From Dehalococcoidia bacterium (GTDB lineage Bacteria > Chloroflexota > Dehalococcoidia > Tepidiformales > Tepidiformaceae), in assembly GCA_022451885.1 (NCBI GenBank), contig JAKUNN010000030.1, positions 1 to 37,697 of the forward strand: a DNA stretch of 37,697 bases. The letters run 5' to 3'. The first letter of the stretch is position 1; each line of letters starts with the position of its first letter. The notes beneath the pieces were generated by a model, which saw only the letters and a list, made by a program, of their open reading frames with translations, did not search any database and had not been told where the DNA came from. A program made the translations under genes and the position numbers. Positions 1-37,697 of this stretch are shown here, one piece after another.

Positions 1-34
1 TAGAATTGTTTTATTAAGGAGACGTCACGTTTTA

Positions 35-796
35 GTGAATACTGGGCTCCAGGTTTTTGATAGTCTTTCCGATGATCTTCGGAGGGAGGCACTTACCCAT
101 GCTTCGTATACGAACGAAGACAGAGAGGGTGGACCCAATAATGAAAGGCTTGAGTTCCTTGGTGATGCTTTATTAGGTGCAGTTGTAGCTCGTGAGCTAT
201 TTGTTGCTTGTCCAAATGCTGCGGAGGGTGATTTGACGCGAATGCGTGCGGAGATTGTACGTGGGGATGCACTTGCTTCAGCAGCGGAGCGACTTGAGCT
301 GGGAGGTCGACTTGTTTTAGGTCGTGGGGAAGAAGCGGCGGGAGGCCGTTCACGTACTCGAAATCTTGCCGGGGTTTTTGAAGCTGTAGTCGGTGCTGTT
401 TACATCGGTAAGGGGCTTCGTTCTACAGAGGTTTTTATTCGGAGAACTTTAAAATTAGAGATTCAGCAGGTTGTGAAGGATGGGCCGGGGGTTGATCCGA
501 AGTCAGCTTTACAGCAATTGTGCCAAGCTCGTTGGCATAGCCCGCCAGAATACGTCACTGTTTCGGAGCAAGTAGATTCTCCAGAGAGGAGATTTTGCAT
601 CGAAGTTTATGCGGACAATAATTTGTTAGCGCGTGCTTATGGCGGCAGTAAACGTGAGGCGCAAATGCGTGCTGCAGAAAAAGCCTGTCAAAGTTTCCAA
701 GAGTCTGGTAGTGCAGATTGTAGAAATACGAATAAGAAATCTGCGGGCAATAGCCCTCAGAAGCAAAAGCGTCATAGGAGTAGTGCAAGAGCCTGA
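35..796 (+). CDS. rnc: Ribonuclease III
   Basis: ALTHASYTNE...NNERLEFLGDALLGAVV RNase III signature, C-terminal dsRBD-like segment (PKSALQQLCQARW...AEKAC); GTG start with upstream AAGGAG; followed by smc-ftsY. Confidence 0.95.
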   Translation: MNTGLQVFDSLSDDLRREALTHASYTNEDREGGPNNERLEFLGDALLGAVVARELFVACPNAAEGDLTRMRAEIVRGDALASAAERLELGGRLVLGRGEEAAGGRSRTRNLAGVFEAVVGAVYIGKGLRSTEVFIRRTLKLEIQQVVKDGPGVDPKSALQQLCQARWHSPPEYVTVSEQVDSPERRFCIEVYADNNLLARAYGGSKREAQMRAAEKACQSFQESGSADCRNTNKKSAGNSPQKQKRHRSSARA

Positions 797-3700
797 TGTT
801 TATAAGGAAATTGACGATCACCGGTTTTAAAAGTTTTGCTAACGAGACGACGTTTGAATTTGATCCGGGTGTTACAGCGATCGTTGGGCCAAATGGTTCG
901 GGGAAAAGTAATGTTGCAGATTCTGTCCGTTGGGTTCTTGGTGAACAAAATTCCCGTTTGATACGTGCAAAAAAACAGGATGATGTCATTCATTCTGCAG
1001 GTTCTGCTAAGTCAAGGTTTGGTATGGCAGAGGTTGTTATCGCAATCGATAATTCTGATGGTGCATTCCCTCTAGATTTTAAGGAAGTGGAGATTTCAAG
1101 GCGTGCTTATCGTGATGGAAGTAGTGAGTATTTATTGAATGGAACGCGAATTTTGCACCGTGAGCTCCTTGAACTCTTACAAAAAGTGAATCTTGGCCAG
1201 AATTCATATTCTTTTTTAAATCAGGGTGCAGTTGATCACTTCTTAACAATGACTGCGCAAGAGCGACGCTCACTTGTAGATGATGTAGCGGGTGTTAAAC
1301 AGTACCGAAGTCGGATTTCTGATGCCAATAAACGTTTAAGTGATACCGCGGAAAATTTGTCGAGGTTACAACTTATAGCAGATGAATTGAAGCCGAATTT
1401 AACTCGTTTAAGGAGGCAGGCGGATCGCTCAACTAAATATAAGGATTTAACTGAGCGGTTGAACAGTTTGTTATCTGATTATCACGGTGTCCGTTGGGAC
1501 GAAGCTCACAATTCTATTGTAAGTGCTAATGCTGCGTTAGATCAGTGCCTTGCAGAGGAGGATTCTGCAGAAAAATTGGTACGTGAATTTGCTGATGCAC
1601 TGACTACGATTGGCGATCAGATAAAAGGTCATCGAGAGAGTTTTACAGATCGTGAACAAGAGCGTACGAATGCTCAGGTAAATTTGGCTAAATTTGAAAA
1701 TGATCTTTCTTATGCTCGTGAACGCAAAGTTACCGTAACCGATCGCATTAAGGAAGTTGAAAGTGAGTTAACTGTTTTTAAAGCTGATTATGCTGCCTTA
1801 AGTATGCAAGATGTGCCTAAGGAGCTTGAGGGTAGCGATGCTCAGCTTGGACCATTGGAAAGAGATTTTGAGCAGGCAAAAAGTAAATTTGAAGAAATTG
1901 ATGTAACTGTAAATTCTTTACGTCGCCGAGAGAATGAATTAAAAGCAGAACTTACTTGGCTAAATGAAAAGCATGAAGAATTTTCATCTGAAATTGCACC
2001 AGGTGAAAAGGGGCAAGCTACGGAACACAGAGCGGAAATTGCAACTCGTCTTTCAGAAGCGGAAAAGCTTGTCAAAGACCGTTCGCAAAAAGAAGAAGCT
2101 AGTACGGGAAATATTAATATACGAGAGCAAGAAGTTACGAACGCCCAGGCGGCAGTTAATGAAGCTCGTTCAAGATTTATACGTGTGCAAGAGGAATTGC
2201 GAAAATATGAAACTGAACGCAATGTCATTTTGCGTGAATTGGATGCGTTAGAAGGTCGTTTTGCGACATTGAACCATATACATACTGAACATACAGATTT
2301 GGCTGCAGGGCCCGAGGCTGTTTTGCAATTTAGTGAGGAGGGTCGCGACCTCTCTGGTGTACTTGGAATTTTGGTGCACCATTTGCGAGTACCTTTTGCT
2401 TTGGAAACGGCTATATCAGCAGTTTTGGAGAGAAGATTCCATTCTGTGCTTATAGAGAATCGTGATGAGGCAATCCGTGCTATTGAACTTCTTCAGAAGA
2501 ATACTTTAGGGCGTGTACATTTTTTACCCGTCGATACTTTTAAGAAAACCATTCCTTTGAATCTTGCTAAAGAACGTGGTGTTTTGGGAGTTGCAAGCCG
2601 ATTAATTGACTTTGATGATGAGGTTAGGCCTTTTGTGGAGACGATATTAGGCCGTGTAATAGTTGTTTCAGATATTGAAACAGCTTTCAAGATGGCTAAG
2701 CGGGCGTTTGGAGGATTAATTGTTACGACAGACGGCGTAATTGTTGAACCGAATGGAACGCTAATTGGTGGTTCAAGCAGTAAGGATACCCCGGCAGCTG
2801 GTGCAATTGCACGTGAGCGTGATCGGCATGAGTTGGTTGATTTAATAAAAGAGTTACAAATTCGAGATCAAGGTTCGAATAGTCAAGTTGAAAGTGCTCA
2901 ATTGGCGCTTGAGCGCGTAAATATTCAGGTAGATGAAACGACAAGCCAATTAGATAGCGCACATTCTCGGTTAGATGATATTAGGCGGGATAGAGGAGTT
3001 ACTCAGGAAGCGCATTATAGAAGTGTGCAAGAGCGGGATGCTATTTTGAGTGAGTTGAGCGCCTTTGATTTAGAACAAGAGCGAGTCACAAGGAAGAATA
3101 CCGAGAACAGAGTTGCCGTTTCTGAAATCGAAAGCAGACGGAGTGTTCTTGAAGCCGAACTATCAAAACTAACGATGAATTTAAGAGAGAATGTTTCAGT
3201 ACATAAAAATCTGTCTTCGAAGATGGAAGAAGTGGCAAGTCGTGTAGCCGATTTCAAGAGTGAGATGGAGGTGCAAAAAAGATTAAGTGATACACATGTG
3301 CAAAACGTTGATAGGCTCGTCGTCGGAATCAAGGATCGGGAAGCAAAGATTGAAGCGCTTAATTCTGAAGTACAACAAATAGATGTTCTTCTTGTGAGTA
3401 AAGAACAAGAGTTAGTTAGTCTAAAAAATAAGTATCAAGAATTACGTGACAGCTTGGAACCCTACGAGGTTAGTTTTAAAAATCTTGAAGACAGAGAAGG
3501 GGAATTGAGGTCTTCACATCAGGAGGCACAAGCAGCATTGCTAAAAACTCAGCAAAAGCGTCTTACTTTAGATGCAGAGGCTTCTCGTGCTACAGAAAGA
3601 CGTGTTTCTTTACGTGAGGAAATGGAGCGTGATGGTTTTACCCCATTAACTGGTGGTGGCATTGGGCTATTGGGACCAACCGAAATTTCGGGTTTAAAGG

Positions 3701-4446
3701 AATCTGATGTGAGTGTCGTTAATGAAGGAGATGGAGGTCTTCCTCTATCAGAAGAGAATTCGGGGTCGGTTCGTGGAGGTGCGCTATTGGATATGAATGC
3801 TCTTGAAGATGAAGTGCATTCTTTACGTGCCCAGATTCGACGTTTGGGACCTGTAAATCAGGAAGCCTCCGAAGATTTGCTTGAAAGTGAAGAGCGATAC
3901 AATTTTCTTGTTGCCCAAATTGATGATTTAACAGAAACAGAAAAGCAACTGCACGGAGCTATAGGTGAGTTAAATGAAAAGATCCGTTCGCAATTTAAGG
4001 ATGTATTTGAGAAAGTAAATATTGCATTTTCAAATAATTTCACTGCTTTTTTTGGTGGAGGTGAAGCTGGTTTATTGCTTGATAATGCTGAAGATGCAAC
4101 CGATTCCGGGATTGAAATCGAGGTAAAACTTCCAGGAAAAGATTTGCGATCGTTGAATCTTTTGTCAGGTGGCGAACGCTCCCTTACAGCAGTGGCCTTA
4201 TTATTTGCATTTTTAATGGTTAAACCTGCACCTATGTGTATTTTGGATGAAGCAGATGCATCTCTTGATGAAGCTAATGTCAGCCGTTTTGTTGGCGAAT
4301 TGAAGAAGCTGTCTGAAAAAACACAATTTTTAGTTGTTACGCATAACCGTCACACAATTGAAGCTACGGATGCCATCTATGGTGTTTCTATGGGTCGAGA
4401 CGGGGTTTCTAAAACTCTTTCTATGCGTTTGTCTGCTAATTTGTGA
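796..4446 (+). CDS. smc: Chromosome segregation protein SMC
   Basis: Walker A GPNGSGKSN, long coiled coils, hinge (GVLGILVHHLRVP...RVHFLPVD), C-terminal LLSGGERSLTAVALLFAF...CILDEADASLDEANV; TGATG overlap with rnc. Confidence 0.97.
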   Translation: MFIRKLTITGFKSFANETTFEFDPGVTAIVGPNGSGKSNVADSVRWVLGEQNSRLIRAKKQDDVIHSAGSAKSRFGMAEVVIAIDNSDGAFPLDFKEVEISRRAYRDGSSEYLLNGTRILHRELLELLQKVNLGQNSYSFLNQGAVDHFLTMTAQERRSLVDDVAGVKQYRSRISDANKRLSDTAENLSRLQLIADELKPNLTRLRRQADRSTKYKDLTERLNSLLSDYHGVRWDEAHNSIVSANAALDQCLAEEDSAEKLVREFADALTTIGDQIKGHRESFTDREQERTNAQVNLAKFENDLSYARERKVTVTDRIKEVESELTVFKADYAALSMQDVPKELEGSDAQLGPLERDFEQAKSKFEEIDVTVNSLRRRENELKAELTWLNEKHEEFSSEIAPGEKGQATEHRAEIATRLSEAEKLVKDRSQKEEASTGNINIREQEVTNAQAAVNEARSRFIRVQEELRKYETERNVILRELDALEGRFATLNHIHTEHTDLAAGPEAVLQFSEEGRDLSGVLGILVHHLRVPFALETAISAVLERRFHSVLIENRDEAIRAIELLQKNTLGRVHFLPVDTFKKTIPLNLAKERGVLGVASRLIDFDDEVRPFVETILGRVIVVSDIETAFKMAKRAFGGLIVTTDGVIVEPNGTLIGGSSSKDTPAAGAIARERDRHELVDLIKELQIRDQGSNSQVESAQLALERVNIQVDETTSQLDSAHSRLDDIRRDRGVTQEAHYRSVQERDAILSELSAFDLEQERVTRKNTENRVAVSEIESRRSVLEAELSKLTMNLRENVSVHKNLSSKMEEVASRVADFKSEMEVQKRLSDTHVQNVDRLVVGIKDREAKIEALNSEVQQIDVLLVSKEQELVSLKNKYQELRDSLEPYEVSFKNLEDREGELRSSHQEAQAALLKTQQKRLTLDAEASRATERRVSLREEMERDGFTPLTGGGIGLLGPTEISGLKESDVSVVNEGDGGLPLSEENSGSVRGGALLDMNALEDEVHSLRAQIRRLGPVNQEASEDLLESEERYNFLVAQIDDLTETEKQLHGAIGELNEKIRSQFKDVFEKVNIAFSNNFTAFFGGGEAGLLLDNAEDATDSGIEIEVKLPGKDLRSLNLLSGGERSLTAVALLFAFLMVKPAPMCILDEADASLDEANVSRFVGELKKLSEKTQFLVVTHNRHTIEATDAIYGVSMGRDGVSKTLSMRLSANL

Positions 4447-4470
4447 TAACAAGAACGGTTATTTATAAAA

Positions 4471-5415
4471 ATGTGGTGGCGTGGTAATTCAAGCGAAGTT
4501 AAAGAACGAACAAAAAATGCCACCGAGAAAACACGTTCCAAATTTGATGTACTTGTAAATATTTTTAATCGCCAAGATTTTGATAACAGTCTTTGGGATG
4601 ATTTAGAAGAGGCACTAATTTCGGCTGATGTTGGACTTCCAACCACGGAATATATTCTTGAAAGAGTTAGAAAAAATGTTCAAGAAAAAAAGATAAAGTC
4701 TGCTTCTGATGTACGGTTATTTTTGAGAGATGAGTTAGTTGCGATTTTAGAAACCCCTTTGAGTCGAGTACCTATTTGGGGCTCTCCGGAAAATGAAATA
4801 CCTCAGCCATTTGCTATTCTTGTCGTTGGTGTGAATGGTGCAGGTAAAACAACTTCAACTGCGAAGTTAGCCTTTACGCTGCAGGGCTTAGGTATCTCAT
4901 GTGTTTTAGCTGCTGCAGATACGTTTCGTGCTGCGGCGGTTGAACAAATTGAAGTTTGGGGAAAACGGATTGGTGTGCGTGTTATCTCACATCAAAATGG
5001 ATCCGATCCTAGTTCTGTCGCATTCGATGCGATTGCCGCTGCAAAGGCTAATAATATAAGGGCAGTGATTGTTGATACAGCAGGTCGCTTACATAATCAG
5101 AGTAATCTAATGGAAGAATTAGGAAAAATTAAAAGAGTTATTGAGAGAAATCTGTTGGATGGACCTCATGAAACATTACTTATTTTAGATGCGACCACAG
5201 GTCAAAATGGTTTACAGCAAGCAAAAATTTTTTCTGAGTACGTAAATGTTACGGGTATCATACTTGCTAAGCTTGATGGCACTGCTCGAGGTGGAATTGC
5301 CTTCGCCGTGGCAAGGGAAATAGGGGTACCTGTATATCTGATAGGGACAGGTGAATCGATTGAGGACTTGTCGCCATTTGACCCAGAAGTTTTCGTTGAC
5401 GCTATCCTTAATTAA
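4471..5415 (+). CDS. ftsY: Signal recognition particle receptor FtsY
   Basis: SRP GTPase motifs GVNGAGKTTSTAKLA, AADTFRAAAVEQ, DTAGRLHNQSNLMEEL, LAKLDGTARGG; third gene of rnc-smc-ftsY. Confidence 0.96.
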   Translation: MWWRGNSSEVKERTKNATEKTRSKFDVLVNIFNRQDFDNSLWDDLEEALISADVGLPTTEYILERVRKNVQEKKIKSASDVRLFLRDELVAILETPLSRVPIWGSPENEIPQPFAILVVGVNGAGKTTSTAKLAFTLQGLGISCVLAAADTFRAAAVEQIEVWGKRIGVRVISHQNGSDPSSVAFDAIAAAKANNIRAVIVDTAGRLHNQSNLMEELGKIKRVIERNLLDGPHETLLILDATTGQNGLQQAKIFSEYVNVTGIILAKLDGTARGGIAFAVAREIGVPVYLIGTGESIEDLSPFDPEVFVDAILN

Positions 5416-5422
5416 GTGATTT

Positions 5423-7759
5423 ATGTCAGCAGTACTAGCTTTTTGGGCAGCGGCAATATTGATCGGTATCCTTACGGTTCCATTATCCGTTCGTTTATTC
5501 CGACGTTTTATTGATGCTGGTATTGGGTTTTCTATACCTCTCGGGTTAATTATCCTGTCAGCTACTTGGTTTTTGCTTCGCGTTATCGGAATCCCAAATG
5601 GAGTAGGTTTCCTAGCTATCCTGTTGTTTTTATTTGCGGGCTTATCATTTTTAATTGCTAGGACAGATCGTCATTTTCTATTAGTACTTCGAAGAGCTGG
5701 TCCTTTTGGATTATGTACATTTGGTGTTTTCAATATTGCGTTTTTTGCGTATGTAATTTTTCGTTCCTTTACTCCTGAGATTGCGCATACTGAGCAACCC
5801 ATGGATTTGATGATGTTGAATGCGATTGTTGAATCTCCTAGTTACCCACCACATGATCCCTGGTTTGCAGGAGAAAGTCTTTCCTATTATTACGGTGGTT
5901 TTATTCAGGCTGGCTTACTTATTTTACTTACTGATATTCCTACATCTATTGGGTACAATTTGGCGCTTGCACTTGCTTTTGCAGGAAGTGTCACTACTAT
6001 TTTTTCACTAGTGGCTACGCTTTTTCGCTGGCTAGTGAAAGAATTTTCAGCTTCAGCATTTTTCTTCACCAGTTTACTAGGTATAACACTATTGCTTTTC
6101 ACGGGTTCCTTCGTCGGATTTATAGAATTTTTGTCCGTCCACATTAATTTGCCAGACAAATTTTTAGGAACGCTAGGTTTAAGTTCTCTAACAGATGCAT
6201 TTTCTACAACTTGGTATCCTACTGAGTTTTGGTTTTGGTGGCGTGCAACACGACTGATACCTGAAACGATTATTGAATTCCCTGCTTTTTCTTTTCTGTT
6301 AGGAGATCTCCATCCTCATTTAATGTCTATCCCGGGAGTAATTTTAAGTTTGGCAGTGGCGTCCAGTTTATGGCGGTCGCGAGGTATTCTGTCTTTCCGC
6401 ACACATTTACGAGATCCTATTATTGGCTTTCTGCTTGCTTTAATTATGGGTTCTCTTGCTTTCGTAAATGCTTGGGACATTGTGACGTTCAATGCTGCAA
6501 TTGTAATCACTGCGATAGCTCATAATTTAAAAAGTGATTTCACCTACAGGTCTTTTTTAAAGGTTTTTGGGTGGCTTACTCCTGTGATGTTTTTGTCAGT
6601 TGCTATTTATGGGTCTTGGTATGCCACTTTTTCTACACAAGCAGGAGGTATAGCACCGTACATGGGTCCTGGATCTAATCTCGAGCAAATGATTTTGCTA
6701 AACGGTCCACTTCTCCTTGCTATGACTCCGCTGATATTTTTTGCAATACGATCTGTACCAAAGATTTCCTTACGTGTGTTTGCAATTGCAGGTGTCGTAC
6801 CGGTGATTCCCTTCATTGTCTGGCTTGCAGTACTGAATAGTTCGATTTTTGAAATCTCTCGGACCGCTAGTGGTTGGGCCACTATTACGTTTGAGGGTGT
6901 TTTGTTATGGGGTTTCACTTATGCATTGATTATTTTCTTGCAAAACAAATGGTTTGTGATGGCTTTATTAGCTTCATTGGCAATTCTCTCAACCCTGCTT
7001 TGTTATGGTGCTGAGTTCTTCTACGTTCAGGATGTGTTCGAAGAAATTCATCCTCGTTCGAATACCGTGTTTAAGCTTCTGTACCAATCCTGGATTGTGT
7101 CATCTGTGGTCGGTGCCGTTTCACTAACCGAAGCATTTCGCAGGCTACAGGGATACCGGTTACTCAAGCCTGTTTTTGCAATAGTTGTTTCGAGCTTAGT
7201 TGTTGTTTCTCTTACGTATATTGCTATCTCAATTCCTAATCGTATTAACGAGAATGTAGGCAGTCCCACAATTGATGGTTTGGCTTATGTTGATGCAAAT
7301 GATCGAGCGGTTATTCAATGGCTTCAGGAAAATGTTAAAAAAAGTGCGATTATCGTGGAAGCAAGTGGCAGAACATGGGTTAGAAATAACGAGGGTCAGC
7401 TCGAAATTTCTTCACATCGAATTGATTACACTCTAGCTGGTAGGGTTGCAGCGCGTACTGGTTTACAATCGCCAATTGGTTGGCCAGGGCATGAGATACA
7501 ATGGCGCCCTTCGCAGGATGCAAGGGAAGAAATAACGAGGCGTTTAAATCTCGTTGATGAAATTTATCTAGCTTCTGATTCTGAAGAAGTCTTGGCCATA
7601 CTAAGAGAGTTAGGTGCGAATTACCTTGTGGTTAGTGGGCTCGAGAGAGTTAGTTATCCGGATAATTTTCTTCTCCATTTTGATGCAATTTTAACTCTAG
7701 TTTTTGGCGATAAAACAGGGATGGATGCGCGCATTTATAGCATTCCTTTGAAGGAATGA
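5423..7759 (+). CDS. DUF2298 / TIGR03662 (Chlor_Arch_YYY) multi-pass membrane protein
   Basis: Polytopic membrane protein with motif ...EQPMDLMMLNAIVESPSYPPHDPWFAGESLSYYYGGF; adjacent to a TIGR03663-like gene as expected for this pair. Confidence 0.85.
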   Translation: MSAVLAFWAAAILIGILTVPLSVRLFRRFIDAGIGFSIPLGLIILSATWFLLRVIGIPNGVGFLAILLFLFAGLSFLIARTDRHFLLVLRRAGPFGLCTFGVFNIAFFAYVIFRSFTPEIAHTEQPMDLMMLNAIVESPSYPPHDPWFAGESLSYYYGGFIQAGLLILLTDIPTSIGYNLALALAFAGSVTTIFSLVATLFRWLVKEFSASAFFFTSLLGITLLLFTGSFVGFIEFLSVHINLPDKFLGTLGLSSLTDAFSTTWYPTEFWFWWRATRLIPETIIEFPAFSFLLGDLHPHLMSIPGVILSLAVASSLWRSRGILSFRTHLRDPIIGFLLALIMGSLAFVNAWDIVTFNAAIVITAIAHNLKSDFTYRSFLKVFGWLTPVMFLSVAIYGSWYATFSTQAGGIAPYMGPGSNLEQMILLNGPLLLAMTPLIFFAIRSVPKISLRVFAIAGVVPVIPFIVWLAVLNSSIFEISRTASGWATITFEGVLLWGFTYALIIFLQNKWFVMALLASLAILSTLLCYGAEFFYVQDVFEEIHPRSNTVFKLLYQSWIVSSVVGAVSLTEAFRRLQGYRLLKPVFAIVVSSLVVVSLTYIAISIPNRINENVGSPTIDGLAYVDANDRAVIQWLQENVKKSAIIVEASGRTWVRNNEGQLEISSHRIDYTLAGRVAARTGLQSPIGWPGHEIQWRPSQDAREEITRRLNLVDEIYLASDSEEVLAILRELGANYLVVSGLERVSYPDNFLLHFDAILTLVFGDKTGMDARIYSIPLKE

Positions 7760-7796
7760 TGCGTTTTTAGGTGAAGGGAAGATTAAACTATTTGTA

Positions 7797-10085
7797 ATGT
7801 TTTCACGTCTTTTTGCGCATAGCCTGCAATATATCCATTTGAGTGATAAGAGTTTTAAGAAATGGGAAGTTTATTGTTACATAATAATATTTGTAGCTGC
7901 GGCTGTTTTGCGTCTTTGGGATTTGGGTTCAGTTACTTTACATCATGATGAAAGTATTCATGCATTCTGGTCTTGGCAGTTAGCTTTTGAGGGTCATTAC
8001 ATTCATGATCCTATTTTCCATGGCCCTTTTTATTACTTTGTCCAAGCATTTACATTTATTGTTTTTCAGGATAGCGATTACACTGCACGGCTTTCGGTAG
8101 CTTTCTTCGGCATCCTCTTAACTGCGCTCCCTCTGTTATTGCGTCGTCACTTGGGTGCTGTGGGCACAATTGCTGCAATGGCTTTTATTGCCTTTTCGCC
8201 TTCACTTGTCTATTACAGTCGTTTTTTTCGTGGAGATATATACATTGCAGTTTTTACTTTTTGTATGGTGCTTGCTATTTGGCGTTATTTGGTAACAGGA
8301 CGCCACCGCTGGTTGCTAGTTTTTGCTGGTTCGATTGTAGGTATCTTTCTCACCAAAGAAATGGCTTATCTTGAAGCTGCGATCTTCCTACTACTACTAA
8401 ATGCTCTATTGTCTGGTGATCTTGCAAAAATGACATTCTCAATGAATCGAAAAAAGCGAGTTTTTTGCGTGATTGTCTTAATGCCCGTTGCATGGCTGTG
8501 TGCTGCTTTATGGCCTCTGATTGCCAAGATTCGCACACGTCTAGAGTGGAAGGACCTACCGCGCAGTGGTGATTTACTCATTCTTTTAGGGACACTTATC
8601 TTGCCTTTACTGCTTGCATTTCTTCGAGATCCGTTAGAAATGGGTATTCCGTTACTGCGTGATTTTTCGATTTTACAAAGCATTCCTTTCATAGGAAAAG
8701 GCGTTGTCGATTCCGGAATGCTTGCTCAGGATGTTGTTTGCATTGGTTCAGTAAGTGATCGAATACCCATTATTGTTTCTTTACTCATTGTGGGGGGATT
8801 GTCTGCAGCGGTAGGTTTACTATGGAAACCGAAAATTTGGCTAATATGTGCTCTTCTTGGGAGCGTAATTTTTGCAACTTTCATGACTACTTTTTGGACT
8901 AATGTTGACGGTCTCTGTACAGGGCTCTGGGGATCTCTCGACTACTGGAGAGATCAACAAGTAGTCAGGCGTGGGGAACAGCCTTGGTTTTATTATTTAA
9001 TGATTGTTCCCCCTTATGAGTTCTTATTATTTTCCTTGGCTCTTCCTGGTCTAATTTGGTCTTTTTTCCGTCGTGATTATTTTGCGAAGTTTTTGTCTTT
9101 TTGGTTAATTGCAGTTTTTTTTGCTCTTTCCTTTGCAGGTGAAAAAATGCCTTGGTTGACTGTTCATATAGCTTTACCAGCAGCGTTATTGGCTGCTTGG
9201 TCAGTCTATAACTTCTGGAGTTATTGGTTTAATTCTGGGAAAAAGGAAAATTGGTTGAAAGTTGTATTTGCAATTTTTGCTGTTTCTGTTATTTCGGCAG
9301 TAGCCTTTCCAGTCGCGGTATATGTACAAGATCTGTTTATAGGTGTGCGTGTTTTGCTTGTTATTTTCCCATTACTTTTGTTTGGTATTTGTGTATATCA
9401 CTTTGGTTCTCGTTCGGTGCCTTTTTTAGCAGCAATCTTATTAATATCTGCATTATCTTTTTTCTCGATACGAACGATGACAGGTCTTGCGTTTGTGCGT
9501 GGTGATGTTCCTAAGGATCTGCTCATTTATACGCAGTCCTCGCCGTACTTGAAAGAGTTAGATAAAAGAATAGATCGCATTGTAGATGAATCTAAAAATC
9601 CTCAGAAGGTCTTTATAGCTGTTGACAGCAAAGCTTCTTTTGCCTGGCCTTGGGTTTGGTATTTCCGTGATTTCCCTGGAAGAATCCATTACGGAGATCA
9701 TGTCGACGGATTAGATTTTGAAAAATATGATTATTCGGCAATTTTAACTACTGCAAGTAATGCATCATATATCCGTTCTGAGTTAAGCCGTTTGGGAATA
9801 AAAAATAACTATTTTCCAGAAGAGCCGTACCCGCATCGTTGGTGGTTTCCTGAAACCTATAAGGAGCCGTTTCGTCGCAATACAAATGATCAAGTGAATA
9901 TGAGCCGATACTACTCATTCAGGGAAATTCAAACTTGGGAAGTAATTGGTTCGAATGTATTCAGAACTTCTGGTCCCAATAATTGGTTCCTAGTCGCGTA
10001 TTTTTTCTGGCGTGATCACGAACCATCTACGGATCTTGGTTCTGTGGATGGTGTTGCCTGGTTCGCCAAGAATGCGGATCCCTAA
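7797..10085 (+). CDS. TIGR03663-family membrane protein (PMT-like glycosyltransferase / Agl23-type)
   Basis: N-terminal HHDESIHAFW (DE dipeptide) and FHGPFYYF (HGP tripeptide), polytopic, GT-C-like N-terminus; next to the TIGR03662-like gene. Confidence 0.85.
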   Translation: MFSRLFAHSLQYIHLSDKSFKKWEVYCYIIIFVAAAVLRLWDLGSVTLHHDESIHAFWSWQLAFEGHYIHDPIFHGPFYYFVQAFTFIVFQDSDYTARLSVAFFGILLTALPLLLRRHLGAVGTIAAMAFIAFSPSLVYYSRFFRGDIYIAVFTFCMVLAIWRYLVTGRHRWLLVFAGSIVGIFLTKEMAYLEAAIFLLLLNALLSGDLAKMTFSMNRKKRVFCVIVLMPVAWLCAALWPLIAKIRTRLEWKDLPRSGDLLILLGTLILPLLLAFLRDPLEMGIPLLRDFSILQSIPFIGKGVVDSGMLAQDVVCIGSVSDRIPIIVSLLIVGGLSAAVGLLWKPKIWLICALLGSVIFATFMTTFWTNVDGLCTGLWGSLDYWRDQQVVRRGEQPWFYYLMIVPPYEFLLFSLALPGLIWSFFRRDYFAKFLSFWLIAVFFALSFAGEKMPWLTVHIALPAALLAAWSVYNFWSYWFNSGKKENWLKVVFAIFAVSVISAVAFPVAVYVQDLFIGVRVLLVIFPLLLFGICVYHFGSRSVPFLAAILLISALSFFSIRTMTGLAFVRGDVPKDLLIYTQSSPYLKELDKRIDRIVDESKNPQKVFIAVDSKASFAWPWVWYFRDFPGRIHYGDHVDGLDFEKYDYSAILTTASNASYIRSELSRLGIKNNYFPEEPYPHRWWFPETYKEPFRRNTNDQVNMSRYYSFREIQTWEVIGSNVFRTSGPNNWFLVAYFFWRDHEPSTDLGSVDGVAWFAKNADP

Positions 10086-10111
10086 TTAATGATCCGCTAC
10101 ACTCAGGTGTA

Positions 10112-11131
10112 ATGTTTCGCTCCTTACGTGTCTGGATAGGGTTTGTTTTTAGTGCTGTACTAGTGGGTTTATTCTTCACTCTTGTAGATTTGAGTGATGT
10201 GTGGAATGCATTTAAAGAGGCTAATTTTTTGTTTATGCTTCCTGCCGTAGTAATTTTGTTCATCTCTCTTTGGATACGTTGTGTTCGATGGACTTTGCTC
10301 ATGCGACCAGTTGCGGCTATTTCTGCGACCCGACTTTTCCCCTATGCGATTATCGGATACATGGCAAACAATCTTTTGCCTGCACGAATCGGAGAATTGG
10401 TGCGTGCTTGGATTCTAGGGGAGCGTGAGAGAATTCCTAAAGCAAGTGCAATTGCTACAATTGCAGTTGAGCGGCTTTTTGATGGTGGGGTTCTTGTTGT
10501 GATGTTTGTAATTACAGGTCTTTTTATTGGTTTTGAAGATGGCGCGTTACGAATTATTGGTATTGCATCAGCAATTTTGTTTGCAGTTGCGTTCATCTTT
10601 TTTTATTGGTTTACCTCAAGTCCAACACGATCACGAAGAGTAGCTGCTTGGTTTCTTTGGAAGCTACCACGTCGGGCACGTTTCTTTCTAGCACCACATG
10701 CGTCGGCATTGTTGATTGGTTTTCGGTCAGTACATAATTCATCAACTTTTTTAGCAGTTGTTTTGCTTAGTGCTATTGCGTGGACGGTCGAAGCTTCTGC
10801 TTATGCTGTGATAGGGGTAGGGTTCAAAATTGATTTAGGCTTTGGTCATTTCTTATTATTGTTATCAGCTGCGAATTTAGCGATTATCTTACCCACTTTT
10901 TTTGGGGGTACTGGACCATTTGAATGGGCTGCACGCCTTGTTCTTACAAGTGGTGGAATTGCCAGTGGAGTAGCATCGGCTTATGCATTAGTTGCGCATG
11001 CTGTTATCTTCATTCCAACAACTGTGGTCGGTCTATTACTTATGTGGATATTTGGGATACCTTTGGCTAGGCTAAGAGAATCACCCATTGAATTGGTGGA
11101 TTCTTCTAAATCAAAAAGTGTTTCTTTATGA
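10112..11131 (+). CDS. Lysylphosphatidylglycerol synthase TM / AglD-like flippase family membrane protein
   Basis: Polytopic; LPG-synthase-TM motif YMANNLLPARIGELVRAWILGERERIPKASAIATIAVERLFDG. Confidence 0.85.
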   Translation: MFRSLRVWIGFVFSAVLVGLFFTLVDLSDVWNAFKEANFLFMLPAVVILFISLWIRCVRWTLLMRPVAAISATRLFPYAIIGYMANNLLPARIGELVRAWILGERERIPKASAIATIAVERLFDGGVLVVMFVITGLFIGFEDGALRIIGIASAILFAVAFIFFYWFTSSPTRSRRVAAWFLWKLPRRARFFLAPHASALLIGFRSVHNSSTFLAVVLLSAIAWTVEASAYAVIGVGFKIDLGFGHFLLLLSAANLAIILPTFFGGTGPFEWAARLVLTSGGIASGVASAYALVAHAVIFIPTTVVGLLLMWIFGIPLARLRESPIELVDSSKSKSVSL

Positions 11132-12450
11132 GCGATTCAAATGAACAACTTAATGTTTTGGTTGTAGGTGCAGGTGCTGCGGGTTTAGCCGCTGCACGTC
11201 GCCTTCAGTCGCTTGGTCACCATGTTGAAATCTTTGAGGCACGTGATGATGTTGGCGGCCAAGTAGTTACATTCGATGTTGGTGGTGAGCCATTGGAATG
11301 TTTCTATCATCACTTGTTTACGAATGACGTTACTGCAGTCCGTTTTTTTGAGGAATTAGGACTTGGTGATCGGTTGCAGTGGTATGAGCCTTTGAATGCT
11401 CATTTTGTTAAGGATCATGCGTATCCTTTTACAACCCCCCTTGATTTACTTCGTTTTGATGCGGTTCCTTTTATTGGTCGTATTAGGCTTGGATTGTCTA
11501 GTTTATGGTTGCGTCGAAAAAGCGATTGGACTCCATATGAAGATATTACAGCTCGTGAATATCTTATTCGTGCAGTTGGAAAGGAAGCTTTTGATGCATT
11601 TTGGGGCCCCTTGTTAAAAGGAAAGTTCTCTGATTATTCGGATGATATAGGTATGGCTTGGTTGCAGTGGAAAATACGGTTGCGATTTGGTTCACGTGGT
11701 GGTCGTTTTGGCTTAAAAGAAATACTTGGTTATCCAAATGGTTCCTTTCGTCCCATATATGAAAGGTTAGCCAATGATATACGGAGCAATGGTGGAAAAA
11801 TTTATTTGAATGAGCGAGTTGAATCTGTTGTTACTGAGAACAATTGTGTGAAAGGTATCAGTTCTGGTGGAAACTTTTATCCTGCTGATAGGGTTTTGCT
11901 AACTACACCAAATCCAGTTACAAAACGTTTAGTGCCCGTATTGCCCAGTGAATATGTGGAAGTACTGGATCGTGTTCAATATCAATGGGCTTCCTGTCTA
12001 GTACTTGCACTTGATCGTCCCTTGACGGAGTACTATTGGTTAAGCATTGCCGATTCTCTACCCTTTGTTGCATGTGTTGAGCACACCAATCTCGTTCCTA
12101 AGGAGAGATATGATGGTAATCACATTGTTTATCTTTCAAATTATGTTCCGCCCGGTCACCCTCTGCTAGAAATGGATGCTGGAGAGGCTTTAAAGAATTT
12201 TGAATCAGGTATACGGCGTTTAAATCCAGAATTTGATATTTCTTGGGTTCGCGATGCTTGGTTGTTTTCTGATCCTGCCGGCCAACCAGTAATTACTACT
12301 AATTACTCAAATTCAATTCCTTCGATCGAAACTGGGGTTTCGGGACTCACACTCGCAAACACAACCCAGATTTATCCTGAAGATCGTGGTCAAAATTATA
12401 GTTTTCGTCTTGGCGAGAGAGCGGCCGAAGTTATTGATGAACGTAATTAG
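11128..12450 (+). CDS. NAD(P)/FAD-dependent oxidoreductase, amine-oxidase/protoporphyrinogen-oxidase-like
   Basis: N-terminal dinucleotide-binding VLVVGAGAAGLAAARRLQSLGHHVEIFEARDDVGG; C-terminal FAD segment; 4-nt ATGA overlap with preceding gene. Confidence 0.85.
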   Translation: MSDSNEQLNVLVVGAGAAGLAAARRLQSLGHHVEIFEARDDVGGQVVTFDVGGEPLECFYHHLFTNDVTAVRFFEELGLGDRLQWYEPLNAHFVKDHAYPFTTPLDLLRFDAVPFIGRIRLGLSSLWLRRKSDWTPYEDITAREYLIRAVGKEAFDAFWGPLLKGKFSDYSDDIGMAWLQWKIRLRFGSRGGRFGLKEILGYPNGSFRPIYERLANDIRSNGGKIYLNERVESVVTENNCVKGISSGGNFYPADRVLLTTPNPVTKRLVPVLPSEYVEVLDRVQYQWASCLVLALDRPLTEYYWLSIADSLPFVACVEHTNLVPKERYDGNHIVYLSNYVPPGHPLLEMDAGEALKNFESGIRRLNPEFDISWVRDAWLFSDPAGQPVITTNYSNSIPSIETGVSGLTLANTTQIYPEDRGQNYSFRLGERAAEVIDERN

Positions 12451-12479
12451 AGGTTGATATAAAGTAGCTGCGAGCGACA

Positions 12480-12974
12480 ATGAGTAATCAAAAAAATACT
12501 GACCAACCGAAAATGCGAGAACTTCGTGAGTTTGTTTCCAATTATTCTTTTGAGAGAGGACATTTGTTACCTGCGCTTTTGGATTTGCAAAAGGAATATG
12601 GATATGTTTCAAAGGATGCAATAGAAGCCGTTGCTCGTCAGTTTCGTACTTCAACTGCACTTATTTATGGAGCGATAACATTTTACTCCGATATTCGTAC
12701 TGAACCGCCCCCCGATCGGGAAATTGTTTGGTGTAGTGGTCCTGCATGTCGAATTTCTGGCGGTGATCGTGTTAGGCAGGCAATTGAACATACATTAAAT
12801 TTATCTATAGACAGTCAGACTTCAGATGGGAGTTATGGTTTTCAGCTAGGGCAATGTAACGGTACTTGTAGTCAGGCTCCTCAAATTTGGGTTGATGGAC
12901 AGGTTTGTGGAAAGTTGTCCATTTCTGATGCTATTCGCATTGCCCGGGATATAAGAGGGGATAGTAATAAATGA
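12480..12974 (+). CDS. NuoE/HoxE-like NADH dehydrogenase 24 kDa subunit, [2Fe-2S] thioredoxin-fold
   Basis: LLPALLDLQKEYGYVSKDAIEAVARQF and CSGPAC...CNGTC ligand pattern (C-x4-C, C-x3-C). Confidence 0.9.
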   Translation: MSNQKNTDQPKMRELREFVSNYSFERGHLLPALLDLQKEYGYVSKDAIEAVARQFRTSTALIYGAITFYSDIRTEPPPDREIVWCSGPACRISGGDRVRQAIEHTLNLSIDSQTSDGSYGFQLGQCNGTCSQAPQIWVDGQVCGKLSISDAIRIARDIRGDSNK

Positions 12975-14857
12975 GTACTGCTGAAAAAGTTACTGGATTA
13001 ATAAATGCAGCACGTGATCAATGGGAAGATGAGCGTGCAGATGGGCGTCAGGTAATAACGGTTTGTCTCGATACTTCTTCACTTGCTGCTGGTGTGCAGT
13101 CTACTTTGGACTCGCTTCGAGCCGAGATTGAACGTTTGGGCCATGATGTAATCATTCGTACTTCGGGCTCTTGGGGATTTTGTTGGCTTGAGCCAACAGT
13201 TTCGGTTCGCTCTGCCGGGGGAGGCTTAACTGTTCTTTACCATTCAGTTACTGAAGATCGCGTAGAGGAATTTGTCCAACGGACTATTGTACAGGGTGAA
13301 ACGATGCCGGAACTAGCTTTGGGTATCGTTGAGGGAAATGCTACTGAGGAGATTGGCCACTTGTCAGATCACCCATTCATGCAAGGCCAAATTCGTCGCC
13401 TTATGGAAAGAAGTGGACAAATTGATCCTGAAAATATCAATCACTATTTAGCATTAGGTGGTTATGAAGGTTTTGCAAAAGCCTTGACGCAAACTGATGA
13501 GCAAATTATCGAAGAAATGCTAAATTCAGGTTTAGGTGGACGTGGAGGTGGAGGTTTCCCCGCTGGTCGAAAATGGGATTTCCTGCGTACTGCGACCGCT
13601 GATCCTCGCTACTTGGTTTGTAACGCTGATGAAGGTGACCCTGGTGCTTGGGTAAATCGTATTCTTTTAGAAGGTGATCCACATCTAATAGTAGAAGGTA
13701 TGTTAATCGCAGCATTAGCGACGGGTTCTATAGAGGGATATATATATATTAGGCATGAGTACCCACTAGCAATTCAGCGTATGCAAACAGCAGTAGATCA
13801 GGCACGTGAAGTTGGGTTACTGGGTCCGGATGCTCTTGGTGATGGTCGTCCCTTTGAATTAGTAGTTTTCGCTGGTGCTGGTTCCTATGTCTGTGGTGAA
13901 GAAACAGGCCTTATGAGTAGTATTGATGGTTATCGGGGTATGCCTCGCATCCGTCCTCCTTTTCCTGCACAGGCCGGTCTTTGGAATAAACCCTCGAATG
14001 TTAATAATGTCGAGACCTATGCAAACGCACCTCTCATTTTTAAAAATGGTTCCGAGTGGTGGTCTTCAGTAAGCAGCGCGGAAGAAAAAGGGACCAAAAT
14101 GTTTACTCTTTCAGGAGCAGTAAATCAGGCGTGTTGTGTCGAGGTTCCATTTGGTATAAGTGTAAGAGAATTGATGGAACACTATGGCGGTGGTCTTCAG
14201 AATGATGCTGAACTTAAGGGTTATCAGCCCGGGGGACCACTCTCCGGTTTACTTCCTGCAGGCGAAATTGATTTGCCGTTAGCGTTATCGCCATTTAGAG
14301 AGCGAGGGATGTTTTTAGGTTCAGGAGGTATTGTATTTTTTGATCAATCGACTAGTGTCCTCGATTTGTGTACGTACTTTTTGGATTTTTGTGAAGATGA
14401 GTCGTGCGGTAGATGTACTACGTGTTTCCAAGGCACACAGAGAGCGCTAGAGATACTTCGTCGAATTGGGCAAGGTGGTGGACGTGAGTCGGATTATGAA
14501 AAATTAAATGATTTGATACAGGCCTTGAGGTGGTCTAACTGTTTGCATGGTCAGTTTGCTCCCACTTCTGTCAAACTAGCTTTAAATTATTTTCGTGATG
14601 AATTTGAGATTTTAATTAAAGAGCAACGGGACCCAACTCAATCACTACCAGGATTAATTCAATATCAAATTAAAGACTCAACAGCTTCTGAGCTTGAGGT
14701 TGCAAGTGAATTGTGCCCAACTGATGCCATTGTAAGAAACAATCTTGGATGGAAAATTGATGATGCTGCTTGTATAAGATGTGATGCTTGCCGAGAAGTG
14801 GCCCCGCTAGCAATAGAGGTACGAGATCGCTTTGAAATCCCACTTCTTACACAATAG
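12971..14857 (+). CDS. NuoF/HoxF-like NADH-binding diaphorase subunit with extra N-terminal thioredoxin-like and C-terminal ferredoxin-like parts
   Basis: GLGGRGGGGFPAGRKW, NADEGDPGAW, CGEETGLMSSIDGYRGMPRIRPPFPAQ, SCGRCTTCFQG...NCLHG; C-terminal CPTDAI...CIRCDAC. Confidence 0.93.
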   Translation: MSTAEKVTGLINAARDQWEDERADGRQVITVCLDTSSLAAGVQSTLDSLRAEIERLGHDVIIRTSGSWGFCWLEPTVSVRSAGGGLTVLYHSVTEDRVEEFVQRTIVQGETMPELALGIVEGNATEEIGHLSDHPFMQGQIRRLMERSGQIDPENINHYLALGGYEGFAKALTQTDEQIIEEMLNSGLGGRGGGGFPAGRKWDFLRTATADPRYLVCNADEGDPGAWVNRILLEGDPHLIVEGMLIAALATGSIEGYIYIRHEYPLAIQRMQTAVDQAREVGLLGPDALGDGRPFELVVFAGAGSYVCGEETGLMSSIDGYRGMPRIRPPFPAQAGLWNKPSNVNNVETYANAPLIFKNGSEWWSSVSSAEEKGTKMFTLSGAVNQACCVEVPFGISVRELMEHYGGGLQNDAELKGYQPGGPLSGLLPAGEIDLPLALSPFRERGMFLGSGGIVFFDQSTSVLDLCTYFLDFCEDESCGRCTTCFQGTQRALEILRRIGQGGGRESDYEKLNDLIQALRWSNCLHGQFAPTSVKLALNYFRDEFEILIKEQRDPTQSLPGLIQYQIKDSTASELEVASELCPTDAIVRNNLGWKIDDAACIRCDACREVAPLAIEVRDRFEIPLLTQ

Positions 14858-15200
14858 CCCACAGAAAGTTACAATCCGCTATGACGCAGAATGCGTCCTC
14901 TGTTCCTTTGCGATAAAAAGCTTAACTAGGCGTGATGTAGATAACCTAATTGCAGCTGAAGGTTTGCCAAATAATATAGATATTTGTGATAGGCAATTAG
15001 AATTTGAGATACACAATCAGGAAAAAGTATTTGGATTTTCTGCTATCCTCGCTGCTCTAAATTGTTTAGGGTATCGACGTACTGTTCGAGTCCTCAATGT
15101 ATGGCCTGTAAGAAGCCTTGTGAAAATGGTTTATAAATTTTTTTCTACATATCGATATCGATTTCAATTTTTAAAAAGTTTTCTTAAGGTGTTTGCGTAA
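14832..15200 (+). CDS. DCC / DUF393-family thiol-disulfide oxidoreductase-like protein
   Basis: IRYDAECVLCSFAIKSLTRRD matches the D-x-x-C-x2-C pattern of the DCC family; TTG start overlapping the nuoF-like 3' end. Confidence 0.7.
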   Translation: MKSHFLHNSPQKVTIRYDAECVLCSFAIKSLTRRDVDNLIAAEGLPNNIDICDRQLEFEIHNQEKVFGFSAILAALNCLGYRRTVRVLNVWPVRSLVKMVYKFFSTYRYRFQFLKSFLKVFA

Positions 15201-15221
15201 AGTTGGTTTTTAAGAGGGCGT

Positions 15222-15326
15222 ATGACAGAAGTTTCAGGACTTAAAAAGTTGGTTTCCGCGCAGATAACTTCACGTTCTATACTTTCACCGTGTCTACACC
15301 AATTCGTCAGCAATATCTCGCGTTAA
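15222..15326 (+). CDS. Possible 34-aa leader/upstream ORF overlapping mutS start
   Basis: ATG...TAA encoding MTEVSGLKKLVSAQITSRSILSPCLHQFVSNISR; AAGAGGG just upstream; no homology recognised. Confidence 0.25.
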   Translation: MTEVSGLKKLVSAQITSRSILSPCLHQFVSNISR

Positions 15327-17839
15327 AAGAAAAGCACCAAGATTCAATCTTGTTTTTTAGATTGGGTGATTTCTATGAAACTTTTGATGAGGATGCTGAA
15401 CTTGTTTCCAACGCTTTAGGAATTGTTTTGACATCAAAACCTATGGGTAAGGGTATTCGTGTTCCGTTGGCAGGAGTTCCGTTCCATAGCATGGAAACGC
15501 ATGTGGGAAAGCTTGTTGAACTTGGCCATAAGGTAGCTATTTGTGAACAAATGGCTGATCCAAGCAGTGTTAAAGGACTTGTTCCGAGAGATGTAGTACG
15601 AATTGTCACTGCGGGTACTATTACCAATGAAGCTGCTCTACTGCGAGATAGGCCTTCGTATTTGGCTGTGTTACTTGAACGCGATAGTAATGTAGGTTTT
15701 GTGGTTGCGGATATAGCTACTGGCGATGTTCGTTTTAGTGAGATTGATCAAGCAGCTTTAGAAATAAGTTCTTTTAATCCTGCCGAGTTACTTGTTGAGG
15801 AGGAATCAATTGCTCCTCCTGGCTTTGCTTCAGTACTTGTGCCGAGACCCGTTATACACTTTGCAGTTGCACAAAAGATCGTAGCGAAGCAATTCGGGAA
15901 AATTGCACTAGAAATTATAAGTGGCAACCAAGCTGTTACTGTTGCGCTAGGCCAATTGATTCGGTATCTCGAGGAAGTTTATCCTGCCTCTTTAGGTGCT
16001 TTGCAGCGAATAAGACCTCTTGCTAGCGATACGATATTGGGCATAGACCGTCGAACGCTTACAAATCTTGATGTTTTACCCAGTGAAAACAAACATTCGC
16101 TCTATGCTGTTCTTAATAAGACATCCACCGCTATGGGGGCTAGATTGTTACGCCAATGGTTAACACGACCATTGAGAGATGCGAAGTTGTTAGCGGAGAG
16201 GCATGATTCTGTAGAGTGGGCTTTTAACAACCAAATTAAACGTGCTCAGTTAATTTCGCTTTTGAAACAGGTTGATGATCTTGCACGTATTTGTGGCCGT
16301 GTTGGAGCTGGGGCAGTTTCTCCAAAAGACCTAAGCTCTCTCCGTAAAGGTTTGCTGGTTGCCTGTAAAGTAGTTCCGCATTTAGAAGAGCCTTTATCAC
16401 CTAAACTCCTTAGTAATTTAGTTTCCGTTTTAAATGATGCAAATATCCCTTTGTCTAAGTTGGAAAAAATTCTTATAACGGACCCGCCTTCTAATTTTGA
16501 TGAAGGTGGAGTTATTGCTGATGGATATGACTCTGAGCTAGATGCGTTACGTTTTGATGTGACAGAAGCTCGTGGTTTTCTAGCTAACTTGGAGGTAAAG
16601 GAACAAGAGCGAACAGGAATCAAAAACTTGAAGGTTGGGCAAAATAAAATTTATGGATATTACCTCGAGGTTTCCGCGTCAAACATTAATAAAGTTCCGA
16701 AAGATTTTCAGCGGCGTCAAACGTTAGTTGGAGGTGAAAGATATGTGACTGAGGAACTTAAACTCCATGAAGCTAGACTTATCACTGCACTCGATCGTCT
16801 GGTTTCCCGAGAAAAAGAAATTTTTGAAAAACTGGTTGTTTTCCTAAAAGATTCGCTTGAGGATTTGCAAGGTATCAGTGAAGCTCTTGCAACAATCGAT
16901 GTTGTTTTGTCCCTTGCTGAGATAGCTGTAATAAAAGGTTACGTGCGGCCAGTATGTAGTGAAGGCACTGACCTTATGATTGAGCGAGGTCGCCATCCAG
17001 TAGTCGAAGATATTCAATCTGTCGGGTCTTTTATCTCCAACGATTGTTTTTTTGTAGAAAAGAAACGTATTTTGGTTTTGACGGGGCCTAATATGAGCGG
17101 TAAATCAACATATTTAAGGCAAGTCGCACTAATTGTCTTAATGGCTCAGATGGGTTCATTTGTTCCTGCTGAACACGCAGAATTACCTTTTGTCGATCGT
17201 ATTTTTACTCGAATTGGAGCACAAGATGATCTGGCCGCAGGGCAATCAACTTTTATGGTTGAAATGCTTGAAACTGCCCAGATACTACATCAGGCAACTT
17301 CGAGATCCTTGGTTATTTTGGATGAAGTAGGTCGTGGGACTAGTACATTTGATGGCCTTGCAATAGCTCATGCAGTGCTGGAGTCACTACATGAGCATCC
17401 TGGTGGAGCACCTATTACGCTTTTTGCCACTCATTATCATGAATTGACTACGGTTGCTGATTCACTTGCAAATGCAGAAAATGCGCACGTTACCGTTCAA
17501 GATGAGGGGCAAGAAATTGTATTTGAGCATCGAATTAGTCCTGGTCCAAGTGATCGTTCTTATGGAGTGCACGTTGCCAAATTGGCAGGGTTACCAAATG
17601 AAGTAATTGCTCGTGCGGAAATACTCCTTAGTCAACTTGAGTCTTTGCCAAAAAAAATCCCAGTTCAATCAGAATTATTTCGAAGCGAACTCGAAAAATT
17701 TGAACTTTTACGAACTAAAGATTCACACTTGGAGCAAGAGCTTAATTCTTTGGATATCAATTTACTAACACCTCTTGAGGCTCTTAATAAATTAAGCGAA
17801 CTTCAGAAGAAAGTTAGCGATATAGAGCCTAAGATATGA
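15290..17839 (+). CDS. mutS: DNA mismatch repair protein MutS
   Basis: TPIRQQYLALKEKHQDSILFFRLGDFYETF; Walker A TGPNMSGKSTYLRQVALIVLMAQMGSFVPA; DEVGRGTSTFDGLAIAHA; GTG start. Confidence 0.98.
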   Translation: MSTPIRQQYLALKEKHQDSILFFRLGDFYETFDEDAELVSNALGIVLTSKPMGKGIRVPLAGVPFHSMETHVGKLVELGHKVAICEQMADPSSVKGLVPRDVVRIVTAGTITNEAALLRDRPSYLAVLLERDSNVGFVVADIATGDVRFSEIDQAALEISSFNPAELLVEEESIAPPGFASVLVPRPVIHFAVAQKIVAKQFGKIALEIISGNQAVTVALGQLIRYLEEVYPASLGALQRIRPLASDTILGIDRRTLTNLDVLPSENKHSLYAVLNKTSTAMGARLLRQWLTRPLRDAKLLAERHDSVEWAFNNQIKRAQLISLLKQVDDLARICGRVGAGAVSPKDLSSLRKGLLVACKVVPHLEEPLSPKLLSNLVSVLNDANIPLSKLEKILITDPPSNFDEGGVIADGYDSELDALRFDVTEARGFLANLEVKEQERTGIKNLKVGQNKIYGYYLEVSASNINKVPKDFQRRQTLVGGERYVTEELKLHEARLITALDRLVSREKEIFEKLVVFLKDSLEDLQGISEALATIDVVLSLAEIAVIKGYVRPVCSEGTDLMIERGRHPVVEDIQSVGSFISNDCFFVEKKRILVLTGPNMSGKSTYLRQVALIVLMAQMGSFVPAEHAELPFVDRIFTRIGAQDDLAAGQSTFMVEMLETAQILHQATSRSLVILDEVGRGTSTFDGLAIAHAVLESLHEHPGGAPITLFATHYHELTTVADSLANAENAHVTVQDEGQEIVFEHRISPGPSDRSYGVHVAKLAGLPNEVIARAEILLSQLESLPKKIPVQSELFRSELEKFELLRTKDSHLEQELNSLDINLLTPLEALNKLSELQKKVSDIEPKI

Positions 17840-19548
17840 GCCCGGAAATACATCTACTCGATCGTGATGTTGCTGCAAGGATTGCAGCCGGTGAAGTAAT
17901 TGAAAGGCCAGCTTCGGTTGTTCGGGAAGTGATTGATAATTCAATTGATGCCGGAGCTAGCCGGATCTCAATAGTATTGGAAGCAGGTGGCTTGTCAGAG
18001 ATCCGGATTACAGATAATGGGAGAGGGATTAAGTCTGATCAGATTGAGCTTGCATTTCATCGTCATGCAACAAGCAAGATTACTACTTCCAATGATTTGA
18101 GAACTATTCAAACATTGGGTTTTCGTGGTGAGGCACTCCCAGCTATAGCTGCAGCTGCAGAAGTTGAGATCATCTCTTGTACAACCGGTCAATCAGTTGG
18201 TGTTTCTGCGCATTTTGATGGAGGTGAACTTTTGGATACAGCAAAAGTTCCGACTGCAGAGGGTACAACTTTGGTTGTTAGGAATCTGTTTGAACATCTC
18301 CCCGCGAGGAAAAAATTTCTTGGTTCTGCATCAGCGGAGGGGCGACAAATTACTTCGCTCGTCTCTCATTATGCCTTAGCTTATCCAGGAATAGCTTTCT
18401 CTTTTAAAAATGGGCGGCGTGAAATTCATACAAGTGGTGATGGTGCACTCCGTCATGCTTTTTCCTCAGTTTATGGTGCGGATGATGGTGAAAACATGTT
18501 GCAAATTTCGTTGCAAGAAGGAGGTGTAGATGTAGCTGGTCTCGCGGGTCCTTCATCGATGAATCGTGCTAATAGATCTGGGATATCAATTTTTATTAAT
18601 GGCCGATGGGTACAAAGTCCACGATTACGTTTTGCCGTCGCAGAAGCTTACCAATCACAACTACCTCGTGGCCGATTCCCAGTCGTAATGCTCAAGCTCT
18701 CAATACCGAGTGAGGAGGTTGATGTAAATGTCCACCCTGCGAAGGCAGAGGTTCGCTTACGAGATGAGCGGGAAATTACTAGCATGGTTTTTCGAGCACT
18801 TCAAAATGCATTGGATAGTGCACCGCCATCACCCTTTTTCCTTGATCGTTCTAAGGATATGAATGTTAATCCGCTCCTTCGAGAGCGTTTGACTGCGGAA
18901 GATGGTAAAAATGCTGTGTTTTCGCAGCTTGAAACTAAGGAGGGTTTACCTGTCCAAAGCAACCGAATCAGCCAGCGTGAATTGTTACCTTGGTTACGTG
19001 TGATAGGGCAGTTAGCCACCACCTATATTTTGACAGAAGGGCCCGATGCTTTGTATTTATTAGATCAGCATGCAGCTCATGAAAGAGTGAGGTATGAACT
19101 CCTTCTAAAGTCTACTAAATCACCTAGTTCGCAGGCTTTGTTTGAGCCTGTAGTAGTTAATCTTCCTGCAGAACACCTTGAAATTTTAGATGAACATAAA
19201 GATAATTTTAAGTTGCTCGGATTTGATATCGAATCATTTGGAGGGAATGCATGTATTGTTCGGGCACTGCCACCTGAGACAGGCAGGCTGGATACGGTGA
19301 CAATTATCCACAATTTATTTGAGAAGCTATCTGGTGAACAACGTCTTTCGGATCCATTCGATAGAGTTGTAGCTTCTGTTGCTTGCCATAGCAGTGTTCG
19401 GGCAGGAAAAAAGCTAAGTATGTCTGAAATGGAACGTTTGATAGATGACCTTCATAAAACTGATTTCCCAAGAACATGTCCTCATGGCCGACCAACGCTC
19501 ATGCAAATTGAGATAGAGAAGATAGAAAGGCAATTTTTAAGGCGTTAG
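17836..19548 (+). CDS. mutL: DNA mismatch repair protein MutL
   Basis: IAAGEVIERPASVVREVIDNSIDAGA, ITDNGRGI, HATSKI, LGFRGEALPAIAAAAEVE; ATGA overlap with mutS. Confidence 0.97.
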   Translation: MSPEIHLLDRDVAARIAAGEVIERPASVVREVIDNSIDAGASRISIVLEAGGLSEIRITDNGRGIKSDQIELAFHRHATSKITTSNDLRTIQTLGFRGEALPAIAAAAEVEIISCTTGQSVGVSAHFDGGELLDTAKVPTAEGTTLVVRNLFEHLPARKKFLGSASAEGRQITSLVSHYALAYPGIAFSFKNGRREIHTSGDGALRHAFSSVYGADDGENMLQISLQEGGVDVAGLAGPSSMNRANRSGISIFINGRWVQSPRLRFAVAEAYQSQLPRGRFPVVMLKLSIPSEEVDVNVHPAKAEVRLRDEREITSMVFRALQNALDSAPPSPFFLDRSKDMNVNPLLRERLTAEDGKNAVFSQLETKEGLPVQSNRISQRELLPWLRVIGQLATTYILTEGPDALYLLDQHAAHERVRYELLLKSTKSPSSQALFEPVVVNLPAEHLEILDEHKDNFKLLGFDIESFGGNACIVRALPPETGRLDTVTIIHNLFEKLSGEQRLSDPFDRVVASVACHSSVRAGKKLSMSEMERLIDDLHKTDFPRTCPHGRPTLMQIEIEKIERQFLRR

Positions 19549-19611
19549 AAGTCGCTCGTATGGCGCTGATAACTGATGCTTTAAGTAGGATAACTGTAGG
19601 GTTTGGTTTTT

Positions 19612-20565
19612 ATGAACGATACTCAAGTTTTGTCATGGTTAGATGTATATCTTCAGCGAGTTGAAGTTACAAGCCAGCGTTCACCCTACACTGTCAGGAA
19701 TTACAAGAGTGACATTGGTTCGTTCATTAATTGGTGTGGTGATTTGGGTCATGCTCCGTTATCGATGACTCGTTCGATTTTTCGCTCATATTTAGCGTTT
19801 CTAAATGAACGTGGACTAGCTCGGGCATCTATTGTGCGCAGTCTTACGACTATCCATGCTTTTTATAGATTTTTACATACCGAAGGTGTTACAGAGAGGG
19901 ATTTACTATACGGAATTGTTCCTCCGAAAATTCCGCGTCGACTACCCAAGGTTTTAGAACTTAACCAGGTCGAAAATCTACTCGATGCGCCTGATGCTGA
20001 TACTCCTCATGGTTTACGTGATCGAGCGATCTTAGAGTTGCTTTACAGTACAGGTATACGTCTTTCGGAATTGGTTGCTTTAAATATTTCGGATTTGGAT
20101 TTGCCTGATTCATCTGCCCGAGTTTTTGGAAAGGGTAAGAAGGAGCGCATAGTTCTTTTTGGTTCAAATGCTTTACGTACACTACAACTGTATTTACAGG
20201 TTGCTCGTCCACAGTTGATATCTCGTAAAAAGAAAGGGACCGAAGCACTTTTTTTAAATCGTTTCGGGTCACGTTTATCTGCTAGGCATATTCAAACGAC
20301 TGTTAAATCTTATGCTCAGCAAACAGAGATTCCTTTTGATGTACATCCGCACCTTCTCAGACATTCTTTTGCAACACATTTGATTGATGGGGGAGCTGAT
20401 ATACGAACAGTTCAGGAGTTGCTTGGGCACGATTCTGCCAACACTACTCAAATTTATACTCATGTGAGTCAAGCACGCCAGGCTGGGCAATCTGATGAAA
20501 CGTGGGGTAATTTTGGCAAGCAGGCAGTTGAGCGGTCTCGACGTATTGTGCAGGTCCAAAAATGA
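19612..20565 (+). CDS. Tyrosine recombinase XerC/XerD
   Basis: N-terminal SAM-like domain and catalytic set STGIRLSELVAL, GKGKKER, HPHLLRHSFATHL, LLGHDSANTTQIYTHV. Confidence 0.93.
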   Translation: MNDTQVLSWLDVYLQRVEVTSQRSPYTVRNYKSDIGSFINWCGDLGHAPLSMTRSIFRSYLAFLNERGLARASIVRSLTTIHAFYRFLHTEGVTERDLLYGIVPPKIPRRLPKVLELNQVENLLDAPDADTPHGLRDRAILELLYSTGIRLSELVALNISDLDLPDSSARVFGKGKKERIVLFGSNALRTLQLYLQVARPQLISRKKKGTEALFLNRFGSRLSARHIQTTVKSYAQQTEIPFDVHPHLLRHSFATHLIDGGADIRTVQELLGHDSANTTQIYTHVSQARQAGQSDETWGNFGKQAVERSRRIVQVQK

Positions 20566-21011
20566 TTGAATCTACCTACCTAATTTTGCTAGTTCATGGA
20601 CCGAACCTTAATTTACTTGGTGAACGAAATCCGGAAGTTTACGGTAATACTTCGCTTGCTGAAATTGAATCTAATGTTTTGAATGAAGCAAAAAAGCGGG
20701 GTGCAGAAATTAAAACTTTTCAAAGTAATCATGAAGGAGGATTGATTGATTTTTTGCATGAAAACAGAACGCTTGCTAACGGAGTCTTGATTAACCCAGG
20801 AGGACTAACTCACACATCTGTTGCATTGCGAGACGCGATAGAGGCAATCAACATCCCAACTATCGAAGTACATCTTTCTGATATAACTGCGCGTGAAGAT
20901 TTTCGAAAGGTTTCATTAATTGCTGATGTTTGTATTGATCAGGTAGCTGGTCAGGGGCCCAAAGGATATACCAAGGCTGTTAATTTATTGATTGATAGTC
21001 TTGAGAGGTAA
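20562..21011 (+). CDS. aroQ: 3-dehydroquinate dehydratase, type II
   Basis: HGPNLNLLGERNPEVYG, FQSNHEGGLIDFLHE, INPGGLTHTSVALRDA, EVHLSDITARE. Confidence 0.96.
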   Translation: MIESTYLILLVHGPNLNLLGERNPEVYGNTSLAEIESNVLNEAKKRGAEIKTFQSNHEGGLIDFLHENRTLANGVLINPGGLTHTSVALRDAIEAINIPTIEVHLSDITAREDFRKVSLIADVCIDQVAGQGPKGYTKAVNLLIDSLER

Positions 21012-21037
21012 CTATCAATTCTGATAGTTTTGGAGAA

Positions 21038-22195
21038 ATGACTGAAAATTTTCCTGAACGATTAAAGCGCTTAAGGGCTTTGTTAGATAAAGAAGGTGTT
21101 GATGGGATATATATCTCTAGTCCTGTCGAGGATGTTACCCATCGCTATTCTTCGAATCGTCGTTACCTAACTGGATTTACAGGTTCTTCAGGAATACTTC
21201 TGATAAGTAGTAACAATGCTTATTTAGCAGTGGATGGGCGTTACGGAGAACAAGCGAAGGCGCAAATTGGCCAGAGCGATTTTACTTTGTATGAAACAGT
21301 CGGTTCTCAGGAACAATGGTTTCCTGAATTTTTGAATTTAGCAGGACTTGAGGGTAAACAGATTGCAATTTCTGCCAAAGATGTTGCTGTGAGTGAGTAT
21401 ATTACGCTGCAAAGCATCCTCTCTAATTTAAAAGGTGTTAAGCCAGATCTTATTCCGAAATTTTCGATTGTTGAAACAGTACGTTCTTTCAAGGACCAAG
21501 GAGAGATTGAAAAAATTAAGAGGTCGATTGAGATAGCTGAGAAGGCATTTTCATTTGCCTGTAGTTCTATCCCCTTTGGTGTTACAGAATCTGATTTTGC
21601 AGAATCCTTAAAAAAGGCTGTCTTTGCTTTTGATGGAGATGACTTTTCTTTCGAGCCTATTGTTGCATCTGGTCCTAACGCTGCGATGCCGCATGCACCA
21701 CTAAGTGATCGCATTTTTCAAATTGATGATTCTATTACTGTTGACTGGGGTGTATTAAAAGACGGCTACTGTAGCGATCTTACTAGGAGTTTCATTCTTG
21801 ATCCGGCGAGTGGCAGGGCTGACAAATTTCATGAGGTATATGACATTGTGCAGGCTGCCCAGGCAGTTGCAATTAATTCTATCGAAGTGGGCATGACAGG
21901 TGCACTGGTTCATCAATTTGCTGCTCGACATATTGAAGAAGCTGGCTATGGTGAATATTTTACACATGGTTTAGGTCATGGTGTTGGACTTGATGTGCAT
22001 GATTATCCTCCATATTTAGGACCTTCCTCAGAGGATGTTTTAGGTGAGGGGATGGTTTTTACCATAGAGCCAGGTATCTATATAAAGGAATGGGGTGGTG
22101 TTCGCATTGAGGATATCGTTCATATTAAAGATGGTCGTGCTCAGCGCTTAAGTAATTTAGCATCCACGATCTCGCCTAATTTTGGAGGTTTATAA
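21038..22195 (+). CDS. Xaa-Pro peptidase (M24 aminopeptidase P family)
   Basis: Creatinase-like N-domain and metal-binding VDWGVLKDGYCSDLTRSF, HGLGHGVGLDVHDYP, GMVFTIEPGIYI; sits in the aroQ-pepP-efp order. Confidence 0.95.
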   Translation: MTENFPERLKRLRALLDKEGVDGIYISSPVEDVTHRYSSNRRYLTGFTGSSGILLISSNNAYLAVDGRYGEQAKAQIGQSDFTLYETVGSQEQWFPEFLNLAGLEGKQIAISAKDVAVSEYITLQSILSNLKGVKPDLIPKFSIVETVRSFKDQGEIEKIKRSIEIAEKAFSFACSSIPFGVTESDFAESLKKAVFAFDGDDFSFEPIVASGPNAAMPHAPLSDRIFQIDDSITVDWGVLKDGYCSDLTRSFILDPASGRADKFHEVYDIVQAAQAVAINSIEVGMTGALVHQFAARHIEEAGYGEYFTHGLGHGVGLDVHDYPPYLGPSSEDVLGEGMVFTIEPGIYIKEWGGVRIEDIVHIKDGRAQRLSNLASTISPNFGGL

Positions 22196-22196
22196 A

Positions 22197-22754
22197 ATGA
22201 TTACAACTGGAGATATCCGTAAAGGGACAGCAATTGAACTTGATGGGAAACCTTACTCTGTACTTGATTTTTCTCATATAAAAATGGGCCGAGGTTCTGC
22301 GCAGTTACGTATGAAACTGCGTGATATTCGTTCAGGAGCAACAATCGAACATACGGTTCAAGCCGGGACAAAGTTTGAAAAGGCACAAGTTGAGCGTCGG
22401 GAAATGGAATACCTTTATCCAGATGGTGATTTTTTCTATTTCATGAACACTGAGACCTATGATCAGATTCCTGTGGATGGTGATAAGGTTGGTAGCGTGG
22501 CGAACTATTTACGGGAAAATATAAAATGTAATGTTGTTTTGTATGGAGAAGAAGTAATAGCAATTGAATTGCCAAATGTTGTCACGCTTACAGTCAATCA
22601 AACAGATCCGGGTCATAAAGGCGATACTGCTCAAGGGGCACTAAAACCTGCCACACTAGAAACTGGTATTGTCGTGAACGTACCACTTTTTATTAATGAA
22701 GGTGATGATATTCGTGTTAACACTGATTCTGGTGAGTACGTAGAAAGGGCCTAA
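22197..22754 (+). CDS. efp: Translation elongation factor P
   Basis: MITTGDIRKGTAIELDGKPYSVLDF...MGRGSAQLRMKLRD...; C-terminal VNVPLFINEGDDIRVNTDSGEYVERA; ATG at 22197 preferred over track start 22182. Confidence 0.97.
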   Translation: MITTGDIRKGTAIELDGKPYSVLDFSHIKMGRGSAQLRMKLRDIRSGATIEHTVQAGTKFEKAQVERREMEYLYPDGDFFYFMNTETYDQIPVDGDKVGSVANYLRENIKCNVVLYGEEVIAIELPNVVTLTVNQTDPGHKGDTAQGALKPATLETGIVVNVPLFINEGDDIRVNTDSGEYVERA

Positions 22755-22768
22755 ATGACGGTTTAGCT

Positions 22769-23947
22769 ATGGAACCTCTGTCAGTAGATGCATTGAATTC
22801 GATTATTCGGCGTATTGTTAGGTCAGAAGAGTTACTTGCCAATATTTGGGTATTGGGTGAGATTACAAATTTCCGTCCCCATAATTCAGGCCATCGCTTT
22901 TTCTCTTTAACTGATGGAGAGGCAACTATACGAAGTGTTATTTGGCGTGGTGATGTGCAGGACTTTCCTTTTGATAACGGAGAACGTGTTCTTGCTCACG
23001 GACATGTAGATTTCTATCCTGTCCGAGGTGATTTGCAGTTTGTTTGTGATTTTATTCGTCCAGAAGGTGTTGGTCTTGAAGCTGCGCGTTTTGAACAGCT
23101 ACGAGCCCGCTTGGAAGATGAAGGTTTATTTGATCCCTCTCGGAAACGAAAAGTACCTGTTTACCCTGAACATATTGGGTTAGTTACTTCGGAATCAGGT
23201 GCTGCATTGCATGACGTGAAGAATGTTTTGATTCATCGGTGGCCACTTGCAACTGTTATTTTGGCACCTGCTACTGTTCAAGGGGAAACTGCTCCAGCAA
23301 GTATAGTTCGTGCTTTGGCTCAACTTGATCAGCAAAAGGTCGATGTAGTAATTATTGCACGTGGAGGGGGTTCAAGTGAGGATCTTGCTGCGTTCAACGA
23401 TGAAACAGTTGTACGAGCTATTTTTTCTTCAAAGGTACCAATTGTTAGTGGTATTGGACATGATACAGATCTGACACTTACTGATCTCGTTGCCGATGTT
23501 AGCGCTCCCACACCTTCTGCAGCTGCACAGCGTGCAACTCCAGATAAGCATGATATTCTGGAGAGTATCAGCGACTATGGCCGGATGATGACCTCAAACC
23601 TTAATAGTATTCTAAGGCGTGAACTCTTAAATGTTGAAAACCTTATCCACCGTTTTAAGATGAAAGTCCCAGTGGTTTCTGAATATTTGACCTCTACAGA
23701 TGCCTTGCTTCTACGTTTAAATAACAATATTGCTGAGCAAGTGCATGAAATGGAAGTTAATTGTGATAAACAAGATGTACGTTTAAATGTTTTGGATCCT
23801 GAGGCTACAATTGCTCGTGGTTTTTCTGTTATTGAGAAAAGCTTTAAGGGGGAAAAAATTGTTGTTACCCGAATTCAGGACGTTACCCCTGATGAAGTGT
23901 TGGATGTTTCTGTTAAGGACGGAACCTTCCCAGTAAAGGTTGTTTAA
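22769..23947 (+). CDS. xseA: Exodeoxyribonuclease VII large subunit
   Basis: LWVLGEITNFRPHNSGHRFFSL-type OB domain, GLVTSESGAALHDV, IIARGGGSSEDLAAFNDE, GIGHDTDLTLTDLVAD...PTPSAAA. Confidence 0.96.
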   Translation: MEPLSVDALNSIIRRIVRSEELLANIWVLGEITNFRPHNSGHRFFSLTDGEATIRSVIWRGDVQDFPFDNGERVLAHGHVDFYPVRGDLQFVCDFIRPEGVGLEAARFEQLRARLEDEGLFDPSRKRKVPVYPEHIGLVTSESGAALHDVKNVLIHRWPLATVILAPATVQGETAPASIVRALAQLDQQKVDVVIIARGGGSSEDLAAFNDETVVRAIFSSKVPIVSGIGHDTDLTLTDLVADVSAPTPSAAAQRATPDKHDILESISDYGRMMTSNLNSILRRELLNVENLIHRFKMKVPVVSEYLTSTDALLLRLNNNIAEQVHEMEVNCDKQDVRLNVLDPEATIARGFSVIEKSFKGEKIVVTRIQDVTPDEVLDVSVKDGTFPVKVV

Positions 23948-23951
23948 CTAA

Positions 23952-24182
23952 ATGGCAGAAAAACGGACGATTGAAGAGATATTAGAAGATATTGAGAATC
24001 AGGTTGCTAGATTAGAGAAGGGAAATTTGCCCCTGGAGGAAGCTATCGAGTCCTATAAAGCGGGCGTAGAAACCGTAGCTGAATTGCGTTCAAGATTGTC
24101 TGAGGCGAAATTGCAAATTTCTGAAATCCAATCACATTTAGCTGAATTAGAATCCGATGACAATGAAGAATTTGAATCCTGA
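23952..24182 (+). CDS. xseB: Exodeoxyribonuclease VII small subunit
   Basis: Short helical protein with IEEILEDIENQVARLEKGNLPLEEAIESYKAGVE; directly after xseA. Confidence 0.93.
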   Translation: MAEKRTIEEILEDIENQVARLEKGNLPLEEAIESYKAGVETVAELRSRLSEAKLQISEIQSHLAELESDDNEEFES

Positions 24183-24945
24183 AGTTCCTCTTAAGATTGC
24201 TTGGCTAACTACTGGACGGGGTTCTGGCTCTTACGATGCTTTGGCTCATCTGATCGAAGAGATCGAAAAGGGACTACCTGTTCAAATAGCAGTAGTGTTC
24301 TGTAATCGTGAGCGTGGTGAATCTGTAGCTACTGACCGTTTGTTGAATCTTGTGCAGGCGAAAGGGATACCGCTTGAAACAATTTCCTCAGTGCAATTCC
24401 GTCGATCTTCAGGCGGAGATCGTTCAGTAGCAGGAGGGCCCTTACCGGAGTGGCGTCAAGATTTTGATAAACAAGTAGGTGATCATTTAGAGGAATACAA
24501 TTTTTCGTTAGTTGTACTTTTCGGGTACATGTTAATCGTTACTGAGTCATTGTTTTCCCGATTTCCTCTTCTAAATGATCATCCGGCTTTGCCTGACGGG
24601 CCAACAGGGACCTATCAGCAAGTCATAACGGAATTGATTCTAAAGAATTCAAAAGAATCGGGTTGTATGTATCACTTTGTAACAGAGCAAGTGGATCGTG
24701 GTCCTGTGGTAACATTCTGCCGTTTCGAAATACCTATAGACTCATCTCTTTCTCTACCAGAAAATCCGACTCAAGAACAAATTGAGTCGCACCCTTTGTA
24801 TGGACAAATTCGAGAACTTGGTCTAGTTCGTGAGCGAGCCCTTCTAACTGAAACGCTACGTGCATTTGGTAGTGGTCAATTGTCTGTAAAGTCAATAAAA
24901 GCTCTTGATTTAACTAATGAGATTGATCGCTTGATCGGCCTATAA
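24163..24945 (+). CDS. PurN-like formyltransferase family protein
   Basis: IAWLTTGRGSGS, LLNDHPALPDGPTGTYQ (N-x-H-P), VTEQVDRGPVV (D-x-GP) typical of the formyl_transf_N fold; substrate not certain. Confidence 0.75.
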   Translation: MKNLNPEVPLKIAWLTTGRGSGSYDALAHLIEEIEKGLPVQIAVVFCNRERGESVATDRLLNLVQAKGIPLETISSVQFRRSSGGDRSVAGGPLPEWRQDFDKQVGDHLEEYNFSLVVLFGYMLIVTESLFSRFPLLNDHPALPDGPTGTYQQVITELILKNSKESGCMYHFVTEQVDRGPVVTFCRFEIPIDSSLSLPENPTQEQIESHPLYGQIRELGLVRERALLTETLRAFGSGQLSVKSIKALDLTNEIDRLIGL

Positions 24946-25002
24946 CAGTTAGTATTGGGGAAATTATCTTTCTATCCTGATGATCGACGAGAGGGATCTA
25001 TA

Positions 25003-25722
25003 ATGTCAAATTACTTAAATAGTGAACAGTTAGAATCGCTTGCCGTATGGCCTTCCCCTGCAATTTCTAATGCCATAGAAACCTTTAATGTACGTTCTCG
25101 TAATAGCGGTTTTATGAGTAGTGATATTGTATGTCGATTCCCTGATTTGAAACCCATAGTTGGGTATGCAGTGACCTGTACTATACGTTCGTCAATCCCC
25201 CCTAAAGATGATCTTGAAGTGAAAGCAACACGTAACCAATGGTGGGAACATATCCAATCTATTCCTGCGCCACGTATCGTGGTTATTCAGGATCTTGATG
25301 ATCCTCCGCGAGGCTCTTTTTGGGGTGAGGTAAATGGTAATGTGCATCACGCTATGGAGTGCTTAGGGGTCATTACCAATGGCGGTGTACGTGACTTAGA
25401 TGAAGTTAGAGAGATAGGGTTTCAATTTTTAGCAAAAGAAATACTTGTTTCACATGCTTATGTGCATCAAGTTGAAGTTGGCATTCCTGTTACAGTAGGT
25501 GGCCTTACCGTTAGTCCGGGTGATCTTTTACACGCTGATCAACATGGTTGTGTGCGCATCCCTGGGGATATTGCTGGTCAAGTTGCTGATGCTGCACAAA
25601 TTGTTGAGGATCGTGAAAAGGTTATTATTGATTACTGTAAGTCATCTGATTTTTCATTTGATGGCTTGCGTTCCCTATATGATTCAGGGACTGCTTTTAC
25701 CGCTCCTCGTGAGGAGCCGTAG
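25003..25722 (+). CDS. RraA / HMG-aldolase-like family protein
   Basis: GVITNGGVRDLDEVREIGFQFLAKE...GIPVTVGGLTVSPGDLLHADQHGCVRIP; ATG 25003 preceded by GAGAGGG. Confidence 0.85.
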   Translation: MSNYLNSEQLESLAVWPSPAISNAIETFNVRSRNSGFMSSDIVCRFPDLKPIVGYAVTCTIRSSIPPKDDLEVKATRNQWWEHIQSIPAPRIVVIQDLDDPPRGSFWGEVNGNVHHAMECLGVITNGGVRDLDEVREIGFQFLAKEILVSHAYVHQVEVGIPVTVGGLTVSPGDLLHADQHGCVRIPGDIAGQVADAAQIVEDREKVIIDYCKSSDFSFDGLRSLYDSGTAFTAPREEP

Positions 25723-26905
25723 TCGCTTTTTTAAATCGATACGGTTTTCTGGTGGGATTTTTCAATTCTACTGCTCGTAAGATAATTTTTTCACCATAAC
25801 GTTGTCGTAGTTTGTTGATGTTTGGTTGTAGCGTTGATAATTCCTCACCGAATTGAAGTTGTTGTGCTAAGGGTGAAAGGTTTGTTACCCCTACGCCAAT
25901 TAGTCTTAATGGTGGATAGCCATATTCTGACCAGATACTCTCAAACAGTGTGATTGTACGAGCAAAGAGTTGATCGGAACTAGTGACTTGTGTACTGCTT
26001 GTTGTCGAACGTGAAAATGTTTCAAATGGTGTAAATCGAATTTTTACTATTACTGTACGTGCGCCTTGTCGGTTCTTAGATATATCCCGAGCAATTTTTT
26101 CTGCCTGTGAACGTAGCACACCTCGTAAGCGTGTCTTGGACGGTTCATCCATAGTGAATGTGGTTTCCCGACTAAAAGATTTTGATTTTATAGTTCGTGG
26201 GTGTAATGGATTTAAGTCAACTCCTTGTGCTCTGTTATGAAGTACAGATCCTATTTTTCCAAGTCGTTCAATTAATATTTCGCGAGGGAAGCTAGCAAGA
26301 TCACCTATCGTTTTTAAACCTAGCCGTTTTAGTACGTGCTCTGTTTTTGGTCCAATCATTGGTAAATTACGTAATGCTAAGGGAGACAGGAATTCAGCTT
26401 CAGCACCTGCTCGTATTGATAGCATTCCATCAGGTTTGGCTGTTTCACTAGCAACCTTTGCAACGACGTGATTTGATGCGATTCCTATTGATGCAGTAAT
26501 ACCAATTTCGTTTTGGATTTCGGTACGAATTAACTTTCCTGCCGTTTCAGCTGTGCCGAATAGACGTTGCGTTCCTTGCATATTTAAGAATGCTTCGTCA
26601 TATCCATAAGGTTCATGTGCTGGGGTATAGCGTAAGAGTATGTTGTTGAACTGTTCTGATGCTGTTTCATAATAATTCATATCTGGAGGAATAAATATTG
26701 CTTGTGGACATAACTTATAGGCTTGGATGGTTGATATTCCTGAGTGAATCCCGTAGGCTCGCGCCTCGTAGCTACACGTACTAACTATTCCACGTTTTTC
26801 TAATGTTCCAACTATTACAGGCATTCCTCGTAGGTGTGGTTTTCGTCGTATTTCCATGGATACAAAGAAAGCATCTAAATCAACATGCAGGATTATTTTA
26901 GTCAT
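25697..26905 (-). CDS. dinB: DNA polymerase IV (Y family)
   Basis: MTKIILHVDLDAFFVSMEIRRKPHLRGMPVIVG, CSYEARAYGIHSG, YDEAFLN, ASIGIASNHVVAKVASETAKPDG, LPMIGPKTEHVLKRLGLKTIGDLA. Confidence 0.95.
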   Translation of the reverse strand: MTKIILHVDLDAFFVSMEIRRKPHLRGMPVIVGTLEKRGIVSTCSYEARAYGIHSGISTIQAYKLCPQAIFIPPDMNYYETASEQFNNILLRYTPAHEPYGYDEAFLNMQGTQRLFGTAETAGKLIRTEIQNEIGITASIGIASNHVVAKVASETAKPDGMLSIRAGAEAEFLSPLALRNLPMIGPKTEHVLKRLGLKTIGDLASFPREILIERLGKIGSVLHNRAQGVDLNPLHPRTIKSKSFSRETTFTMDEPSKTRLRGVLRSQAEKIARDISKNRQGARTVIVKIRFTPFETFSRSTTSSTQVTSSDQLFARTITLFESIWSEYGYPPLRLIGVGVTNLSPLAQQLQFGEELSTLQPNINKLRQRYGEKIILRAVELKNPTRKPYRFKKATTAPHEER

Positions 26906-26919
26906 TAGTTAGAAAATAT

Positions 26920-26933
26920 AGAACATTTGTTCT
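26920..26933 (-). promoter_or_regulatory. Candidate LexA/SOS box AGAACATTTGTTCT upstream of dinB
   Basis: Palindrome GAAC-N4-GTTC, matches Gram-positive-type LexA consensus, 15 bp upstream of dinB ATG; embedded in a 32-nt imperfect dyad 26911-26942. Confidence 0.75.
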
Positions 26934-26980
26934 GTATTTTCTATAATAGAAACACAATTTTTTAAAATATTGCGTTGAAT

Positions 26981-27988
26981 TTAACCCCTTGGGGGTAATG
27001 TTGCCCTTGGAGTAACATTGGGGTTGGCCACATATTCTGGCCATCGTCCTTCCATTATTCCGGTGATAGTCTCACCCACTCGACGTTGCATGCTAGCGAA
27101 AGAATCGTCTGAGTAGGATGCTGAGTGAGGCATTAGAACTACGTTGTTCATTTGGGTTAAGGGTGAGCTATTAGGTAGAGGTTCCACCTCAAACACATCT
27201 AATCCAGCTCCAGCTATTTCCTCATTCTGTAAGGCATTGATTAAAGCTGTCTCATCTATAACTGGTCCACGTGCTGTGTTGATAATATATGCAGTGGATT
27301 TCATTGCTTGAAATTCTTTTTTGCCTATAAGCCCTCGTGTTGATTCTGATAATGGTGCATGTACAGACACATAATCTGATCGGTTTAAGAGCTCTTCTAT
27401 TTTTGTTACGCGTTCTACACCAAATGAACGAAAAACTCCTTCGCCTACATAAGGATCCCAGGCAATTACATTTAAACCTAAAGCTTTTGCTCGGGGCACT
27501 ACTGTTCGCGCAATATTACCAAAGGCTATCAACCCTAGAGTTTCCCCTTCAATGGCCCCCATTGGCCCTAGTGGCCCTGGCCTCCAAGTACCGGACCGAA
27601 CGGCCTGATCAAGTAGAGTTAATTTTTTCGCGCATGCAAGAAGGAGCAGTATTGCTTGATTAGCTACTTCTGGCTGACAGAAATCTGGGAAGTGGGCTAC
27701 TACAATTCCATGTTCTGTTGCAGCAGGAATATCTAAGGTGTCTAAACCCACTCCATAACGAACCATTACCTGACATTTTGGCATGGCTTCAATAACCCGA
27801 CGTGTAATTTGCGCACCTAGGACCAATAGTCCATTTGCGTCCTTAACATTAGAAATCAATTCTTCTTCGGTAGATGCTTGAGTTAGTTTTAAAATCCCAC
27901 CACCACCTTCAATGAGTTCACGCTCTCGCGTGAAGTCCATCGTGGGGCGTGCGTCGGTGTGTACTGCTAAAAATTTTGTTTCATCCAT
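26981..27988 (-). CDS. D-isomer-specific 2-hydroxyacid dehydrogenase (SerA/CtBP-like)
   Basis: LGLIAFGNIARTVVPRAKALGLNVIAWDPY Rossmann motif, NTARGPVIDETALINAL, GAGLDVFEVEPLP, LMPHSASYSD. Confidence 0.9.
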   Translation of the reverse strand: MDETKFLAVHTDARPTMDFTRERELIEGGGGILKLTQASTEEELISNVKDANGLLVLGAQITRRVIEAMPKCQVMVRYGVGLDTLDIPAATEHGIVVAHFPDFCQPEVANQAILLLLACAKKLTLLDQAVRSGTWRPGPLGPMGAIEGETLGLIAFGNIARTVVPRAKALGLNVIAWDPYVGEGVFRSFGVERVTKIEELLNRSDYVSVHAPLSESTRGLIGKKEFQAMKSTAYIINTARGPVIDETALINALQNEEIAGAGLDVFEVEPLPNSSPLTQMNNVVLMPHSASYSDDSFASMQRRVGETITGIMEGRWPEYVANPNVTPRATLPPRG

Positions 27989-28090
27989 ATTTGGGGAGCA
28001 TGCAATTGTGCTCGCGTTCTGTCAATTTCAAGAAAAGTGCTCACTTTTTTGTTTTGCCTGTTATATTCCCCTGCATACGAGTAAAGGAGT

Positions 28091-28876
28091 GTGAGTGTGA
28101 CTGCTAAATCTGAGACTACGTCTTATACCGACAATACTATTGAAGTAGCAGGTCTAAGTGTTCGTTATTTGCAGGGAGGTGACGGTCCTACGATTGTCGT
28201 TTTGCATCATTCAACAGGAAGTTTAGGTTGGCTGCCTTTTTATGATTTACTTGCGGAAAATTATACAGTTTTGGTTCCAGATTTACCTGGATACGGACAA
28301 TCGGAACGTCCAGCATGGGCACGTGAACCAAGAGATATCGCTCTAATTTTATCTGCCTTTATCCTAAAAATGGACCTTAGCAACATTCACCTTATTGGAT
28401 TTGGGCTAGGTGGATTTCTTGCTGCTGAGATAGCTACCTTTGGGCATGAAAGGCTAGATCGACTCATCCTTGTAGGTGCGGCTGGAGTTAAGCCAAAAGA
28501 AGGTGAAATCGTAGATCAAATGTTAATAGACTTCTACGAGTATGTTCAGGCTGGCTTTTCTGATTTGAATAAATATACCGAGATATTTGGCGAGGAACTT
28601 GATCAAGCAACTAAAGAGCTCTGGGATTATAGCCGTGAGATGACGGCTCGCATTAGCTGGGCACCTTATATGTTTAGTCGTCGATTGTTACCTTTGCTTA
28701 GTGAAGTCGATACACCAACTTTGTTGCTCTGGGGTGAAGATGATCGGATTGTTCCTCTAGATTGTGGGAAGCAATACGAGCAGGCTATTCCTAATAGCAC
28801 ACTTAAAGTTTTGAAAAATGCTGGGCATCTAATTGAGCTTGAGGACCCCCAACTGCTTTTCGAAGAGATTGGTTGA
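28091..28876 (+). CDS. Alpha/beta-hydrolase-fold protein with nucleophile Ser replaced by Gly
   Basis: VLHHSTGSLGWLPF, PDLPGYGQSERP, IHLIGFGLGGFLAAEIA (nucleophile elbow), LLLWGEDDRIVP, NAGHLIELEDP. Confidence 0.85.
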   Translation: MSVTAKSETTSYTDNTIEVAGLSVRYLQGGDGPTIVVLHHSTGSLGWLPFYDLLAENYTVLVPDLPGYGQSERPAWAREPRDIALILSAFILKMDLSNIHLIGFGLGGFLAAEIATFGHERLDRLILVGAAGVKPKEGEIVDQMLIDFYEYVQAGFSDLNKYTEIFGEELDQATKELWDYSREMTARISWAPYMFSRRLLPLLSEVDTPTLLLWGEDDRIVPLDCGKQYEQAIPNSTLKVLKNAGHLIELEDPQLLFEEIG

Positions 28877-28943
28877 TTTTTTCAATTAGGGGAAAGATTT
28901 AAGGATTTTTTTATTAACTCTCCCAAGCTTCTCTTTTACCCCC

Positions 28944-28949
28944 TATAAT
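28944..28949 (+). promoter_or_regulatory. Possible -10 element (TATAAT) for the LLM gene
   Basis: Perfect TATAAT 24 bp upstream of ATG 28974; GGAGG present; no convincing -35. Confidence 0.4.
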
Positions 28950-28973
28950 CCGTGAATATATGGAGGCATTCCT

Positions 28974-30314
28974 ATGTTCGTAGGCTACTTTACTGAACGT
29001 CCTTATCAGGATCGAAACTCGGGTTATTTTGGTGCAGCTGGTCGGGATATTACCGATCTATCCATGTCCAATGGCAGTTATGATTCGAGATTAGGTGCAG
29101 ATCTTTACAATCGTTATTTGGATGAAAAGGTTTATGCCGAAGAAATGGGGTTTGATGGCCTCATGCTTAACGAACATCATTCCACTCCGTTTTGTATGGG
29201 TGGAGTGGTCAATGTTGAAGCAGCTATTTTGGCGCGGATTACGAAGCGCGCAAAAATAGTAATTCTTGGTAATGTATTACCAATTTGGGATGATCCACTT
29301 TGGCTTGCTGAGGAATTGGCAGAAATCGATATGATTTCTCGTGGTAGGTTGGTAACTGGTTGGGTCCGTGGTACTGGTCGGGAATCTGTGGCTCATAATG
29401 CACAGTCGCCATTCAACTGGGAGCGATTCCAGGAAGCACATGATTTTGTTCTTGAGGCTTGGACTCGTCCTGGTCCTTTTCGTTGGGAGGGTGAGCATTA
29501 CAATTATCGGTATGTGAATCCTTGGTCACGACCTTATCAAGATCCGCATCCACAAATATGGATTCCCGGGGTCCTGAGTCGTAATACCGTTGAGTGGACC
29601 GCCCGTCATAGGTATCCCTATGTCATGCTTGCTACCGATCTCGAACCAACAAAAAAATCCTTCGAATATTATTCTGAGGTTGCTGCTGAAGAAGGATATG
29701 AGGCTGGTACACAGCACAGAGCTTACCTTTTTAAAGTTCACGTAGATGAGACCGAAGAGTTGGCAGAACAGGCAGCTAGGAAATATGTTGAAGGACCTTC
29801 GAATCCATTTTTGGAGGGAAATCAAGGAACTGTGCGGCCATTCCTTCAAAATCTTCCAGGGATGACATCAAGGAAGAATCTTTTGCCAACAGTAGCTTCG
29901 TATGCGGCTACTGCAGCACGTGGTCGTGGTGCAGAACATGAGGATGCTAGTAAAAAAGAATCAGGAAGGAATCCAGAACGGAAAACTGGTGATTTCGGTT
30001 CTTTTGATGATCAAATTGATCGGTATACCATCATTACAGGTACTCCAAAAACGGTTATTCCAAAAGTAAAGCATGTTCTTGAATACTTGCGTCCAGGCAG
30101 TATTTTCTTTTGGGATGGTGACGGTGCTATGGATCATGATGATTCAATGCGTTCACTCAGGCTTATGGGTGAGGAAGTGATTCCTGCAGTACGTGAGATG
30201 AGTAAAGAACTGGACTTGAAGAGTCCATTTGAAGTTGATACGAAGACGAACCAGGTTATCGTTGATGAAGAGTCGACAGGTAACAATGGTTTGATTAGTG
30301 CTAAGGAGGCATAA
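28974..30314 (+). CDS. LLM-class (bacterial luciferase-like) flavin-dependent monooxygenase
   Basis: LNEHHSTPF, VILGNVLPIWDDPLWLAEELAEIDMISRGRLVTGWVRGTGRE, FKVHVDETEE: luciferase-like monooxygenase motifs. Confidence 0.92.
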   Translation: MFVGYFTERPYQDRNSGYFGAAGRDITDLSMSNGSYDSRLGADLYNRYLDEKVYAEEMGFDGLMLNEHHSTPFCMGGVVNVEAAILARITKRAKIVILGNVLPIWDDPLWLAEELAEIDMISRGRLVTGWVRGTGRESVAHNAQSPFNWERFQEAHDFVLEAWTRPGPFRWEGEHYNYRYVNPWSRPYQDPHPQIWIPGVLSRNTVEWTARHRYPYVMLATDLEPTKKSFEYYSEVAAEEGYEAGTQHRAYLFKVHVDETEELAEQAARKYVEGPSNPFLEGNQGTVRPFLQNLPGMTSRKNLLPTVASYAATAARGRGAEHEDASKKESGRNPERKTGDFGSFDDQIDRYTIITGTPKTVIPKVKHVLEYLRPGSIFFWDGDGAMDHDDSMRSLRLMGEEVIPAVREMSKELDLKSPFEVDTKTNQVIVDEESTGNNGLISAKEA

Positions 30315-30315
30315 G

Positions 30316-31137
30316 ATGCCTATCGAAACTCTTGTAGTGCATAAAGGACATCCGTTCGATTACAGCACTTTTTTTGCAATGTTTGATGAAAACCCAGATG
30401 TGAATGCAACAGCTGTAGAACAGCCCGCGGCCCAAGTAATGCTCCGTCCAGAAAATGTTGCTCCGTATGAAACAGTTGTTTTTTATGATATGTGGGGCAC
30501 AGAAAGCCCAGACGGAGGTGCTAGCTTCACATTGCCCTCTGATGATTACAAGGCTTCTATAGCGGCATTGGTGGAAAGTGGTAAAGGCATTGTGATGATG
30601 AATCACGCCTTGGTTCAATGGCCAAGTTGGGAAGGTTGGCGAGATATGAGCGGAACATCTTTTATGCTAACTGAAGGTGAAGTTTTTGGTGAAGTTGTCC
30701 CTGGGTCCGGGTATCGCGGAGGAGGGGGTGAGCCAGAACGCAATGCTCACCATCACCTTTCGCCTGTACAGGAAGGGCATCCTGTGCTTGAAGGCTTAGA
30801 TAACGGCTTTGATATCATTGATGAGATGTATATCAAAACTTCAGGTTTTGAATCAAGTCCTGACATATTACCTCTCATGCGTACTGATTATCCGATGGTC
30901 GAAGAGAACTTTAACCCGCCGCCTCTTGCCTCTGCTGAAGAGCAGGCGAGATGGTCTCACCCTGAGGGAAGTAATCTTATTGTGTGGGCAAAACGCACAG
31001 GTAATAGCCCGGTTGTTGCAATGGATGCTGGTGATAGTCCAGTGGCCTATGAGAACCCTGATTTTAGACGACTTCTTTCCAATGCTATTCATTGGGTAGC
31101 TTCCGATGATGCTCGAGCTTGGGCTCAAGGGAACTGA
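30316..31137 (+). CDS. ThuA-like domain protein (glutamine-amidotransferase-like fold)
   Basis: GIVMMNHALVQWPSWEGW, HPVLEGLDNGFDIIDEMY, VVAMDAGDSPVAYENPDFRRLLSNAIHW; AAGGAGG directly upstream of ATG 30316. Confidence 0.8.
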   Translation: MPIETLVVHKGHPFDYSTFFAMFDENPDVNATAVEQPAAQVMLRPENVAPYETVVFYDMWGTESPDGGASFTLPSDDYKASIAALVESGKGIVMMNHALVQWPSWEGWRDMSGTSFMLTEGEVFGEVVPGSGYRGGGGEPERNAHHHLSPVQEGHPVLEGLDNGFDIIDEMYIKTSGFESSPDILPLMRTDYPMVEENFNPPPLASAEEQARWSHPEGSNLIVWAKRTGNSPVVAMDAGDSPVAYENPDFRRLLSNAIHWVASDDARAWAQGN

Positions 31138-31190
31138 TAGTATTTTCAAATATTATCAATAGGTTTTTTCCAAAGTTTTTGTGGTGCTAA

Positions 31191-32867
31191 GTGGCTGGTA
31201 TTGAAACAGATATTTTAGTTGTTGGAGGAGGTCCTGCGGGCTCTACTACTGCGACATTATTGGCGCAACAGGGATGGAAAGTTGTTCTTTGTGAGGCAGA
31301 AACGTTTCCAAGGGAACATGTAGGTGAGTCATTATTACCCGCAAGTATTCCTATTTTATTGAAAAGTGGGGCTTTTGCTGCCGTTGAAGCGGAAGGATTT
31401 CTTCCTAAATACGGAGCCACAATGGTTTGGGGATCTCAGTCCGAGCCTTGGTCTTGGTATTTCCGAGATGCAAGTCAAAGATACCCTTCATCGTTTCAAG
31501 TCACACGGTCTCGATTTGACCAGATTCTGTTAGAGAATGCACAAGAGCATAATGTTGACGTACGTGAGGCTCACAGGGTGTTAAGTATCAATCTAGATAA
31601 TGATGAATATGTTGAAGTTAGAGTGCAGCCTACTGAAAAGGAAGGTCTGGCAGAGGTTTTTACGTTAAATGCCAGATTCCTTGTAGATGCGAGTGGGCAG
31701 AATGGCCTCGTCGCAAGACAAGAAAAACTGAGGGAAGAAGATCCATTTTTTCGTAATCTTGCTTTATATGGATATTTTTCTCAGGCTGCTAGGCTTCCTG
31801 AACCAGATTCATCAAATATTTTTATTGAATCTATTGAGAATGGATGGGTTTGGACAATTCCACTGCATACAGGAGAAACAAGTGTGGGAGTTGTAGTAGA
31901 CAGTGTTGTTGGAAGTAAAAAAATCCGAAGTATGGGTGCAGAAACTTACTTTCATGAGCTATTAGCATCTGCGTCATACACCGCAGACTTGCTAGTACAT
32001 GCTGACTTAGAAAAGGGGCCATTTGTAGTACGCGATTGGTCATACATGGCTAAGCGCTTTTCAGGACCTAACTATGTCCTTGTGGGTGATGCCGCATGTT
32101 TTATAGATCCGCTTTTTTCTTCGGGAGTTCATTTAGCCCTTTCGTCTGCAGTTCTTGCCGCTGCATATGTTTCTACAAGCTTGGATGATTCGGAGTTAGG
32201 TCGAGCTAGTGCCGGTGTGTATGAACAAAATTATCGTCAGCAATATGATCATTTTCGTGAGCTTGCCCGGCTTTTTTACTCTAGTAATCGCACAGCTGAA
32301 AGTTATTACTGGGAAACTCGTCGTTTAACGGATGCAGATCAAAATGTTCCGGCGCAATTAGCTTTTGTACGTGCTGTTGCAGGGCAACCTCCTCATGGTT
32401 ATGAGCGGGCTGTTTTGTCCCATGGAGAGATGCCACGTGTTTTTTCTGATGCAGTGAGTTCGTTTGAGAAACTACGTAAACAAAGGGCAGAAAAATTCGA
32501 TATGACTGTCGGTAATGGTGATATTTCGAGTGATTTGAATTTCGACGAGAAAAATATATCTATTTTGCTCGAAGTTATACCAATAATTCCTTCAAATGTT
32601 TCGTTAATCAGGAAACCTGTTCTGGATGAGGGAAAGTTTATTTGGGGTAGTGTTATTGAAACTCCTCATCGCCCAGAAGGTCTTCCTGTTAGTCGCCTTA
32701 TTGTGAGGCTATTTGATTTAATAAACGGTGGTAGAAATGTGCGTGACATACTTGGTGAATTTGAAAAGAGTACGGATAAACAGCAGTTTGCTACTGTCAG
32801 ACAACAAGTTGCATTCTCTTTACGCCTTTTGTATATCGATGGCTGTATTGATCTGGATTTTGCCTAG
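31191..32867 (+). CDS. FAD-dependent halogenase-like oxidoreductase with C-terminal PqqD/winged-helix-like extension
   Basis: N-terminal VVGGGPAGSTTATLLAQQGWKV, PREHVGESLLP, FLPKYGATMVWG, ENGWVWTIPL (GWxWxIP), VLVGDAACFIDPLFSSGVHLAL; GTG start. Confidence 0.85.
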   Translation: MAGIETDILVVGGGPAGSTTATLLAQQGWKVVLCEAETFPREHVGESLLPASIPILLKSGAFAAVEAEGFLPKYGATMVWGSQSEPWSWYFRDASQRYPSSFQVTRSRFDQILLENAQEHNVDVREAHRVLSINLDNDEYVEVRVQPTEKEGLAEVFTLNARFLVDASGQNGLVARQEKLREEDPFFRNLALYGYFSQAARLPEPDSSNIFIESIENGWVWTIPLHTGETSVGVVVDSVVGSKKIRSMGAETYFHELLASASYTADLLVHADLEKGPFVVRDWSYMAKRFSGPNYVLVGDAACFIDPLFSSGVHLALSSAVLAAAYVSTSLDDSELGRASAGVYEQNYRQQYDHFRELARLFYSSNRTAESYYWETRRLTDADQNVPAQLAFVRAVAGQPPHGYERAVLSHGEMPRVFSDAVSSFEKLRKQRAEKFDMTVGNGDISSDLNFDEKNISILLEVIPIIPSNVSLIRKPVLDEGKFIWGSVIETPHRPEGLPVSRLIVRLFDLINGGRNVRDILGEFEKSTDKQQFATVRQQVAFSLRLLYIDGCIDLDFA

Positions 32868-32885
32868 TTATTGAGTCTAGACTTG

Positions 32886-32891
32886 TTGACA
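32886..32891 (+). promoter_or_regulatory. Consensus -35 hexamer TTGACA upstream of nadA
   Basis: Perfect TTGACA; a 17-nt spacer places a weak -10 (CAAATT) at 32909-32914, overlapping the dyad. Confidence 0.5.
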
Positions 32892-32910
32892 GTTATATCA
32901 TCATCTGGCA

Positions 32911-32947
32911 AATTGCACTTAGTGTATTTAATACACTAAGTGCAATT
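32911..32947. promoter_or_regulatory. Perfect 18-bp-arm inverted repeat, candidate operator of nadA
   Basis: AATTGCACTTAGTGTATT-T-AATACACTAAGTGCAATT; lies between the -35 element and nadA ATG 32959. Confidence 0.75.
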
Positions 32948-32958
32948 AAGGTAAAATT

Positions 32959-34173
32959 ATGACATCATCGATGCCAACCACAAAAGATTCTACCGATCTC
33001 CTTGCTCTGTACACTGATCCTGACACCTGTCCAACGGATCAATTGGAGGCAGTTCCTCTTGCGGAAGAATCCGCCTTTGTTGCCTGGCAGCAAGAAATAC
33101 CACGTTCTTATCTGAGTCTTTCAACAGAAGAGCTAGATTTTCGCATTAGGCGTTCTCGGTTGCGATTGGGTGATCGACTAGTAATTCTTGGTCATCATTA
33201 TCAACGTGATGAAGTGTTTAAATATGCTGATTACACAGGGGATTCGTTTAAATTGGCCCAACATGCTGCAGCGCAGAAAGATACTGAGTTTGTTCTTTTT
33301 TGTGGTGTTCACTTTATGGCTGAATCTGCGGATATCCTCACGAGTTCTGATGTAGCTGTTTTACTTCCCAATATGGCCGCAGGTTGTTCTATGGCTGATA
33401 TGGCTCGGCCAGCTGATGTTTTCTCAGCTTGGGCTGAAATCAATAATGTACTTGGTAATCAACACGGAACAATCCCAATTACCTATATGAATAGTGCGGC
33501 TAGCTTGAAGGCTTTCGTGGGCGAAAATAATGGTATTGTTTGCACTTCCTCAAATGCTTCGCAGACTTTTGAATACGCTTTTGACCGTGGCGAAAAAGTT
33601 TTCTTTTTTCCTGACCAGCATCTTGGACGTAATACTGCATTCGACATGGGTATTTCCTTGGATGAGATGGTCCTTTGGAAACGGGGGAAACCTTTCGGAG
33701 GATTAACTAGAGATGATCTTGAGCATGCAAAAGTTATTTTGTGGGAAGGTCACTGCAGCACACATCAACGTTTTTCTACGGAGCAGATTGCGGAAGCGCG
33801 TTCCAAATATGAGAACGTTAACATTATTGTGCATCCGGAGTGTTCATGGGATGTAGTGCAGGCTGCTGATTCTAATGGTTCTACAGAAAAGATTATTACT
33901 ACTGTGAATGAGGCACCTTCAGGTTCAGTTTGGGGTATAGGTACCGAGATCAATCTAGTTCGGCGTTTAGCTGATGCGAATCCGGACAAGGACGTATTCT
34001 GTTTGGATCCGGTTGTCTGTCCTTGTAGCACCATGTACCGAATCCATCCTGCTTATATCGCATGGGTTTTGGAATCTCTGGAACAAGGTAAAATTATTAA
34101 TCAGGTGATAGTTGATCAAAAAACACGAGATTGGTCAATGCTAGCTTTAGAACGAATGCTGCAGCTCAATTAA
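32959..34173 (+). CDS. nadA: Quinolinate synthase A
   Basis: LVILGHHYQRDEVFKYADYTGDSFKLAQ, GVHFMAESADILT, LLPNMAAGCSMADMA, EGHCSTHQRF, HPECSWDVV, VCPCSTMYRIHPAYIAWVLE. Confidence 0.97.
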   Translation: MTSSMPTTKDSTDLLALYTDPDTCPTDQLEAVPLAEESAFVAWQQEIPRSYLSLSTEELDFRIRRSRLRLGDRLVILGHHYQRDEVFKYADYTGDSFKLAQHAAAQKDTEFVLFCGVHFMAESADILTSSDVAVLLPNMAAGCSMADMARPADVFSAWAEINNVLGNQHGTIPITYMNSAASLKAFVGENNGIVCTSSNASQTFEYAFDRGEKVFFFPDQHLGRNTAFDMGISLDEMVLWKRGKPFGGLTRDDLEHAKVILWEGHCSTHQRFSTEQIAEARSKYENVNIIVHPECSWDVVQAADSNGSTEKIITTVNEAPSGSVWGIGTEINLVRRLADANPDKDVFCLDPVVCPCSTMYRIHPAYIAWVLESLEQGKIINQVIVDQKTRDWSMLALERMLQLN

Positions 34174-35291
34174 TTGATGAGCTGTGATAAGAATTTAAAT
34201 ACTTTCTCTTCATAAAATTTTGGATTGTAATTCCACATTTTTGCATGGCCGACACCATTCGTTGTCACAAGCGTTACATTTTTATCGTTTTCCTGAGCTA
34301 TTTTTTCGCTTTCTTTAACGGGTGTTAATTTATCTTTTGTTCCGTGGAAGATTAAGACAGGTATTTCAAGTTCTGTAGCCGTTTTAAAATAATCCATTTT
34401 GTCCCATGGGATTTTAAATCGTTGTGTGGCTACCCATTTACCGATTGTCCCTATGAATTTGGGTACATTTCTTTCGGCAATGCCATGATTTACAAGTGAA
34501 TTGAAAGATATAACTGGTGCATCCAAGATCAAGCCAACCACGTGTGATGAGTGAGTTGACTCTTGTAGAAAGCCTAAAGATATTGCGCCTCCCATACTAA
34601 AGCCGTAAAGGATAATTTTTTTTGCACCTTGTTGTAACGCATATTCAACAGCTATTTCTAAATCGGGCCACTCCTGTCCAAAACCGTAATACCCATTTTC
34701 ACTCGGATTTGTTTCAGGATCATTGCGATATGTGATGACGAGTATTGATGTATCGGTTTTCTTGAGTGTTTCCAGAATGCGTAAGGATTCTTCACGGTTG
34801 CTACCTTTGCCATGAACAACAATTACCCAGTTCTCACGATCCCCTTCCACTTTCCACGCAGGACAGATTCCTAGCTCGCAGTTAAGGGGTACCTCTTCGT
34901 AATCAATGTTTAAGGCAGTATTAGGGTTTCCTGAGTAAAAAAAAGTTTCGAGCCGTACAGGTTCACCAATGAGAGGAAAATCCTTCCCACTATAGTCACG
35001 TAGAATTTGATTTTCATTGCTTTGTAGGATGGATTTGGTAAATCCAAATCCATCAGCCCATTCGATCTTATAATGGCCTTCCTCAAATAATTCTTCCGAG
35101 TTATCATTTTCGCTAATTAATTCTATAGATGTGCTATTGGCTGATTTAACAAGAAGGTTGTACTCAGGAGGTTCAATGTTGGTTACAAATGCTTCTCTCT
35201 TTAGCATTTCTGAGTAATACCAGCCGATACCAAACAATATGGCGGCCGCGATAGTCACTAAGATCAATATTGTGAAGACAATCATTTTCAT
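34170..35291 (-). CDS. Membrane-anchored alpha/beta hydrolase
   Basis: N-terminal TM (IVFTILILVTIAAAILFGIGWYY), VIVVHGKGSNRE, ILYGFSMGGAISLGF (GxSxG), LIFHGTKDKLTP, GVGHAKMW. Confidence 0.88.
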   Translation of the reverse strand: MKMIVFTILILVTIAAAILFGIGWYYSEMLKREAFVTNIEPPEYNLLVKSANSTSIELISENDNSEELFEEGHYKIEWADGFGFTKSILQSNENQILRDYSGKDFPLIGEPVRLETFFYSGNPNTALNIDYEEVPLNCELGICPAWKVEGDRENWVIVVHGKGSNREESLRILETLKKTDTSILVITYRNDPETNPSENGYYGFGQEWPDLEIAVEYALQQGAKKIILYGFSMGGAISLGFLQESTHSSHVVGLILDAPVISFNSLVNHGIAERNVPKFIGTIGKWVATQRFKIPWDKMDYFKTATELEIPVLIFHGTKDKLTPVKESEKIAQENDKNVTLVTTNGVGHAKMWNYNPKFYEEKVFKFLSQLIN

Positions 35292-35306
35292 GGTTCAACG
35301 ATGGTT

Positions 35307-36479
35307 TTATGCATCTGTTCTTTTGAGTCTCGCAAGCTGAATTTCCTCGGACAATACTTTTAGAACATGTTCAATGTCTTGAAGAGTTGTGTCATCACCA
35401 AGGCTAAATCTTATACTGCTAGAAGCTCGTCTAATCGGTACCCCCATTGCTAATAGAACATGTGATGGTTCCCAAAGTGCATTTGAACATGCGCTACCTG
35501 TACTGGTTGCGATACCTTTTTCGTCTAGACGTGCTACTAATTCATCACTTTCTATCTCTTCAAAAGACACATTTAATATATTTGGAAGCGTGTCGACAGC
35601 CTGACTGTTGGTATATGAGCCATTGATTTTTTGCTCAATGCCTTCACGTAATCGGTTTCGTAATTCACCTATTCTTTTAGATCTTTCTGAAGCACCTCGG
35701 TTAGCTATTTCTAAGGCGGTGGCGGTTCCCACTATACCTGCTACATTTTCTGTTCCTGCCCTTTTTTGCATCTCTTGCCCTCCGCCTACTAGGAGGGGAC
35801 GGAAAGGAGTTCCTCGCTTCAAGAAGAGTATGCCTACACCTTTGGGGCCACCAAATTTATGTGCAGATAAACTAAGGGCATCAACACCAAGATGTTTTGT
35901 ATTAACTGATAACCATTCGGGGGCCTGTACTGCATCTGTATGTAGTAAAATCCGGTGCCCATGCTTGATTGAAGATGTTTTTAATAGTTCTGATATTTCT
36001 GCAATTGGTTGAATTGAGCCCACTTCATTATTTGCTAGCATTATGCTAACTAGGATCGTGTCCGGCCGTAGAGCTTTTTTTAAAGCGTCCATATTGACTT
36101 TTCCCGAACTATCACAATCAAGATATGTGACTGTGTAGCCTAGCTCTTCTAGCCACAAACTTGCATGCAAGCCTGCATGGTGCTCGATTGCTGTTGTAAT
36201 TATGTGATTTCCAGAACCAGCCCGATGCATAGCTTGGCCAATTCCAAGTAAGGCGCTATTAATGCTTTCAGTACCCCCACTTGTGAACAGTATTTCCTGT
36301 GGGCGTGCTCCTAAACAGGTCGCGACAGTAAGACGAGCCTGGTCTACTGCTAGTTGTGCGATTTTACCGATTTCGTAATGGCCGCTTGGATTTCCAAAAT
36401 TTGATTCCAAAAATGGTCGCATACATTCCAGAGCTTCTTTACGTAGTGGACTGGTTGCTGCGTGGTCGAGATATATCAT
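35307..36479 (-). CDS. Cysteine desulfurase (NifS/IscS family)
   Basis: MIYLDHAATSPL, FTSGGTESIN, HTDAVQA, LSAHKFGGPKG (PLP Lys), AGTENVAGIVG, TGSACS (catalytic Cys). Confidence 0.95.
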   Translation of the reverse strand: MIYLDHAATSPLRKEALECMRPFLESNFGNPSGHYEIGKIAQLAVDQARLTVATCLGARPQEILFTSGGTESINSALLGIGQAMHRAGSGNHIITTAIEHHAGLHASLWLEELGYTVTYLDCDSSGKVNMDALKKALRPDTILVSIMLANNEVGSIQPIAEISELLKTSSIKHGHRILLHTDAVQAPEWLSVNTKHLGVDALSLSAHKFGGPKGVGILFLKRGTPFRPLLVGGGQEMQKRAGTENVAGIVGTATALEIANRGASERSKRIGELRNRLREGIEQKINGSYTNSQAVDTLPNILNVSFEEIESDELVARLDEKGIATSTGSACSNALWEPSHVLLAMGVPIRRASSSIRFSLGDDTTLQDIEHVLKVLSEEIQLARLKRTDA

Positions 36480-37093
36480 TAGCTAAGCTTTAGAAAAATC
36501 CCGAATGGACCTGCTCCTATTGGTGCATCGGGATTTGAAAAAAGCACGGCAATGATTCCTAAGGCAGCTACCATAGTTGCGAAACCTAGTAATGTTGCGA
36601 AAAAGACCTTCGCACTTTTTTCTTGACACACTTCTTGCATCCCGATGACTAAAAAGAGAAACAGAAGGCATAGTGAGAGAATTGAAAAGAGTGGATATAC
36701 CAATGGTATCGCCATGAGCAGTGATAAGCATAAGGGGAATGAGGCGTAGCCTCCGACACATAAAAGTGCGTGTAAATCAACAGGTATTCGAAAAACTTGT
36801 ACAAGCAGTACAAATGTTACGAGCAAGCCTTCGATATAGAGAAGAGCCATAAATAAGGAGCCAAAGATGAAAGTATTAATGAATTGGTTTTCAACTACAG
36901 GGTTTCCAGATATTTCCCAGTAAAGGAATGAACCCAGTCCAGCTAATAGTGAACTGACAATAATAATTGTTATTGATGTAATAAGTTTTGCACTAGAATC
37001 ATCTCGGATTTCACCAAATACATTTTGGTCAAATTTACTTAACCGGAATATTCGAATTAAGGGTGTTAGCACGTTTTGAAGTATTCCGCTCAT
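36479..37093 (-). CDS. Yip1-family polytopic membrane protein
   Basis: About five hydrophobic segments; YIP1-like layout; overlaps the cysteine desulfurase start by one base. Confidence 0.6.
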   Translation of the reverse strand: MSGILQNVLTPLIRIFRLSKFDQNVFGEIRDDSSAKLITSITIIIVSSLLAGLGSFLYWEISGNPVVENQFINTFIFGSLFMALLYIEGLLVTFVLLVQVFRIPVDLHALLCVGGYASFPLCLSLLMAIPLVYPLFSILSLCLLFLFLVIGMQEVCQEKSAKVFFATLLGFATMVAALGIIAVLFSNPDAPIGAGPFGIFLKLS

Positions 37094-37133
37094 ATCAAAA
37101 TCATATCCCTAATTTGAAGAAGGTGTATTGGTT

Positions 37134-37697
37134 TCATTGAATTGGTTTTTTTTTCGCAAGGCCTGGCCGACGTGGAAAGCTTTCGTCTATCGGATGATTT
37201 TTTTCAAGTTTGACGACGCTTATTGACTTGCTTACTTCGTCACGCATTTTGTGTATGTTGATAATTTTACATCCAAGTAATTTGATAGCTTTTTCCGCCT
37301 CCTTGATTTCTGCCTGTACAAGTGTTCCTTTGGGAGCAATGATTGTGGCCCCTATTTTTGCCAATGGGGCAGTATATTCCACTGTGGTTACCAACCTGTC
37401 TACTGCTCTTACTCCCACAAGTACGCATTGTTCGCGTAGGCCATCCCTTGCAAGATTTTCAGCACGTATTGGGTGGACCTCAATATTTCCTAGCTCAAGT
37501 TTTTCTTTAATTTTTTCGAGGAGTGCTGCTTTTTTTTGGTTTGACTCAATAAGATGAATTTTATGCTTGGGTAGCATGATTGCCCAAATAATTCCGGGGA
37601 ATCCTCCTCCAGAACCCACGTCACAAATATGTTCGCCCTCTAGTTCACCGACAAATCTTAGTGATTCTAGTGATTCAGCATAATGTCGGAACATACG
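37134..37697 (-). CDS. rsmG: 16S rRNA (guanine527-N7)-methyltransferase RsmG, 5' end truncated by window edge
   Basis: HICDVGSGGGFPGIIWAI, HLIESNQKKAALLEKI, VGVRAVDRL, PKGTLVQAEIKEA; N-terminal part lies beyond the window. Confidence 0.9.
   Translation of the reverse strand, partial: RMFRHYAESLESLRFVGELEGEHICDVGSGGGFPGIIWAIMLPKHKIHLIESNQKKAALLEKIKEKLELGNIEVHPIRAENLARDGLREQCVLVGVRAVDRLVTTVEYTAPLAKIGATIIAPKGTLVQAEIKEAEKAIKLLGCKIINIHKMRDEVSKSISVVKLEKNHPIDESFPRRPGLAKKKPIQ

Follow-up and report, generated by a model that had tools for sequence, protein, structure and literature searches.

A perfect palindrome over the nadA promoter of a Tepidiformaceae bacterium is a predicted operator of an NrtR-family repressor of NAD synthesis

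In a Dehalococcoidia bacterium of the same family as Tepidiforma flava, a long perfect palindrome lies immediately upstream of nadA, raising the question of whether it is the binding site of a regulator of NAD synthesis and, if so, of which one. The source assembly comprises 1.43 Mb in 87 contigs and is 87% complete; the window, i.e., the whole stretch of DNA analyzed, has a length of 37,697 nucleotides. The putatively controlled gene, nadA (32959..34173, plus strand), encodes a quinolinate synthase of 404 amino acids (Pfam NadA, 310 bits; TIGR00550, above the cut-off). The palindrome occupies positions 32911..32947 and consists of two 18-bp arms (32911-32928 and 32930-32947) that are complementary at 18/18 positions around a single central T (T32929). 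Its distance to the nadA ATG at 32959 is 11 nt, and the sequence confirms all features claimed in a preliminary description of this DNA, i.e., a 37-nt dyad with 18/18 pairs, a TTGACA on its 5' side, and 11 nt to the start codon. The preceding gene (31191..32867, plus strand), which resembles genes for FAD-dependent monooxygenases or halogenases (QhpG-like), ends 43 bp upstream from the dyad and is outside the nadA regulatory system. Also upstream of nadA, a gene resembling those for luciferase-type monooxygenases is located at 28974-30314.

To define the conserved part of the dyad, NadA orthologs were fetched from related genomes, and the DNA upstream of nadA was scanned with a score computed over the 14 arm positions only, because true sites are missed when the spacer is scored as well. 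We found that TTMGTGT-N7-ACACKAA is present upstream of nadA across the Tepidiformaceae and in other Dehalococcoidia. In the source genome, this conserved 21-bp core corresponds to TTAGTGT-N7-ACACTAA at 32919..32939, with the half-sites GTGT (32922-32925) and ACAC (32933-32936) and a center that reads GTGT-ATTTAAT-ACAC. All nadA loci of close relatives (25/25; L035-L059) contain a site that matches at 14/14 arm positions. In whole-genome searches allowing one mismatch, 36/37 family genomes were positive with one to four sites each, and in the sole negative genome nadA is truncated by a contig end; a reversed-pattern control in the family genomes gave mostly zero or one match and a maximum of five. 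Conservation upstream of nadA orthologs, on which the preliminary description had made its proposal depend, was thus found. Among the proximal nadA sites, of which 39 are distinct, pairing is invariable at offsets 4-7 and 9 from the center; it is seen in 92-95% at offsets 8 and 10, in about 70% at offsets 11-12, and in 62% at offset 3, and is near chance at offsets 1-2 and 14-20. The conserved unit is an operator of 21-25 bp in which two half-sites flank a mostly unconstrained spacer. Conservation covers the central 21 bp and another 2-3 bp on each side; the extension to perfect 18-bp arms is local to the source genome and not kept in relatives.

The absence of conservation in the outermost 8 bp of both arms in relatives would fit a palindrome that arose by chance or came with a mobile element and has no function. 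However, from base composition, perfect 18-bp arms with a gap of 0-8 are expected 6e-6 times per window and 2e-4 times per genome, and, with gaps of up to 8 allowed, no other inverted repeat in the window has arms longer than 11 bp. Moreover, the dyad is single-copy in the 1.43-Mb assembly, and dozens of genomes share the core in an identical location relative to the promoter. We consider a functionless palindrome negligible as an explanation; for the core, it is already refuted.

A −35 box, TTGACA, is located at 32886..32891 (plus strand), where TTGAC is kept in relatives, and a probable −10 box, CAAATT, is located 17 bp downstream (32909..32914, plus strand). In an alignment of relatives anchored on the operator, TTGAC is followed about 17 bp later by CAnnnT (family) or TAnnnT (outgroups), which directly precedes the operator. 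From this layout, nadA transcription would start at about 32920-32922, inside the operator. A probable ribosome-binding site, AAGGT, follows immediately downstream from the dyad (32949..32953, plus strand). We also notice a class-wide TGG(C/T)AnnnT block directly upstream from the operator (window 32886-32914; nadA upstream regions L035-L105), which is possibly an extended −10 element. In twelve family genomes (L041, L046-L052, and L054-L057) and one outgroup, a second operator copy is present 50-54 bp upstream from the first; the distal copies in the family include the −35 box, e.g., TTCGTGTCAGGTTGACACGAA. The source genome has kept TTGACA at the matching place and has no second operator there. 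Based on their positions, the proximal and the distal operators would both suit a repressor. The earlier proposal of a regulator-binding dyad over the promoter and start region of nadA is, as far as the sequence can tell, supported by conservation of the dyad upstream of nadA orthologs and by further copies that precede nadBC.

Alternatively, the dyad could act in RNA as an attenuator, a riboswitch, a stabilizer of the 5'-UTR, or a terminator of the upstream gene. The source transcript could indeed fold into a hairpin of 17 bp with a loop of 3 nt (−22.6 kcal/mol, z −6) just upstream of the ribosome-binding site. However, the two innermost positions of either side are paired in relatives at frequencies close to chance (0.08-0.38), pairing declines past offset 12-13, and positions 3/19 are mismatched in 8/14 nadB sites and 4/13 distal nadA sites in which the half-sites are still good. 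In addition, the distal copies span the −35 box and, therefore, precede any transcript. Finally, there is no T-tract downstream from the dyad, and no Rfam family, NAD riboswitches included, reached its gathering score in window positions 32500-33200. Given the unconstrained spacer, the mismatches at 3/19, and the location of distal copies over the −35 box, the site is better explained as a DNA operator than as an RNA hairpin, and we consider the stem-loop that the preliminary description kept as an alternative very unlikely.

Which protein would bind this operator? A search of the source genome with NrtR_WHD identified a single protein (94.7 bits). Its gene (contig C25 of the source genome, about 29114-29740, minus strand; L034:1474-2100, minus) adjoins miaB. 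The protein has 208 amino acids and contains a Nudix domain (PF00293, 70.8 bits) followed by an NrtR winged-helix domain (PF21906, 92.7 bits), and it aligns over nearly its full length with BtAraR of Bacteroides thetaiotaomicron (1.7e-39) and with SoNrtR (5.9e-30). The NCBIfam NrtR equivalog NF050029 is its best full-length match in that collection, yet the score of 145.9 bits is below the cut-off of 400, and the source NrtR is a distant member. Its Nudix signature, GLLQPGETLDDAATRKLQEETGL, has RK in place of RE, an impairment that it shares with SoNrtR and with most of the clade and that fits a sensing role better than a catalytic one. NrtR_WHD is present in 33/37 family genomes, and the four negative assemblies are 72-89% complete.

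Several lines of evidence connect NrtR to the site. In the family, nrtR is often divergent to miaB and has neither nadA nor nadBC as a neighbor, and we saw no site beside nrtR in Tepidiformaceae. In the outgroups L189, L190, and L206, miaB is followed by nrtR, the site, and nadA, and in L189 and L190 also by nadB and nadC. In a phylogenetic tree, the NrtR proteins of the source family and of the outgroups fall on one side of a branch with a support of 97; together, the tree and the shared miaB neighbor support that these proteins are orthologs. Among 50 genomes compared via their nadA loci, 14 have both the site and NrtR, 28 have neither, 2 have only the site, and 6 have only NrtR (Fisher p 3.5e-6, a value that overstates independence because the genomes are related). 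The two genomes with only the site are fragmentary assemblies in which NrtR was undetected. As for those with only NrtR, L068 has the variant palindrome TTTGCGT-N7-ACGCAAA, L066 has half-degenerate copies, and the remaining four are other Chloroflexota that lack the site and have NrtR proteins outside the clade.

In the BtAraR-DNA complex, Lys179, Arg180, Asn181, and Lys184 of the recognition helix together with Lys204 and Arg205 of the wing read GTGT, and the operator strand is GTGT-N7-ACAC (PMC4666351). Residues 178-184 of the source NrtR, DKRNFRK, are identical to residues 178-184 of BtAraR; in the wing, Arg205 is kept, and His replaces Lys204. This match of residues and predicted operator, which was not used in discovering the site, is the strongest single link of NrtR to the site.

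The lack of linkage between nrtR and nadA or nadBC in the family itself would be compatible with NrtR as a bystander and the site as the operator of another factor, i.e., NiaR, NadR, NadQ, or an undescribed protein. However, the linkage in outgroups, the co-occurrence, the residue match to the BtAraR complex, and a parallel shift in a sister family (see below) all favor NrtR, making another factor very unlikely. As for individual candidates, the 3H domain of NiaR was found in 0/41 genomes, including the source genome, while control genomes were positive. NadQ of Proteobacteria has a related winged helix (7q91 matches residues 115-202) and the same targets, nadABC; unlike the source NrtR, it lacks a Nudix domain, and its consensus, ttATRCTCannntGAGYATaa (PMC5343134), differs from TTAGTGT-N7-ACACTAA. 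The preliminary description had listed NrtR among its candidates, correctly in our analysis, but doubted it and leaned toward an uncharacterized regulator because the motif was unfamiliar. NrtR motifs differ strongly between lineages (PMC4666351); therefore, an unfamiliar motif is no evidence against NrtR, and the outgroup linkage, the co-occurrence, the single copy of the protein, and the residue identity with BtAraR fit NrtR rather than an uncharacterized protein.

The same operator is found at other genes of NAD synthesis. In relatives, all fetched sites that are not at nadA (13/13) immediately precede nadBC, and one additional site (L192) precedes nadB at a contig end. Thus, a search for dyad-like copies before NAD genes or a regulator gene, as suggested in the preliminary description, leads to nadBC in relatives and to the nrtR-nadA interval in outgroups. 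In the source genome, we detected no operator upstream of nadB (contig C27, L193), where the best score was 9/14; a GTG-N8-CAC stretch is present there with a spacing that is wrong for an operator. If the nadBC site is truly missing, the source organism would regulate only the NadA step via an NrtR-type operator. A search of the source genome for near-dyads with up to 3 mismatches returned only the nadA copy, and a looser search gave three extra 13/14 sites (contigs C23, C49, and C53). Because about 1.3 such sites are expected from base composition by our own estimate and two of the three are inside genes, we treat them as chance matches. The site on C53, TTAGTGTTTGATTGACACTAT (L188:2248-2268), is about 38 bp upstream of a gene for an ABC ATPase resembling sufC of iron-sulfur assembly, and NadA is an iron-sulfur enzyme; nevertheless, this site is probably a chance match as well.

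Altogether, these comparisons support the prediction that the dyad controls nadA as the operator of a repressor that belongs to the NrtR family and regulates de novo NAD synthesis, a reading to which we assign a probability of about 0.92. In the model that we propose, a dimer of NrtR, encoded elsewhere in the genome, would place one recognition helix on each GTGT half-site of TTAGTGT-N7-ACACTAA. We infer this physical binding and also that it represses rather than activates; bound NrtR would cover the transcription start behind TTGACA-N17-CAAATT and, consequently, block nadA transcription. A small molecule at the Nudix-like domain may alter binding, and nadA expression would thereby be matched to the NAD supply. 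Known effectors are ADP-ribose for NrtR of Shewanella and Synechocystis and NAD for NdnR of Corynebacterium.

This system closely resembles the NrtR regulons of Shewanella, Synechocystis, Mycobacterium smegmatis, and Corynebacterium (NdnR) in having a regulator with a Nudix-like domain, an impaired Nudix signature, and a winged helix, a palindromic operator with a 7-nt spacer near nadA, nadB, or nadC and, in outgroups of the source family, nrtR beside nad genes. It differs in that the half-site in the source family is TTMGTGT and that nrtR is located by miaB away from nad genes. For comparison, the operator of M. smegmatis NrtR is GTTTTCGA-N7-TCGAAAAC (PMC6800001). BtAraR, also of the NrtR family, is the best match with a solved structure (PDB 5ddg and relatives) and shares the DKRNFRK helix and the GTGT-N7-ACAC core; however, BtAraR governs arabinose genes and responds to L-arabinose, and its Lys204 is the His of the source NrtR. 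We conclude that the site is an NrtR-type operator that is ordinary in kind, lineage-specific in form, and well supported in detail. We found no description of NrtR in this group in the searchable papers, a set without the original NrtR publication and the Chloroflexi collection (five genomes) of RegPrecise 3.0.

The sister family f2 (L218-L227 and L256-L280) allows a comparison in which both partners differ. Every f2 NrtR that we inspected reads DRRNF. The nadA operators in this family have the form TTTGCGT-N7-ACGCAAA or TTTGTGT-N7-ACACAAA or combine the two, and an additional, degenerate copy is often located about 25 bp upstream; in the DKRNF genomes compared, the GTGT half-sites are kept. 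The exact GCGT form is present in 10/393 genomes of the class, all of which are f2, and is upstream of nadA in seven; in the other three (L223-L225), it does not adjoin nadA. A strict coupling of Arg179 to GCGT is weakened because several DRRNF genomes retain GTGT or mixed half-sites. We tentatively speculate, at slightly less than even odds, that the Chloroflexota branch of NrtR governs NAD synthesis using the GTGT-N7-ACAC code of Bacteroides AraR while ligand sensing has diverged, and that, in f2, the replacement of Lys with Arg at the first residue that reads bases accompanies the drift to GCGT. If so, f2 would be a natural experiment in repressor-operator co-evolution.

The implications of these findings are twofold. 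A regulator, its predicted operator, and two target operons of NAD synthesis are assigned in a group known mostly from metagenomes. Moreover, an operator and DNA-reading residues that match a solved complex and are shifted in a sister family make a compact case for an NrtR DNA code.
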